Assembly: GCF_024171955.1 (NCBI RefSeq)
Contig: NZ_JAMTCS010000001.1
Span: 310,001-374,000, forward strand
Direction: 5' to 3'
From: Promicromonospora thailandica
Lineage (GTDB): Bacteria > Actinomycetota > Actinomycetes > Actinomycetales > Cellulomonadaceae
Length of the DNA: 64,000 nucleotides
In this document: piece by piece, positions 1 through 64,000 of the stretch
Numbering within the stretch: the first letter of the stretch is position 1
Layout: every line of letters begins with the position of its first letter
Translations under genes and position numbers: made by a program
Notes under the pieces: generated by a model
Database searches by the model: none
What the model was told of the DNA's origin: nothing
The model's input: the letters and a program-made list of their open reading frames with translations, nothing else

Positions 1-493
1 CGTGGACGATGTCGAAGTCGAGCACGTCGTTGCGGTCGTTGTACTCGACGACGTCGAGCACCTCGATCTCGCCGGAGCCCGAGCCGCGGCGGCCCGTGTC
101 CCAGTGCGGGCGCACCAGGTAGCTGCGCAGCAGGAAGTCGGCGGAGTTGCCCTTGGCGCCGAAGCCGTTGTCGGGCTGGGCCCAGAACGTGCCGTCGTGG
201 TTGTCGACCATCGCGGAGAAGCCGGGGATCACCTGGCCGTCCCAGGGTCCCTGGCGCCCGTTGGCGGGGCTCGCCTGGGCGCCCGACGGCGGCCCGTCGG
301 CCAGGAAGTCCGCCGACAGGGTGGCGCGGCCGGCGAGGCTCGCGGCCAGGTAGGTGCCGGGGTGCTTTCCGGGCGCGTGCTGCTCAGGTGCCGGGCGCGG
401 CCCGGCGACGGCGGCCGCGGCGGGCAGCAGCAGCGACGCCGCCGCCGTGGCGGCCACCACGCGGGCGAGGCGGGAACGCAGGGGTGTGCTCAT
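1..493 (-). CDS. Secreted esterase-like phytase-family protein (N-terminal part)
   Basis: Reading leftwards from ATG at 493 gives 164 codons before the window edge. The N-terminus is a classical signal peptide: Arg-rich residues 1-10, a hydrophobic Ala/Val/Leu core at about 11-27, then AVAG as a likely cleavage region. The following GFSAMVDNHDGTFWAQPDNG stretch matches the start of the 'esterase-like activity of phytase' beta-propeller family. Those proteins are exported phosphoesterase-like enzymes whose substrates are mostly unknown. The C-terminal two thirds lies outside the window, so catalytic residues cannot be checked. No TANNNT hexamer precedes the ATG, although a TTGGCT lies 7 bases upstream. 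Family call is by motif memory. Confidence 0.75.
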   Translation of the reverse strand, partial: MSTPLRSRLARVVAATAAASLLLPAAAAVAGPRPAPEQHAPGKHPGTYLAASLAGRATLSADFLADGPPSGAQASPANGRQGPWDGQVIPGFSAMVDNHDGTFWAQPDNGFGAKGNSADFLLRSYLVRPHWDTGRRGSGSGEIEVLDVVEYNDRNDVLDFDIVH

Positions 494-557
494 GGGAGCG
501 AGCCAAGTGGGCGCACGGGAAGTCCCGGTGAACCGTCGGCCACCTCCCGGTGAACTC

Positions 558-1814
558 TCAGACGGGCATGTGCCAGCCGCCGCGCCGGAAGGCCGGCGTC
601 GCGACGGCCAGGACGCCGATCGCCAGCACGACCGCCGCGAGCATCACCAGGGCCATCGCCACGGCGTCGCCGCCGAGGAAGCCGCCCAGCGAGCTCACCG
701 AGCCCGCCACGAGGGACTGGATCGCGCCGATCATGGCCGCGGCGGTGCCCGCGATCTCACCGTGCCGCGACAGGGCCATGGCCGAGGCATTGGCCGGGAC
801 GAGCCCCTGGAAGGCGAGCACGCACCACAGGGCCACCAGCAGTCCGATCAGCCCGCCCGCTCCGGTCAGCACCACGACCAGCAGGACGACGACGAGCACC
901 GCCTGGGCGACCACGCCGAACCGCAGCAGCCGCACCGGCGCGACCCTGCGCACCAGCGCCGCGTTGACCTGCGCCGACAGCACGAGCCCGATGCCGTTGA
1001 CGGCGAACAGCAGCGCGAACTGCCCCTCGCTGAGCCCGAACTCCTGCTGGAAGATGATGGGCGAGCCCACCACGTAGCTCATGAGCACACCGAAGCCCAG
1101 CCCGGGGATCACGGCCAGGGCGACGAAGTGCTTGTCGCGCAGCAGCTTCCCGTACCCGCCCGCCACGGTGCGCACGCCGCCGGTCAGACGACGGCGCGGC
1201 GGGTGCGTCTCGGGCATCTTCAGGAGCACCACGAGCACCAGCGCGGCGCCCATGACGGCCAGCACGGCGAAGACCCAGCGCCACGTCGCGTGCGCCAGCA
1301 CGAACGAGCCCAGCGTCGGCGCGAACATCGGCGCCACGCCGATCACGAGCATGAGCCGCGACAGGATGCGGGCCGCCTCCGCGCCGACGAACCGGTCCCG
1401 CACCACGGCGACCGAGGCCACGCCGGCCGCCGCGTTGAAGAAGCCCTGCGCGAGCCGCAGGCCGATCAGCACCGGCATGCTCGTCACGACCGCGCAGAGC
1501 AGCGAGATGACGACGTGCAGCGCGAGGCCCACGAGCAGCGGGGCGCGGCGCCCGAACCGGTCCGACAGCGGGCCGATGACGAGCTGGCCGACGCCACCGC
1601 CGATGAGCATGCACGACACGGTGAGCTGCGCCAGCGCCTCGGTGGAGCCCAGGTCGAGGGCCACCTGCGGCAGCGCGGGCAGGTACATGTCGACGGTGAA
1701 GGCGGGCAGCGCCGACAGCGCCCCGAGCATGAGGACCCACTTGACGGTGGACCGGGAGGACGCGCGGCGTGCGGGCACGGCTGAGGAGACGCCCGACGGC
1801 GCAGCGGATGGCAT
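558..1814 (-). CDS. Bcr/CflA-family MFS drug exporter
   Basis: A 418-residue inner-membrane protein with a repeated hydrophobic pattern consistent with 12 membrane segments. Near the N-terminus DMYLPALP is a hallmark of the Bcr/CflA branch of the major facilitator superfamily, and GPLSDRFGRR is the cytoplasmic loop motif A. The family exports drugs such as bicyclomycin, chloramphenicol or sulfonamides, and sometimes small peptides, by proton antiport. I chose ATG 1814 over GTG 1820 because TAGCAT lies 7 bases before the ATG, as in other leaderless genes here. A perfect palindrome overlaps that hexamer and may be a repressor site. Substrate unknown. Confidence 0.88.
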   Translation of the reverse strand: MPSAAPSGVSSAVPARRASSRSTVKWVLMLGALSALPAFTVDMYLPALPQVALDLGSTEALAQLTVSCMLIGGGVGQLVIGPLSDRFGRRAPLLVGLALHVVISLLCAVVTSMPVLIGLRLAQGFFNAAAGVASVAVVRDRFVGAEAARILSRLMLVIGVAPMFAPTLGSFVLAHATWRWVFAVLAVMGAALVLVVLLKMPETHPPRRRLTGGVRTVAGGYGKLLRDKHFVALAVIPGLGFGVLMSYVVGSPIIFQQEFGLSEGQFALLFAVNGIGLVLSAQVNAALVRRVAPVRLLRFGVVAQAVLVVVLLVVVLTGAGGLIGLLVALWCVLAFQGLVPANASAMALSRHGEIAGTAAAMIGAIQSLVAGSVSSLGGFLGGDAVAMALVMLAAVVLAIGVLAVATPAFRRGGWHMPV

Positions 1815-1821
1815 GGGCACG

Positions 1822-1838
1822 ATGCTATCGAATCGATA
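1822..1838 (-). promoter_or_regulatory. Leaderless promoter with overlapping palindromic operator for the MFS exporter
   Basis: On the minus strand TAGCAT (1827-1822) sits 7 bases before ATG 1814. The perfect palindrome TATCGA-A-TCGATA occupies 1826-1838, so a bound repressor would mask the -10 hexamer. No regulator gene is adjacent in the window. The operator role is inference. Confidence 0.45.
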
Positions 1839-1936
1839 CGACGCTGAGAAGTGGTGGACGCGGACCGGACCCGGGACGGCCGTGTGATCTCGCTCTCCGG
1901 CCCCGGTGTGTCAGTGGCTCGGTGCATGCTGGTCCC

Positions 1937-2692
1937 ATGTGCGGACGCTTCGCCTCCTTCACCCAGGACCAGGACCTCGCCGACGAGCTCGCGATCGCGG
2001 AGATCGCCGACGACGCGCGGCTCCTGCCGCCGTCGTGGAACGTGGCGCCCACCGATCCCGTGCGGGTCGTCGTGGAGCGGGCGGCCCGCGGAAGCTCCGA
2101 CGTCACGCGGTCGATGCGCGTCGCCCGCTGGGGCCTGGTGCCGTCCTGGGCCAAGGACCCGGGCGTGGGTGCACGCATGATCAACGCCCGCTCCGAGACC
2201 TTGCTCGACAAGCCGGCGTTCGCCAAGCCCTTCGCGGCCCGGCGGTGCCTCGTGCTCGCGGACGGGTACTACGAGTGGCGCAAGCTGGGACCGGCCGCAC
2301 CCGGTTCGAAGAAGGTCGCGAAGCAGCCCTACTGGATCCACCCGGCGGGGTCCGGCGTCGCGGCGCTCGCCGGGCTGTACGAGTTCTGGCGCAACCCGGC
2401 CGCGAGCGAGACCGACCCCGACCGCTGGCTGGTGTCCACCACCGTGGTCACCCGGGCCGCCTCCGAGGCGATGACCGCGATCCACGACCGCATGCCGCTG
2501 GTGCTCCCACCCAGCGCCTGGGACCAGTGGCTCGACCCGTCGGTCACCGATGCGTCGGACCTGCTCGAGATCGACAACGCGCCGCTCACGACCCGCCCGG
2601 TGCGCGACGCCGTCGGGTCCGTGCGGAACGACGGGCCGGAGCTCATCGAGGAGGACCCGGCCCCGCGCGACCCGCAGCCGGTGCTGCTCTGA
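1937..2692 (+). CDS. SOS response-associated peptidase, YedK/HMCES family
   Basis: A 251-residue SRAP-domain protein. The family shields abasic sites in single-stranded DNA by forming a thiazolidine DNA-protein crosslink through the mature N-terminal cysteine. The start at ATG 1937 is therefore fixed by function: MCGRF puts Cys2 at the N-terminus after methionine removal. Other family residues are visible: WNVAPT at 34-39, the glutamate of GYYEWRK (E113) and the histidine of AIHDRMPLVL (H183). CATGCT lies 6 bases before the ATG, suggesting a leaderless transcript divergent from the drug exporter. Length is typical. No LexA-like box was recognised upstream. Confidence 0.93.
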   Translation: MCGRFASFTQDQDLADELAIAEIADDARLLPPSWNVAPTDPVRVVVERAARGSSDVTRSMRVARWGLVPSWAKDPGVGARMINARSETLLDKPAFAKPFAARRCLVLADGYYEWRKLGPAAPGSKKVAKQPYWIHPAGSGVAALAGLYEFWRNPAASETDPDRWLVSTTVVTRAASEAMTAIHDRMPLVLPPSAWDQWLDPSVTDASDLLEIDNAPLTTRPVRDAVGSVRNDGPELIEEDPAPRDPQPVLL

Positions 2693-2761
2693 GGCTGACC
2701 ACTTTCCCGCTCATGACACATTCGAGTCGCGGATGGCACCGTTCCTCTACACACTTGGTCG

Positions 2762-3829
2762 GTGACGACCGAGATCGACGTTCCCGATCGACCCGACGGC
2801 TACGCGACCTTCATCGCAGATCTGAAGCGGCGGGTCCGCGGCACCCAGCTTCGCGCCGTCCGCGCGGCGAACACCGAGGTGCTCCGGTTGTACTGGTCGG
2901 TCGGTCGCGACATCCTCGACCGACAACGCGACGAGGGCTGGGGCGCCAAGGTCGTAGGCCAGATATCCGCAGATCTGCGACGCGAGTTTCCTGGTCAGCG
3001 AGGCTGGTCGCCCCGCAGCCTGCACTACATGCGCAAGCTGGCTGACGCGTGGCCGCTGGAGGAGGAATTCGTGCAGCAAGCTGCTGCACACATTCCGTGG
3101 GGGCATGTGATGGTTCTCCTCGACAGGCTCGAGGACCGTGCGGAGCGCGAGTGGTACGCGACCGAGGCAGCCCGATACGGGTGGTCTCGCGCAAGCCTCG
3201 AGTTCGAGATCAAGACCGATCTCAGAGGTCGCCAGGGTTCGGCCCCCTCCAACTTCACCGCGACGCTGGAGGACTTCGACTCCGACCTCGCTCGGCAAGC
3301 AGTCAAGGACCGGTACGTCTTCGAGCACCTGGATCCCCGCGAGCATCGCGCCGAACGTGATCGCGAGCAGGTGCTCACGGACCGCATCCAGGACACACTG
3401 CTGGAGCTGGGCCGAGACATGGCGTTCGTCGGACGCCAGTACCGGATCGAGGTGGGCGGAGACGAGTTCTTCGTCGACCTGCTCTTCTTCCACGTGACGC
3501 AGCTCCGCTACGTCGTCGTCGAGCTCAAGGTCGGCAAGTTCCAGCCTTCCCATATAGGGCAGATCGGCACCTATGTCGCCATGGTCGACGGCTTGGTGCG
3601 AAACCCTCAGGTGCACGCGAAGACGGTGGGGATCCTGCTGTGCACGGAACGCAACGAGGCCACGCTGGACTTCGCTCTCGCCGGGACGGCATCGCCGGTT
3701 GCCGTGGCTCTCTACGAAGGGCTGACCGCCCAGGAGCGAGCCGCGCTGCCGAAGCCCGGCGAGCTGGAGGCCGTCATCGGGGAGGAGATGCGCGCGCACG
3801 CGCCGGAGACCGTCCGACCGGTTCGCTAA
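2762..3829 (+). CDS. YhcG-type DUF1016 PDDEXK nuclease
   Basis: A 355-residue protein starting at GTG 2762. The N-terminal half (about 10-150) has the DUF1016_N pattern, including RGWSPRSLHYMRKLADAWP. The C-terminal half carries a PDDEXK nuclease core: D239 in FFVDLLFF, then E254 and K256 in VVVELKVGKF. The length matches the E. coli YhcG family. Members are often found near restriction-modification genes or mobile DNA, and their biological role is poorly defined. Here the gene stands alone: YedK is upstream and a HAD hydrolase is convergent, with a 4-base overlap. Its wobble positions look less uniformly G/C than its neighbours, which hints at acquisition by transfer. No partner toxin, methylase or methyl-directed gene is present. 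Confidence 0.85.
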   Translation: MTTEIDVPDRPDGYATFIADLKRRVRGTQLRAVRAANTEVLRLYWSVGRDILDRQRDEGWGAKVVGQISADLRREFPGQRGWSPRSLHYMRKLADAWPLEEEFVQQAAAHIPWGHVMVLLDRLEDRAEREWYATEAARYGWSRASLEFEIKTDLRGRQGSAPSNFTATLEDFDSDLARQAVKDRYVFEHLDPREHRAERDREQVLTDRIQDTLLELGRDMAFVGRQYRIEVGGDEFFVDLLFFHVTQLRYVVVELKVGKFQPSHIGQIGTYVAMVDGLVRNPQVHAKTVGILLCTERNEATLDFALAGTASPVAVALYEGLTAQERAALPKPGELEAVIGEEMRAHAPETVRPVR

Positions 3830-4497
3830 CGCGGCAGCCGCAGCTCCGTGAGGGTCCGGATCCGGTGCTCGACCTCCGGGTGCCGGTCCGCGCGGTCGAG
3901 CAGCACGGCGCCCAGACCCGCGTCCAGCGGGCCCAGGTAGTCCTTCTGCACGTCGTCGCCCACCATCAGCACCGTGTCCGGCGCGACGCCGAGGATGTCG
4001 CACGCTCCGGAGTACGCGCGCGGGTCGGGCTTGCCTGCGGGCAGGTCACTCGAGGCCACCACCATGTCGATGTGCCCCGCCAGGCCGGTGCGCTCGAGCT
4101 TCAGGCGTTGGTGCGCCCCGTCGCCGTTCGTGAGCAGGGCGACGACGAGCCCGGCGTCCCGGACCCGCCGCAGGGTCGGTCCGGCGTCGTCGAAGGCCCG
4201 CCACGCCCGCTCGTAGCGGGACAGGTAGCCGGCGAAGAGCTCGTCGGCCTCGGCGTCGGTGGCGTCGGCCCCCAGGAACTCCCGCACGCGAACCCGCCGC
4301 TGGTCCAGGAACGTGATCTCTCGCCGCTGGTAGCGGGCGTACGCCTCCTCGGAGACCGCGCCCCACGCGGCGACCAGCTCGTCCGGGTCGTCGAGGTCCA
4401 GACCCAGCTCGGGGAACCAGTCCAGGAGCGCCGCCCGGGAGGCACCCTCCTGGTCCACGAGCGTGTCGTCGAGATCGAAGAGAACGACTTTCAGCAC
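3826..4497 (-). CDS. HAD-family hydrolase (phosphatase-like)
   Basis: A 223-residue HAD superfamily member of subfamily IA. Motif I is VLFDLDDTLVD, with nucleophile D8 and acid/base D10. Motif II is in LLTNGDG, the motif III lysine is in GKPDPRAYSGA, and motif IV is MVGDDVQKDYLG. A helical cap domain lies between about 20 and 90. Such proteins hydrolyse small phosphometabolites, and the substrate cannot be predicted from sequence. The start is GTG 4497, with a CACGAT hexamer 6 bases upstream. Its 3' end overlaps the YhcG gene by 4 bases on the opposite strand. Confidence 0.9.
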   Translation of the reverse strand: MLKVVLFDLDDTLVDQEGASRAALLDWFPELGLDLDDPDELVAAWGAVSEEAYARYQRREITFLDQRRVRVREFLGADATDAEADELFAGYLSRYERAWRAFDDAGPTLRRVRDAGLVVALLTNGDGAHQRLKLERTGLAGHIDMVVASSDLPAGKPDPRAYSGACDILGVAPDTVLMVGDDVQKDYLGPLDAGLGAVLLDRADRHPEVEHRIRTLTELRLPR

Positions 4498-4556
4498 GCT
4501 CGCATCGTGTCACACGCAGGCTGGGGCCCTTCGCGGCGTCCCGATGTCCGGGCGCG

Positions 4557-4570
4557 CCCCTCTTGAGGGG
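4557..4570. repeat. Small perfect inverted repeat in divergent intergenic region
   Basis: CCCCTC-TT-GAGGGG, in the 164-base gap between the HAD gene and the lysyl oxidase pseudogene, which diverge here. It could be an operator or a chance GC-rich palindrome. There is no other evidence. Confidence 0.25.
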
Positions 4571-4661
4571 TGAGCCGGAAACCGTCCGACAACGTTCCGG
4601 TCGCCCCACCCGTCCTGACTGATGACAGCACCCTGTCCCTACCCGTCTGGGGGATTGATCC

Positions 4662-6353
4662 ATGACCGCACGACCATCGCTCCGCCCGTCTCCACGCCTG
4701 CTCACCATGGGGGCGGCCGCCGCGCTCGTCGTCGGGCTGCTCGGCCAGGGCGGCGCCGCCGACGTCGCCTCGGCGTCACCCGCCGCGGCCGAGCGCGTCG
4801 AGTCCACGCACCGGCCAGCCCAGCCGCGCGGGCTCCGGGTCGCGCCCGCGGCCGAGACCGTCACCGCGTACGCCTACGACGGCTACGTCTACCTGGACTC
4901 GCCCGCCTGGCTCGCCGCGTACGGCGAGGGGTACGAGTTCCGCGCCCAGCGCGCCAAGCCCTCCGCCCCCGTGACCCTGACCAAGACGGTCATCCGCGGC
5001 ACGAAGCGCACCACCACGAAGGCGCCCGCGTCGATCGTCGACGGCTTCGACGGGTTCAAGAAGGGCCTCACCGTGCAGGTCGCGACGGCCAAGGGCAAGG
5101 TGCTGGCCAAGGAGACACGCACGTTCTGCCTGGGCGGGTCGGAGCGGCAGCGCGTCGAGCCGACCGGCCGCACCGAGCCGATCTACCCCGAGTTCTGCGG
5201 CGGGAGCTGGTTCACGAAGTCCACCGTGTTCGGTGTCGAGCAAGGGTGGGCCGCGCGGATCGACGGGTACTTCGAGGTGGAGACCACCCAGAAGAACCTC
5301 GTGCTGACCATGAGCATCAGCGAGCCGGTCGCGACGTTCCTCGGCATCCCCGCCGGCAACCGCACGCTGACGCAGAAGGTCACCGTCGAGGACGAGTGCG
5401 AGCTGTTCGAGTGCGGTGAGGTCGGCGAGCAGCTCATGGGTACGGCGTCCGAGGGCTTCAGCACCCAGGCGGAGGACGCCCTCACCGACCGGGCGCAGGG
5501 CCTGCGGACGCAGGGCGGCCACGCCGCCCACGCCGAGGGCTCGGGCTCGGACCGGCGCGTGAACCTGTTCACGCTGCGCGACGGCGGGCAGCACGGCGAC
5601 CACCCGGCGCTCGGCCAGGCGGGGTCGAAGCCCTCGTCGAAGCGGCCTGCCCGCGACACGCTGCCCGACCTCGTCTCGGCGCCCGCGTGGCAGATCGGCG
5701 TGGAGGTCGACGAGGCCGGGACCGACCGCCTCGCCTTCAACGCGAACGAGTGGAACGCGGGACCGGCGCCGCTCGTGGTCGAGGGCTACCGCAAGGGCGC
5801 CAAGGAGGTCATGGACGGCTACCAGTTCTTCTACCGCAACGGCAAGGAGGTGGGCAGCACCCGGGCCGGCACGATGGAGTACCACGCCGCCCCTGAGCAC
5901 GACCACTAGCACTTCCTGGACTTCGCGAAGTACGAGCTGATCAAGCCGGACGGCACGCTGGTGACCACGAGCGGCAAGCAGTCGTGGTGCCTTGCGCCGA
6001 CCGACCCGGTGGACCTGTCGGTGCGCGGAGCGGCCTGGCGCCCGGAGGCCACGGGCCTCGACAGCACGTGCGGCGACCGCTCGGCCCTGTGGATGCGGGA
6101 GGTGCTGCCCGTCGGCTGGGGCGACACCTACAACCAGAGCCAGACGCAGGCGTTCGACCTGACCAAGGTCCCGAACGGCACCTACCGGATCCGGATCACG
6201 GCCAACCCGAACGGCACGCTGCGCGAGGTCACCCGGTCCAACAACATCAGCCTGCGCACGGTCGTCCTGGGCGGCAAGCCGGGCGCGCGCACCGTGAAGG
6301 TGCCGCCGTACGAGGGCGTGGACACCGAGCTGCCGCTCGGCGGCGAGCGCTAG
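4662..6353 (+). pseudogene. Secreted lysyl oxidase-like copper amine oxidase, split by an in-frame TAG
   Basis: One reading frame of 564 codons is interrupted only by TAG at 5907-5909 (codon 416). Residues 1-40 form a signal peptide ending near VASASPAAA. The region from about 335 is a lysyl oxidase domain: LPDLVSAPAWQIGVE, then MEYHAAPEHDH, the stop, then HFLDFAKYEL. This matches the His-X-His-X-His copper site of lysyl oxidases, with the stop at the residue between the second and third histidines, where bacterial members usually have Trp (TGG). Downstream the frame stays intact: GKQSWCL and GDTYNQ fit the Lys and Tyr that form the lysine tyrosylquinone cofactor. One G-to-A change explains the stop. 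The 415-residue product would lack the third copper ligand and the cofactor residues. Amber readthrough or a sequencing error cannot be excluded. Confidence 0.8.
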
Positions 6354-6362
6354 GCGCACCGC

Positions 6363-6398
6363 GCCGGCGCCCGGGACCACGTGTGCCCGGGCGCCGGC
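6363..6398. terminator. Strong hairpin after the lysyl oxidase frame
   Basis: A perfect 13-bp stem, GCCGGCGCCCGGG at 6363-6375 and its complement at 6386-6398, closes a 10-base loop ten bases past the stop at 6353. There is no T-tract, as is common for actinobacterial terminators. It lies just upstream of the enoyl-CoA hydratase promoter hexamer. Confidence 0.65.
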
Positions 6399-6406
6399 CC
6401 GCTGCA

Positions 6407-6412
6407 TAGGCT
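6407..6412 (+). promoter_or_regulatory. TAGGCT -10 hexamer, leaderless start of enoyl-CoA hydratase
   Basis: TAGGCT followed by 6 bases and ATG 6419. The spacing puts the transcription start at the start codon. No Shine-Dalgarno is present. Confidence 0.55.
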
Positions 6413-6418
6413 GCGCCC

Positions 6419-7195
6419 ATGACCGCCAGCCCCGCCCCGGCCGTCCCGGCCGGGCGCCACATCACCTGCAGCGTCTCGGACGGCATCGCCGACGTCCGCC
6501 TGGACCGCCCCGACAAGCTCAACGCGCTGTCGCTCGACATGCTCCGGGAGCTGCGGTCGACGGCCCGCCGGCTGCGGCACGAGCCCGGTCTGCGGGCCGT
6601 CGTCGTCTCCGGGAACGGCCGGTCCTTCTGCGCCGGGCTCGACCTGGGCGCGGCCGCACGGAACCCGGCGGCCGTGGCCCGCGCGTTCGTGCCGACGCCG
6701 CGCGGCACCAATCTCTTCCAGGAGGCCTGCTGGGCGTGGCGGCGGCTGCCGGTCCCGGTGATCGCCGCCGTCCACGGGCACGTGATCGGCGCGGGCGTGC
6801 AGATCGCCCTGGCGGCGGACCTGCGGCTCACCACCCCCGACGCCCGCTGGTCGGTCAAGGAGGTCGAGCGCGGTCTGGTGCCCGACATGTCGGGGATCCG
6901 CGCGCTCACCCAGCTCGTCGGCATCGAGACGGCCAAGCGCCTCACCCTCACCGCCGACGAGGTCACGGGAGCCGACGCCGCCCGGCTCGGCCTGGCCGGG
7001 ACCGTCACCGACACGCCGCGCGAGGAGGCGTTCGTCCTCGCCGCACGGATAGCCGAGCACCGGCCTGCGGCCGTCGCCGCCGCGAAGCGCCTGTTCGACC
7101 GGCACTGGTCGGCGGGCGACCTGCGGACCTTCGCGGCCGAGCGCCGCGCGCAGCTCCGGCTGCTGCCGGGCGCGATGCGGAGCCTGAAGCGCTGA
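6419..7195 (+). CDS. Enoyl-CoA hydratase/isomerase (crotonase) family protein
   Basis: 258 residues, the usual length for the family. [16 protein letters not shown] at about 60-75 and [20 protein letters not shown] at about 116-135 give the two oxyanion-hole loops. [17 protein letters not shown] carries the conserved glutamate position of hydratases. The enzyme should act on a 2-enoyl-CoA thioester in the cytosol, as in beta-oxidation or related acyl-CoA metabolism. Crotonase-fold specificity varies widely, so hydratase is the default guess. It stands alone between the lysyl oxidase remnant and the convergent cyclase, with no acyl-CoA dehydrogenase or thiolase nearby. Confidence 0.88.
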
Positions 7196-7205
7196 CCGCG
7201 GGCGC

Positions 7206-8273
7206 TCAGCCCTGGTACGCGCGCTGCAGACGCACCGGGGACATCGGCCCGATGCCCGGGACGTCCCGGACCGGCTGCGCCGTGAGGGCGTAGCGGGAGC
7301 TCGTGGCGAGCTGCGCCGCCGTCTCCTCGTCGACCAGCACCGTCGAGGGATCGGCCTGCTCGGTGAGGCGCGAGGCCAGGTTCACCGTGGGGCCGAAGAT
7401 GTCGCCGAACCGCGACAGCACCCGGCCCCAGACCAGCCCCACGCGGACCGGGATCTCGGGGTCGCCGGGCTCCGCCGTACCGAGCGCCTCGCCCGAGGTC
7501 TCGGCCAGGCCCAGCGCCACCTCCGCGCCCGTGGCGAGGTCGTCGGTCACGAAGAGGACCGCGTCGCCGATGGTCTTCACCACGCGGCCGCCCGCGTTGA
7601 CGATGACGTCGCGCGCGCCGGCCTCGAACCGCTGCACGAACTCCGCCAGCTCCTCCGAGCCCAGCCCCGCCGTGCGCTTGGTGAACGACACGATGTCCGC
7701 GAAGCCGACCCCCCGGACCAGCGGGAGCTGGTGGCTGTCGTTGCGGTCGTCGCCCCGCGATCCGGCGAACTCGATGGCCATGCGCCCGGTGAGCGCGGCG
7801 AGCTGCCGCCGCCACGCGTGCTCGAGCTGCCCCAGCAGGGTCTCGGTCATCTCCGGGAGCCGGTCGAGCGCGAGCAGCCGCGCCGAGGTCTCGTCCAGGT
7901 CGTACCGCCGGGCCAGGTGCTCCACCAGGGCCTCGACCTGCCAGAGGGCGAGCCGGTCGGCGGTGTGCCCGACGGACCGGACGAAGGTCATCTGCGCCCG
8001 CTCGTCCATCTGCTCGGCGTCGAAGAGCGCCGCAGCGTCCTTGAGCGCCTCCACGTCGGCATCGGTGAACCACGTCTCCGTGGGATGGGTGACGGGCAGG
8101 CCGATCCAGCGCCAGTACCGGGTGACGAACTGCTTGTCGAGCCCGGTGAGCTCCAGCACCTGCGACAGGGTGTACCGGCGGTGCCCGCCGAGCAGCGTCT
8201 CGTCGAGGCGTGCGGCGGTGTCGGCCCCCGGCGCGTCGTGGTGGGCCGGAGAGGTCTCGGAGTTGTGGAGCAC
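7206..8273 (-). CDS. Class III adenylate cyclase with N-terminal regulatory domain (Rv1264-like)
   Basis: 355 residues counted from GTG 8273, chosen because TACAGT lies 6 bases upstream, the leaderless pattern. An upstream ATG at 8321 is possible but less supported. The first 170 or so residues resemble the adenylate cyclase regulatory domain seen in mycobacterial Rv1264, which is autoinhibitory and pH-responsive there. The C-terminal cyclase homology domain has all key residues: metal Asp in GFADIVSFT (about D193) and GDAV (D237), purine-selecting Lys in VVKTIGD (K233) and Asp in RFGDIFG (D291), and transition-state Asn/Arg in VNLASR (N298, R302). It should make cAMP as a soluble homodimer. 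Confidence 0.9.
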
Positions 8274-8279
8274 GTCACC

Positions 8280-8285
8280 ACTGTA
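8280..8285 (-). promoter_or_regulatory. TACAGT -10 hexamer of the adenylate cyclase
   Basis: TACAGT, 6 bases, then GTG 8273 on the minus strand. This supports the shorter start. Confidence 0.5.
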
Positions 8286-8330
8286 GGCGGGTACGCCAGG
8301 TGTCCCGCGCCGTCTCGGCACGAGGACGGG

Positions 8331-8627
8331 TCAGTCCCAGAACGTCAGCACGAGCGGGATGCCCGTGAGCACGACCAGCATGCCCACCACGGCGACGACG
8401 TTCCACAGGCCGAGCCGCACGCCACGGACGCCGTCGTCGCGGTAGAGCAGCACCCAGACCACGAGGAGCCAGGCGACGACGGCGGCGATCAGCCCCGTGG
8501 TCGGCGTCCCCTCGCTCTGCACGAACCCCCGGTCCAGCCGGACGGTGCTGATGAGGTAGACCGTGACGACCGCGGCGGCACACACGATCGCCTTGGCCAC
8601 GGTGACCGTGGCCCGACCTGCGTCCAT
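8331..8627 (-). CDS. Small membrane protein, three hydrophobic segments
   Basis: 98 residues if started at ATG 8627, which has a good ribosome binding site (CAGGAG 6 bases upstream). A longer frame reaches ATG 8699 but adds only a polar tail and lacks such a site. Hydrophobic stretches fall at about residues 8-26, 42-59 and 72-94, separated by short charged loops ([16 protein letters not shown]). I do not recognise a family. It lies upstream of the adenylate cyclase on the same strand, separated by 57 bases, and may or may not be cotranscribed with it. Confidence 0.65.
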
Positions 8628-8792
8628 CGGCGTCTCCTGACCGTCGCGTGCCGCCATCGGCTCTCGCCTGCCTGTTCCGCTGTCGCCTGCGGCGGACATT
8701 ACCGCAGGCCACCAGGCTTCCGGCAGAGAATTCCGCGGAGTTCACCCCGGCTCGGGCCGGGGTTCACCCGGCCAGGGGACGGCCGGCAGGGC

Positions 8793-9635
8793 TCAGCGCA
8801 GGTGCCAGACGTCGCCCGCGGTCACCGTGCGCTCCTGGCCCGCCGCCGGGCCGGCGTCCTGGCGCACCACCAGCGCGCCCGAGCCGTCCAGGCCCACGGC
8901 CTCGCCCTCCACGACCCCCGCACCCCCGGCCAGCTCGGCACGCACCCGGGTGCCCAGCGTCGCCGACACCGCGGTGTACTCGGCAAGCAGTCCTGCGGCG
9001 GCGGCGTCGCCGTCGGCCCGCTCCCAGCGCCGCACCACGGCGTGCACCTCGCCGAGCAGGCGCACCAGCACGTCGGTGCGGTCGGGGCGCGGGTAGCCCG
9101 CGAGCGCCAGCGAGGTCGCGGTCGGCACGGGCAGCTCCTGCGCGGACTGCGACACGTTGAGGCCGATGCCGAGCACGACGGCGGACGGCTCGGTGCCGTC
9201 CGCCGCGGGGACGACCTCCGCGAGGATCCCGGCGACCTTGCGGTACAGGCCGAGGCCCGCGACGGTGTCGACGGCGGGCAGCAGCACGTCGTTGGGCCAC
9301 TTCACGGCGGCGGTGACCCCGCCGTCCGACACCGTGCGGACGACGGCGAGCCCGGCGAGCAGCGGGAGCCAGCCGAGCGCGCCCGGCGGGACGCGCGGGC
9401 GGAGCAGCACGGAGACGGTGAGCCCGGCGCGGGCGGGGGTCTCCCAGCTGCGACCGGCGCGGCCGCGGCCGGCGGTCTGGTGCTCGGCCACGAGGGCGGA
9501 CGGCGCGGGCCACGCGGCAGGGTCGGCGCGCACGGCGGCAGCGAGCTCCGTGTTGGTGGACGGCGAGGTCTCGACGACCTCCACGCGGGCGAAGCCGGGG
9601 ACCGCGAGCCGGTCGAGGTACAGGGACTGGTGCAC
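8793..9635 (-). CDS. birA: Biotin--[acetyl-CoA carboxylase] ligase
   Basis: 280 residues. It activates biotin with ATP to biotinyl-5'-AMP and transfers it to the carboxyl-carrier lysine, here of the AccA subunit encoded 6.5 kb away. GRGRAGRSW at about 56-64 is the biotinyl-AMP binding loop, [11 protein letters not shown] is the second signature, and a C-terminal SH3-like domain ends in GDVWHLR. It lacks the N-terminal helix-turn-helix of the E. coli bifunctional repressor, so it should be only an enzyme. GTG 9635 was preferred because CAGGAT lies 6 bases upstream; GTG 9638 is adjacent. It diverges from the carboxyltransferase gene, a common arrangement in actinobacteria. Confidence 0.93.
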
Positions 9636-9742
9636 CACCCCATCCTGGCCCCTGCGGGACCGCCCCGCCCTTGGAGGAAACCCACAATCCGGCCGCACGA
9701 CCCGCTGGACGCTCACGCATCGAGCGGGAGGCATCCGACAAC

Positions 9743-9748
9743 TAGGCT
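9743..9748 (+). promoter_or_regulatory. TAGGCT -10 hexamer, leaderless start of accB/pccB
   Basis: TAGGCT, 7 bases, then GTG 9756. No Shine-Dalgarno is present before the start codon. Confidence 0.55.
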
Positions 9749-9755
9749 CGGGGTT

Positions 9756-11354
9756 GTGAACGACGCCACCACCACCCTCGCCGGCACGCGCGCCAAGCTC
9801 GACGACCTCGAGGCCCGCCGGGCGGCCGCCATCGACGTCCCCGAGGAGACGGCCCGCGAGAAGCAGCACAAGCGGGGCAAGAAGACCGCCCGGGAACGCA
9901 TCGAGGCGCTGCTGGACGAGGGCAGCTTCACCGAGCTGGACGCCCTGGCCAAGCACCGCAGCCGCAACTTCGGCCTGGACAAGAAGCGGATCGCCGGCGA
10001 CGGCGTCGTGACCGGGTACGGCACGATCGACGGCCGGCAGGTCTGCGTCTACTCGCAGGACTTCACGGTGTTCGGCGGGAGCCTCGGCGAGGTGCACGGC
10101 CAGAAGATCACCAAGGTGCAGGACCTCGCGCTGCGCACCGGCGTGCCCCTGATCGGCATCAGCGACGGCGGCGGCGCGCGCATCCAGGAGGGTGTCGCCG
10201 CGCTGACGCAGTTCGCGGAGATGTTCCGCCGCAACGTCGCGGCGTCCGGCGTGATCCCGCAGATCTCGCTGATCCTCGGCCCGAGCGCGGGCGGCGCGGT
10301 GTACTCGCCGGCCCTGACGGACTTCATCGTCATGGCCGACCAGACCTCCAACATGTTCATCACCGGTCCGGACGTGATCCGCACGGTGACGGGCGAGGAC
10401 GTCGACTTCGAGACCCTGGGCGGCGCCCGGACCCACAACTCGAGGTCCGGCGTGGCGCACTACATGGGCAGCGACGAGGACGACGCGCTCGACTACGTGC
10501 GGCACCTGGTGAGCTACCTGCCGCAGAACAACCTCTCGGACGCGCCGGCCTTCCCGCCGGAGGACGACACGGTGCTCGAGGTGACGCCCGAGGACGAGGC
10601 GCTCGACGCGCTGATCCCGGACAGCGACAACCAGCCGTACGACATGCGGGAGGCCGTCGAGGCGGTGCTGGACCCGGAGTCGTTCCTGGAGGTCCAGCCG
10701 ATGTTCGCCACGAACGTGCTGATCGGGTTCGGGCACGTGGAGGGCCAGTCGGTCGGCATCATCGCGAACCAGCCGCAGTCCATGGCGGGCACGCTCGACA
10801 TCGACGCGGCCGAGAAGGCGGCGCGGTTCGTGCGCACGTGCGACGCGTTCAACATCCCGGTGCTGACCTTCGTGGACGTGCCCGGCTTCCTGCCCGGCGT
10901 GGGTCAGGAGCACCAGGGCATCATCCGCCGCGGCGCCAAGCTCATCTACGCGTACGCCGAGGCCACGGTGCCGCTGGTCACGATCATCACGCGCAAGGCG
11001 TACGGCGGCGCGTACATCGTCATGGGCTCCAAGCAGCTCGGCGCCGACGTGAACCTGGCCTGGCCCACGGCCCAGATCGCCGTCATGGGCGCGAGCGGCG
11101 CGGTGAACATCCTGCAGCGCGGCGCGCTGAAGGCGGTCCAGGAGGCCGGCGGCGACGTCGAGGCGGAGCGCGCCCGGCTGACCGCCGAGTACGAGGACGC
11201 CATCGTGAACCCGTGGGACGCCGCCGAGCGCGGGTACGTCGACGCGGTGATCCGCCCGTCCGAGACCCGGGTGCAGGTGGTGCGCGCCCTGCGCGCGCTG
11301 CGCACCAAGCGATCTACGCTTCCTCCGAAGAAGCACGGCAACATCCCGCTGTGA
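9756..11354 (+). CDS. pccB: Acyl-CoA carboxylase beta subunit (carboxyltransferase; propionyl/acetyl-CoA carboxylase)
   Basis: 532 residues, typical for actinobacterial AccB/PccB. It transfers CO2 from carboxybiotin on the alpha subunit to acetyl- or propionyl-CoA, giving malonyl-CoA for fatty acids or methylmalonyl-CoA. The N-terminal half contains [20 protein letters not shown], an acyl-CoA oxyanion region. The C-terminal half contains [18 protein letters not shown] and [12 protein letters not shown], the biotin-site oxyanion region. The start GTG 9756 follows a TAGGCT hexamer. Downstream lie a small acidic protein and the epsilon subunit. Acetyl versus propionyl preference depends on a residue near the active site that I cannot assign confidently. 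Confidence 0.95.
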
Positions 11355-11382
11355 CCAGCGGGAGGACCGGAGGACGAACCAG

Positions 11383-11907
11383 ATGAGTCACGAGGACGCC
11401 ACCCACGGCCCGGCGCCGATGGGCCGCGTCGACCCGGAGCCGATGCACCAGGCGGTGGACGCGCTGGCCGCCGCGCTGCACGACTACGTGGGGACGGCCG
11501 TGGGCGTCCGCGCCGAGTTCGGCGCCGCGGAGGCGGACGAGGACCCGCGCGTGCTGGCCCTGGAGTCGAAGGTGGGTCACCTCAACGCCGCCCTGTTCGA
11601 CGCCCTGCACGGCTCGCTCGGCATGCACCCGGACCTCACGTCGTCCGTGTGGGAGCCGGGTCCCGAGGACGACGTCGAGGACGTCGAGGAGCCCGAGCCG
11701 GAAGGCGCCGAGGCGTTCTACCTGGGCTTCGTCGTGGCCGCCCGCGAGGGCGGCGATGCGTCCCTGGACGGCGTGATCGACCTGCTCGACGCGGCGGGCG
11801 AGTCCGTGGCGACGGCCCTGACCGACGGCGGGTACGACATCGCCGAGTGGGCGGCCTCGCGCGGCGAGGCCCCCGGCTTCGGCTTCTACGAGGAGGACGA
11901 CGAATGA
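11383..11907 (+). CDS. Acidic protein of unknown function between accB and accE
   Basis: 174 residues, rich in Asp and Glu. ATG 11383 follows GGAGGACCGGAGGACG, a strong purine-rich ribosome binding region. The N-terminal part reads as amphipathic helix (MHQAVDALAAALHDYVGTAV), followed by an acidic linker with DVEDVEEPEPE at about 100 and a second helical part ending in EEDDE. I do not recognise a domain and see no signal peptide or membrane segment. Its TGA overlaps the ATG of accE (ATGA), so translation is coupled. The context suggests a role tied to the carboxylase complex, but nothing in the sequence shows it. Confidence 0.8.
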   Translation: MSHEDATHGPAPMGRVDPEPMHQAVDALAAALHDYVGTAVGVRAEFGAAEADEDPRVLALESKVGHLNAALFDALHGSLGMHPDLTSSVWEPGPEDDVEDVEEPEPEGAEAFYLGFVVAAREGGDASLDGVIDLLDAAGESVATALTDGGYDIAEWAASRGEAPGFGFYEEDDE

Positions 11908-12143
11908 GCCCCCAGGTGCGCGTGGTGCGCGGCCAGCCCGACGACGTCGAGGTGGCCGCCCTGGTCGCAGGCCTCGCGGCCGTGGCCGCCGCAGGCCCGG
12001 AGCCGGACGACGCCGCCCCGCTCGACGAGTGGACCAACCGGGCCCGCTCGCTGCGCGGCAACGGTGCGGCCACGGCCAAGAACTTCGGCGGACGCGCGGG
12101 GCGGCACAACGCCGACGCGTGGCGCTGGAGCCTGCGTTCCTGA
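11904..12143 (+). CDS. accE: Acyl-CoA carboxylase epsilon subunit
   Basis: 79 residues. It starts at ATG 11904, whose last bases overlap the preceding stop. VRVVRGQPDDVEVAALVAGL at the N-terminus and a basic Trp-containing C-terminus (DEWTNRARSLRG and WRWSLRS) match the small epsilon subunits that actinobacterial AccA-AccB complexes use for assembly and full activity. Conservation is low in this family, so the call rests on the N-terminal motif, the size and the position after the carboxyltransferase gene. Confidence 0.85.
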   Translation: MSPQVRVVRGQPDDVEVAALVAGLAAVAAAGPEPDDAAPLDEWTNRARSLRGNGAATAKNFGGRAGRHNADAWRWSLRS

Positions 12144-12178
12144 CCCGATATTCGGGGGTCTGCCCGCGGGTCCGGTCG

Positions 12179-12184
12179 TAGGCT
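12179..12184 (+). promoter_or_regulatory. TAGGCT -10 hexamer of the DUF885 gene
   Basis: TAGGCT, 7 bases, then ATG 12192; no Shine-Dalgarno. It marks a new transcription unit after accE. Confidence 0.55.
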
Positions 12185-12191
12185 CCCCCTC

Positions 12192-13892
12192 ATGACCTCC
12201 CCCACACGTACCCCGACGGCGATCGACGCCGTCGCGGACGACTACGTCACCCGGATCGCCGAGCTCGACCCGATGGCCGCGACGGGCATGGGCCTGCCCG
12301 GGCACGACCACGAGCTGACCGACCTCTCCCCCGCGGGTCATGACGCGCGGGCCCAGGCGGGCCGCGAGGTGCTGGCGAAGCTGGACGGGCTGGAGCCCGC
12401 CGACGACGTCGACCGGGTCACCCTGTCCGCGATGCGCGAGCGCATCGGCCTCGAGCTGGAGCTGCACGAGGCCGGCGAGGACCTGCGCAACCTCGACAAC
12501 ATCGAGTCGCCGGTGCAGCAGCTGCGCGACGTCTTCGACATGATGCCCACCGGCTCGGTGGAGGCGTGGGAGAACATCGCGGCACGGCTCAACGGCCTGC
12601 CGGGTGCGATCGACGGGTACATCGAGTCGCTGACGGCCGCGGCCGCACGGGGCGACGTCGCCGCCGTCCGCCAGGTGCGCGAGGCCCTCGGCCAGGCCCG
12701 CGAGCTGGCCGGTGGCAGCTCGTTCTTCACCTCGTTCGTCCAGGGCCCGGAGGTCGACGCGGTGCTGGACGAGTCCGCGTCCTGCAGCCTCGTGCGCAAG
12801 GATCTCGAGCACGGGGCGGCGGCAGCCCGCGCGGCCTACGGGAAGCTCGCGGACTTCCTGGAGCGCGACCTGGCGCCGCGGGCCCCGGAGGCCGACGCCG
12901 TCGGCCGCGACCGGTACGCCCTGTGGTCGCGGTACTTCCTGGGCGCGACGGTGGACCTCGAGGAGACCTACCAGTGGGGCCTGGAGGAGCTCGCCCGGAT
13001 CGTCGCCGAGCAGGAGGAGGTCGCCGCGCAGATCGTCGGCCCCGGTGCCACGGTCGAGCAGGCCGTGGCCGCGCTCGACGCCGACCCCGCGCGCAAGGTG
13101 CTCGGCACCGACGCGCTCAAGGCCTGGATGCAGGAGACGTCGGACGCCGCGATCACCGCGCTGGACGGCACCCACTTCGACATCCCGGAGCCGGTGCTCG
13201 ACCTGGAGTGCATGATCGCGCCGACGCACTCGGGCGTCATCTACTACACCCCGCCGAGTGACGACTGGGCCCGGCCGGGCCGCATGTGGTGGGCCGTGCC
13301 CGAGGGCGTCACGGAGTTCAACACCTGGCGCGAGAAGACGACCGTGTTCCACGAGGGCGTGCCCGGCCACCACCTGCAGTGCGGCCAGGCCGTGTTCGCC
13401 CGGGACACCCTGAACAGCTGGCGCCGGCTGGCCTGCTGGGTCTCGGGGCACGGGGAGGGCTGGGCCCTGTACGCCGAGCGCCTCATGGCCGATTTGGGCT
13501 ACATGGACGACCCGGGCGACCGCCTCGGCATGCTCGACGCCCAGCGGCTGCGCGCCGCCCGCGTGGTGTTCGACATCGGCGTGCACCTGGGCCTGCCCGC
13601 CCCCGAACAGTGGGGCGGCGGCACCTGGACCGCCGAGAAGGGCTGGCCGTTCCTCCTGGCCAACGTGAACATGGCCGAGGAGTTCGTGCGCTTCGAGTTC
13701 AACCGGTACCTCGGCTGGCCGGGGCAGGCGCCGTCGTACAAGGTGGGGCAGCGCCTCTGGGAGCAGACCCGTGACGCCGCCCGCACCGCCGCCGCCTCCC
13801 GCGGCGAGGAGTTCGACGCCAAGGCGTTCCACGCCCGGGCCCTGAACCTGGGCTCGGTGGGCCTGGACACCCTCCGCGAGGCCCTGGCCTGA
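12192..13892 (+). CDS. DUF885 family protein, putative zinc metallopeptidase
   Basis: 566 residues, normal for DUF885. The diagnostic motif KTTVFHEGVPGHHLQ at about 377-391 resembles a metallopeptidase HExxH-like zinc site, followed by GHGEGWALYAERLM with a possible third-ligand glutamate. Predicted mainly helical and cytosolic: no signal peptide is evident, although some homologues are lipoproteins. The likely activity is hydrolysis of peptides, but substrates of the family are largely undefined. It interrupts the usual acc gene order and has its own promoter hexamer. A family A inverted repeat follows 23 bases after the stop. Confidence 0.88.
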   Translation: MTSPTRTPTAIDAVADDYVTRIAELDPMAATGMGLPGHDHELTDLSPAGHDARAQAGREVLAKLDGLEPADDVDRVTLSAMRERIGLELELHEAGEDLRNLDNIESPVQQLRDVFDMMPTGSVEAWENIAARLNGLPGAIDGYIESLTAAAARGDVAAVRQVREALGQARELAGGSSFFTSFVQGPEVDAVLDESASCSLVRKDLEHGAAAARAAYGKLADFLERDLAPRAPEADAVGRDRYALWSRYFLGATVDLEETYQWGLEELARIVAEQEEVAAQIVGPGATVEQAVAALDADPARKVLGTDALKAWMQETSDAAITALDGTHFDIPEPVLDLECMIAPTHSGVIYYTPPSDDWARPGRMWWAVPEGVTEFNTWREKTTVFHEGVPGHHLQCGQAVFARDTLNSWRRLACWVSGHGEGWALYAERLMADLGYMDDPGDRLGMLDAQRLRAARVVFDIGVHLGLPAPEQWGGGTWTAEKGWPFLLANVNMAEEFVRFEFNRYLGWPGQAPSYKVGQRLWEQTRDAARTAAASRGEEFDAKAFHARALNLGSVGLDTLREALA

Positions 13893-13915
13893 CAGAGGTT
13901 GTCGCCCCTGCCAGG

Positions 13916-13977
13916 CTTTGAGAACGACCTCCGGGACAGTTTTGGCCTGTTTCCGGTCCCGGAGGTCGTTCTCAAAG
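13916..13977. repeat. Family A intergenic inverted repeat, copy 1
   Basis: Perfect 22-bp arms at 13916-13937 and 13956-13977 around an 18-base loop. The arms begin CTTTGAGAACGACCTCCGGG. Copy 2 lies at 15913-15972 with the same arm core and a similar loop (GGCCTGTTTCC versus GGCCCTGTTTCC), so this is a repeated element rather than a chance terminator. It lies after the DUF885 stop and before a gene on the same strand, where it could act as a terminator. Confidence 0.75.
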
Positions 13978-14089
13978 ACCACACATCCCGGCGACGTTGC
14001 GTCGACCACAGGTGGCGGTCGCGGAAGGTTGTGCACAGGATCGGACCGGCGCGCCGCCGGGTCGGGCGGTCCTCCGGTCTGATGGGCGC

Positions 14090-15136
14090 ATGCGACCGAC
14101 GTTCCAGATTCCTCACCTGCTCCTCCTCGACGCCGCGGGCCAGGAAGGCCTCGTCAGCAAGGCCCAGTGCGACGCCGTTGGCGTCGACAAGCGACATGTC
14201 TCCCAGCTCGTCCAGCAGCGCCGGTGGAGCCGCGTGACCCGCGGTGTCTACGACACCGACCCGGTGCCGGTGGCGCAGCGCCGGCGCCCCGACTACCACG
14301 AGCACGTCCGGCGGCGGATCGCCTGGACGGCACTCCTCGCCTATGACGACGCCGTCGCCACCGGCAGCTGTGCGCTCGCCCTCTACGGCGTCTCGGGACT
14401 GCCCCGTGTCTTCCTGCCTGAGGTGGCTCTCCCCGGCGGTGCCGGCGCACCCGGCCGCGGCGGCATCGTGGTGCGCCAGTACCGCCCGTTCCCCACGCAG
14501 GGCCTCAAGGGGCGCACCGTGGCGCAGCTGGTGCCCGCGCTGGCCCAGGCGGTACCCACCCTGCCCCGGGACAACGCGGTGGCGGTGCTGAGCAGCTGCC
14601 TGCACGAGGGGTACATCGACCACCAGGGCCTGGCCCACGTGCACGACCTCGTGCGCGGTCGACGCGGTGCGGCGCGCTGCCACTCCTGGTTCGGCCTCGC
14701 CGACGGGCGCGACGAGTCGGCCGCCGAGACGTTCGCGCGCCTGTCCTGCCTGGACCACCACGTGCCGCCGGACGGGCAGCAGGTCGACGTGTTCCGTGAC
14801 GGGGTGTTCCTGGCCCGGGTCGACCTGGTCTACCGACTGCCGGACGGTCGCTGGGTCCTGGTCGAGATCGACGGGATCGAGTTCCACGGGCGCCCAGGAG
14901 CTCTCGCCCGTGACGCCAGGCGGCAGAACGACCTGGTCGGCACCGACCAGGTGGTGGTCCTGCGCTATGCGGCCTCCGAGAACGACCGGCCGGGCGGAGT
15001 CGGCCGACAGATCGCAGAGCGCCTCAGGATGCTCGGCTGGGAACCGGGGCACGCCCTCGCCGTCGACGAATCGATCGACCTGGGCTCGCCGGTTCGACGC
15101 CCCGCACGAGTCTCGTCCGTCCGCGCGACGCGCTAG
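14090..15136 (+). CDS. AbiEi-like N-terminal domain with C-terminal DUF559/Vsr-like nuclease fold
   Basis: 348 residues from ATG 14090. The N-terminal part (about 10-60: LVSKAQCDAVGVDKRHVSQL, then RRWSRVTRGVYD) matches the winged-helix antitoxin domain of AbiEi-type type IV toxin-antitoxin systems. The C-terminal part (about 215-330) resembles DUF559, a Vsr/PD-(D/E)XK-like nuclease fold: ARVDLVYRLPDGRWVLVEID followed by FHGRPGALARDARRQNDL. Such fusions are common in actinobacteria and annotated as AbiEi antitoxin-domain proteins, usually without a toxin beside them, as here. Function unknown; possibly a nuclease with a DNA-binding head. It overlaps convergent maf by 4 bases and lies between the two family A repeats. 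Confidence 0.75.
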   Translation: MRPTFQIPHLLLLDAAGQEGLVSKAQCDAVGVDKRHVSQLVQQRRWSRVTRGVYDTDPVPVAQRRRPDYHEHVRRRIAWTALLAYDDAVATGSCALALYGVSGLPRVFLPEVALPGGAGAPGRGGIVVRQYRPFPTQGLKGRTVAQLVPALAQAVPTLPRDNAVAVLSSCLHEGYIDHQGLAHVHDLVRGRRGAARCHSWFGLADGRDESAAETFARLSCLDHHVPPDGQQVDVFRDGVFLARVDLVYRLPDGRWVLVEIDGIEFHGRPGALARDARRQNDLVGTDQVVVLRYAASENDRPGGVGRQIAERLRMLGWEPGHALAVDESIDLGSPVRRPARVSSVRATR

Positions 15137-15801
15137 ACGGTGCGGAGGGTGCGCCACGGGATGTTGAGGTCGGCGAACAGCTCGCGCAGGAGCGGGAGGC
15201 TGATGCCGACCACGCCGTGGTGGTCGCCCTCGATGCGGTCGATGTACGGGCCGCCCAGGCCGTCGATCGTGAAGGCACCCGCGACGTGCAGCGGTTCCTC
15301 GGTGGCGACGTAGGACTCGATCTCGTCGTCGTCGATGTCGGCGAACCAGACGGTGGTCGAGCTGGTCGAGCCCAGGGTCCCGCCCGTGCCGCCCGCGGCG
15401 TCGTCGCGCAGGTCCACCACCCAGTGTCCCGTGTGCAGCACGCCCTTGGTGCCGCGCATGGAGCGCCAGCGTTCGCGGGCCGTCGCGGCGTCGGCGGGCT
15501 TGCCCACGACGGCGCCGTCGATCTCGAGCATCGAGTCGCACCCGACGACGATCACGTCGGCGGGCGCCTCGGCGTCGTCCTCCGCCCAGGACTCCTCGAG
15601 GCGGGACGCCACCTCTTCGGCCTTGGCCTGGGCCAGGACCAGGACGGCGTCGGCGGGGTCGAGGTCGCCGAACCGGTCGGCGGCGTCGGCGAGGACCTTG
15701 TCCTCGTCCACGCCGGACACCACGACGTCAGGGGTGATCCCGGCGGACCGCAGCGTGGCGAGTCGGGCGGGAGACTGGGAGGCGAGGACCAGGCGTGGCA
15801 C
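15133..15801 (-). CDS. maf: Maf-family nucleoside triphosphate pyrophosphatase
   Basis: 222 residues. Maf proteins hydrolyse non-canonical or modified (d)NTPs to the monophosphate and are linked to septum formation. Signatures: VLASQSPARLATLRSAG at the N-terminus, CDSMLEIDGAVVGKP at about 98-112, and RGTKGVLHTGH at about 126-136. GTG 15801 is placed by the substrate-binding N-terminus and by TACTGT 6 bases upstream. In actinobacteria maf commonly sits between accE and accA. Here its orientation is opposite and extra genes lie between. A short insertion-like stretch around DLRDDAAGGTGGTLGSTSST lengthens one loop. Confidence 0.9.
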   Translation of the reverse strand: MPRLVLASQSPARLATLRSAGITPDVVVSGVDEDKVLADAADRFGDLDPADAVLVLAQAKAEEVASRLEESWAEDDAEAPADVIVVGCDSMLEIDGAVVGKPADAATARERWRSMRGTKGVLHTGHWVVDLRDDAAGGTGGTLGSTSSTTVWFADIDDDEIESYVATEEPLHVAGAFTIDGLGGPYIDRIEGDHHGVVGISLPLLRELFADLNIPWRTLRTV

Positions 15802-15807
15802 CGCGCA

Positions 15808-15813
15808 ACAGTA
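15808..15813 (-). promoter_or_regulatory. TACTGT -10 hexamer of maf
   Basis: TACTGT, 6 bases, then GTG 15801 on the minus strand; leaderless pattern. Confidence 0.5.
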
Positions 15814-15912
15814 ACGAGAACAGCCCCTGCGGAAACAGAAAAATCGCGGATCCACCGAAAGTGACCCCGATCACCCACCCGCCTGGCCCACCCGGGCAGA
15901 TCCCGCAGGATC

Positions 15913-15972
15913 TTTGAGAACGACCTGCGGGACAGATATGGCCCTGTTTCCGTCCCTCAGGTCGTTCTCGAA
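15913..15972. repeat. Family A intergenic inverted repeat, copy 2
   Basis: Arms of 21 bp at 15913-15933 and 15952-15972, 19 of 21 pairing, with an 18-base loop. The arm core GAGAACGACCT is identical to copy 1. Unlike the other hairpins here it lies between divergent genes, where a terminator has no obvious use. Confidence 0.75.
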
Positions 15973-16139
15973 CGCGAGGCGGCGTGTTTGGCCAGTAGCG
16001 ACAACGGGCGGGGGCGACGTGCTGTCCCGGGCCGCTCGCCATGTCCGAACCCTCCAAACGGCACCTGCCGGGGTTGGTCTGGTCTCCAGACTTTCTCGCT
16101 GGTACCCGGGGGCGGTACTGGCGCCGCGTACCACCGGGT

Positions 16140-16145
16140 TACGGT
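16140..16145 (+). promoter_or_regulatory. TACGGT -10 hexamer of accA
   Basis: TACGGT, 5 bases, then GTG 16151; leaderless or nearly so. Confidence 0.4.
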
Positions 16146-16150
16146 GAGCC

Positions 16151-17953
<1,803 letters not shown>

Positions 17954-17998
17954 CCGTCCCCGCAGACATGTCCCGGCCCGACCTGACAGACTGACGCC

Positions 17999-18499
17999 GT
18001 GCCGAACCCCACGCTGCCCCCGTCCGACCTGCACCGGCACGACGGCGACGGCTGGGTCACGTGCGGCGACCACCGGCACTGGGGCCTGTTCGGCGCCGCC
18101 GGCCTGCTGCTCGTGCGCCGGGACGACGACGGCGCGCCCGCCGACCTGGTGCTCCAGCACCGCGCCCTGTGGTCGCACATGGGTGGCACGTGGGGCATCC
18201 CGGGCGGTGCGCTCGCCCCGGACGAGAAGCCCGTGGCGGGTGCCCTGCGGGAGGCCGCCGAGGAGGCCGCGATCGACCCGGCGGCCGTGCACGTCGTCGG
18301 GACGCACGTGCTGGAGCACCCGGCGTGGTCGTACACGACCGTCGTGGCCGACGTCGTCCCCGGGTTCCACGTCGAGCCTCGTGCGGCTGACCCGGAGAGC
18401 CTGGAGGTCCGCTGGGTGAGCCTGCGCGACGTCGGCGGGCTGACCCTGCTGCCCGCGTTCGGCGAGGCGCTCCCCCGGCTGCTCGATCTGCTCGGCTGA
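17999..18499 (+). CDS. NUDIX hydrolase
   Basis: 166 residues. A NUDIX box is present at about 61-83, GGALAPDEKPVAGALREAA then EEAAID, which departs slightly from the consensus GX5EX7REUXEEXGU. The surrounding fold starts LFGAAGLLLVRRDDDG and ends with the EVRWVSLRDVGGL element. These enzymes hydrolyse nucleoside diphosphates linked to another moiety, and the specific substrate is not predictable. GTG 17999 has CAGACT 6 bases upstream. It lies 45 bases after accA and is probably independent. Confidence 0.88.
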   Translation: MPNPTLPPSDLHRHDGDGWVTCGDHRHWGLFGAAGLLLVRRDDDGAPADLVLQHRALWSHMGGTWGIPGGALAPDEKPVAGALREAAEEAAIDPAAVHVVGTHVLEHPAWSYTTVVADVVPGFHVEPRAADPESLEVRWVSLRDVGGLTLLPAFGEALPRLLDLLG

Positions 18500-18626
18500 C
18501 CCGGTCCACGGCGGTCCTTTCGGTTTCTGACCTGCGATAAGACCTGCGTACCGTGACCGGACCGCAACCCGATTTCATCCGCTGAACCGCCCCACGGGCA
18601 CCGCCCACGGCACGAGAATGTGAGAC

Positions 18627-20699
18627 GTGCCCCCTTCTCCTGCCGGCGTCGCTCAGCGTCCCGGTGCACGGCTCCCCGAGATCCACGGCCTCCGGGGGCT
18701 CGCCCTCGTGCTGGTCGTCCTGTTCCACCTGTTCGGCGGCGGACGGGTCTCGGGCGGTGTCGACGTGTTCCTCGTGGTCTCCGGCTTCCTGGTGACCCGC
18801 TCGCTCGTGCGCCGGGCCGACGACGGCTCCCTCCGCCTCGGTGCCGTCTGGGCCCGCAACGCGGCACGTCTGGCGCCGTCCGCCCTCCTGGTGCTGGCCG
18901 CCGTCGCGGGCGGCGCGTGGCTGCTGCTGCCGGAGTCGCGCTGGGAGAGCGTCTGGCGCCAGGTCGTGGCGAGCGCGCTGTACGTCGAGAACTGGGACCT
19001 GGTGGCCAACGAGCTGAGCTACGGCGCGGCCGGGCCGGCGGCGAGCCCGCTGCAGCACTTCTGGTCGCTCTCCGTCCAGGGACAGTTCCTGCTGGTGTGG
19101 CCGGTGCTCGCGCTGCTCGTCGGCGTCCTGGCGCGGCGTGCCCGGGTGCGGGTCCGCACCGTGCTGCTGCCGCTCGTCGCGCTCGCCACGGTGGCGTCGT
19201 TCGCCTACGCGGTGCACCTGACGGCCGTGCAGCAGCCCGTGGCCTACTTCCACACGGCCACCCGGTTCTGGGAGCTCGGCGCGGGCGCGCTGCTCGGGCT
19301 GGTCCCGCTCGGCGTGCCCGGGCGGCTCCGTGCCCTCGGCTCCTGGCTGGGTCTCGGCCTCGTGGTCGCCTCGGGCTTCGTGCTCGACGGCGGCGCCCTG
19401 TTCCCGGGCCCGTGGACGCTCTGGCCGGTCGCCGGGGCCCTGCTGGTGATCGCGGGCGCCGGGACGCCGTCGGCGTGGGGACCGCGCGGCACGCTCGCCC
19501 TCGCCCCGCTGCGGTTCCTCGCCGACATCTCCTACGAGCTGTACCTGTGGCACTGGCCCGTGCTGATCTTCCTCATGGCGCTCACCGACGTGTCCGCCGT
19601 CGGCTGGCGCGAGGCCGCGCTGGTGCTCACCGTCTCCGTGCTCCTGGCCTGGCTCACCCAGCGCCTCGTGGCCCGGCCCGCCGCGCGCGCCGTGCCCCGC
19701 ACGCTCCGGCCGCGCCGCGCCGTGGGCGCGCTCGCCGCCGCCACGGCGGCCACCGCCCTCGTCGTGGGTCCGGTGCTCGCCCTCCAGGCCGAACTCCGGC
19801 AGCAGACGGCGCAGGCCGCCGCGGAGTTCGGCGTCGTGGACACCCTGCACCCCGGCGCGTCGGCGCTCGGCACGGCCGAGATCGTGCCGGCCGCCGACCT
19901 GCGTCCCGCGCTGGACGCCGCGCAGGCCGACAAGGGCCCGTTCTTCACCGACGACCGGTGCGTGCAGGAGCACGGCACCGGCCCAGGCCTGGGGGAGGCG
20001 CTCTGGTGCGACCTGCACGCCCCCGAGCACCCCACCGCGACCGTGCTGCTGGCCGGCGGCTCCCACACGTACCAGTGGGCCGACACGTTCCTGCAGATCG
20101 CCCGGGACAACGACTGGCGGCTCGTGCTCGCGGGCAAGGGCCAGTGCCGGGTCAAGCACGTTCCGGACGCCGAGCACGGCTGCCTGGTGTGGGGCGACAA
20201 CGTGATCGAGCTCGCCACGCAGCTGCGGCCGGACGCGATGGTCGTGGACGGCACCCACACGCACTACGACGGCGAGCTGGAGGACATCCCCGCCGAGCAG
20301 GTCGCCGCGTGGCAGCTCCTCGACCAGGCAGGGGTCCGGCTGATCGGCCTGCGGGACAACCCGCGCGGCGGCAGCGAGCCCCTGGTCCGCGACTGCCTGG
20401 CGGAGCACGGCGTCACCACGTCCCTGTGCGACGTGACCATGTCGCAGGTGTTCCCGCCGGTCTCCCCCGTGCTGACGACGCCCGGCGTGCCCGACTCGAT
20501 GGTGCACGTGGACCTCACCGAGTGGTACTGCCGCGCGGAGGAGGACCGCTGCCCCGCGGTGATCGGCAACGTGCTCGTCTACCGGGACAGCAGCCACCTC
20601 ACCAACACGTTCCTCCGGTCGATGCAGCCGATGCTCGCCGAGGCGCTCGCCGCGCAGGCGCCGTGGCTCTTCCCGGTGGAGCCGGCCAGCCGGCCCTGA
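18627..20699 (+). CDS. OafA/YrhL-type acyltransferase with C-terminal SGNH domain
   Basis: 690 residues. The N-terminal 380 residues form a multi-pass acyltransferase-3 domain starting PEIHGLRGLALVLVVLFHL, with the Arg/His motif and the GGVDVFLVVSGFLVTRSL signature, then about ten membrane segments. The C-terminal part (about 465-690) is an extracytoplasmic SGNH hydrolase-like domain: LLAGGSHTYQWADTFL with the nucleophile serine, and YRDSSHLTNTF with the DxxH pair near the end. Such fusions O-acetylate cell-surface polysaccharides, peptidoglycan or secondary cell-wall glycans. GTG 18627 is used. The nearby rhamnose and LCP genes fit a role in envelope glycan decoration, by inference. Confidence 0.9.
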   Translation: MPPSPAGVAQRPGARLPEIHGLRGLALVLVVLFHLFGGGRVSGGVDVFLVVSGFLVTRSLVRRADDGSLRLGAVWARNAARLAPSALLVLAAVAGGAWLLLPESRWESVWRQVVASALYVENWDLVANELSYGAAGPAASPLQHFWSLSVQGQFLLVWPVLALLVGVLARRARVRVRTVLLPLVALATVASFAYAVHLTAVQQPVAYFHTATRFWELGAGALLGLVPLGVPGRLRALGSWLGLGLVVASGFVLDGGALFPGPWTLWPVAGALLVIAGAGTPSAWGPRGTLALAPLRFLADISYELYLWHWPVLIFLMALTDVSAVGWREAALVLTVSVLLAWLTQRLVARPAARAVPRTLRPRRAVGALAAATAATALVVGPVLALQAELRQQTAQAAAEFGVVDTLHPGASALGTAEIVPAADLRPALDAAQADKGPFFTDDRCVQEHGTGPGLGEALWCDLHAPEHPTATVLLAGGSHTYQWADTFLQIARDNDWRLVLAGKGQCRVKHVPDAEHGCLVWGDNVIELATQLRPDAMVVDGTHTHYDGELEDIPAEQVAAWQLLDQAGVRLIGLRDNPRGGSEPLVRDCLAEHGVTTSLCDVTMSQVFPPVSPVLTTPGVPDSMVHVDLTEWYCRAEEDRCPAVIGNVLVYRDSSHLTNTFLRSMQPMLAEALAAQAPWLFPVEPASRP

Positions 20700-20709
20700 C
20701 TCGCTGCTA

Positions 20710-20715
20710 TAGGGT
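20710..20715 (+). promoter_or_regulatory. TAGGGT -10 hexamer of the gene at 20722
   Basis: TAGGGT, 6 bases, then GTG 20722; leaderless pattern. Confidence 0.5.
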
Positions 20716-20721
20716 CGATTC

Positions 20722-21186
20722 GTGCATATCCGGATCGCTCCCGAAGAGGTGCTGGCCCTGGCGCGGATCGCCGGGCAGGCGCCGCCCGTCATCAGCTCCG
20801 TCGTCGGCGACCGGGACGTGATCCGCGTGGTCGCGGACCTGCGCCGCCTGGAGACGCTGCCCGGCCCGCTCCGCCTGGCCGTGAAGATCGCGCCGATCGT
20901 GCGGGCCGACGTGCGCCTGGCCACGTTCGAGCGCGGCGTCGCCACGCTCGCGGTCGAGGTGAACGCCGCGGGCCTGCCGGCCCACCGCCTGCTCAGCCTG
21001 GCCGCCGCGCCGATCGAGCAGGAGGTCGCCAAGCAGGGCCTGCCGCCGGGGGTCGTCGACGTGCAGCCCGACGCGCGGATCGCCGTCGACGTCGAGCGCC
21101 TCCTGGAGGCCAAGGTGCCCGGCCTGACCGTCACGGGCGCGCGCGTCGAGGACGGTCAGATCGTCCTCGACGCGTCCGTCGCGTAG
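20722..21186 (+). CDS. Conserved-looking cytosolic protein of unknown function
   Basis: 154 residues from GTG 20722, directly preceded by a leaderless -10 hexamer. No signal peptide, membrane segment or known motif. The pattern looks like alternating short strands and helices (LAVKIAPIVRADVRLATFE, VATLAVEVNAAGLPAHRLL, PDARIAVDVERLL), with repeated blocks that might belong to a lipid- or ligand-binding beta-rich fold. It lies between the acyltransferase and the convergent quinone reductase, with an 10-base gap to the latter. I do not recognise the family. Confidence 0.75.
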   Translation: MHIRIAPEEVLALARIAGQAPPVISSVVGDRDVIRVVADLRRLETLPGPLRLAVKIAPIVRADVRLATFERGVATLAVEVNAAGLPAHRLLSLAAAPIEQEVAKQGLPPGVVDVQPDARIAVDVERLLEAKVPGLTVTGARVEDGQIVLDASVA

Positions 21187-21196
21187 CCGGCGGGGC

Positions 21197-22735
21197 TTAC
21201 CTGCCCACCCGCGCGTCCAGCACGCGGGCGCCCTCCCCGATCGAGCCGGACAGCGACGGGTAGATCGTGAACGCCGAGGCCACGTTCTCGACGGTGAGCC
21301 GGTGCTGCACCGCGAGCGTGATCGGGAAGATCAGCTCGGACGCGCGCGGCGCCACGACCACGCCGCCCAGCACCACGCCCGCCTCGGGGTGGGCGAACAG
21401 CTTCACGAACCCGTCGCGGATGCCGAGCATCTTGGCGCGCGGGTTGCGGGCCAGCGGCAGCGTCGTCGTGATGTAGCGCGAGCTCTGCGCGCGCAGCTTC
21501 TCCTCGCTGTAGCCGACGGTCGCGATCTCGGGTGCGGTGAAGATGTTCGACGCGACGGTGCGCAGCGCGAGCGGCTGGACGGCGTCGCCCAGCGCGTGCG
21601 CCACGGCGATGCGCCCCTGCATGGCCGCGACCGACGCGAGCGGCAGCACACCCGTGCAGTCGCCGGACGCGTAGATGCCGCGCACGGACGTGCGGGAGAC
21701 CCGGTCGACGACGACGTGCCCCGACTCGGACAGCCGCACGCCGGCCTCCTCCAGCCCCAGGCCGGACGTCGCGGGCACGCCGCCGACCGCGACCAGCACG
21801 TGCGACCCGTGGACCACGCGGCCGTCGGCCAGCGTGACCTCGACGCCGTCGTCCGTGCGCACCGCGGCCGCCGCGCGCGAACGCGACAGCACCGTCATCC
21901 CGCGGGACCGGAACACGCCCTCCAGGAGCTCGGCGGCGTCCTCGTCCTCGCCCGGCAGCACCCGGTCACGGCTGGAGACCAGCACGACGTCCGAGCCGAG
22001 CGCGTTGTACGCCCCCGCGAACTCGGCGCCGGTGACGCCGGAGCCCACCACGATGAGCCGTTCGGGCAGCTCCCGCAGGTTGTACATCTGCGTCCAGGTG
22101 AGGATGCGCTCGCCGTCGGGCACCGCCGTCGGCAGCGTGCGCGGGGTGGCGCCGAGCGCGAGCAGGATCGAGTCCGCCTCGAGCGTCTCGGTGCCGCCGT
22201 CGGGCAGCTCCGCCACGACGCGCGCGGGGCCGTCGAGGCGTCCCCGGCCGGCGACGATCCGGATGCCCTCGCGCTCCAGGCGGCCCCGGATGTCGGAGCT
22301 CTGCGCCCGCGCCAGCGCGAGCACGCGCTTGTTCACGGCCTGCAGGTCCACGAGGTGCTTGCGCTTCTCGGCCGACGACGCCGCGGCCTCCACGGCCGAC
22401 CCGCCCAGCCCGGGCGCCGAGTACGCGGACACCACGGGGATGCCGCCGGTGGCCAGCGACACGTCGACGTCGGACAGCGGGTCCACGACGTCGCCGGGCA
22501 TCCGGATGCCCAGCTCGGGCGCGCGGTCGGCGATGGTCATCCACTCGGCGGTGGCGATGAGGGTCTTGGACGGCACCACGTCGGTCAGCACGGCGGCGCC
22601 GCCCAGGCCCTGCTGCTCCACCACGGTCACCTGCGCGCCGTGGCTGCGGGCCACCAGCGCCGCCTCGTATCCGCCGGGGCCACCTCCCACGACGACGACA
22701 TGGGGCGGGACGGCTGCGGGATCGAGGGGGGTCAC
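21197..22735 (-). CDS. NAD(P)H-quinone dehydrogenase, LpdA-like flavoprotein without redox cysteines
   Basis: 512 residues with the two-dinucleotide-binding flavin disulfide reductase fold. HVVVVGGGPGGYEAALVA binds FAD, VGSGVTGAEFAGAYNALG binds NAD(P)H, and YASGDCTGVLPLASVAAMQG completes FAD binding. Where lipoamide dehydrogenases have the CxxxxC disulfide, this protein reads GGAAVLTDVVPSK, so both cysteines are missing. That pattern is known for mycobacterial LpdA (Rv3303c), which reduces quinones. The C-terminal dimerisation domain is complete. GTG 22735 was chosen because GAGAAT lies 6 bases upstream and the FAD motif follows at the usual distance. It diverges from punA. Confidence 0.88.
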   Translation of the reverse strand: MTPLDPAAVPPHVVVVGGGPGGYEAALVARSHGAQVTVVEQQGLGGAAVLTDVVPSKTLIATAEWMTIADRAPELGIRMPGDVVDPLSDVDVSLATGGIPVVSAYSAPGLGGSAVEAAASSAEKRKHLVDLQAVNKRVLALARAQSSDIRGRLEREGIRIVAGRGRLDGPARVVAELPDGGTETLEADSILLALGATPRTLPTAVPDGERILTWTQMYNLRELPERLIVVGSGVTGAEFAGAYNALGSDVVLVSSRDRVLPGEDEDAAELLEGVFRSRGMTVLSRSRAAAAVRTDDGVEVTLADGRVVHGSHVLVAVGGVPATSGLGLEEAGVRLSESGHVVVDRVSRTSVRGIYASGDCTGVLPLASVAAMQGRIAVAHALGDAVQPLALRTVASNIFTAPEIATVGYSEEKLRAQSSRYITTTLPLARNPRAKMLGIRDGFVKLFAHPEAGVVLGGVVVAPRASELIFPITLAVQHRLTVENVASAFTIYPSLSGSIGEGARVLDARVGR

Positions 22736-22811
22736 GACCCCATTCTCGCATCGCCGGCGGATGTCACGAAGTCGCGGGGGCCGTGGGCGCGTGCCACGGG
22801 GAAAGTGGCGA

Positions 22812-22817
22812 TAACCT
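22812..22817 (+). promoter_or_regulatory. TAACCT -10 hexamer of punA
   Basis: TAACCT, 6 bases, then ATG 22824; no Shine-Dalgarno. Confidence 0.55.
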
Positions 22818-22823
22818 CGGACC

Positions 22824-23663
22824 ATGAGCACGGAGCCAGACCTGGACGACCCGACGACCGACCCCTTCGACGTGGCCGCGGCCGCCGCCGAGTACATCGC
22901 CGCGAAGACCGGGGTGTCGGGGCACGACGTCGCCCTCGTGCTCGGGTCCGGCTGGGGCGGTGCGGCGGAGCTGATCGGTGACGTCGTCGCCGAGATCCCC
23001 ACCGCGGACATCCCCGGCTTCGTGAAGCCCGCCGTCGAGGGCCACCGGTCCACGACCCGGTCGATCCGCATCGAGCGGCCCGACGGCGCCGTGCGGCACG
23101 CGCTGGTGCTCGGCTCCCGCACCCACCTCTACGAGGGCCGCGGCGTCCGCCGGGTGGCCCACGGCGTGCGCACCGCCGCCGCCGCGGGCTGCGAGACCGT
23201 CATCCTGACCAACGGCTGCGGCAGCGTGCACATCGGCTGGCGCCCGGGTCAGGTCGTGCTCCTCAAGGACCACCTGAACCTCACGGGGCAGACGCCGCTG
23301 GAGGGCGCCAAGTTCGCCGACATGACGAACATCTACACGCCGCGCCTGCGCGAGATCGCCCGGAGCGTCGACCCCGACCTGCCCGAGGGCGTGTACGCGC
23401 AGTTCCACGGCCCGCAGTACGAGACCCCGGCCGAGGTGAAGATGGCGAGCCTCCTGGGCGCCGACCTCGTCGGCATGTCCACGGCGGTCGAGGCGGTCGC
23501 CGCCCGGCACAGCCGCATGGACGTGCTCGGCATCTCGCTGGCCACCAACCTCGCGGCGGGCATCAGCCCCACGCCGCTGGCCCACGAGGAGGTCCTCGAG
23601 GCGGGCCGCCAGGCCGGACCCCGCATCAGCGACCTGCTCGCCAAGATCGTCAAGCAGATCTGA
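22824..23663 (+). CDS. punA: Purine-nucleoside phosphorylase (trimeric, PunA type)
   Basis: 279 residues. It cleaves (deoxy)inosine and (deoxy)guanosine with phosphate to base and pentose-1-phosphate. Motifs: LVLGSGWGGAAELIGD for phosphate binding near residue 35, LTNGCGSVHIGW (usually TNAAGG in the family), FHGPQYETPAEVKM, and ADLVGMSTAVEAVAARH. Together these are typical of low-molecular-mass PNP. Its stop TGA overlaps the ATG of the phosphohexomutase gene by one base, so the pentose phosphate product may be channelled to that enzyme. The GCGS in place of the usual AAGG is a small deviation near the base-binding site. Confidence 0.92.
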   Translation: MSTEPDLDDPTTDPFDVAAAAAEYIAAKTGVSGHDVALVLGSGWGGAAELIGDVVAEIPTADIPGFVKPAVEGHRSTTRSIRIERPDGAVRHALVLGSRTHLYEGRGVRRVAHGVRTAAAAGCETVILTNGCGSVHIGWRPGQVVLLKDHLNLTGQTPLEGAKFADMTNIYTPRLREIARSVDPDLPEGVYAQFHGPQYETPAEVKMASLLGADLVGMSTAVEAVAARHSRMDVLGISLATNLAAGISPTPLAHEEVLEAGRQAGPRISDLLAKIVKQI

Positions 23664-25444
23664 TGGCCGAGCCCACCCCGCAGACCGCCACCGGGACCCT
23701 GTCGGCCCCGGACCTCGTCGCCCGCGCCGAGGCCTGGATGGCCGCGGACGTCGACCCGTCCGACGTCGACGAGCTGCGCTCCCTGGTCGAGCGGACGTCC
23801 GACCCCCACGCGGGCGAGGCCGCGCTCGCCGAGCTCGCCGACCGGTTCGCGGGCCCGCTGGAGTTCGGCACGGCCGGGCTCCGGGGCGCGATGGCCGCCG
23901 GCCCCAACCGGATGAACCGCGCCGTGGTGACCGCCGCGGCGGCCGGCCTGGGCTCGTTCCTCGCCGCCGAGGTCAAGGGCACCCCGCGCGTCGTGGTCGG
24001 CTTCGACGCCCGGTACCGGTCCGCCGAGTTCGCCCGGGACACCGCGGCCGTGCTCACCGCCGCGGGCGCCGAGGTGCTGCTCCTGCCGGCCCCCGGCCCC
24101 ACGCCCGTGCTGGCGTTCGCCGTCCGCCACCTCGAGGCCGACGCGGGCGTCATGGTCACCGCGAGCCACAACCCCGCGGCGGACAACGGCTACAAGGTGT
24201 ACCTGGGCGGCCGGGTGGTCACCGACGCCGGGCAGGGCGCGCAGATCGTGCCGCCCTACGACGCCCTGATCGCCGGGGAGATCGCGCTCGTGCGCTCCGC
24301 GAAGGACGTGCCGCGCGCCGAGTCCGGCTGGACCGTGCTGGGCCCGGAGATCACCGACGCGTACCACGCGGCCGTCTCCGGCCTGCACGACGGCGCTACG
24401 GGCACCCGCCTGCGCATCGTCACCACGTCGCTGCACGGGGTGGGCGGCGCGGCCGTCGCCCGTGTGCTGGCCGAGGCCGGCTTCACCGACGTGGTGCCCG
24501 TCGAGGAGCAGGCCGCACCCGACCCGGACTTCCCGACCGTCGCTTTCCCCAACCCGGAGGAGCCCGGCGCGATCGACATGGCGCTCGCGCTGGCCCAGGA
24601 CTCCCGCGCGGACCTGGTGATCGCCAACGACCCCGACGCGGACCGCTGCGCCGTGGCCGTGCTCGACCCGCAGTACGGCACCTACCAGGGTGCCGAGACG
24701 GCGTCGTCGCAGGGCTGGCGCATGCTGCACGGCGACGAGGTGGGCATGCTGCTCGGCTGGGACGCGGCCGAGCGCGCCGCGGCCGCCGGCACCGGCGGCA
24801 CCCTGGCCTGCTCGATCGTGTCGTCCCGGGCCCTGGCGGCGATCGCGGGCGCGCACGGCCTGGAGCACGCGACGACGCTCACGGGCTTCAAGTGGATCTC
24901 CCGCACCCCGGGCCTCGTGTTCGGGTACGAGGAGGCCCTCGGCTACTGCGTGGACCCCGCGCACGTCCGGGACAAGGACGGGCTGTCCGCGGCCGTGGCG
25001 GTGGCGCAGCTCGCGCGGCGGCTCGCCGCGCAGGGCCGCACCCTCCTGGACCTGCTCGACGACGTCGCGCGCGCGTGCGGGCTGCACGTGACCGGACAGG
25101 TGTCGGCGCGGTTCGACGACCTGACCAGGATCGCGGAGACGATGGCCGCCCTGCGCACGGCCCCGCCGTCGGCCCTCGCGGGCTCGCCGGTGGACTCGGT
25201 CCGCGACCTCGCTGAGGGCCTGGACGGGCTGCCGCCGACCGACGGCGTGGTGCTGCTGACCGCGGACGACACCCGCGTCATCGTGCGGCCCAGCGGTACG
25301 GAGCCCAAGGTGAAGTGCTACCTCGAGGTAGTTTCCGCGGTCGCGCCCGACGCGTCCGCGGCCGACCTCGCCGAGGCGCGCGTCGCCGCGCGCGAGCGGC
25401 TGGACCGGGTGGGCGCGGACGTGCGGGCGGCCCTGGGCCTCTGA
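23663..25444 (+). CDS. Phospho-sugar mutase (alpha-D-phosphohexomutase family), probable phosphopentomutase role
   Basis: 593 residues, the longer PGM2-like branch. Domain 1 carries the catalytic phosphoserine S168 in VTASHNPAADNGYKVY. Domain 2 has the metal loop NDPDADRCAVAV, domain 3 the sugar loop GYEEALGYCVD, and domain 4 the phosphate loop VRPSGTEPKVKCYLE. The family interconverts sugar 1- and 6-phosphates, or pentose 1- and 5-phosphates in PGM2 types. Overlap with the nucleoside phosphorylase gene by one base strongly suggests it handles ribose-1- or deoxyribose-1-phosphate. No deoB-type phosphopentomutase was seen in the window. The role is inferred from context; the family is certain. 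Confidence 0.9.
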   Translation: MAEPTPQTATGTLSAPDLVARAEAWMAADVDPSDVDELRSLVERTSDPHAGEAALAELADRFAGPLEFGTAGLRGAMAAGPNRMNRAVVTAAAAGLGSFLAAEVKGTPRVVVGFDARYRSAEFARDTAAVLTAAGAEVLLLPAPGPTPVLAFAVRHLEADAGVMVTASHNPAADNGYKVYLGGRVVTDAGQGAQIVPPYDALIAGEIALVRSAKDVPRAESGWTVLGPEITDAYHAAVSGLHDGATGTRLRIVTTSLHGVGGAAVARVLAEAGFTDVVPVEEQAAPDPDFPTVAFPNPEEPGAIDMALALAQDSRADLVIANDPDADRCAVAVLDPQYGTYQGAETASSQGWRMLHGDEVGMLLGWDAAERAAAAGTGGTLACSIVSSRALAAIAGAHGLEHATTLTGFKWISRTPGLVFGYEEALGYCVDPAHVRDKDGLSAAVAVAQLARRLAAQGRTLLDLLDDVARACGLHVTGQVSARFDDLTRIAETMAALRTAPPSALAGSPVDSVRDLAEGLDGLPPTDGVVLLTADDTRVIVRPSGTEPKVKCYLEVVSAVAPDASAADLAEARVAARERLDRVGADVRAALGL

Positions 25445-25456
25445 GGGGCCCTCGCG

Positions 25457-26524
25457 CTACCTGACGACCGGCGGCAGCAGGTCGATGCCGTCGGTCGTCC
25501 CCGCGAGGTAGTCGGGGAGCCGGTCCTCGGCCACGGCCCGCATGAGGGGGTCGAACGCCTCCCGGTCGAGCCGCACGATGGACTGGCCGTCGGCGCTGCG
25601 GCCCGTGCCCGCGTAGGGCGCCGTCAGGAACGTGATGTCGGCGGTGGTCAGGTCGCGCGCGCTGACCGCGATCTCGAGCATCTTGTCGATGGTGAGCCCC
25701 TCGTCGACGGCCACGGACCCGAGCGCCTCCTCGAGGAAGCGCGACGTCCGGAGCAGGTCGCTCTTGTCCGAGGTGGCCTTGGTCGCGATCGCCCGCATCC
25801 AGGCCTGCTGGCGCTGCACGCGCCCGAAGTCGCCGTTGGCCAGGGCGTACCGCTCGCGCGTGAAGTCGAGCGCCTCCTGACCGGTCATGTGCCGCAGCTC
25901 TGAGCCGCCGCCCGCGCGGGGCACCTCGATCTCGACGCCACCGAGCGTGTCGGTGAGGCTCGTGAAGGACTCGAAGTCGCTGACCGCGAAGTGGTCGATG
26001 CGCACGCCCGTCAGGTTCTCCACCGTCTCGATCATGAGCGGGGGCCCGCCGTACGAGAAGGCCGCGTTGATCTTCGCCTCGCCGTAGCCGGGGATCTGCA
26101 CCCAGGTGTCGCGCGGGATCGAGATCGCCGCGGCCGACTTCCGGTCGGCGGACAGGTGCAGCAGCAGGATGGCGTCGGTGCGCTGGGCGCCGAACTCCCA
26201 CGCGGTGGGGTCGCCCGCCGAGATGCGGCTGTCGGAGCCGAGGGCAAGCACGTTCACGGGGGCCGCCACGCCCTCGACCGGGGCCGGCGCGGGCCGCGCC
26301 GCGTCGTCGAGCTCGTCGAAGGGGTCCGCGATCTTCTCGATCTTCTCGTTCAGCGAGATCCGGTAGCCGTAGAAGGCCATGGCCCCGCTGGCACCGACGA
26401 GCACGACGGCGCCCGCGACGATCGCCGCGACGACCTTCCGGCTCCGGCGGCGGCGTGCCGGACGGGTCGGGGGTCCGGGTGCGGCCGCGGTGAGCAGCTC
26501 GTCGATCGGTGCATGCATATCCAC
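25457..26524 (-). CDS. LytR-CpsA-Psr (LCP) family cell-wall glycopolymer ligase
   Basis: 355 residues counted from GTG 26524; ATG 26518 is an alternative. A basic cytosolic tail (RPARRRRSRK) precedes one membrane helix at about 31-53, then an extracellular LCP domain. The domain has NVLALGSDSR, RTDAILLLHLS, AISIPRDTWVQIPGYG, KINAAFSYGG and DFTRERYALANGDFGRVQRQ, with the arginines that bind polyprenyl pyrophosphate. LCP proteins attach teichoic-acid-like polymers, arabinogalactan or capsular glycans to peptidoglycan. It lies next to the rhamnose-precursor genes, consistent with wall glycan assembly. It is convergent with the phospho-sugar mutase gene, 12 bases away. Confidence 0.93.
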   Translation of the reverse strand: MDMHAPIDELLTAAAPGPPTRPARRRRSRKVVAAIVAGAVVLVGASGAMAFYGYRISLNEKIEKIADPFDELDDAARPAPAPVEGVAAPVNVLALGSDSRISAGDPTAWEFGAQRTDAILLLHLSADRKSAAAISIPRDTWVQIPGYGEAKINAAFSYGGPPLMIETVENLTGVRIDHFAVSDFESFTSLTDTLGGVEIEVPRAGGGSELRHMTGQEALDFTRERYALANGDFGRVQRQQAWMRAIATKATSDKSDLLRTSRFLEEALGSVAVDEGLTIDKMLEIAVSARDLTTADITFLTAPYAGTGRSADGQSIVRLDREAFDPLMRAVAEDRLPDYLAGTTDGIDLLPPVVR

Positions 26525-26636
26525 GTAACTACCGGTCCGGAGGCCGCCGCCGCATCACCCTCAGAAAGACATCACCCCAGGTTCACCCGCATCCCACCGG
26601 GAGCCAGGGGCACCTCGCCGTGGCAGGATCCGGCAC

Positions 26637-27500
26637 ATGCGCGGAATCATTCTCGCCGGCGGGTCGGGCACGCGCCTGCACCCCATCACCCAGGGCATCA
26701 GCAAGCAGCTCGTCCCGGTCTACGACAAGCCGATGATCTACTACCCGCTGTCCACGCTGCTCCTGGCCGGCATCCGCGACGTGCTCGTCATCACCACGCC
26801 GCAGGACGCCGACCAGTTCCGCCGGCTGCTCGGCGACGGCTCCCGGTTCGGCATCTCGATCAGCTACACCACGCAGCCCTCGCCGGACGGGCTGGCGCAG
26901 GCGTTCGTGCTGGGCGCGGACTTCATCGGCGACGACTCCGTGGCGCTCGTGCTGGGCGACAACATCTTCTACGGCCCCGGCCTGGGCACTCAGCTCACCC
27001 GCTACGCGGACCTCGACGGCGGCGCCGTCTTCGCCTACCGCGTGGCCGACCCGTCCGCGTACGGCGTGGTCGAGTTCGACGAGCGGGGCCGGGCCCTCTC
27101 CCTCGAGGAGAAGCCCGCGCACCCCCGGTCCCGGTACGCCGTGCCCGGGCTGTACTTCTACGACAACGACGTGGTCGGCATCGCGAAGGGCCTGCGGCCG
27201 TCCGCGCGCGGCGAGTACGAGATCACCGACGTCAACACCGAGTACCTGCGCCAGGGCCGCCTCCAGGTCGAGGTGCTGCCCCGCGGCACGGCCTGGCTCG
27301 ACACCGGGACGTTCGACTCGCTGCTCGAGGCCTCCGACTACGTACGCACCATCGAGCGCCGACAGGGCCTCAAGATCGGCGCCCCCGAGGAGGTGGCCTG
27401 GCGCCGCGGCTTCCTGTCCGACGACGACCTGCGCACCCGGGCGGAGCAGCTCACCAAGTCGGGCTACGGCAGCTATCTGCTGGGCCTGCTGGACGACTGA
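26637..27500 (+). CDS. rmlA: Glucose-1-phosphate thymidylyltransferase
   Basis: 287 residues, the expected length. It makes dTDP-glucose from dTTP and glucose-1-phosphate, the first step to dTDP-L-rhamnose. The N-terminus [16 protein letters not shown] is the nucleotidyltransferase signature, followed by [32 protein letters not shown] and [16 protein letters not shown] are further conserved blocks, and a C-terminal allosteric helix region is present. ATG 26637 is preceded by CAGGAT at 7 bases. The other three rml genes follow on alternating strands. Confidence 0.95.
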
Positions 27501-27513
27501 GCGCCCCGGGCGG

Positions 27514-28419
27514 TCACCCGGCGCCCAGCACCGCCGGCGCCGCCGCCCGCCAGCGCTCCGCCCAGTCGCCGATCGGCTCGACGCCGGCCGCCCGCAGGCG
27601 GTCGTGGCCCAGCACGGAGTACGCCGGGCGCGGTGCGGGCAGCCGGTACTCGGCGCTCGTCGTCGTGTCGACGGGTGTGGCATGGCCGGCGGCCGCCACC
27701 ACCTCGCGGGCGAAGCCCCACCACGTCACCTGGCCCGAGGACGTGCCGTGGTAGACGCCGCCCGGCGCGTCCGCGGCGACGAGGCGCACGATCAGGTCCG
27801 CGAGGTCGGCCGTCCAGGTGGGCTGGCCGGTCTGGTCGTCGACGACGCTCAGCCGGTCCCGCTCGCCCGCGACGCGCGCGATGGTGCGGGGGAAGCACCT
27901 GCCGCCCGCGCCGTACAGCCAGGCCGTGCGCACGACGAGCGCGTCGGGGGCCTCCGCGCGGACGGCCCACTCGCCCGCCGCCTTCGTGCGGCCGTACGCG
28001 GAGCCCGGGCGCACCGGCGCGTCCTCGGCGTACGGCTCGGTCGCGTCGCCGTCGAACACGTAGTCGGTGGAGACGTGCACCAGCCGCGCCCCGGCGGCCG
28101 CGGCGGCGCGCGCGAGGTTCGCCGCGCCGGTCGCGTTGACGGCGAACGCGTCGGCCTCGTGCGACTCGGCGGCGTCCACGGCCGTCCACGCGGCGCAGTT
28201 GACGACGACGTCGTGGCCGGCCACCGCGGCGAGCGCCGCCGCGGCGTCGGTGACGTCCAGCGTCTCGCGGCCGGCTCCGGTCACGTGGTGCCCGGCGGCG
28301 GTGGCCGCGGGCACGAGGTCCTGCCCGAGCATGCCCGCGGCCCCGACGACCAGCCAGCGCTGCCCGCCCGTGCCACCGGCGTCCGCCTCGGTCTGCTTGG
28401 TCACTCCGGCTCCGGCCAC
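27514..28419 (-). CDS. rmlD: dTDP-4-dehydrorhamnose reductase
   Basis: 301 residues; last step of dTDP-L-rhamnose synthesis, an NADPH-dependent 4-keto reduction. LVVGAAGMLGQDLVPA binds the dinucleotide, HVSTDYVFDGDATEPY is the TDYVFDG signature, and YGRTKAAGEWAV supplies the catalytic Tyr/Lys. GTG 28419 is preceded by TAAGAT at 6 bases. The first twenty residues before the Rossmann strand are polar and unusual. It is convergent with rmlA (13 bases) and divergent from rmlC. Confidence 0.94.
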   Translation of the reverse strand: MAGAGVTKQTEADAGGTGGQRWLVVGAAGMLGQDLVPAATAAGHHVTGAGRETLDVTDAAAALAAVAGHDVVVNCAAWTAVDAAESHEADAFAVNATGAANLARAAAAAGARLVHVSTDYVFDGDATEPYAEDAPVRPGSAYGRTKAAGEWAVRAEAPDALVVRTAWLYGAGGRCFPRTIARVAGERDRLSVVDDQTGQPTWTADLADLIVRLVAADAPGGVYHGTSSGQVTWWGFAREVVAAAGHATPVDTTTSAEYRLPAPRPAYSVLGHDRLRAAGVEPIGDWAERWRAAAPAVLGAG

Positions 28420-28425
28420 CCTAGG

Positions 28426-28431
28426 ATCTTA
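28426..28431 (-). promoter_or_regulatory. TAAGAT -10 hexamer of rmlD
   Basis: TAAGAT, 6 bases, then GTG 28419 on the minus strand; leaderless pattern. Confidence 0.5.
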
Positions 28432-28460
28432 GGGCCACACCCCTTTCCCCGAGGAGCCTC

Positions 28461-29081
28461 ATGACGTACCGCGAGCTGGCCGTGCCCGGAGCCTTCGAGA
28501 TCACGCCCCAGCAGCACGAGGACCCCCGCGGCGTCTTCCTGGAGGCGTTCCGGGCGGGCGCGTTCGCCGACGCCGTCGGGCACGCGTTCGACCTGCAGCA
28601 GGTCAACTGCTCCGTGTCGGCGGCGGGGGTGCTGCGCGGCATCCACTTCGCCGACGTGCCGCCGAGCCAGGCCAAGTACGTGATGTGCGCCCGCGGGGCC
28701 GTGCTGGACGTGGTCGTGGACATCCGGGTGGGTTCGCCGACCTTCGGCGTGTGGGACGCGGTGCTGCTGGACGACGTCGACCGCCGGGCCGTCTACCTGT
28801 CCGAGGGTCTGGGGCACGCGTTCCTGTCGTTGGAGGACGGCTCGACCGTGCTGTACCTGTGCTCGGCCGGGTACGCGCCGGGCCGCGAGCACGGCATCCA
28901 CCCCCTGGACGAGGAGCTGGGCATCGAGTGGCCCGACACCGCGCGGGACGGCAGCCCGCTGACGCCGCTGCTGTCGGACAAGGACGCGGCGGCCCCGACG
29001 CTGGCCGAGGCACGGTCGCAGGGCCTCCTGCCCACCCTGGACGAGGTCCGCACGTACGTCACGTCCCTCCCCGCCCGCTGA
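28461..29081 (+). CDS. rmlC: dTDP-4-dehydrorhamnose 3,5-epimerase
   Basis: 206 residues, a cupin-fold epimerase. GVLRGIHFADVPPSQAKYV carries the catalytic histidine and RmlC signature, and EGLGHAFLSLEDGSTVLYL the tyrosine region. It converts dTDP-4-keto-6-deoxyglucose to the L-lyxo form used by RmlD. ATG 28461 has a good ribosome binding site (GAGGAG, 5 bases before). Its TGA at 29079-29081 lies inside the left arm of a 26-bp inverted repeat. Confidence 0.94.
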   Translation: MTYRELAVPGAFEITPQQHEDPRGVFLEAFRAGAFADAVGHAFDLQQVNCSVSAAGVLRGIHFADVPPSQAKYVMCARGAVLDVVVDIRVGSPTFGVWDAVLLDDVDRRAVYLSEGLGHAFLSLEDGSTVLYLCSAGYAPGREHGIHPLDEELGIEWPDTARDGSPLTPLLSDKDAAAPTLAEARSQGLLPTLDEVRTYVTSLPAR

Positions 29082-29138
29082 GTGCGGGATGTTCGCCCTT
29101 CTGGCACACCACGAAGGGCGAACATCCCGCACTCAGCG
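29076..29138. repeat. Family B inverted repeat, copy 1, between convergent rmlC and rmlB
   Basis: Perfect 26-bp arms at 29076-29101 and 29113-29138 with an 11-base loop. The arm core is TGAGTGCGGGATGTTCGCCC. It includes the rmlC stop codon and ends 7 bases before the rmlB stop. Copy 2 at 35782-35850 shares the core with one base changed. It could terminate transcription in both directions. Confidence 0.8.
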
Positions 29139-29144
29139 AGGGGG

Positions 29145-30143
<999 letters not shown>

Positions 30144-31310
30144 TCAGTCCCGTCCGTAGATGTCGCGGGTGTAGACCTTGTCCGCCACGTCGTCCAGCGC
30201 CTCGGTGCGCCGGTTGGCGATGATCACGTCGGCCCGCTCCTTGAGCTCGTCCAGGTCGCGCACCACCTCGGAGTGGAAGAACTCGTCCTCCTCCAGCGTG
30301 GGCTCGTACACGATGACCTCGACGCCCTTGGCCTTGATGCGCTTCATGATGCCCTGGATGCTGGAGGCCCGGAAGTTGTCCGACCCGGACTTCATGACCA
30401 GCCGGTACACGCCCACGGTCCGCGGCTCGCGCCGCAGGATGTCGGCCGCGACGAAGTCCTTGCGCGTCGTGTTCGCGTCGACCACGGCGTTGATCAGGTT
30501 CTGCGGCACGTCCGCATAGTTGGCCAGGAGCTGCTTGGTGTCCTTGGGCAGGCAGTAGCCGCCGTAGCCGAAGGACGGGTTGTTGTAGTGCGACCCGATC
30601 CGCGGGTCCAGGCCCACGCCCTCGATGATCTGGGCCGTGTCCAGGCCTCGCGTCACGGCGTACGTGTCGAGCTCGTTGAAGTAGGCGACGCGCAGCGCGA
30701 GGTACGTGTTGGCGAAGAGCTTGATCGCCTCGGCCTCGGTGGGATCGGTCAGGAGCACCGGGACGTCCTTGGTGATCGCGCCTTCCAGCAGCAGGTCCGC
30801 GAACCGCTTGCCTCGGTCCGACCGGTCGCCCACCACGATCCGCGACGGGTGCAGGTTGTCGTACAGCGCCCGCCCCTCGCGCAGGAACTCCGGGGAGAAC
30901 AGGACGGCGGCCTCGGGGTGCTCCTCGCGCAGCCGCTCGGTGAAGCCCACCGGCACGGTCGACTTGATCACGATCGTCGCCTCGGGAGCCCGGGCGAGCA
31001 CGTCGTCGATCACCGCCTCGACGGACGAGGTGTCGAAGAAGTTGGTGAGCTCGTCGTAGTTCGTGGGCGTCGCCACGATCACCACCGACGCCCCCGCGTA
31101 CGCCTCGTCACGGTCCAGCGTCGCGGTCAGGTGCAGCGGCCGCTCCCGCAGGTACTCCTCGAGCTCGTCGTCCACGATCGGCGACCGGCCGGCGTTGACG
31201 AGCTCGACCTTGGCCGGGTCGATGTCCAGCGCCCACACGTCGTGGTTCTGCGCCAGCAGCACCGCATTCGACAGGCCGACATAACCCGTGCCGGCAACAG
31301 CGATCTTCAC
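30144..31310 (-). CDS. ugd: UDP-glucose 6-dehydrogenase (nucleotide sugar dehydrogenase)
   Basis: 388 residues, the length of E. coli Ugd. It oxidises UDP-glucose to UDP-glucuronate in two NAD-dependent steps. The N-terminus [20 protein letters not shown] binds [15 protein letters not shown] and [20 protein letters not shown] are family blocks, and [13 protein letters not shown] holds the catalytic thiol C253. The start is GTG 31310 with GGAG upstream. With rmlB it forms a two-gene unit supplying acidic and deoxy sugars for envelope polysaccharide. Other UDP-sugar or UDP-ManNAc dehydrogenases share these motifs, but sequence and length favour glucose. Confidence 0.9.
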
Positions 31311-31466
31311 GACGGGACTCCTGACACGAAGGACTCGATGGACACGACGGACTCGATGACGCCCATGCTAGAGCGCGCGGGGCCGCCGTCCGCGCGATTC
31401 GCCCGCCGGCCGGCACGGACCACCCGGGTGACGCACGCCACAGCGGCGCCCGGGCCGACCCGAAGT

Positions 31467-31472
31467 TAGGCT
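31467..31472 (+). promoter_or_regulatory. TAGGCT -10 hexamer of the siderophore-interacting protein gene
   Basis: TAGGCT, 9 bases, then ATG 31482. This would give a leader of only a few bases. No iron-regulator box was recognised around it. Confidence 0.45.
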
Positions 31473-31481
31473 GGCCTCACC

Positions 31482-32294
31482 ATGCAGACCACCCAGGCGC
31501 AGACTCTCCCGGCAGTCCCCGCAAGGCCCCGCAAGGGCGTCCGCACGACGGCGACCGTGACCGCTGTCCGGTCCCTCACGCCGCACACGATCCGCGTGAC
31601 GCTGGGCGGCGAGGCACTGGCCGGCGCCGACCCCACGCCGTTCACCGACCGGTACGTCAAGCTGGTCATGGCCGAGCCGGCGGAGTCGGAGGGCCGCCCC
31701 GTGCTGCGTACCTACACGATCCGCCGCGTGACCGCCGACGGCTGGGACATCGACGTCGTCACGCACGGCGACGAGGGCTACGGCGGCCCCTGGGCGCAGC
31801 GCGTACGCCCCGGCGACGAGGTCTCCTTCGTGGGCCCCGGCGGCGACTACGCGCCGTCCCCGGACGCCCCGTGGCACCTCCTGGTCGGCGACGAGTCCGC
31901 GCTCCCCGCCGTCGTCGCCGCGTGCGAGGCCCTGCCTGACGGCGCCGTGGCGTACGTCTTCGCGGAGGTCGCCGACGCGTCGGAGGAGCAGGAGATCGTC
32001 AGCGCCGCCGACGTCCACGTCACCTGGGTGCACCGGTCGGCAGGGGCGAGCCTGGTCGACGTCGTGCAGGCCGCCGCGCTGCCCGACGGTGTGCCGCACA
32101 CGTTCCTGCACGGCGAGGCCGGCTGTGTCCGCGACCTGCGCCGGTGGGCGCGCGCCACGCTCGGCGTGCCGCGCGAGCTGCTCTCGGCCTCGGGCTACTG
32201 GCGCCGCGGCCGGGACGACGAGCACTGGCGTGCCGAGAAGGCCGAGTGGCGCGCTGCCGTGGAGCAGGACGACCTGGTCCTCAGCGCGCGCTGA
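31482..32294 (+). CDS. Siderophore-interacting protein (FAD-dependent ferric-siderophore reductase)
   Basis: 270 residues of the ViuB/YqjH type. The FAD-binding beta-barrel has TDRYVKLVM and LRTYTIRRV, the RxYT flavin motif, then PWAQRVRPGDEVSFVGPGGDY. The C-terminal NAD(P)H domain begins HLLVGDESALPAV. It reduces ferric siderophores in the cytosol so iron is released. No siderophore transporter or synthetase gene is adjacent. The last 14 bases overlap the frameshifted end of the convergent DUF402 gene. Iron regulation is likely but no operator is evident. Confidence 0.9.
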   Translation: MQTTQAQTLPAVPARPRKGVRTTATVTAVRSLTPHTIRVTLGGEALAGADPTPFTDRYVKLVMAEPAESEGRPVLRTYTIRRVTADGWDIDVVTHGDEGYGGPWAQRVRPGDEVSFVGPGGDYAPSPDAPWHLLVGDESALPAVVAACEALPDGAVAYVFAEVADASEEQEIVSAADVHVTWVHRSAGASLVDVVQAAALPDGVPHTFLHGEAGCVRDLRRWARATLGVPRELLSASGYWRRGRDDEHWRAEKAEWRAAVEQDDLVLSAR

Positions 32295-32918
32295 GCCGGT
32301 CGAGCACGCCGTCGAGCACCGCGAACCAGCGGCGCGCGGTCGCGCGGTCGCGCGGTCGTACGGCGCCTCCCCCGCGCTCACCGTGGCGAGCAGGGCGTCG
32401 GCGTCGCCACGCACCTGGGCCACCACGGACGCCGGGTACCCGTAGCGCACCGTGTGCTCGGCGAACTCGTCCTCGTCGTCGACCAGCGTCTCGCCGCGGC
32501 GCCGCGCGCGTTCGGTGCCCGGCTCGTTCGCGATCACGTCCAGGTCCATGTCGACCGCCGAGACCTCGAAGGCGGGTCCGCGGCCCGCGGGGGCCGCACG
32601 CCACTCGGGCACCGTGGTGAGGTCGATGTAGAGCCACTCGCCGTGCGGGTGGTCGCGGTGGAAGTCGGCGATCCACCCGTACTCACCCACCAGGAGCAGT
32701 CCGGAGAACCGCGTCCGGAACCGCCGCCCCGGCCGGCTGAACGAGGTGCCGACGTCGTAGCCGAGCCACACGCCGTGCTCGTCGGTGCCGAGGTACGCCC
32801 CGTCGTAACGCCAGTGCGGCGTGCCGTCCCACTTGCGCATGCGCACGCCCACGAGCGTGCCGGGCACGGACGGCAACGACGGTGATACGCCCTGGTCAGC
32901 GGGTTGTTGCGCAGACAT
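32281..32918 (-). pseudogene. DUF402 domain protein, frameshifted by an 8-bp tandem triplication
   Basis: Reading from ATG 32918, residues 1-187 or so form a DUF402 protein: GVRMRKWDGTPHWRYDGAYL, WIADFHRDHP, YIDLTTVPEW and VDMDLDVIANEPG are consistent with the family, which includes nucleotide phosphatases and YgaC-like folds. At 32334-32357 the + strand has three copies of GCGCGGTC. The frame then runs out of family sequence into nonsense antisense to the neighbouring reductase gene. Removing one 8-bp unit restores ARRWFAVLDGVLDRLSAR and a stop at 32281-32283, a 209-residue protein of normal length. So the gene is broken, switchable by repeat slippage, or misassembled. TAGGCT lies 7 bases before the start. 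Confidence 0.78.
32334..32357. repeat. 8-bp tandem repeat, three copies of GCGCGGTC
   Basis: Copies at 32334-32341, 32342-32349 and 32350-32357, inside the 3' end of the DUF402 gene. Eight is not a multiple of three, so each gain or loss of a unit shifts the frame. Two copies give the expected protein end; three do not. Confidence 0.85.
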
Positions 32919-32925
32919 GTCGGGC

Positions 32926-32931
32926 AGCCTA
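32926..32931 (-). promoter_or_regulatory. TAGGCT -10 hexamer of the DUF402 gene
   Basis: TAGGCT, 7 bases, then ATG 32918 on the minus strand; leaderless pattern. Confidence 0.5.
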
Positions 32932-32963
32932 CCCACACGTCCCCGGCCGTAACCCGGGGGCAC

Positions 32964-32969
32964 TACGCT
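32964..32969 (+). promoter_or_regulatory. Possible -10 hexamer of the two-domain glycosyltransferase
   Basis: TACGCT about 88 bases before ATG 33057. This gene has a leader and a Shine-Dalgarno (GAGGAG), unlike most genes nearby. No clear -35 element. Confidence 0.25.
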
Positions 32970-33056
32970 CTGGCCACCGCCGTCGACCGGACGCGCCCCG
33001 GCGCACCCCGGGACGGCGGTGTCCGCCGTGCCCGCCCACCCCCACGAGGAGCGTCC

Positions 33057-35777
33057 ATGTCCCCTGAAAGCCGCCGTCTCGCCGAGTCCGGCGAGACTGC
33101 GCACCGGGTCCCCACCGCCGACGAGATGATCGCCGAGGCGCTGCTGACCGCAGCCGCGGACCCCCTCCGCAACCCCCATCCCGACCACCCGGGCCCGGTA
33201 CCCGAGGCCCGCCCCCTGCCCACCCCCGACCAGGAGACCTGGGCCGCTGCCAAGGAGGCGAACCGGCAGCCCCGCGAGGTGTGGTCGGCCCCCGACCGCG
33301 CGGCGGACCGCCCGTTCCAGGAGCGGCCCGAGCCCACGTCGGGCGACGCGGTGCTCACCACCGCCCTGCGCCGCGGGCTCCCGCTCGACGAGGCCGTGAC
33401 CACCTCGGTGCGCGGCGCCCGGCGCCTGGACACCGCACAGTGGCGGTCGCTGTGCCACTCCCTCATGGCGCACCCCGAGACCCGGCGCGCGGGAACCGCC
33501 GGCGCCGCGCTGGTCGCCCAGCGAGCCGGCCTGCGCGAGCTCGCGTGGGACCTGCTGCGCAGCCTCGACCCCGCCGACGCCGCCCGCCTCGCCCCCGCCG
33601 AGTACCTCCGGGCGGGCATCGCGATGGCCGACGCCGCCGCCGCGCGGACCGCCACCGCCTGGGTGCGCGACGGCGCGGTGACCGACGCCGCCGCGCTGCT
33701 CGAGCTCGCGAAGCTGCTGTTCGTCACGGACGAGCCCGGCCCCGCCGCCGAGGCCCTGGAGGCGGCCCGCCGCGGCACGGGCCTGACCGCGGAGATTCGC
33801 GCGTCGGTCGACCACCTCGCGCCCTGGGTCGAGAAGGCGCTGCGGCCCGCCGCTCCCACGCACGTGCCCGCGGGACACGTCTCGTTCGCCGTGCTCGACT
33901 ACAAGGCGCCCGACGAGCACGTCTCGTCCAGCAACATCGGCGACACGGTGCAGACGGTCGCGAGCCTGGGCCACCTGCTCCGGCACGAGGGCCTGCGCCT
34001 GCACGGCGACGACGCCGTGACCGGCCCGGTGCGCCGCCTCGCAGGCCGCGTGCGCCCCGACCACGTGGTGCCTGGACCGGGTGCGGACGTGCACCTCACG
34101 CTGGTCCAGCGCGACATGTCCCGCCTGGACGCGGTGCCGCCCGGCACGTGGATGCTCGCGTTCGGCTGGTACATGCACAGCCAGTTCGACCTGCGCTTCG
34201 ACTTCCCGTTCCACGAGAACCTGCTGCCGCTGTTCGTGTCCTTCCACGTGAACAAGCACGCGATCCTGACGCCCGCCGCCGTCGACTACCTGCGCGCCCA
34301 CGGCCCGGTCGGGTGCCGGGACTGGACCACCGTGCACCTGCTGCTCAACGCGGGCGTGCCCGCGTTCTTCAGCGGCTGCCTCACCACCACCGTCGACACC
34401 GTGTTCCCGGACGCCGCCCCCGCGCCGGCCGGTGCGCCTGCCGTGTACGTGGACACGCCGGTGCCGGACCACGAGAGCGACGCGGAGCACGTGACCCACC
34501 TGCACCCCTCGGTGCGGCACGCGTCGTTCGACGAGAACGTGCGGCACGCCGTCGGCCTGCTGGACGACTACCGCGGCCGGTACTCCCGCGTGGTCACCTC
34601 CCGGCTGCACGCCTACCTGCCCTCGTGGGCGGTCGGGGCCGACGTGGACTTCCGGCCCCGGAACGACGCCGACATCCGGTTCGCGGGCCTGCTCGACGCC
34701 GACGAGGCGGGACGCCGCGCCATGCAGGAGCGGATCCGGGCGCTCGTCGCCCCGGCCATGGCCCGCATCCTCGCGGGGGCCGCCCGCGAGGAGGTCTACG
34801 CCACGTGGCGCGCCACCGTCGCGGACGAGGTGGCCCGCGCGCGGGCGGTGCACGACGCCCCGGTGGCGCCGCCGTCCGGCACGTGCGAGGTCTCCGAGAT
34901 CGTCACGGCCGTCCGCGCCACGCGTGTGGTGGTCGAGGCGGCCGCGGCGCGGCCGGGCGCCGACGCCGTGCACGTGGCCGTGGCGCTCGACGGGAACCTG
35001 CGCGCGCAGATGGAGGTGGTCGTGGCCGGCGTGGTGCGGCACACCGCCCGGCCGGTGCGGGTGGTCGCCCTGACCCGCGACCACACGCCCGCGGACCACG
35101 ACCGGCTGGCCGCGCTGTTCCCCGAGGTCACGTTCGAGTGGTACGCGTGCGACGGGATCGGGTACGGGGCGGTGCTCGGCATGCTCCGGCACATCACGGT
35201 CGCCACGATGGACCGGCTGCTGCTCCCGGAGCTGCTGCCGCACCTCGACCGGGTGGTCTACCACGACCTGGACGCGCTGGCCGTGACCGACCTGGCCGAG
35301 CTGTACGACCTCGACCTCGGCGGCGCACCGCTGGCCGCCCGGCCGTCGATCTCGTACAACTACCGGCACGGGATCGGCAACGTCATCCGGTCCACCCGCC
35401 TCCTGGCGCACGACGCCGGCGCGGCCCGCGACCTGGTGCGCACCATGACGCAGCGGCACCGGTACGGGTACCGGGGCTTCAACGCCGGCATCCTGGTGCT
35501 CGACCTGGCCGCCCTGCGGGCCGACCGGTTCACGCACGAGTTCGTGCCGTACGCCGAGCGGTACGGGCTCAACGACCAGGACGTGCTCAACGCGTACGCC
35601 GGGTCGCGCTACCTGCCGCTGCCCGCCCGCTGGAACGCGTGGCCCACGCAGGAGGTCGTGACGGAGCCGGGACTGATCCACTGGGCGGGCCCGGTCAAGC
35701 CGTGGCACGACGACCAGTACGTGCTCCTCAAGGAGCACTGGCAGGACACGGAGGCCTGGCTGACCGCCCGCCGCTGA
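33057..35777 (+). CDS. Two-domain protein: polysaccharide pyruvyltransferase-like domain plus GT8-type glycosyltransferase
   Basis: 906 residues, no signal peptide. Residues 1-270 are polar then helical, without a recognised domain. Residues about 280-560 resemble the polysaccharide pyruvyl transferase fold: HVSSSNIGDTVQTVASLGHLL and then VNKHAILTPAAVDYLRAHGPVGCRDWTTVHLL, ending with SRLHAYLPSWAVGADVDF. Residues about 640-900 look like a family 8 glycosyltransferase: VAVALDGNLRAQMEVVVAGV, DRVVYHDLDALAVTDLAELY with the DxD metal site, GFNAGILVLDL, NDQDVLNAY and IHWAGPVKPW. It probably builds and modifies a surface glycan using nucleotide sugars from the adjacent rml/ugd genes. Pyruvyl transfer by the middle domain is only a fold-level guess. 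Confidence 0.8.
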   Translation: MSPESRRLAESGETAHRVPTADEMIAEALLTAAADPLRNPHPDHPGPVPEARPLPTPDQETWAAAKEANRQPREVWSAPDRAADRPFQERPEPTSGDAVLTTALRRGLPLDEAVTTSVRGARRLDTAQWRSLCHSLMAHPETRRAGTAGAALVAQRAGLRELAWDLLRSLDPADAARLAPAEYLRAGIAMADAAAARTATAWVRDGAVTDAAALLELAKLLFVTDEPGPAAEALEAARRGTGLTAEIRASVDHLAPWVEKALRPAAPTHVPAGHVSFAVLDYKAPDEHVSSSNIGDTVQTVASLGHLLRHEGLRLHGDDAVTGPVRRLAGRVRPDHVVPGPGADVHLTLVQRDMSRLDAVPPGTWMLAFGWYMHSQFDLRFDFPFHENLLPLFVSFHVNKHAILTPAAVDYLRAHGPVGCRDWTTVHLLLNAGVPAFFSGCLTTTVDTVFPDAAPAPAGAPAVYVDTPVPDHESDAEHVTHLHPSVRHASFDENVRHAVGLLDDYRGRYSRVVTSRLHAYLPSWAVGADVDFRPRNDADIRFAGLLDADEAGRRAMQERIRALVAPAMARILAGAAREEVYATWRATVADEVARARAVHDAPVAPPSGTCEVSEIVTAVRATRVVVEAAAARPGADAVHVAVALDGNLRAQMEVVVAGVVRHTARPVRVVALTRDHTPADHDRLAALFPEVTFEWYACDGIGYGAVLGMLRHITVATMDRLLLPELLPHLDRVVYHDLDALAVTDLAELYDLDLGGAPLAARPSISYNYRHGIGNVIRSTRLLAHDAGAARDLVRTMTQRHRYGYRGFNAGILVLDLAALRADRFTHEFVPYAERYGLNDQDVLNAYAGSRYLPLPARWNAWPTQEVVTEPGLIHWAGPVKPWHDDQYVLLKEHWQDTEAWLTARR

Positions 35778-35781
35778 CCGT

Positions 35782-35850
35782 ACCCGTTGAGTGCGGGATC
35801 TTCGCCCTCCGGAGCGCCGGCAGAGGGCGAAGATCCCGCACTCAACGGGT
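35782..35850. repeat. Family B inverted repeat, copy 2, between convergent glycosyltransferase and deoC
   Basis: Perfect 28-bp arms at 35782-35809 and 35823-35850 with a 13-base loop. The arm core TGAGTGCGGGATCTTCGCCC differs from copy 1 by one base. The right arm touches the deoC stop codon (35850-35852). A bidirectional terminator role is likely, and the shared sequence suggests a dispersed repeat. Confidence 0.8.
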
Positions 35851-36575
35851 CAGTAGGTGTCCGTGGTGGGGACGGACGGCGCGGCGGCGTCGCACCCGGC
35901 CAGCACCGAGGCCGTGCCCGACAGGCCCAGGCGCGTGGCGCCCGCCCCGATCATCGCGAGCGCGGTGTCCAGGTCGCGGATGCCGCCGGAGGCCTTGACC
36001 CCCAGCCGGCCCCCGCCCGCCGCGCCCACCGTCTGCGCCATGAGGGACACGGCGTGCACCGACGCGCCCCCGGCGGGGTGGAAGCCCGTGGACGTCTTCA
36101 CGAAGTCGGCGCCCGCGGCCTCGGCGGCCCGGCACGCGCCCACGATCTGCTCGTCGGTCAGCGCGGCCGACTCGATGATCACCTTGAGCACCCGGTCCTC
36201 GGGCACGGCCGCGCGGACCGCCGCGATGTCGGCCTGCACCACGTCGAACCGGCCCGAGCGGGCCGTCCCTACGTCGATCACCATGTCGACCTCGTCGGCG
36301 TCGTCCGCGACGGAACGGGCCGCCTCGAACGCCTTGACGTCGGTCATGTGCTTGCCCGAGGGGAAGCCGCACACGGTGGCCACGGCGAGCCGCCCCGCGG
36401 CGACCTCGACCGCGAGGGAGACGAACGACGGGGACACGCACACCGAGAACACCCCGAGCTGCGCGCCCTCCTCCACGAGGGTCGCGACGTCGGCCGCGGT
36501 CGCCTCGGGCTTGAGCAGCGTGTGGTCCACGTACGCGGCGAGGGCCGCCTTGTCGCGGGGCAGGTCAGCGGTCAT
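35850..36575 (-). CDS. deoC: Deoxyribose-phosphate aldolase
   Basis: 241 residues. It splits 2-deoxyribose-5-phosphate to acetaldehyde and glyceraldehyde-3-phosphate, completing deoxynucleoside breakdown. [10 protein letters not shown] opens the TIM barrel, [11 protein letters not shown] holds a catalytic lysine, and [15 protein letters not shown] contains the Schiff-base lysine K160. It overlaps add by 4 bases and is cotranscribed from the add promoter. The C-terminus has a short tail (SVPTTDTY) encoded by the edge of the family B repeat region. Confidence 0.94.
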
Positions 36576-37723
36576 ACGAGGGCACCTTCGACTTTCTGGA
36601 ATCCGGGCAGGACGACCTGCTCCACGAGGTCACGACGCTCGTCGTGGTGCATGAAGGCACCCCACGCGGCGGTGACGGTCACGTCGACGAGGTCGTCGAG
36701 CGTCCAGCCCGCCTCGTCGACGAGCAGCATCATCTCGTGCGTCATCGACGTACGGGACATCAGGCGGTTGTCCGTGTTCAGCGTCACGGCGAAGTCCAGC
36801 TCCTTGAGCCGGGTGATCGGGTGCTTCGCGATCGAGGGGGCGACGCCGGTCTGCAGGTTCGACACCGGGCACAGCTCCAGCGGGATCTGGTGGTCGCGCA
36901 CCCAGTGCGCGAGGCGCCCCAGGTCGGCGGCGCCGCCCTGCCCGTCGTCGGACAGGGCGCCGTCGCCCAGGTCGCCGTGCGGCACGAACGCGATGTCCTC
37001 GATGATCCGGGCGCCGTGGCCCAGCCGGTCGGCCTGGCCGAGGTGCACGGCCTGCGCGATCGAGTCCACGCCCGCCGCCTCGCCCGCGTGCACCGTCACC
37101 GGCACGTCGTGCTCGGCCAGGAAGCGCCAGACCGGGAGGTGGCGCGACGGCGGGAACCCGTCCTCCGGGCCGGCGATGTCGAAGCCCACGACACCCCGGT
37201 CCCGGTGGGCGACGGCGAGCTCCGCGATCTCCTGCCAGCGGTCCGCGTGCCGCATCGCGCCCACGACCTGACCCACCCGGATGAGGTGGCCCTCGGCGGC
37301 AGCGGCCGCGATGCCGTCGTCGATCCCGGCCTGCACGGCCTCGACCGCCTCGTCGAGGGACAGGCCGCCCGCGAGGTGCTGCTCCGGCGCCCAGCGCTGC
37401 TCGGCGTACACGACGCCGTCGGCGGCCAGGTCCAGCACGGCCTCCCGGGCCACGCGGGCCAGGTTGTCCGCCGTCTGCATGACGGCGATCGTGTGCGAGA
37501 AGGTCTCGAGGTAGCGGACGAGCGTGCCGGAGTCGGCCGCGTCGCGGAACCAGCGGGCGAGGGAGTCGGTGTCGGCGGCGGGCAGGGGGTGCCCTGCCGC
37601 GTCGGCGAGCTCGAGGACGGTCTGCGGTCGCAGGCCGCCGTCGAGGTGGTCGTGGAGCACGACCTTGGGCAGGGCGCGGATCAGCGCCTCGCCGGGGCGG
37701 GCCCCGGGGTCTTGCGTGGTCAT
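36572..37723 (-). CDS. add: Adenosine deaminase
   Basis: 383 residues. It converts (deoxy)adenosine to (deoxy)inosine, the substrate of the PunA encoded at 22.8 kb. Zinc ligands and catalytic groups are visible: [15 protein letters not shown] (HxH), [15 protein letters not shown] (His and Glu), [19 protein letters not shown] and [11 protein letters not shown] (metal Asp). TAGGTT 6 bases before ATG 37723 indicates its own promoter, separate from deoA/cdd. Confidence 0.94.
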
Positions 37724-37729
37724 GCTGAC

Positions 37730-37735
37730 AACCTA
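37730..37735 (-). promoter_or_regulatory. TAGGTT -10 hexamer of add-deoC
   Basis: TAGGTT, 6 bases, then ATG 37723 on the minus strand; leaderless pattern. Confidence 0.55.
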
Positions 37736-37771
37736 CCGTCCGCCGCCGACACTCCCCCGCTCAGCCGTCGC

Positions 37772-37981
37772 TCAGTCGGGTCCGGCCGCCTCGTCGGGGT
37801 CGTCCGCCTGGACGTCGAGCGCCTGCTCCACGACGTCCGCCTCGTCGGCGTCCCCGTCGGCGTCCGGGCGCGGGGCGTCCGGCACGTACTCGTCGGGCTC
37901 GTGCGTGGTGTCGACCTCCGCGTCCCGGGGCGGGTCCAGCCCTGCGTCCTGCCAGGAGTCGGGTCCGGGGAGCGTGCTCAT
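37772..37981 (-). CDS. Small highly acidic protein of unknown function
   Basis: 69 residues, about a third of them Asp or Glu, with no hydrophobic segment and probably disordered. It starts at ATG 37981 with GAGGTTCG upstream as a plausible ribosome binding site (AGGAGG at 37987-37992 on this strand). Similar small acidic proteins occur in many actinobacteria (DUF5709-like), but I cannot assign it to that family with certainty. It is 24 bases downstream of the C39-like gene on the same strand and likely cotranscribed with it. Confidence 0.6.
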   Translation of the reverse strand: MSTLPGPDSWQDAGLDPPRDAEVDTTHEPDEYVPDAPRPDADGDADEADVVEQALDVQADDPDEAAGPD

Positions 37982-38005
37982 GCGAACCTCCTCGTCGGTC
38001 GTCCG

Positions 38006-38923
38006 TCAGTCCGTCTCCATCGTCTCCCCGGCCGCTCCCGCCCGCCACCGGCCCGGCCGCTCGGGCAGCAGCGCCCAGACCACGTGCGGCCAGCCGCCGA
38101 ACGCCGCCGTCAGCGCCTTGCGCACCCGCGCGGCGGTCCGGTCCGCGGTGGACGGCGACAGGGTCGCGCCCGGCGGCGGCACCGGCGGCGGGTCGAGCAG
38201 CGCGGCCACGGGGACGGTGTGCAGCCCCGCGCCGGATGGTTCGTACAGCACCGCGCTGCCGCCGGAGCCCGCGCCGTCCGCCAGGGTGAGGAGCACCACG
38301 TGCCGGGGCACCGCGGCCTCCCAGCCCCCGGTGACGTCGCCGCCCGTGTACAGCGGGACGGGCACGCCCGCGCGCGCCGCGGCGACCGCCGTCTCCAGCA
38401 CGGCGCGCGGCCCGGCCACCCGGTGCACGTACCGGACGCCGCCGTAGCTGGCGAACCGCGCGGCGCCCCACGGCGGCGTGCCGTACGAGCGCGGCCAGCC
38501 CGCAGGCCCCAGGGCGCGCCGGTTGGTCGCGGCGTGGACCGCGCGCTGCAGCCGCGCGAAGCCGTCGGCCGGGTCGCCGGACGCGAGCCGGAGCGCGGCC
38601 CGTGGGTCGCCGGCCAGCCCGAGCATGGCGAGCACGGCGGCGCCGCACGTCGTCTCGTCGATCTGCACGGCGGCCGCGGTCGCGCCGTCGAGCGACGGCA
38701 GGTTCAGCCGCCGCGGGAAGCCGACCGTGCCGGTGCCACGCTCGCGCGCCAGCGGGTCCAGCACGGACCGCCGGGCCCGGTTGCCGGCCACCTCCAGGCG
38801 GTGCCGGACGTCGTCGGGCACCGGGGGCCGCTCGAACCGCCCCGGCGGGGGCGGGGCGGGCACGGGTCCGGTGAATGCGCGCACGGCGCCGAGCAGGGAC
38901 GAAAGGCGCAATGTCGACGGCAC
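38006..38923 (-). CDS. Putative cysteine-peptidase-like (C39/papain-fold) protein of unknown function
   Basis: 305 residues. QIDETTCGAAVLAMLGLAG at about 93-111 has the Cys followed by Gly-Ala-Ala pattern of C39-like or papain-fold cysteine peptidases. A later PRHVVLLTLADG (about 211-222) could supply the histidine, with the acid in the following YEPSGAGLH segment. No signal peptide, but a Pro-rich N-terminus (PAPPPPGRFERPP). I do not recognise a named family. It sits between deoA and add on the same strand, which does not explain its job. Confidence 0.6.
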   Translation of the reverse strand: MPSTLRLSSLLGAVRAFTGPVPAPPPPGRFERPPVPDDVRHRLEVAGNRARRSVLDPLARERGTGTVGFPRRLNLPSLDGATAAAVQIDETTCGAAVLAMLGLAGDPRAALRLASGDPADGFARLQRAVHAATNRRALGPAGWPRSYGTPPWGAARFASYGGVRYVHRVAGPRAVLETAVAAARAGVPVPLYTGGDVTGGWEAAVPRHVVLLTLADGAGSGGSAVLYEPSGAGLHTVPVAALLDPPPVPPPGATLSPSTADRTAARVRKALTAAFGGWPHVVWALLPERPGRWRAGAAGETMETD

Positions 38924-39008
38924 GTCGCCAGGCTATGCCGGGTCGGCGCGACTCGCCGGTTCGCCACGCTGGACGGCCGGCGTCGTCCGGCGGCGGTGAA
39001 CGCGCAGG

Positions 39009-40406
39009 TCAGACGATACGGTCGAGCACCACCGGGCGGTCGTGCACCAGGCCGGCGCCGGCCAGGGCGCCCGCGCCGCCGTCGATGCTCGCGAGCGCGC
39101 CTGCCGCACCCGCGAAGATGCCCTCCAGCACGGTCTCGGCGCTCTCGTGCCGCACCTCCCAGGCCCCGGCGAGCGCCTCGCGCGCCCGCTCGAACCGCTC
39201 GGGGGTGTCGGTGTGCAGGGTCAGCACCGGCTGGCCCTCGGCCACCCGCCCACCGGGCTTGACGTGGATCTCGATGCCGGCCGCCGCCTGCACCGCGTCC
39301 TCCTTGCGGGCCCGGCCGGCGCCCAGCCGGCGCACCGCCACGCCGACGGCGTACGCGTCGAGCGAGGTCAGCACGCCGGAGCGCGGCGCCACCAGGGTCT
39401 CGGTCTCCTTCGCGACCGGCAGCGGCGCGTCGACGTCGCCGCCCTGGGCCGCGATCATCGCGCGCCACCGGTCCATGGCCCGGCCGTCGGCCAGCGCGGC
39501 GCGCACGTCCGCCTCGGGGGTGGGGCGGCCCGCGGCGTCGAGCATCTCGACGGCCAGCGCCACCGTGAGGTCGACGACGTCCGCCGGCCCGCCGCCCGCC
39601 AGCACCTCGAGCGACTCGCGCACCTCCAGCGCGTTGCCCGCGGTGAGGCCGAGCGGCACGGACATGTCCGTGAGCAGGGCGACGGTGCGCACGCCGGCGT
39701 CGGTACCGAGGTCGACCATGGTGCGGGCGAGCTCGCGCGCGCTGTCCAGGTCCTTCATGAACGCGCCCGAGCCCACCTTGACGTCGAGCACCAGGGCGCC
39801 CGTGCCCTCGGCGATCTTCTTGGACATGATCGAGCTCGCGATGAGCGGGATCGCCTCGACCGTGGCGGTGACGTCCCGCAGCGCGTAGAGCTTCTTGTCG
39901 GCCGGCGCCAGGCCCGCGCCCGCGGCGCAGACCACCGCGCCCACGGACTCGAGCTGCCCCATCATCTCGTCGTTGGTCAGGGACGCACGCCAGCCCGGGA
40001 TGGACTCCAGCTTGTCGAGCGTGCCGCCGGTGTGGCCCAGGCCGCGGCCCGAGAGCTGCGGCACGGCCACGTCGAAGGTCGCGACGAGGGGCGCCAGCGG
40101 CAGGGTGATCTTGTCCCCCACGCCGCCGGTCGAGTGCTTGTCCGCCGTGGGCCGCGAGAGCCCGGCGAACGACATGCGCTCGCCCGACGCGATCATCGCG
40201 TGCGTCCACCGGGAGATCTCGGGCCGGGTCATGCCGTTGAGCAGGATCGCCATGGTCATGGCGGCCATCTGCTCGTCGGCCACCGCACCACGCGTGTAGG
40301 CGTCGATCAGCCAGTCGATCTGCGCGTCGCTCAGGGACTCCGTGTTGTCGCGCTTGGTCCGGATGATGTCGACGGCGTCGAACGGCTCGGTCGCCTGCTC
40401 GGTCAT
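39009..40406 (-). CDS. deoA: Thymidine phosphorylase
   Basis: 465 residues. It converts thymidine (or deoxyuridine) and phosphate to base and deoxyribose-1-phosphate. The N-terminal helical domain starts IIRTKRDNTESLSDAQIDW. KHSTGGVGDKITLPLAP and GHTGGTLDKLESIPGW are the phosphate/nucleoside signatures, and VKVGSGAFMKDLDSA another conserved block. ATG 40406 overlaps the cdd stop by 4 bases, showing translational coupling. Product deoxyribose-1-phosphate needs a phosphopentomutase before DeoC. Confidence 0.94.
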   Translation of the reverse strand: MTEQATEPFDAVDIIRTKRDNTESLSDAQIDWLIDAYTRGAVADEQMAAMTMAILLNGMTRPEISRWTHAMIASGERMSFAGLSRPTADKHSTGGVGDKITLPLAPLVATFDVAVPQLSGRGLGHTGGTLDKLESIPGWRASLTNDEMMGQLESVGAVVCAAGAGLAPADKKLYALRDVTATVEAIPLIASSIMSKKIAEGTGALVLDVKVGSGAFMKDLDSARELARTMVDLGTDAGVRTVALLTDMSVPLGLTAGNALEVRESLEVLAGGGPADVVDLTVALAVEMLDAAGRPTPEADVRAALADGRAMDRWRAMIAAQGGDVDAPLPVAKETETLVAPRSGVLTSLDAYAVGVAVRRLGAGRARKEDAVQAAAGIEIHVKPGGRVAEGQPVLTLHTDTPERFERAREALAGAWEVRHESAETVLEGIFAGAAGALASIDGGAGALAGAGLVHDRPVVLDRIV

Positions 40407-40840
40407 GATGCTGCCTCCCGCACGTGGTCCAGGTTGCCCGGCCCGAAGGCCTGCGGCAGTACTTCGGTCATCGGCAGGACACCCTGGGGCGTGTCCACCA
40501 GCAGGTCGGGCCCGCCGTGCTCCCACAGGAGCTGGCGGCACCGACCGCACGGCATGATCGTCTCGCCGAGCACGTTCACGCAGGTGAACGATGCCAGCTG
40601 CCCCCCGCCCGACATCACCAGCGCGCTGATCAGCGAGCACTCGGCGCAGAGCGTGACGCCGTAGGCGGCGTTCTCGATGTTCGCCCCGGTGAGCAGGCGT
40701 CCGTCGGTGGCGTACGCCGCCGCACCGACCTTGAAGTCGGAGTACGGCGCGTACGCCTTGCCGACCGCCTCCCGGGCAGCGGCCCGCAGGCCGTCCCAGT
40801 CCACGGTGTCGTGGGAGTCCTCGGTGTTCACGGTCCCCAT
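40403..40840 (-). CDS. cdd: Cytidine deaminase
   Basis: 145 residues, the short tetrameric type. It deaminates (deoxy)cytidine to (deoxy)uridine. YSDFKVGAAA and ENAAYGVTLCAECSLI give the substrate pocket with zinc ligand C65 and catalytic E67; IMPCGRCRQLL gives zinc ligands C98 and C101. It starts at ATG 40840, 2 bases before the permease stop region, so it is the fifth gene of the nucleoside-uptake operon. The first ten residues are variable. Confidence 0.93.
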   Translation of the reverse strand: MGTVNTEDSHDTVDWDGLRAAAREAVGKAYAPYSDFKVGAAAYATDGRLLTGANIENAAYGVTLCAECSLISALVMSGGGQLASFTCVNVLGETIMPCGRCRQLLWEHGGPDLLVDTPQGVLPMTEVLPQAFGPGNLDHVREAAS

Positions 40841-40842
40841 CC

Positions 40843-42141
40843 TCAGCCCTTGACGTACGGCTCGCCCGACGCGGCCGGCGGCCGCGACCGGCCCACCAGG
40901 CCGGCCACGGCGAGCAGCGTGACGACGTACGGGACCATGAGCATGAACTGGCTGGGCACGGGCGAGCCCACCACGGACAGCACGTTCTGCAGGTTGGACG
41001 CGAAGCCGAACAGCAGGCCGGCGAACGCCGCGCGCACCGGGTCCCACTTGCCGAAGATCACCGCGGCGAGCGCGATGTAGCCCGCGCCGCCGGTCATGTT
41101 CTCGCCGAACTGGCTGAGCTGCACGGTCGTGTAGAACGCGCCGCCGAGCCCCGCGACGGCGCCCGCGACGAGCACCGCGTTGTAGCGGGTGCGCACCACG
41201 TCGATGCCGACGGTGTCGGCCGCCTTCGGGTGCTCGCCCACGGCCCGCAGCCGCAGGCCCCACCGCGTGCGGTTCAGCGCGAACCAGACGGCGGGCACGG
41301 CCAGGAACATGAGGTAGATGAGCAGCGGCTGCCGGAACAGCACGGGGCCGAGCACCGGGATGTCCGACAGCACCGGGATCGGCACGGCCGTGAACCGGGT
41401 GGTCGAGTTCAGCGTCTCCGCCGAGGGCACGAGCACCTGCGAGTACAGGAAGCTCGTCAGGCCCACGACGAGCACGTTCAGCACCACACCGACGATCACC
41501 TGGTTGACGTGGTAGGTGATCGCGAAGAGGCCGAGCACCAGCGACACGAGCGCACCGGCCAGCAGTGCGGCCGCGAGGCCCGCCACGGCGCTGTCCGTGA
41601 TCGACGAGACGACGGCGGCGGTGAACGCAGCGCCCAGGAGCTGGGCCTCGATCGCGATGTTGACCACGCCCGCACGCTCGCCGATGACACCGCCCAGCGC
41701 GCCGTAGACGAACGGCACCGACCACAGCACGGCGCCGCCGAGCAGGCCGACGATCGACAGGTCGCGCGGGCTGCCCGCGCCGGCCCAGGCCAGGAAGCCC
41801 GTCAGCGCGGCGGCCGAGTACACGACCACGAGCCACGTCGGGGTGCGCCGGCGGCGCGCGGTGAGCACGGCGGCCACGGCCGTTACCGCGAGCAGCACGA
41901 CGGCGCACACCCAGGCGAGCGGCGCCGAGGGCAGCACGACGACCGGGATCTGGAAGAAGTCGCTGCGCTGGGACAGCAGGAAGCGCGTGTCCCCCGAGTG
42001 CGGCACCGCGACGAGCAGGAGCGCGTACAGCAGGGTCACCGTGGCCAGCACGCCCGCGGTCTTCCACGACACGAGCGTCACGGTCCGTGTCGTCTCCGAG
42101 AGCGGCGCGTCCAGCTGGGTGGTCTTGTGGTCGGCGCTCAC
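40843..42141 (-). CDS. BMP-type nucleoside ABC transporter permease 2
   Basis: 432 residues. An integral membrane protein with about ten hydrophobic helices. The core segment GVIGERAGVVNIAIEAQLLGAAF and the loop GWRLRAVGEHP-like GLRLRAVGEHPKAADTVGID match the YufQ/NupQ permease of the branched-chain/BMP subfamily. It starts at GTG 42141, overlapping permease 1 by 4 bases. With the ATPase, permease 1 and the BMP lipoprotein it should import nucleosides. The N-terminal 130 residues before the permease core are longer than in some homologues, with extra helices. Confidence 0.9.
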   Translation of the reverse strand: MSADHKTTQLDAPLSETTRTVTLVSWKTAGVLATVTLLYALLLVAVPHSGDTRFLLSQRSDFFQIPVVVLPSAPLAWVCAVVLLAVTAVAAVLTARRRRTPTWLVVVYSAAALTGFLAWAGAGSPRDLSIVGLLGGAVLWSVPFVYGALGGVIGERAGVVNIAIEAQLLGAAFTAAVVSSITDSAVAGLAAALLAGALVSLVLGLFAITYHVNQVIVGVVLNVLVVGLTSFLYSQVLVPSAETLNSTTRFTAVPIPVLSDIPVLGPVLFRQPLLIYLMFLAVPAVWFALNRTRWGLRLRAVGEHPKAADTVGIDVVRTRYNAVLVAGAVAGLGGAFYTTVQLSQFGENMTGGAGYIALAAVIFGKWDPVRAAFAGLLFGFASNLQNVLSVVGSPVPSQFMLMVPYVVTLLAVAGLVGRSRPPAASGEPYVKG

Positions 42142-43486
42142 GCGGCCGCCTCCTTCCGGTTCCGGGCGGCCCTGGCCTTCTTCGGGGCACGACGGCGGGC
42201 CGGGTCCGGCAGCCGGAAGATGGCCCGGACCAGCGGCGGCGCCGCGATGAACAGTACGATCAGCGACTGCACCACGAGCACGATGTCGCTCGGGACGCCC
42301 TCGGCTGCCTGCATGGTGGAGCCGCCGGCCTTGAAGGCGCCGAACAGGATGCCCGCGGCGAGCACGCCCCACGGGCTCGACCCGCCGAGCAGGGCGACGG
42401 TGATGGCGTCGAACCCGATCCCGGCGTCGATGTCCGAGCTGAAGCCCGTGGTGACACCGCCGAGCACCTGCGACGCGCCGGCCAGGCCGACGAGGCCACC
42501 GGCCACGAGCATCGAGCTCACGGTGGCCCGGCCGGTGTCGATGCCCGCCACGCGCGCGGCGCGCGGGTTCTCGCCCACCGCACGGAACGCGAAGCCCGCC
42601 GCGGACCGGTTGAGCAGCCACCACACGCCCACGACGGCGAGCAGCGCGAGGATGAAGCCCCAGGTCAGGTTGAACCGCTCGCCCAGCAGGGGCGGCAGCT
42701 GCGCGGACGGCGGGGTCGGCGGCGTCTTCGGGTTGGAGGAGCCGGGGGCCTGCAGCAGCCCCGGCGTCGCCAGGAAGTACGAGATCAGGTAGAACGCCAC
42801 GTAGTTGAGCATGATCGTGACGATCACCTCGTGGGCTCCGGTACGGGCCTTGAGCAGGCCCGCGAGGCCCGCCCAGAGCGCGCCCGCCGCGATGCCGGCC
42901 ACGAGGGCCAGGACCAGGTGCAGCGGGAACGGCACACCGCTCACGCCGAAGCCCACCCAGCCCGCGGCGGCCGCCGCCACGAGCATCTGCCCCTGGCCAC
43001 CGATGTTGAACAGGCCCGCACGGAAGGCGAGCGCCACGCCCAGACCCGCCGCGATGAGCGGGGTGGCGTAGCTCAGCGTCTCGGTCAGGGGCCGCAGGGC
43101 CGTGGCGACGTCCGGCGCCTGCAGGTTCACCACGGAGCCGCGGAACAGCGCCGCGTACGCCCCGCCGACGGCCTGGCCGAGCGCGACGAAGGTGTCGCCG
43201 GGCCGCGCGAAGAAGTACGTCGAGGCCGCCTTCACCTCCTCGTCGGTGAAGGCGATCATGATGGATCCCGCGACGATCGCGAGCAGCACGGCGCCCACCG
43301 ACACCGTCCACGGGCTGGTCATCGTCTGCTGCAGGGCCTTGGCCAGGCGGGTCTGCGTGTCGGCGGCGTCGTCGCCCACGGGCCCGGTGGCCGCGCGGGC
43401 CCGCTCCTGCTCCAGCTCCTCGGCTGTGCCGGGGTCGAGCTCCGGCTCCTGCCCGGGGTCCGTCCCCGGGCTCGACTCGGGCGTGC

Positions 43487-43490
<4 letters not shown>
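42138..43490 (-). CDS. BMP-type nucleoside ABC transporter permease 1
   Basis: 450 residues from GTG 43490. A 50-residue acidic cytosolic tail (EPELDPGTAEELEQERARAA) precedes the membrane domain. Family signature: FRAGLFNIGGQGQMLVAAAAA, FRAVGENPRAARVAGIDTG and ITVALLGGSSPWGVLAAG, matching the NupP/YufP permease. The C-terminus is basic (RRRAPKKARAARNRKE). It overlaps both neighbours by 4 bases, an arrangement of a tightly coupled operon. Confidence 0.9.
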
Positions 43491-45013
<1,523 letters not shown>

Positions 45014-45050
45014 TGGAATCCTTCCCGAAAAGGGGGTCCTGCTCATGACA

Positions 45051-45090
45051 GGTCCCGGGGCACACGGCGCGTGCCGTGCCCCCCGGGACC
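45051..45090. terminator. Hairpin between the lipoprotein gene and the transporter ATPase gene
   Basis: Arms GGTCCCGGGGCACACGGC (45051-45068) and its near-complement (45073-45090) pair at 16 of 18 positions with a 4-base loop. In transporter operons such internal hairpins often stabilise the binding-protein mRNA and attenuate distal genes. That role is inferred. Confidence 0.6.
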
Positions 45091-45146
45091 ATCTTGCGTC
45101 ACGTCTCGGTCATCCGACCGACCGGCCGCACGGGCCGTGAGACGGA

Positions 45147-46229
45147 TCACTGGGCGAGGTAGGACTCCACCTCGACGTCGCCCGCGATGATCGACTCCTT
45201 GAGGTCCTGGACCTCGGTCCAGAGCGCCGGGTCGACCTTGTCCTCGAAGTTGTGCAGCGGGGCGATGTCCACGCCGCCGTTCTCGAGCGTACCCACGTAC
45301 GGCGTCGGGTCGAACTCGTCGTTGCCCGAGGAGAGCACGGCCTCCTTCGTGGAGACGTCCATGCCCTTGAGGATGGAGGTCAGCACGATGTCCTGGGTGG
45401 TCGGGTCCGACTCGTAGAAGTCGGCGTCCACACCGATCAGGGCGACGTCCTCGCCGGAGTCCTCGATCGCGTCGATCGCGGACTGGTAGATCGGTCCGCC
45501 GACGGGCAGGATCACGTCGACACCCTGGTCGAGCACGTTCTGCGCCGTCTGCTTCGCCGCGGGGTCGGCCGCGAAGCCGCCCGTGAACGAGCCCTTCTCG
45601 CCGTCCCAGCCGACGAGCTCGACGTTCTCGCCCTTGGTCTCGTTGTAGTAGTCGATGCCCTGCTTGAAGCCGTCCATGAAGATGGTGACGGTCGGGAAGT
45701 CCATGCCGCCGAAGGTGCCGACCTTGCCGGCCTCCGAGTAGCCCGCGGCGAGGTAGCCCGCGAGGAACGCGCCCTGCGCCGTGTCGTAGAGGAGCGGCTT
45801 GATGTTGTCCGCGTCGGCCTGGCCGTCGAAGTCCGCGTCGGCCGCGTCGTCGATGATGATGTAGTCGATGTCCGGGTTGGCGGTCGCCGACTCGATGGTG
45901 GTGGCGGAGAGCGCGAAGCCGACCGTGACGATCGCGTCGCAGCTCTCGGCCACGAGCGACTCCACGTTGCCCTTGAAGTCGTTCTCGGACGCCGACTGCA
46001 CGTCGACCAGCTCGGTGTCGAGCTCCTGGGCCGCCGCGTCAGCGCCCTCGAAGCTGAGCTGGTTGAAGCTCTTGTCGTCGAAGCCACCGGCGTCCGACAC
46101 GATGCAGGGCTTGAAGTCACTGGCGGCAGCCGAACCGTCACCGGTCGACTCGGTGGGGGCCTCGCCGCATGCCGCGAGCGCGAGCGCCGCTGCTCCCGCA
46201 AGCGCGGTAAGCCGAACAGCCTTCTTCAC
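45147..46229 (-). CDS. BMP-family nucleoside-binding lipoprotein
   Basis: 360 residues from GTG 46229, placed by AAGGAG 9 bases upstream and by the signal peptide KKAVRLTALAGAAALALAAC. LAAC is the lipobox, so Cys21 or so is lipidated and the protein is anchored outside the membrane. The mature part has the BMP/Med fold: DAGGFDDKSFNQLSFEGA, ESDAIVTVGFALS-like CDAIVTVGFALS, GAFLAGYLAAGYSEAG, GTFGGMDFPTV and VILPVGGPIYQSAIDAI. BmpA/NupN-type proteins bind purine and other nucleosides. First gene of the transporter-cdd-deoA operon. Confidence 0.93.
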   Translation of the reverse strand: MKKAVRLTALAGAAALALAACGEAPTESTGDGSAAASDFKPCIVSDAGGFDDKSFNQLSFEGADAAAQELDTELVDVQSASENDFKGNVESLVAESCDAIVTVGFALSATTIESATANPDIDYIIIDDAADADFDGQADADNIKPLLYDTAQGAFLAGYLAAGYSEAGKVGTFGGMDFPTVTIFMDGFKQGIDYYNETKGENVELVGWDGEKGSFTGGFAADPAAKQTAQNVLDQGVDVILPVGGPIYQSAIDAIEDSGEDVALIGVDADFYESDPTTQDIVLTSILKGMDVSTKEAVLSSGNDEFDPTPYVGTLENGGVDIAPLHNFEDKVDPALWTEVQDLKESIIAGDVEVESYLAQ

Positions 46230-46253
46230 TGGTGCTCCTTCGATGATCCTGAG

Positions 46254-46279
46254 GGGCCCATCCAAACAGATCTGGGCCC
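46254..46279. promoter_or_regulatory. Small hairpin in the 5' leader of the nucleoside operon
   Basis: GGGCCCA at 46254-46260 and TGGGCCC at 46273-46279 form a 7-bp stem with a 12-base loop, ending 25 bases before the lipoprotein start. No known riboswitch class was recognised. Confidence 0.3.
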
Positions 46280-46328
46280 TATACCGCACCGAGGGTAGCC
46301 AGCGCATCCCGCGTTTCGCGTTTCGAGA

Positions 46329-46353
46329 CGGTAACCGGAGTAAGTCGTTACCG
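46329..46353. promoter_or_regulatory. Inverted repeat upstream of the nucleoside operon, candidate operator
   Basis: CGGTAAC at 46329-46335 and GTTACCG at 46347-46353, perfect 7-base arms spaced 11 bases. It lies about 100 bases upstream of the lipoprotein start, in the 174-base gap after the amidohydrolase. A regulator of LacI, GntR or DeoR type could bind here, but none is encoded nearby. Confidence 0.4.
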
Positions 46354-46403
46354 AAGCGTCATCGACAGGAACATCTCTGCGTCAGCGTGGAGGCGGCCCC
46401 GCG

Positions 46404-47705
46404 TCAGCGCGCCGCGAACTGGGCGAGGGCCCGCACACCCACGCCGATCGCCCGCTCGTCGACCACGAGGTCGCCCTGGTGCAGGTCGTACGTGCGGCCG
46501 CCCGGGGTGCGCACGCCGAGCCGTGCCATCGTGCCGGGGACCTTGCGCAGGTACCACGCGAAGTCCTCGCCGCCCATCGACTGCTCGGTGAGCTGCACGG
46601 CCTCGGGGCCGACGGCGTCGCGCACCGCGTCCTCGAGGTCGCACGTGGCCTCGGTCTGGTTCTCGACCGGCGGCACTCCGTGCGTGACCGTCACGGAGAC
46701 GTTGACCTGGTAGGGGGCGACGACCTGCTCGACCGCCTCGCGCACGATCTCGCCCGCCTTCTCCCAGGCGCGCACGTCGAGGCAGCGCAGCGTGCCCTTG
46801 AGCACGCCCGTGGACGGGATCGCGTTGGGGGTCGAGCCCGCCTGGACCGCACCCCAGGTGAGGTTCACGCCGGAGCGCGGGTCGAGGCGCCGGCCGAGCA
46901 CGGCGGGGGTCTGGGTGATGACCTGGCCGAGCGCGAAGACGACGTCCCCGGTCAAGTGCGGGCGCGAGGTGTGCCCGCCGGGCGACGTGATCGTCACGAT
47001 CACGGAGTCGCTCGCCGACGTGATGGGGCCGATCCGGGTGCCGACGTGGCCGACGTCGAACTTCGGGTCGCAGTGCAGCGCCGCGATGCGGTCCACGCCG
47101 TCCAGCTCGGACGTGCGGTTGATGATGTCCTCCGCGCCGCCGGGGAAGACCTCCTCGGCCGGCTGGAAGAACAAGCGCACGCCGCGGCGCAGTCGTCCCT
47201 CCTCGTGCAGCCGGGCCAGCACGAGGCCGGCGCCCAGCACCACGGTGGTGTGCACGTCGTGCCCGCACGCGTGCGCGACGCCCGGCCGGGTCGAGGCGAA
47301 CTCCACGCCGCTGGTCTCCTGGAGCGGCAGCGCGTCGAGGTCGGCGCGCAAGCCCACCCGGCCCTCGCCGGCCGGACCGTGGTCGGGGCCGATGTCGCAC
47401 ACCAGGCCGGAGCCGATGGGCAGCAGGCGCGGCTCGAGGCCCGCGGCCCGGAGCCGGTCGGCGACGGCCTGCGTGGTGCGGGTCTCCTTGCGGGACAGCT
47501 CGGGGTGCGCGTGGACCTCGCGGCGGAACGCGACCAGCTCGGCGTCCAGGCCCTCGGCCAGCTCGCCCACGCGGGCGGCGAGGGCGGCGAGGGCGGCGAC
47601 GACGTCCGTCGCGTTGCCGCCCGGCACGTCTCCGACAGGCATCTCATCGTTCGAAACGATCAGATCGAAATCGGCGAGACTGACGGGCGGCTGGGTGGGG
47701 TTCAC
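46404..47705 (-). CDS. M20-family amidohydrolase
   Basis: 433 residues from GTG 47705, chosen because TATTTT lies 6 bases upstream; ATG 47642 would give 412 residues and also retains the whole domain. REVHAHPELSRKET, ACGHDVHTTVVLGA, FFQPAEEVFPGGAEDII, ALHCDPKFDVGHVG and GGEDFAWYLRKVPG are the usual metal-binding and dimerisation blocks of hippurate-type hydrolases. It should cleave N-acyl amino acids or related amides in the cytosol. Specific substrate unknown. It precedes the nucleoside operon on the same strand but has a regulatory gap in between. Confidence 0.9.
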   Translation of the reverse strand: MNPTQPPVSLADFDLIVSNDEMPVGDVPGGNATDVVAALAALAARVGELAEGLDAELVAFRREVHAHPELSRKETRTTQAVADRLRAAGLEPRLLPIGSGLVCDIGPDHGPAGEGRVGLRADLDALPLQETSGVEFASTRPGVAHACGHDVHTTVVLGAGLVLARLHEEGRLRRGVRLFFQPAEEVFPGGAEDIINRTSELDGVDRIAALHCDPKFDVGHVGTRIGPITSASDSVIVTITSPGGHTSRPHLTGDVVFALGQVITQTPAVLGRRLDPRSGVNLTWGAVQAGSTPNAIPSTGVLKGTLRCLDVRAWEKAGEIVREAVEQVVAPYQVNVSVTVTHGVPPVENQTEATCDLEDAVRDAVGPEAVQLTEQSMGGEDFAWYLRKVPGTMARLGVRTPGGRTYDLHQGDLVVDERAIGVGVRALAQFAAR

Positions 47706-47711
47706 CACTTC

Positions 47712-47717
47712 AAAATA
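47712..47717 (-). promoter_or_regulatory. TATTTT -10 hexamer of the amidohydrolase
   Basis: TATTTT, 6 bases, then GTG 47705 on the minus strand; an AT-rich exception in this sequence. Confidence 0.5.
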
Positions 47718-47800
47718 GCGCTGTCCGGCCCGCGAGACACGGCCTGGGCGCAGATGTCCCACCATGCGGACAGATCGTGCCGAGCGGGGCCGGGGTGCCC

Positions 47801-48934
47801 TCAGAGGAGGTCGTCGCGGCCGCGCTCCCGCACCGCCGCCACGACGTCCTTGACCTGCTGCGCGCGGGCACGCGTGGTGACCAGCAGCGCGTCGGGCGTG
47901 TCGACGACGACGACGTCGTCCAGCCCCAGCACCGTGACCAGCCGGCCCGACGCCGGCACCACCACCGAGCCGGCGCTCTCGATGCGCAGCACGTCGCCGG
48001 GGTCCCCCAGCACCTTGGCGCCGCGATCGTCGTCCGACGGCAGGAGGACCGCCAGCGAGTTGTAGTCCCCGACGTCGTCCCACCCGAACGTCCCGGGCAC
48101 GACGGCGACGCCGCCCGCCGCCGCCACGGGCTCTGCCACGGCGTGGTCGATCGCGATCTTCTCCAGGCCCGGCCACTCCTGGTCGAGCACCGCGGCACGA
48201 CGTGGCGTGTCCCAGGCGTCGGCGACCCGGCGGAGCGCGTCGTGCAGCTCCGGCCGCTGCTCGGCCAGGTGCCCCAGCAGCACGGACGTGCACGCGACGA
48301 ACATGCCCGCGTTCCAGCGGTACTCGCCGGAGGCGAGGTACGCGCGCGCGGTCGCGGCGTCCGGCTTCTCCGTGAAGCCCCGCACGTGCAGCGTGTGCGG
48401 CGCGCCCTCGACGCCCAGCGGCTCGCCCGAGCGCACGTACCCGAACGCGGTCGACGGACGGGACGCCGCGATGCCGACCGTCGTGACATATCCCGCACGC
48501 GCGGCCGCGACCGCCTCGCGGACGGCGAGCTGGAACGCCCGCGTACCGCTGATCACGTGGTCGGCGGCGAACGAGCCGATGACCACGTCGCCGTGCCGCC
48601 GCTCCAGCACGGCCGCCGCCAGCCCGATCGCCGCCATCGACTCGCGCGGGGCCGGCTCGGCCAGGATCGCGTCGTCGGACAGGCCCGGGAGCTGGGCCCG
48701 GCAGGCCGCCACGTGCTGCTCGCCCGTGACCAGCACGACGCCGTCCGGCCCGGCCAGGGGCCGCAGTCGGCGCTCGGTGGCCTGGAGCAGGGACTCGCCC
48801 GCACCCACCAGGTCGTGCAGGAACTTGGGCTCCCCGCCGCGCGAGAGCGGCCAGAGCCGGGTACCCGACCCACCGGCGGGTACCACTGCGAAGAAGTCGT
48901 CGATCGGGGACGATAGGTCGGCGGCCGAAGTCAT
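47801..48934 (-). CDS. manC: Mannose-1-phosphate guanylyltransferase
   Basis: 377 residues. [19 protein letters not shown] at about 14-32 is the GTP-binding pyrophosphorylase signature, EPKFLHDL carries the conserved lysine, and TEKPDAATARAYLASGEYRWNAGMFV the FTEKP sugar site. It makes GDP-mannose for cell-wall mannolipids and glycans. It lacks the C-terminal phosphomannose isomerase domain of bifunctional enzymes. ATG 48934 has CATCCT 7 bases upstream. It diverges from the sdh operon across a 269-base gap. Confidence 0.92.
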   Translation of the reverse strand: MTSAADLSSPIDDFFAVVPAGGSGTRLWPLSRGGEPKFLHDLVGAGESLLQATERRLRPLAGPDGVVLVTGEQHVAACRAQLPGLSDDAILAEPAPRESMAAIGLAAAVLERRHGDVVIGSFAADHVISGTRAFQLAVREAVAAARAGYVTTVGIAASRPSTAFGYVRSGEPLGVEGAPHTLHVRGFTEKPDAATARAYLASGEYRWNAGMFVACTSVLLGHLAEQRPELHDALRRVADAWDTPRRAAVLDQEWPGLEKIAIDHAVAEPVAAAGGVAVVPGTFGWDDVGDYNSLAVLLPSDDDRGAKVLGDPGDVLRIESAGSVVVPASGRLVTVLGLDDVVVVDTPDALLVTTRARAQQVKDVVAAVRERGRDDLL

Positions 48935-49152
48935 GCCCCGCAGGATGTCAGCCGGACCACGTTCCCGCAGCCAGATGTCGCAAGAATCCGGGCAAACCCT
49001 GGCCGATCCCAGGGGCGGGTCCGGGCGGCAACGCACGAGCAACCTGACGGGTGCCCGAAACGGCGACATCTCCCCTGTGGGATCAGTCACAAAGGCCGCG
49101 TCCAGGAGCCTGACAGGGCTGTCGGGCGACGGTCGAGGCGACCAGTTGTCAT

Positions 49153-49158
49153 TACAGT
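49153..49158 (+). promoter_or_regulatory. Possible -10 hexamer of sdhCDAB
   Basis: TACAGT in TTGTCATTACAGTGGG, 46 bases before GTG 49204, giving a short leader that holds the AGGAGG site. No convincing -35. Confidence 0.35.
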
Positions 49159-49203
49159 GGGGACCAGCCACCCCCAGCCGGACAGCCATAGGAGGCTCCC
49201 GAA

Positions 49204-49587
49204 GTGCCCACCGCACCAGCAGGCACGTTGTACCGCGGCCGAGAAGGCATGTGGTCGTGGGTCGCGCACCGCGTGACCGGCGTGCTCATCTTCTTCTTCT
49301 TGCTCGTGCACGTGCTCGACACCGCGCTGGTCCGCGTGTCCCCCGAGGCGTACAACGCAGCGATCGGCACGTACCAGACCCCGATCATGGGCCTCGGCGA
49401 GGCCGGCCTCGTCGCCGCGATCGTCTTCCACGCCTTCAACGGCATCCGCATCCTCCTGGTGGACTTCTGGGCCCAGGGCCCGCGCTACCAGAAGGTCATG
49501 CTCTGGGTGGTCGTCGGGCTGTTCGTCGTCACCATGGCGGGCTTCCTGCCCCGCCACCTCGTCAACGTCTTCACCGGGGGGCACTGA
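49204..49587 (+). CDS. sdhC: Succinate dehydrogenase cytochrome b556 subunit
   Basis: 127 residues with three membrane helices. RGREGMWSWVAHRVTGVLIF is the SdhC signature, and LVHVLDTALV supplies a haem histidine. It anchors SdhAB and carries electrons to menaquinone. GTG 49204 has a strong AGGAGG site 8 bases upstream. The stop TGA overlaps the sdhD ATG by one base. Confidence 0.93.
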   Translation: MPTAPAGTLYRGREGMWSWVAHRVTGVLIFFFLLVHVLDTALVRVSPEAYNAAIGTYQTPIMGLGEAGLVAAIVFHAFNGIRILLVDFWAQGPRYQKVMLWVVVGLFVVTMAGFLPRHLVNVFTGGH

Positions 49588-50051
49588 TGACTCACGGAAC
49601 CGCCGCGGTCGCGAAGGTCGACTCCCCGCGCTCCCCGTACGCACGCCGCAAGACGACGCGCGGCAACTACGAGCTGTACTCCTGGGTGTTCATGCGGGCG
49701 TCCGGCGTGGTGCTGCTCGTGCTCATCTTCGGCCACCTCTTCGTGAACCTCATGGTCGGCGAGGGCGTGCACGCCATCGACTTCGGCTTCGTGGCCGGCA
49801 AGTGGGCCAGCCCCATGTGGCAGGTCTGGGACCTCCTCATGCTGTGGCTCGCGATGATCCACGGCACCAACGGCGTGCGCACCATCATCAACGACTACGC
49901 CACGCGGGACGTGACCCGTGGCGTGCTCAAGGGCCTGCTCTACCTGGCGTTCGCCGTCGTGGTCGTGCTCGGCACCCTGGTGATCTTCACGTTCGACGCC
50001 TGCCCGCCGGGGTCCCCCGCGGAGCTCCTGCCGTCGTTCTGCACGGCGTAG
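49587..50051 (+). CDS. sdhD: Succinate dehydrogenase hydrophobic membrane anchor subunit
   Basis: 154 residues. A polar N-terminus ([20 protein letters not shown]) leads into three helices, with [19 protein letters not shown] and [20 protein letters not shown] containing haem/quinone histidines. Partner of SdhC. It ends within the first copy of a 15-bp tandem duplication, so the stop codon is reproduced 15 bases downstream. Confidence 0.93.
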
Positions 50052-50070
50052 CACCGCACGGCGTAGCACC
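50041..50070. repeat. 15-bp perfect tandem duplication at the sdhD stop
   Basis: GCACGGCGTAGCACC occurs at 50041-50055 and again at 50056-50070. The first copy contains the sdhD stop codon TAG (50049-50051). Looks like a recent slippage duplication in the sdhD-sdhA spacer. Confidence 0.85.
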
Positions 50071-50124
50071 AGCACTCCCCCAGCCCCACACTCCGAACCT
50101 CATCAGCAGGAGGCATCGAGCCCG

Positions 50125-51957
50125 ATGCAGACCCATCAGTACGACGTCGTGATCGTCGGCGCGGGTGGCGCAGGCATGCGCGCCGCTCTCGAGTCGTCGA
50201 AGGAGGCCCGCACCGCGGTGATCTCCAAGCTGTACCCCACCCGTTCCCACACCGGTGCCGCCCAGGGCGGCATGGCCGCGGCCCTCGCCAACGTCGAGGA
50301 CGACAACTGGGAGTGGCACACCTTCGACACCGTCAAGGGCGGCGACTACCTCGTCGACCAGGACGCGGCCGAGATCCTCGCGAAGGAGGCCATCGAGTCG
50401 GTCCTCGACCTGGAGCGGATGGGCCTCCCGTTCAACCGCACGCCCGAGGGCAAGATCGACCAGCGCCGGTTCGGCGGCCACACGCGTGACCACGGCCAGT
50501 CCGCCGTGCGCCGCGCGTGCTACGCCGCGGACCGCACCGGCCACATGATCCTCCAGACGCTCTACCAGAACTGCGTCAAGCAGGACGTCGAGTTCTTCAA
50601 CGAGTTCTACGTGCTGGACCTCATCACCGACCACGACCTCACCACCGAGGAGATCGCGGCGGGCGAGGAGGTCAACGCGACCGGCGTCGTCGCCTACGAC
50701 CTCGCCACCGGCGAGATCCACGTGTTCCAGGCCAAGGCGATCATCTTCGCCACCGGCGGGGCGGGCAAGATCTTCAAGACCACCTCCAACGCGCACACCC
50801 TCACGGGCGACGGCATGGCGCTGGCGTACCGGCGCGGCCTGCCGCTGGAGGACATGGAGTTCTTCCAGTTCCACCCGACAGGCCTCGCGGGCCTGGGCAT
50901 CCTCCTGTCGGAGGCCGCCCGCGGCGAGGGCGGCATCCTGCGCAACTCCGAGGGCGAGCGCTTCATGGAGCGCTACGCCCCCACCATCAAGGACCTCGCG
51001 CCGCGCGACATCGTGGCCCGGTCGATGGCGAACGAGGTGCGCGAGGGCCGTGGCGCCGGCCCGAACAAGGACTACGTGCTGCTCGACCTGACGCACCTGG
51101 AGCCGGCGCACATCGACGCCAAGCTCCCGGACATCACCGAGTTCGCGCGCACCTACCTCGGCATCGAGCCCTACACCGAGCCGGTGCCCGTGTACCCGAC
51201 CGCGCACTACGCCATGGGTGGCGTGCCGACGAACGTGCAGGGCGAGGTGCTGCGCGACGGCGTCAACGTCGTCAAGGGCCTGTACGCCGCCGGCGAGGTC
51301 GCGTGCGTGTCCGTGCACGGCTCGAACCGCCTGGGCACCAACTCGCTGCTCGACATCAACGTGTTCGGCAAGCGCTCGGGCCGCGCGGCCGCCGCGTACG
51401 CGAAGACGGCGTCGTTCCACGAGCTGCCCGCGGACCCGGCGGCCCGCGTGGTGGCCCAGCTCGACGAGATGCGCAACCGGCCGGACGGCGAGCGGGTGGC
51501 CGACATCCGCAAGGCGCTCCAGGACACCATGGACCTCAACGCCCAGGTGTTCCGCACGGGCGAGTCGCTGAACCAGGCCCTGGCCGACATCCGCGAGCTG
51601 CAGAAGCGCTACCGCAACGCGTCGGTGCAGGACAAGGGCAAGCTGTTCAACACGGACCTGCTGGAGGCCATCGAGCTGGGCTTCCTGCTCGACATCGCCG
51701 AGGTCACCGTGGTCGCCGCGATCAACCGCAAGGAGTCGCGCGGCGGTCACTACCGGGAGGACTTCCCGGACCGCGACGACACGAACTACATGCTGCACAC
51801 GATGGCCTACCGCCGGCCGCCCGAGGCATCGGACAAGGCGGAGGGCCACGTCAAGGGCTTCTTCGACCACGTCGAGGAGTTCGACGGCTACAAGGTCGTC
51901 CTGGGCTCCAAGCCCGTCATCCAGACCCGGTACGAGCCGATGGAGCGTAAGTACTGA
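50125..51957 (+). CDS. sdhA: Succinate dehydrogenase flavoprotein subunit
   Basis: 610 residues. [18 protein letters not shown] binds FAD, and [15 protein letters not shown] holds the histidine (about H42) covalently linked to [24 protein letters not shown] and the [19 protein letters not shown] block are family signatures. It oxidises succinate to fumarate. ATG 50125 has AGGAGG 12 bases upstream. The stop overlaps the sdhB start. Confidence 0.96.
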
Positions 51958-52712
51958 TGACCGCCACACTCGAGGCCCCGGCCCCCGCCGCGGGCGAGAT
52001 CCCGTCGTTCACCGTCACCCTGCGGGTCCGCCGGTTCAACCCGGAGGTGTCCGACGAGGCCACCTGGCAGGACTTCACCGTCGAGGCGCACGGCACCGAC
52101 CGCATCCTCGACGCGCTGCACAAGATCAAGTGGGACGAGGACGGCTCGCTCACGTTCCGCCGGTCCTGTGCGCACGGCGTGTGCGGCTCGGACGCCATGC
52201 GGATCAACGGCCGCAACCGCCTGGCCTGCAAGACGCTCCTGAAGGACGTCAACCCCGACAAGCCGATCACGGTCGAGCCCATCAAGGGCCTGCCGGTCGT
52301 GAAGGACCTCGTGGTCGACATGGAGCCGTTCTTCGCCTCCTACCGCGAGATCATGCCGTTCCTCATCACCACGGGGAACGAGCCGTCCAAGGAGCGCTAC
52401 CAGTCCCCCGAGGACCGCGCGCGGTTCGACGACACCACCAAGTGCATCCTGTGCGCCGCCTGCACGTCGTCCTGCCCGGTGTTCTGGACGGACGGCCAGT
52501 ACTTCGGCCCGGCCGCCATCGTCAACGCGCACCGGTTCATCTTCGACAGCCGCGACGAGGGTGGCTCGCAGCGCCTGGAGATCCTCAACGACAAGGAGGG
52601 CGTGTGGCGCTGCCGCACGACCTTCAACTGCACCGAGGCCTGCCCCCGCGGCATCGAGGTCACGAAGGCGATCCAGGAGGTCAAGCGCGCGATGATCACC
52701 CGCGCCTTCTGA
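51957..52712 (+). CDS. sdhB: Succinate dehydrogenase iron-sulfur subunit
   Basis: 251 residues. 2Fe-2S ligands: RRSCAHGVCGSDAMRING and the downstream Cys of NRLAC, with the Cys-to-Asp change (GSD) seen in several SdhB proteins. 4Fe-4S: CILCAACTSSCPVFW. 3Fe-4S: CRTTFNCTEACPRGI. It passes electrons from SdhA to the membrane anchor. Last gene of the operon, followed by a very long hairpin. Confidence 0.96.
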   Translation: MTATLEAPAPAAGEIPSFTVTLRVRRFNPEVSDEATWQDFTVEAHGTDRILDALHKIKWDEDGSLTFRRSCAHGVCGSDAMRINGRNRLACKTLLKDVNPDKPITVEPIKGLPVVKDLVVDMEPFFASYREIMPFLITTGNEPSKERYQSPEDRARFDDTTKCILCAACTSSCPVFWTDGQYFGPAAIVNAHRFIFDSRDEGGSQRLEILNDKEGVWRCRTTFNCTEACPRGIEVTKAIQEVKRAMITRAF

Positions 52713-52718
52713 CCCTCT

Positions 52719-52827
52719 CCGCCGAAGTAGAACCAGGGCGAAGTAGAACTGCAGCGAGATAGAACCCCAGCGCGAGCACGGTTCTATCTCGCTGCAGTTC
52801 TACTTCGCCCTGGTTCTATCTCGGCGG
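52719..52827. repeat. Family C long hairpin with internal 16-bp tandem repeats, at convergent sdhB/YihY ends
   Basis: 48-base arms at 52719-52766 and 52780-52827, 46 of 48 pairing, 13-base loop. Each arm is itself built from degenerate 16-bp repeats: GAAGTAGAACCAGGGC, GAAGTAGAACTGCAGC and GAGATAGAACCCCAGC at 52724-52771. The right arm includes the stop codon of the YihY gene (52816-52818). The likely effect is transcription termination in both directions; the origin of the repeat structure is unknown. Confidence 0.8.
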
Positions 52828-53694
52828 GGCCGGGGGGTCTGCCATCCAGGCGCTCGTCATCAGCAGCACGCGGGCCAGGAGGTTGACCAGCACGAGGATC
52901 GTGACGACCACCGCGAAGGACGCCAGCAGCGCGTTGCGGGCCGCGGCCCCGGTCACCAGCTCCGTACCCAGGTAGCGCAGCGCGCCGGCGACGACGCCGA
53001 CCACGAGCGATCCGATCACGAGGTCCCGCGGCACGGGCCGCACGTTCCCCACCCAGCGCACGACGGCGGCCACGACCGCCGCGTCCAGCAGCAGGGTCAC
53101 GAGCGCGCCGCCGGCCCGCACCGCGAACGCCACCGCGCCGCCGGCCAGGCCCAGCGACTCCAGCACCCACGGCACGGCCACCGACACCAGCACGCTCGCC
53201 CCCGCCGTGACCAGCACGCCGACGCCCAGGAGCACGAAGCCGAGGAGCTGCCGCAGCCGCTCCGTGGCGATGTTCCCGGGGGTGTCCGTCTCGCCGAACA
53301 TCGCCCGCACCGAGCTGCGCAGCGCGCCCATGAAGTTGGTCGCGGACCACAGCAGCACCAGCGCCGCGACGACCGAGGTCCAGCTCAGGCCCGTGGAGAT
53401 CACCAGGTCGGCCGGTGACAGCACCCCGCCGTCGCCCGTGTCCACCAGCCCGGGCACCCACGTGTCGATCTGGTCCAACACCGCCACCCGCAGGTCGGCG
53501 TCCCCGCCGAGCACGCGCACGAACGTCGTGTACCCGATCGCCAGGGACGCGAAGAGCGAGAAGAGCGCCGCATAGGCCATGCCGCCGCTGAGCACGGCGC
53601 CGTTCGCCGTGCCGAACCGGTCCAGCGCGCGGGCGGCGCGCGTCCCCTGCCAGCGCTCCCAGGCCGCCCTGCCGAGCTCGATCAGCCGCTTCAT
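52816..53694 (-). CDS. YihY/virulence factor BrkB family membrane protein
   Basis: 292 residues from ATG 53694, supported by TAGGCT 7 bases upstream; GTG 53724 is an alternative. About six membrane segments, with LSGGMAYAALFSLFASLAIGY near the N-terminus and LLWSATNFMGALRSSVRAMFGE as the family-conserved loop. The family was once called ribonuclease BN by error, and its real function is unclear. The C-terminus overlaps the family C hairpin. Confidence 0.88.
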   Translation of the reverse strand: MKRLIELGRAAWERWQGTRAARALDRFGTANGAVLSGGMAYAALFSLFASLAIGYTTFVRVLGGDADLRVAVLDQIDTWVPGLVDTGDGGVLSPADLVISTGLSWTSVVAALVLLWSATNFMGALRSSVRAMFGETDTPGNIATERLRQLLGFVLLGVGVLVTAGASVLVSVAVPWVLESLGLAGGAVAFAVRAGGALVTLLLDAAVVAAVVRWVGNVRPVPRDLVIGSLVVGVVAGALRYLGTELVTGAAARNALLASFAVVVTILVLVNLLARVLLMTSAWMADPPAPPR

Positions 53695-53701
53695 CGCGCC
53701 G

Positions 53702-53707
53702 AGCCTA
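53702..53707 (-). promoter_or_regulatory. TAGGCT -10 hexamer of the YihY-family gene
   Basis: TAGGCT, 7 bases, then ATG 53694 on the minus strand. Confidence 0.5.
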
Positions 53708-53742
53708 CGGGCAACGGGTGACACCCACCCGGCGGGACCGCC

Positions 53743-55743
<2,001 letters not shown>

Positions 55744-55749
55744 GGTCAG

Positions 55750-55755
55750 AGCCTA
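55750..55755 (-). promoter_or_regulatory. TAGGCT -10 hexamer of tatB
   Basis: TAGGCT, 6 bases, then GTG 55743 on the minus strand. Confidence 0.55.
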
Positions 55756-55798
55756 CTCGTGTCGCCGGAACCCCCGGCGAACGTCCGATGAACCCGGC

Positions 55799-57175
55799 TC
55801 ACTGCCCGCTCGACCGTTCCTCGAGGACGATGCGCACCTCGCGCTCGTCGCCGTCCGAACGCACCTGCAGCGTGACCGGGTCGCCCGGGGCCTTGGCGCG
55901 GATGGCCACGATGAGCTCGTCGGCCACCGACACGGGACGGCCGTCGATCGACAGGATCACGTCGCCGGGCCGCACGCCCGCCTGGTCGGCGGGGCCGCCG
56001 GGCGTGACGGCCGGCGTGCCCTGCTGCGGCCCTTCCGCGACGCGGACGCCCTCGCCCTGGTAGGTGGGGTCCAGGAGCACGCCGATGACGGGGAACGTGG
56101 CCGTACCCGTCTCGATGAGCTGCTCGGCCGTGTGCCGCGCCTGGTTCGACGGGATGGCGAAGCCGAGCCCGATGTTGCCCGTGGCGGTGGTGGTGCCGGG
56201 GCCCTGCGCGATGGCGGAGTTGATGCCGATCACCTCGCCCGCGGTGTTGACCAGCGGGCCGCCCGAGTTGCCGGGGTTGATCGCGGCGTCGGTCTGGATC
56301 GCGTCGATGAAGGCCGCCGCGGCGGCCTCGCCCGCCTTCACGGGGCGGTGCAGCGCGCTGACGATGCCCGTGGTGACGGTGGCCTCCAGGCCCAGCGGGG
56401 ACCCGACGGCGAGCACCGAGTCGCCCACGACGACGTCGTCGGAGTCGCCCAGCACCAGCGGCTCCAGGCCGGTCTCGTCCACGCGGATCACCGCGAGGTC
56501 GTAGTCCGGCGTGGCACCGACCAGCTCGGCGGGCTGCTCGTGCCCGTCGGCGAACGTGACGGTCACGTCCGCCCCGTTCGCCGCCTCGGCGACCACGTGG
56601 TTGTTGGTGAGGATGTACCCCTCGGCCTTCAGGATCATCCCGGACCCGGTGGCGACGCCCTGGTCGGCCCGCACCTCGATCGAGACGACGCTCGGCAGCG
56701 CGGCCGCGGCGATGGCCGCGACCGAGCCCTCGGGCCGGTCCACGTGGGTGGCGCCGGCCGCGGGCTCGGGCAGCGCGGCGTCCGCGGGGCGCGCCGTCGG
56801 CCCGCCGTCCAGCAGCGCGTAGGTACCCGCCCCGCCGCCGGCACCCGCGACCAGGCCCAGCAGCAGCACGGCGACGGCGGAGCGCGCGCCGAGGCGGCCG
56901 CGCCGGGCGCGCGGTGCGCTCTGCCCGGACGGGGTCCGCTCCGGCTGCTGCGGATCCGCGGCCGCGTCGTCGGACGGCGTCCCGCTCGCCCCCGCCGGCG
57001 GTGTGGTCAGGTGCACCGTCGTCAGCGGCACCGTCGTCATGGCGCCGGCCGCCGGGAGCTCCTCCGTGGCGCGCTCCGGCGCGCCCTCGGGGGCGTGCGG
57101 TCCGTTCGTGGTCGGTGTCGCGGGGGGCACTGCTGCTCGCGGCGTGGGCGGCGCGAACGGGTTCTCGTCGGTCAT
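55799..57175 (-). CDS. htrA: HtrA/DegP-type trypsin-like serine protease with PDZ domain
   Basis: 458 residues. A 95-residue Pro/Ala/Thr-rich cytosolic N-terminus, one membrane helix at about 99-121, then an extracytoplasmic protease. Catalytic triad: H193 in ILTNNHVVAEA, D226 in DYDLAVIRV and S304 in INPGNSGGPLVN. A PDZ domain fills about 360-455 (GVRPGDVILSIDGRPVS). It degrades misfolded envelope proteins and is part of the sigE stress locus. It overlaps the anti-sigma gene by 4 bases. Confidence 0.95.
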   Translation of the reverse strand: MTDENPFAPPTPRAAVPPATPTTNGPHAPEGAPERATEELPAAGAMTTVPLTTVHLTTPPAGASGTPSDDAAADPQQPERTPSGQSAPRARRGRLGARSAVAVLLLGLVAGAGGGAGTYALLDGGPTARPADAALPEPAAGATHVDRPEGSVAAIAAAALPSVVSIEVRADQGVATGSGMILKAEGYILTNNHVVAEAANGADVTVTFADGHEQPAELVGATPDYDLAVIRVDETGLEPLVLGDSDDVVVGDSVLAVGSPLGLEATVTTGIVSALHRPVKAGEAAAAAFIDAIQTDAAINPGNSGGPLVNTAGEVIGINSAIAQGPGTTTATGNIGLGFAIPSNQARHTAEQLIETGTATFPVIGVLLDPTYQGEGVRVAEGPQQGTPAVTPGGPADQAGVRPGDVILSIDGRPVSVADELIVAIRAKAPGDPVTLQVRSDGDEREVRIVLEERSSGQ

Positions 57176-58134
57176 GGGCTCTCGATGGCTCCTGTCACGG
57201 TGTGCCACCCGCGGGCGATGCGGGGCAGGACCCCGGCATCGTAGCCATGCTCACCGAACGACGCCACGAGCTCGCTCAGCACCTCCTCGGGTGCCTCGGC
57301 CACGACGTCCACCACCATGTCCTGCGACTGCCACGCCACGTGGACGGGATCGGTCGCGAGCACCTGGACGCCGTCGGCCGTCGTGGTGCCCTCCTGGGCG
57401 AGCTGGCCGGCGCGCTCCCGGACCACGGCGTGGCCCGACGGGCCGGTCAGGTCGATCTCCAGCGTCTGGCCGCGCTCACCCACGAGACGCATGGCCGTGA
57501 CGGTGTAGCCGTCGGGGAGCTCGGCGGGCGCCACCCAGCCGTGGTCCTCGACCCAGTCGAGCGCCGCGGCCGTGCGGCCGCCGGGCGCGCCGTCGAGCGT
57601 GGCCAGCACGTCCTGGCCGGCCGCCGCCTGGCTCGTGCCGGTGCGGCCCAGCATGGTCATGCTCGTCTGCGCGGAGAGCTGCGGCGACACCACCGGCACG
57701 TCGCCCAGGGTGAACAGCGCGAGCCCCAGCACGCCGACGCCGCCGACGCCGAGTGCCGTGATCCGGGCGGTCCGCCGGCGCCGGGCCGGGCGGTCGATGC
57801 GGCCGTCGAAGGCATCCCGGCCGGAGAACGACCCCGAGAACGACGCCGCCTGCCACGACTGGGCGGACAGGGGGTCCGGGCCCAGGAGCGGGCGCCGCAG
57901 CGGGTCCTCGTCCGTGGGCGGGATGCTGGCCTGGAGCGCCATGAGCCGCGCCGTGAGCGCCGGGTCGGGCACCACGTCGGCCGCGGACGACAGCGCGCGC
58001 CGCGCCGCGCGGGCCGTGTCCAGCTCGCGTGCGCACAGGCGGCAGGTGGTCACGTGGGACAGCGCCTTCTCGGTGTCCGCGGGCGAGAGCTGCCCGTCGG
58101 CCAGGGCGCTGATGAGGTCGCCGAGGTGGGCCAT
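57172..58134 (-). CDS. RseA-like anti-sigma factor with zinc-binding ZAS domain
   Basis: 320 residues. The N-terminus has the ZAS motif: ALSHVTTCRLCARELD, with H27, C31 and C34, which holds zinc in redox-responsive anti-sigma factors such as RsrA or mycobacterial RseA. A membrane helix lies at about 138-158 (ITALGVGGVGVLGLALFTLG), followed by an extracytoplasmic domain that may sense envelope stress. It should bind and hold the SigE encoded just upstream. Its start overlaps the sigE stop. Mycobacterial RseA is soluble, so the membrane-spanning form differs from that model. Confidence 0.9.
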   Translation of the reverse strand: MAHLGDLISALADGQLSPADTEKALSHVTTCRLCARELDTARAARRALSSAADVVPDPALTARLMALQASIPPTDEDPLRRPLLGPDPLSAQSWQAASFSGSFSGRDAFDGRIDRPARRRRTARITALGVGGVGVLGLALFTLGDVPVVSPQLSAQTSMTMLGRTGTSQAAAGQDVLATLDGAPGGRTAAALDWVEDHGWVAPAELPDGYTVTAMRLVGERGQTLEIDLTGPSGHAVVRERAGQLAQEGTTTADGVQVLATDPVHVAWQSQDMVVDVVAEAPEEVLSELVASFGEHGYDAGVLPRIARGWHTVTGAIESP

Positions 58135-58733
58135 CAGGCACCCCCGCGGGTCGGTGCCAGGTGCTCCAGCGCGTCGCGGAGCTGGGCCCGGGCCCGGTGG
58201 ATCCGCGAGCGCACCGTGCCGAGCTTCACGCCCAGCGTCACGGCAATCTCCTCGTAGCTCAGGCCCTCGATGTCGCACAGCACGACGGCGGCGCGGTACT
58301 CGGGACGCAGGGCGTCGAGCGCCTTCTGCACGTCCTGGTCGAGGTTGGCGTGCTCGTACCCGCGCTCCGGCCGGCCGAAGTCGCCGGTGTCGGCGACGTG
58401 GCCGTCGTCGTCGCCCATCGCCTCCATGCGGATGCGCTTCTTGCGGCGCGCGCCGTCGAGGAACAGGTTGGTGGTGATGCGGTGCAGCCAGCCCTCGAAC
58501 GTGCCCGGCGTGTAGCTGGACAGGGACCGGAACACCCGGATGAACGTCTCCTGCGTGAGGTCCTCCGCGTCCTGCTTGTTGCCCGTCAGGCGGTAGGCGA
58601 GGCGGTAGACGCGCGCGGAGTGCTCCCGCACGATCTCCTCCCACGTGGGCGGCTGCCAGGGCATGTCGGCGGCGCCGGTCCCGGTGGGGGCCGGCGCGCC
58701 TGCGTCTGCTGCGCGAGTACTCACAGAAGTCAT
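58134..58733 (-). CDS. sigE: ECF sigma factor, SigE-like
   Basis: 199 residues from ATG 58733, which has GAGAGGA 5 bases upstream; starts at 58802 and 58664 are alternatives. Region 2: [26 protein letters not shown]. Region 4: [25 protein letters not shown] as a helix-turn-helix. Directs RNA polymerase to envelope-stress promoters under control of the downstream anti-sigma factor. The sigE, anti-sigma, htrA, tatB order is that of Rv1221-Rv1224 in Mycobacterium tuberculosis. Confidence 0.95.
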
Positions 58734-58821
58734 CGTCCTCTCAACGCACGTGTCGGCCCAGTCGTTCCCACGGGCTGTACCCTGACGCCGCACGTGACGC
58801 ACACATCTGGACAGGTCCAGC

Positions 58822-58826
58822 GGAGG
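58822..58826 (+). promoter_or_regulatory. Shine-Dalgarno before an ATC start
   Basis: The purine run GGAGGAAG begins at 58822 and lies about 5 bases before ATC 58832. No ATG, GTG or TTG lies at a fitting distance in the correct frame. Confidence 0.5.
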
Positions 58827-58831
58827 AAGCC

Positions 58832-59482
58832 ATCAGCACAGCGGAGCCGTCCGGCCACGGCAGGGTCGCGGCCTGGGTCTACAGCGAGGCCTTCGTCCCC
58901 GAGGACGAGGTGCTCCTGCGCGCCCGCGAGCGGGCCTCGGAGCTCGGAACGCCGGCCGTGCTGCCGGGCGTGGGCGCGGTGCTGCGGGTGCTGGCGGCGG
59001 CCACGGGCGCGCGTGCGGTGGTGGAGGTCGGCACGGGGGCCGGCGTCGCGGCGCTCTGGCTGCTGCGGGGCATGCCGCTGGACGGCCAGCTCACGACCAT
59101 CGACCGCGAGGTGGAGCACCAGCGGGCCGCCCGCGTCGCGTTCGCCGAGGACGGCGTGGCGCCGCAGCGCACCCGGATCATCCCCGGGCGGCCCGGGGAC
59201 GTGCTGCCCCGGCTGGCCGACGGCGCGTACGACCTGGTGCTCGTGGCGAGCGACCCGCTGGCCTACCCCGAGTACGTGGACGAGGCCCTGCGGCTGCTGC
59301 GGCCGGGCGGTGTGCTGGCCGTCGACGGCGCGCTGCTGCGCGACCGGGTGGCGGACCCGGCCCGCCGCGACGAGCTCACCACCGTGGTGCGGGAGGTGGG
59401 CCGGACGCTGCGCAACGACGAACGGGTACTGCCTGCCATGCTGCCGAGCGGGGACGGGCTGCTGCTGGCCGTCCGGCGCTGA
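58832..59482 (+). CDS. O-methyltransferase (SAM-dependent), Rv1220c-like, probable ATC start
   Basis: 216 residues if started at ATC 58832, 190 from the first usual start, GTG 58910. The segment before GTG 58910, [16 protein letters not shown], is the conserved beginning of this family, so the shorter start would cut the fold. A good Shine-Dalgarno precedes ATC. The SAM-binding motif is [16 protein letters not shown], followed by [18 protein letters not shown] and [17 protein letters not shown]. It diverges from sigE as Rv1220c does in mycobacteria. Substrate unknown. Confidence 0.85.
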
Positions 59483-59560
59483 ACCGCGCCCGGGCCTGCT
59501 CGCGCGGCGGACCGCCGGGGCACGAGACGGCGGCGGGTCTGGTCGCGGGACTACGGGTAT

Positions 59561-59584
59561 CGCCGTGGGTGTCGCCGTGGGTGT
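59561..59584. repeat. 12-bp tandem duplication
   Basis: CGCCGTGGGTGT at 59561-59572 and 59573-59584, in the gap between the methyltransferase and the convergent DUF3117 gene. Slippage origin is likely. No other feature is seen in this gap. Confidence 0.7.
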
Positions 59585-59599
59585 CTCAGGACCGGGAGA

Positions 59600-59767
59600 T
59601 CAGGCGACGACGGTCTGGAGAGCGTCGCCGAGCTCGCTCGCCTCGGTCGCGTTGAGCTCGACGACGAGCCGGCCGCCGCCCTCGAGCGGTACGCGCATGA
59701 CGATGCCGCGCCCCTCCTTGGTGACCTCGAGCGGTCCGTCACCCGTCCGCGGCTTCATCGCAGCCAT
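59600..59767 (-). CDS. DUF3117 family small protein
   Basis: 55 residues from ATG 59767, with GGGAGAG upstream as the ribosome binding site. MAAMKPRTGDGPLEVTKEGR, then a short beta-rich stretch RLVVELNATEASELGDALQ, matches the conserved actinobacterial DUF3117 (Rv1211 in M. tuberculosis). Function unknown; almost invariant in size. It sits in the same neighbourhood as in mycobacteria, near folP and sigE. Confidence 0.92.
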   Translation of the reverse strand: MAAMKPRTGDGPLEVTKEGRGIVMRVPLEGGGRLVVELNATEASELGDALQTVVA

Positions 59768-59886
59768 GTGTGGCTCTCCCATTCCGTTGTCCGGTGTGTA
59801 GCAGCATTCATGTTCCCGGCGAACGCCGAGGGCACGGACCCATTCTAGTTCAACTGCCGCCCCTTGATTTCCACCTGCGGCGCGCG

Positions 59887-60804
59887 TCAGGCCAGGCCAC
59901 GCAGCGCGGCGGCCGGCGGGGCCTCGTCCCGCACGGCCGCCACGAGGTCCAGCACCCGGCGCGTCGCCCGCACGTCGTGCGCGCGGAACACCCGCGCGCC
60001 GAGCCACGCCGCCACGGCGGTCGCGGCGAGGGTGCCCTCCAGCCGTTCCTCCGGCGGCAGGTCGAGCGTCTCCCCCACGAAGTCCTTGCGGGACAGCGCC
60101 ATGAGCAGGGGGAAGCCCAGCCCGGCCAGCGCGCCGGTGCGGCGCAGCAGCTCCAGGGAGTGCCAGGTGTTCTTGCCGAAGTCGTGCGTCGGGTCCACGA
60201 GCACCGACTCCCGCGGCACGCCGCACGCCACGGCGCGCTCCGCGCTGCGCCGCAGGGTCGCGACCACGTCGCGCAGCAGCCCGTCGGGGCCGGGGTACTC
60301 GACCCGGTACGGGTCGGTGCGCGGCACCGCCCCGCCCGTGTGCGAGCAGACGACGCCGACGCCGGCCGCGCCCGCCACCTCCACCAGCTCCGGGTCGTGC
60401 CCGGCCCAGGTGTCGTTGATCAGGTCCGCGCCCGCGTCGATCGCCGCCCGCGCCACGCCCGCGCGCCACGTGTCGACCGAGACCAGCAGGTCCGGCACCG
60501 CCGCGCGGACCGCCGCCACGAACGGGACCACGCGGCGGATCTCCTCCGCCTCGTCGACCGGCTCGCCGGTGCCGGCCCGCACGCCGCCGACGTCGAGGAT
60601 CTCGGCACCGTCGGCGTACGCCCGTTCGGCGACCGCGAGCGCGGCGGCGTCGTCGGGCACGCGGGCGGGGGCGTAGAACGAGTCGGTGGTGCGGTTGAGC
60701 ACCGCCATCACCACGGGGCGCACGGCGCCGCCGTCCCGGCCCACCTCCCGCCCGCGCAGCACCAGCGGCGCGGACGGCCGCGGGACGGCGTCCGGGTGGT
60801 CCAC
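59887..60804 (-). CDS. folP: Dihydropteroate synthase family protein (FolP2-like)
   Basis: 305 residues, TIM barrel. The N-terminal motif reads VMAVLNRTTDSFYAPARV where classical enzymes have NVTPDSFSDGG. DVGGVRAGTGEPVDEAEEIR, LVSVDTWRAGVARAAIDAGA and LLMALSRKDFVGETL follow the DHPS pattern. The classical enzyme joins p-aminobenzoate to dihydropterin pyrophosphate. The changed first motif and the position next to the LOG gene match mycobacterial FolP2, which is not the main DHPS. GTG 60804 abuts the LOG stop at 60805. Confidence 0.88.
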   Translation of the reverse strand: MDHPDAVPRPSAPLVLRGREVGRDGGAVRPVVMAVLNRTTDSFYAPARVPDDAAALAVAERAYADGAEILDVGGVRAGTGEPVDEAEEIRRVVPFVAAVRAAVPDLLVSVDTWRAGVARAAIDAGADLINDTWAGHDPELVEVAGAAGVGVVCSHTGGAVPRTDPYRVEYPGPDGLLRDVVATLRRSAERAVACGVPRESVLVDPTHDFGKNTWHSLELLRRTGALAGLGFPLLMALSRKDFVGETLDLPPEERLEGTLAATAVAAWLGARVFRAHDVRATRRVLDLVAAVRDEAPPAAALRGLA

Positions 60805-61659
60805 CTACGCGCCGCCCAGGGTGCTCGGCAGCCACAGGCCCGAGGCGCCCGTGGTCTCGGTGGCCTGCTCCGCGGCGGCCGCGGCCTGGAGGGCCGCCTG
60901 CTCGGCCGCGATCTGGTGCGCCCGCTCGACCACGTGGTGCACCGCCTCGGCGGGGTCGTCGGTGAGGTAGATGATGTCGAGGTCCGCCTCGCTGATGGTG
61001 CCGTGCTCGAGCACGCTGCTGCGGAGCCAGTCCATGAGGCCGCCCCAGTAGCTCTTCCCCACGAGGACGAGCGGGAACTGCGTGACCTTGTGGGTCTGCA
61101 CGAGCGTGACCGCCTCGAACAGCTCGTCGAACGTGCCGAAGCCGCCGGGCATGACGATGAAGCCCTGCGCGTACTTGAGGAACATCGTCTTGCGCGCGAA
61201 GAAGTAGCGGAAGTTGATGCCGAGGTTGACGTACTGGTTGACGCCCTGCTCGAAGGGCAGCTCGATGCCGAGGCCCACGGACGTGCCGCCCGCCTCCGCG
61301 GCACCCTTGTTGGCCGCCTCCATGATCCCGGGACCGCCGCCCGTGATGACGGCGTAGCCCGCCTCGACCAGCATCCGGCCGACCTCCTGGCCCGCCCGGT
61401 AGTCGGGGTGGTCGGGCTTGGTCCGGGCCGAGCCGAACACGGAGACGGCGGGCCCCAGCTCCGCGAGGGCGCCGAACCCCTCCACGAACTCGCTCTGGAT
61501 GCGCATGACCCGCCAGGGGTCGCTGTGCAGCCAGTCGGTGTCCTGGTCGGAGGCCAGCAGCCGCTGGTCCGTGGTGGTCTTCGGGATCTGGTTCCCGCGC
61601 AGGAGCACCGGACCGCGGCGGTACCCGCGGCCGGTCTCCGGGAGGCCTTCGTCACTCAT
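60805..61659 (-). CDS. LOG family protein (TIGR00730; probable cytokinin-type phosphoribohydrolase)
   Basis: 284 residues. VSVFGSART begins the Rossmann fold, ITGGGPGIMEAANKGA is the first LOG block and VMPGGFGTFDELFEAVTLVQ (171-190) the PGGxGTxxE signature. Such enzymes release adenine-type bases from nucleoside 5'-monophosphates; older databases call them lysine decarboxylases in error. It matches Rv1205. TAGCGT lies 6 bases before ATG 61659. The next gene, folP-like, starts one base before its stop, so they are coupled. Confidence 0.9.
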   Translation of the reverse strand: MSDEGLPETGRGYRRGPVLLRGNQIPKTTTDQRLLASDQDTDWLHSDPWRVMRIQSEFVEGFGALAELGPAVSVFGSARTKPDHPDYRAGQEVGRMLVEAGYAVITGGGPGIMEAANKGAAEAGGTSVGLGIELPFEQGVNQYVNLGINFRYFFARKTMFLKYAQGFIVMPGGFGTFDELFEAVTLVQTHKVTQFPLVLVGKSYWGGLMDWLRSSVLEHGTISEADLDIIYLTDDPAEAVHHVVERAHQIAAEQAALQAAAAAEQATETTGASGLWLPSTLGGA

Positions 61660-61665
61660 GAGCCC

Positions 61666-61671
61666 ACGCTA
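61666..61671 (-). promoter_or_regulatory. TAGCGT -10 hexamer of the LOG-folP unit
   Basis: TAGCGT, 6 bases, then ATG 61659 on the minus strand. Confidence 0.5.
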
Positions 61672-62796
61672 TCCGCCGAGCAGCCAGGCGCGCAGCGCGT
61701 CGCGGCACTGCGCGAGCTGCGCCACGGGCAGCCGCTCGTCGTCCTTGTGGGCCAGCAGGGGGTCACCGGGGCCGAAGTTCACGGCGGGCACCCCGAGCTC
61801 GGCGAACCGTGCGACGTCGGTCCAGCCGTACTTCGGGGCCGGGGCGCCGCCCGTGGTGTCGAGCACCGAGCGCACGAACCGGGCGGCCAGCGGGTCGTCC
61901 AGGCCGGGGCGGGCGCCGCCCGCGGCGTCGGTCACCACGACGTCGAAGCCCTCGAAGACCTGCCGCAGGTGCGCCTCGGCCTCCTGCGTGGTGCGGGACG
62001 GCGCGAACCGGTAGTTCACCTCGATCGTGCACGCGTCGGGGATGACGTTGCCCGCGATGCCGCCCTCGATCCGCACGGCGTTCAGGCCCTCCCGGTAGAC
62101 CAGGCCGTCGACCTCGACCTCGCGCGGCTCGTAGGCCGCGAGCCGGGCGAGCACGGGCGCGGCGGCGTGGATGGCGTTCTCGCCGGTCCACGCGCGCGCC
62201 GAGTGGGCCGCGACGCCCCGGGTGCGCACCTCGACGCGCATGGTGCCGTTGCAGCCGCCCTCGATCCCGGCGTTCGAGGGCTCGCCCAGGATCGCGAAGT
62301 CGCCGCGCAGCAGGTCCGGGTGGTTCCGGGCCAGGCGGCCGAGGCCGTTCAGGGCCGAGTCGACCTCCTCGTGGTCGTAGAAGATCCACGTGAGGTCGTG
62401 CGCCGGCGCGCTGCCCGGCGCCCCGAGCTCCGCCGCCAGCGCGAGGGCGACGGCCACCCCGCCCAGCATGTCGACGGTGCCGCGGCCCCACAGCACGGCG
62501 TCGGTGCCGGTGCCGTCCAGGCGCGTGGGCAGGTTGTCCGCGACGGGCACGGTGTCGATGTGGCCGGCGACGACCACGCGCCGGTCCCGGCCCAGGTCCG
62601 TGCGGGCGACCAGGGCGTCGCCGTCGCGCACCACGTCGAGGTGCGGCAGGCCGCGCAGGAGGGCCTCGATCGCGTCCGCCAGGGCCTTCTCCGAGCCGCT
62701 CACGGACGGGATGTCGCACAGCGCGCGCGTGAGGGCCACGAGATCGGCGTCGGGGCCGGTCGGGTCGGGCAGGGCGGGGGCGGTCACGGTGTCCAC
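61669..62796 (-). CDS. dapE: Succinyl-diaminopimelate desuccinylase
   Basis: 375 residues, actinobacterial M20 type. VVVAGHIDTVPVADNLP and LWGRGTVDMLGGVAVALALA carry the first zinc ligands, FYDHEEVDSALNGLGR the catalytic glutamate, and AILGEPSNAGIEGGC the next ligand. It frees LL-diaminopimelate for lysine and peptidoglycan. GTG 62796 has TAGGGT 6 bases upstream. It diverges from dapD; the two promoters are about 18 bases apart. Confidence 0.94.
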   Translation of the reverse strand: MDTVTAPALPDPTGPDADLVALTRALCDIPSVSGSEKALADAIEALLRGLPHLDVVRDGDALVARTDLGRDRRVVVAGHIDTVPVADNLPTRLDGTGTDAVLWGRGTVDMLGGVAVALALAAELGAPGSAPAHDLTWIFYDHEEVDSALNGLGRLARNHPDLLRGDFAILGEPSNAGIEGGCNGTMRVEVRTRGVAAHSARAWTGENAIHAAAPVLARLAAYEPREVEVDGLVYREGLNAVRIEGGIAGNVIPDACTIEVNYRFAPSRTTQEAEAHLRQVFEGFDVVVTDAAGGARPGLDDPLAARFVRSVLDTTGGAPAPKYGWTDVARFAELGVPAVNFGPGDPLLAHKDDERLPVAQLAQCRDALRAWLLGG

Positions 62797-62802
62797 AGGG
62801 CA

Positions 62803-62808
62803 ACCCTA
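62803..62808 (-). promoter_or_regulatory. TAGGGT -10 hexamer of dapE
   Basis: TAGGGT, 6 bases, then GTG 62796 on the minus strand. Confidence 0.5.
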
Positions 62809-62826
62809 GGCGCTGGTCACGCCGGT

Positions 62827-62832
62827 TAGGCT
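62827..62832 (+). promoter_or_regulatory. TAGGCT -10 hexamer of dapD
   Basis: TAGGCT, 6 bases, then ATG 62839. It is back to back with the dapE promoter. Confidence 0.55.
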
Positions 62833-62838
62833 GGGCGC

Positions 62839-63786
62839 ATGACGACCGCATGGGGCTTCGGCCTGGCCACGATCGCCGACGACGGCACCACTCTCGACAC
62901 CTGGTACCCCGCCCCGGCCCTCGGTGACGCCCCGGCCGGCGTCACGCCGCCCGGGTCCCTGTCCGCGCTCGCCGGCACCGACGACGTGCGGCGCGTCCGG
63001 CACGAGGTCGTGACCACGCAGATCGACCTCGCCGACCCGCCGAAGGACGCGTCCGACGCATACCTGCGCCTGCACCTGCTGTCGACCCGCCTCGTGCGGC
63101 CGCACGGCCTGAGCCTCGACGGCATCTTCGGCGTGCTGGCCAACGTGGTCTGGACCAGCGCCGGCCCGTGCGCCGTCGAGGGCTTCGAGGAGACCCGGCT
63201 GCGCCTGCGCGCCCGCGGCCCGGTGACGGTCTACGGCGTCGACAAGTTCCCGCGCATGGTCGACTACGTGCTCCCGTCGGGCGTCCGCGTCGCCGACGCC
63301 GACCGCGTGCGCCTCGGCGCGCACCTGGCCCCCGGCACCACGGTGATGCACGAGGGATTCGTGAACTACAACGCAGGCACGCTCGGGGCGTCCATGGTCG
63401 AGGGCCGGATCTCCGCGGGCGTCACCGTGGGCGACGGCTCCGACGTCGGGGGCGGTGCGTCGATCATGGGCACCCTGTCGGGCGGCGGCAAGGAGGTCGT
63501 GTCCCTCGGCGAGCGGTGCCTGCTCGGTGCGAACGCGGGCCTCGGTATCCCGCTCGGCGACGACTGCGTGGTCGAGGCGGGCCTCTACGTGACCGCGGGC
63601 ACCAAGGTCACCATCCTGGGCGCGGCCGTCGACCCGACCGGCGACGGCACCGCGGCCGTGAAGGCGCGCGAGCTCGCGGGGCGCAGCAACCTGCTGTTCC
63701 GCCGGAACTCGACCACGGGCACCGTCGAGGTGCTCGACCGCACCGGCGTGGGGATCGAGCTGAACGAGGCGCTGCACGCCAACTGA
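62839..63786 (+). CDS. dapD: Tetrahydrodipicolinate N-succinyltransferase (actinobacterial type)
   Basis: 315 residues, as in M. tuberculosis DapD. An N-terminal alpha/beta part (to about 150) is followed by left-handed beta-helix hexapeptide repeats: [40 protein letters not shown] and [19 protein letters not shown]-like [17 protein letters not shown]. It succinylates tetrahydrodipicolinate in the diaminopimelate pathway, upstream of DapE in the same pathway. Confidence 0.94.
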
Positions 63787-63845
63787 TCCCGCCCGATCCA
63801 ACACGCTGACCCACCGCACGACGCCCCGCACCTCAGGGAGCACGC

Positions 63846-64000
63846 ATGGCACTCCTGGCGGCCGGCCCGCCGGCCCCCACCCCTGCCGCGCCGCGACGCC
63901 CGGTCCGGCGCGCCCTCAAGTACCTCGTCGCCATCGGCTCGGTGTGCGCGGTCGCGACGGTGGGCGTCGTCGTCGGCCTCAACCGGCTGAGCGGCGGCGG
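63846..64000 (+). CDS. Start of a membrane or secreted protein (cut by window end)
   Basis: 51 codons are visible from ATG 63846, preceded by AGGGAG as ribosome binding site. A Pro/Ala-rich head with basic residues (APRRPVRRALK) leads into a hydrophobic helix YLVAIGSVCAVATVGVVVGL. It could be a membrane anchor or signal peptide. Identity cannot be decided from this part. Confidence 0.6.
   Translation, partial: MALLAAGPPAPTPAAPRRPVRRALKYLVAIGSVCAVATVGVVVGLNRLSGG

Follow-up and report, generated by a model that had tools for sequence, protein, structure and literature searches.

The question raised by this locus is whether an amber codon placed inside the copper motif of a bacterial lysyl oxidase marks a broken gene, a regulated one or a mistake in the assembly. 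The window (the whole stretch of 64,000 nucleotides of Promicromonospora thailandica DNA that was analysed) carries a forward-strand frame that the original prediction had described as an otherwise intact lysyl oxidase interrupted by a single TAG, for which recent inactivation, programmed amber readthrough and a base-call error were offered as alternatives. Judged from sequence, we consider it probable that this is a young nonsense pseudogene and that the genome's only lysyl oxidase gene is broken. The features on which the argument turns are the following.

4662..6353, + strand: lysyl oxidase gene with one in-frame TAG and a C-terminal PF01186 domain; the sole match to the family in the genome
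5907..5909, + strand: TAG codon 416; TGG (Trp) in all 11 same-genus relatives that have the gene
5898..5912, + strand: H-x-H-stop-H copper-ligand motif, residues 413, 415 and 417 (from translation and the LOXL2 alignment)
5976..5978, + strand: Lys439, likely cofactor lysine (alignment with LOXL2)
6129..6131, + strand: Tyr490, likely cofactor tyrosine (alignment with LOXL2)

Translation bears out the frame as it was first described: positions 4662 to 6353 are open over 415 residues, meet TAG at codon 416 (5907 to 5909), continue for a further 147 residues and end in a terminal TAG, with the internal stop falling between the second and third histidines of the H-x-H-x-H copper motif (EHDH-stop-HFLDF). 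Because the 564-codon frame shares 67-73% identity with intact relatives across nearly its entire length, it is one gene and not a chance opening; by eye, its N-terminal stretch looks like a secretion signal. The read-through frame matches the Pfam family Lysyl_oxidase (PF01186; curated cut-off 20.4 bits) at 31.5 bits over residues 405-532, and the 147-residue part after the stop still does so at 29.5 bits when searched by itself, while the 415-residue part before the stop finds no Pfam family with an E value of 0.1 or lower. Among solved structures the read-through frame finds weakly LOXL2 (5ze3_A, E 0.00064) and no other match up to E 10. In this alignment H413, H415 and H417 (HDH-stop-H) fall on the H-x-H-x-H of 5ze3_A, K439 (GKQSWCL) on the lysine of HKASFCL and Y490 (GDTY) on the tyrosine of WDMY, and we take that lysine and tyrosine of LOXL2 to be its cofactor pair. 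The full-length end carrying the likely cofactor residues, as originally claimed, is present: K439 and Y490 both lie downstream of the stop and are invariant in all 12 aligned rows. All three copper histidines are encoded in the DNA and are split by the stop, so that the translated product would hold two of the three.

An excerpt of PMC4448552 states that the histidine core and the Lys/Tyr pair (K320 and Y355 in human LOX) are required for catalysis, that H-x-H-x-H, Lys and Tyr are conserved in prokaryotic copies and that the first animal histidine (H289) is missing from bacterial ones; in the part of PMC6452851 consulted, an archaeal lysyl oxidase was active after refolding. The gene in the window shares with prokaryotic lysyl oxidases the C-terminal LOX domain, the H-x-H-x-H motif, the lysine and the tyrosine. 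However, here one stop inside the copper motif cuts the frame.

The gene is single-copy in a genome-wide search of the 5.38 Mb draft genome (24 contigs, 99.82% complete), and it is found in 12 of 13 genomes of the genus, the window's own included; the exception, G001, gave no lysyl oxidase match genome-wide. All 11 other genus copies read TGG at the position of codon 416 and have no stop before their own end, which confirms the originally proposed one-base difference between TGG and the stop. Within the family the gene occurs in 15 of 221 genomes, counting the window's own, and the window's copy alone has an internal stop; within the order, an even sample of 396 genomes gave 20 PF01186 matches in 16 genomes, a single one of which, again the window's own, has an internal stop. 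These family and order counts cover the matched stretch only, and the decay of one order copy (L112, below) escaped them. The idea that stops are habitual in this gene across the lineage was considered and is rejected on these counts (1 of 20 and 1 of 15, both the window's own). When 22 family and order loci were read at the motif (21 distinct ones, since L111 is a second record of the gene in L081 and was omitted; extra H-x-H-x-H stretches outside the oxidase motif in L082 and L100 were disregarded), 20 of them showed H-x-H-x-H; the codon matching the stop is TGG (W) in 17 and TTC (F) in 3, and none of these 20 has a stop there. The remaining locus, L112 (G549:C1:3335603-3335761 and the stretch before it), has no such motif and shows several stops and frame changes against the copy L116 of its genus-mate; it is a truly decayed lysyl oxidase copy in the same order. 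Three genomes of the order carry two lysyl oxidase genes each, on opposite strands and about 7 to 19 kb apart (L102 and L113 in G281, L098 and L114 in G333, L100 and L115 in G346).

The original prediction had proposed that simple decay would show itself as additional frameshifts and lost codon conservation. No frameshift or other damage beyond the one TAG codon was found in the window's copy. For the part downstream of the stop, dN/dS is 0.309 in pairs that include the window's copy and 0.352 in the other pairs (bootstrap 95% range of the difference, -0.152 to 0.052); the corresponding values for the 5' part are 0.431 and 0.429, and third-position G+C downstream of the stop is 0.986. The dN/dS values, the third-position G+C and the lack of frameshifts give advanced decay no support. 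Pointing the other way, the window's copy departs at 5 of 96 post-stop columns that are invariant in the 11 relatives (relatives, leave-one-out, 0 to 3). Upstream of the stop it departs at 3 of 53 invariant columns within the oxidase part (relatives again 0 to 3) and at 9 of 174 when all upstream columns are taken (relatives 1 to 19). The copy's terminal branch is the longest in the oxidase tree, and since its synonymous distance is also the highest (mean dS 0.534; others 0.382 to 0.482), this longer branch reflects, as far as can be judged, divergence and not relaxation. Because the part after the stop is without clear decay, the stop must, on these comparisons, be either young on its branch or a base-call error and not real. 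An unaccelerated dN/dS is expected with a very young stop, and equally with a base-call error or with readthrough; likewise, the absence of further damage fits a base-call error or tolerated readthrough equally well. The signal of purifying selection in the 3' part averages the entire length of the branch and does not demonstrate present-day translation.

The gene may be whole in the living strain, as it is in the relatives, with the TAG a product of base calling or assembly. This is an unlikely explanation but one that keeps a real minority share of the probability, given that a single codon interrupts a frame that is open in all 11 relatives, that no other damage accompanies it and that the sequence is a draft in 24 contigs. 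Against it stands the state of the rest of the window. When the window was compared with the open frames of three relatives (G007 to about 36.6 kb, G009 from 3.8 to 55.2 kb, G010 from 0.1 to 60.8 kb), stops or frame changes were flagged in 18 of 111 rows. Three of the 18 are the oxidase, one per relative and with one stop each (place 5907 being printed for G010). Of the other 15, ten were judged by overlap or fusion of cleanly matching genes and five were examined singly. Among these five, two flagged stops (53743 and 52816) coincide with the end of the window's own frame, the row at 44955 is antisense to a clean gene and the row at 52130-53530 overlaps, in another frame, a gene that by eye is iron-sulphur-protein-like. 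The fifth lies at 58161-59845, where a long open reading frame of G010 matches frame 3 up to 59513 and frame 2 from 59600, and G+C at the three codon positions is an unusual 0.73, 0.73 and 0.77, pointing to a non-gene or a frame difference. The oxidase is the only gene that can be called broken mid-gene in the compared part of the window; the assembly therefore does not look error-rich, although one wrong base may still be present. Outside the flagged rows, at 18500-20720, about 2 kb lie between conserved genes (17999-18496 and 20722-21183) that are adjacent in G007 and G010, so that an insertion into this genome is probable.

Programmed or regulated amber readthrough, giving a small amount of full-length enzyme, was the most novel of the alternatives originally offered, and we now regard it as very improbable. 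It can draw on a post-stop frame that is intact and was under purifying selection, and on the base that follows the stop, which is C: the portion of PMC5289835 consulted cites +4C as raising read-through in yeast, puts the read-through of UAG between that of UGA and that of UAA and, for E. coli, cites tRNA-Gln as misreading UAG. Slight leakage at this stop is possible, as at any UAG. However, the stop is present in none of the 11 relatives and is the only internal stop among the 20 matches from the 396 order genomes, the clean absence of the gene from one species of the genus also counts against a regulated stop, and the selection on the 3' part, averaged over the whole branch, is no proof of current translation. 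An amber suppressor tRNA had been proposed as something to look for; none of the 51 tRNA genes found by an RF00005 search followed by ARAGORN has a CTA anticodon, in a genome whose 99.82% completeness means that one tRNA gene could still be missing. Release factor 1 (RF1) was found in the same genome above its cut-off. Among 47 other tabulated intervals TAG is the first in-frame stop in nine (two ends being unsure), and C follows it in eight of these nine, so that UAG-C is an ordinary terminator here; the oxidase's own terminal stop is a TAG too. As for structure, the 90 bases 3' of the stop fold no better than shuffled sequences (z -0.24), with a z of -1.07 for the matching 90-base stretch in the relative L003 and of 0.96 for a stretch straddling the stop. 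More doubtful still, and in our estimation close to negligible, is the idea of the amber codon as a species-specific switch, with UAG misread at a low level and a little full-length enzyme made; if it were true, lysyl oxidase output would follow translational accuracy. A Gly-Cys-Val tRNA cluster is present twice in the genome, about 1.5 kb apart (L019, L020, L035 and L036; G000:C9:211804-213552).

As improbable as programmed readthrough is an adaptive stop, by which the 415-residue product would serve a function through its N-terminal region. This region is conserved in the genus, with a dN/dS as in the other pairs. Yet the short product matches no Pfam family and is made by none of the 11 relatives, and the stop lies inside the oxidase domain and not at its border, leaving a broken half domain.

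Recent inactivation is thus the best supported of the three alternatives originally named. The gene would have encoded a probably secreted, copper- and quinone-dependent lysyl oxidase that was under selection for most of its history, until a recent nonsense change hit the codon for the Trp lying between copper histidines two and three. Translation would end before codon 416, and the product would miss the third copper ligand and the cofactor Lys and Tyr, so that no lysyl oxidase would be made. Three things here are inferred: the living strain does carry this base, the shortened product has no activity and the loss is tolerated.

Nonsense-mutation pseudogenes are an ordinary and known kind in bacteria. 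This gene has in common with them a single stop, intact relatives and a species of the genus in which the gene is missing, and it differs from them only in the striking position of its stop. Stop-bearing genes that are still read through are also known and have been termed pseudo-pseudogenes; the present gene resembles these in that its frame stays intact beyond an in-frame stop, but there is no sign here of translation past the stop. Searches found no literature pairing Promicromonospora with lysyl oxidase and, by title and the beginning of the abstract, none on the topic of pseudogenes or premature stops in bacterial lysyl oxidases. The original prediction was accurate and acute about the sequence; the event itself looks ordinary and not like a newly regulated stop. 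Its reach beyond this genome is small, in that a single lysyl oxidase gene is identified as broken.

The one genome of the genus that lacks the gene bears on whether such a loss can be tolerated. The genes on either side of the oxidase in the window are as follows.

3826..4497, - strand: left neighbour, a HAD-like hydrolase by eye; the oxidase-less G001 has it too
6419..7195, + strand: right neighbour, enoyl-CoA hydratase-like by eye; G001 has it too

Both neighbours lie on one contig in G001, 86 bases apart as against 1921 in the window. The G001 assembly consists of 290 contigs, and a 44-residue hydratase-like piece is found at the edge of another of them. We regard it as settled, on the genome sequences, that the gene can be lost within the genus, unless this contig of G001 is misjoined. 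A tree of the two neighbours, midpoint-rooted and built from two short proteins (hydratase only for four genomes; three genomes of the neighbouring genus, within whose loci neither protein lies, are omitted), joins G001 to the window's genome with support 0.995 and places G001 on the longest branch, a grouping that could reflect long-branch attraction. The oxidase tree pairs the window's copy with that of G012 (support 0.990). HAD identity between the window and G001 is 79.6%, the lowest of eight (the seven others, 80.8-82.8%), and hydratase identity is 86.0%, mid-range (others 74.0-87.3%); measured by identity alone, G001 does not stand nearer to the window's genome than the others do. The lysyl oxidase gene looks dispensable, and this would follow from its clean absence in G001 and from the badly decayed copy in the order, not from kinship between G001 and the window's genome. 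These observations suggest that part of the genus is losing the gene, and the intact, stopped and absent states form a small natural comparison for the role of the little-studied bacterial lysyl oxidases.
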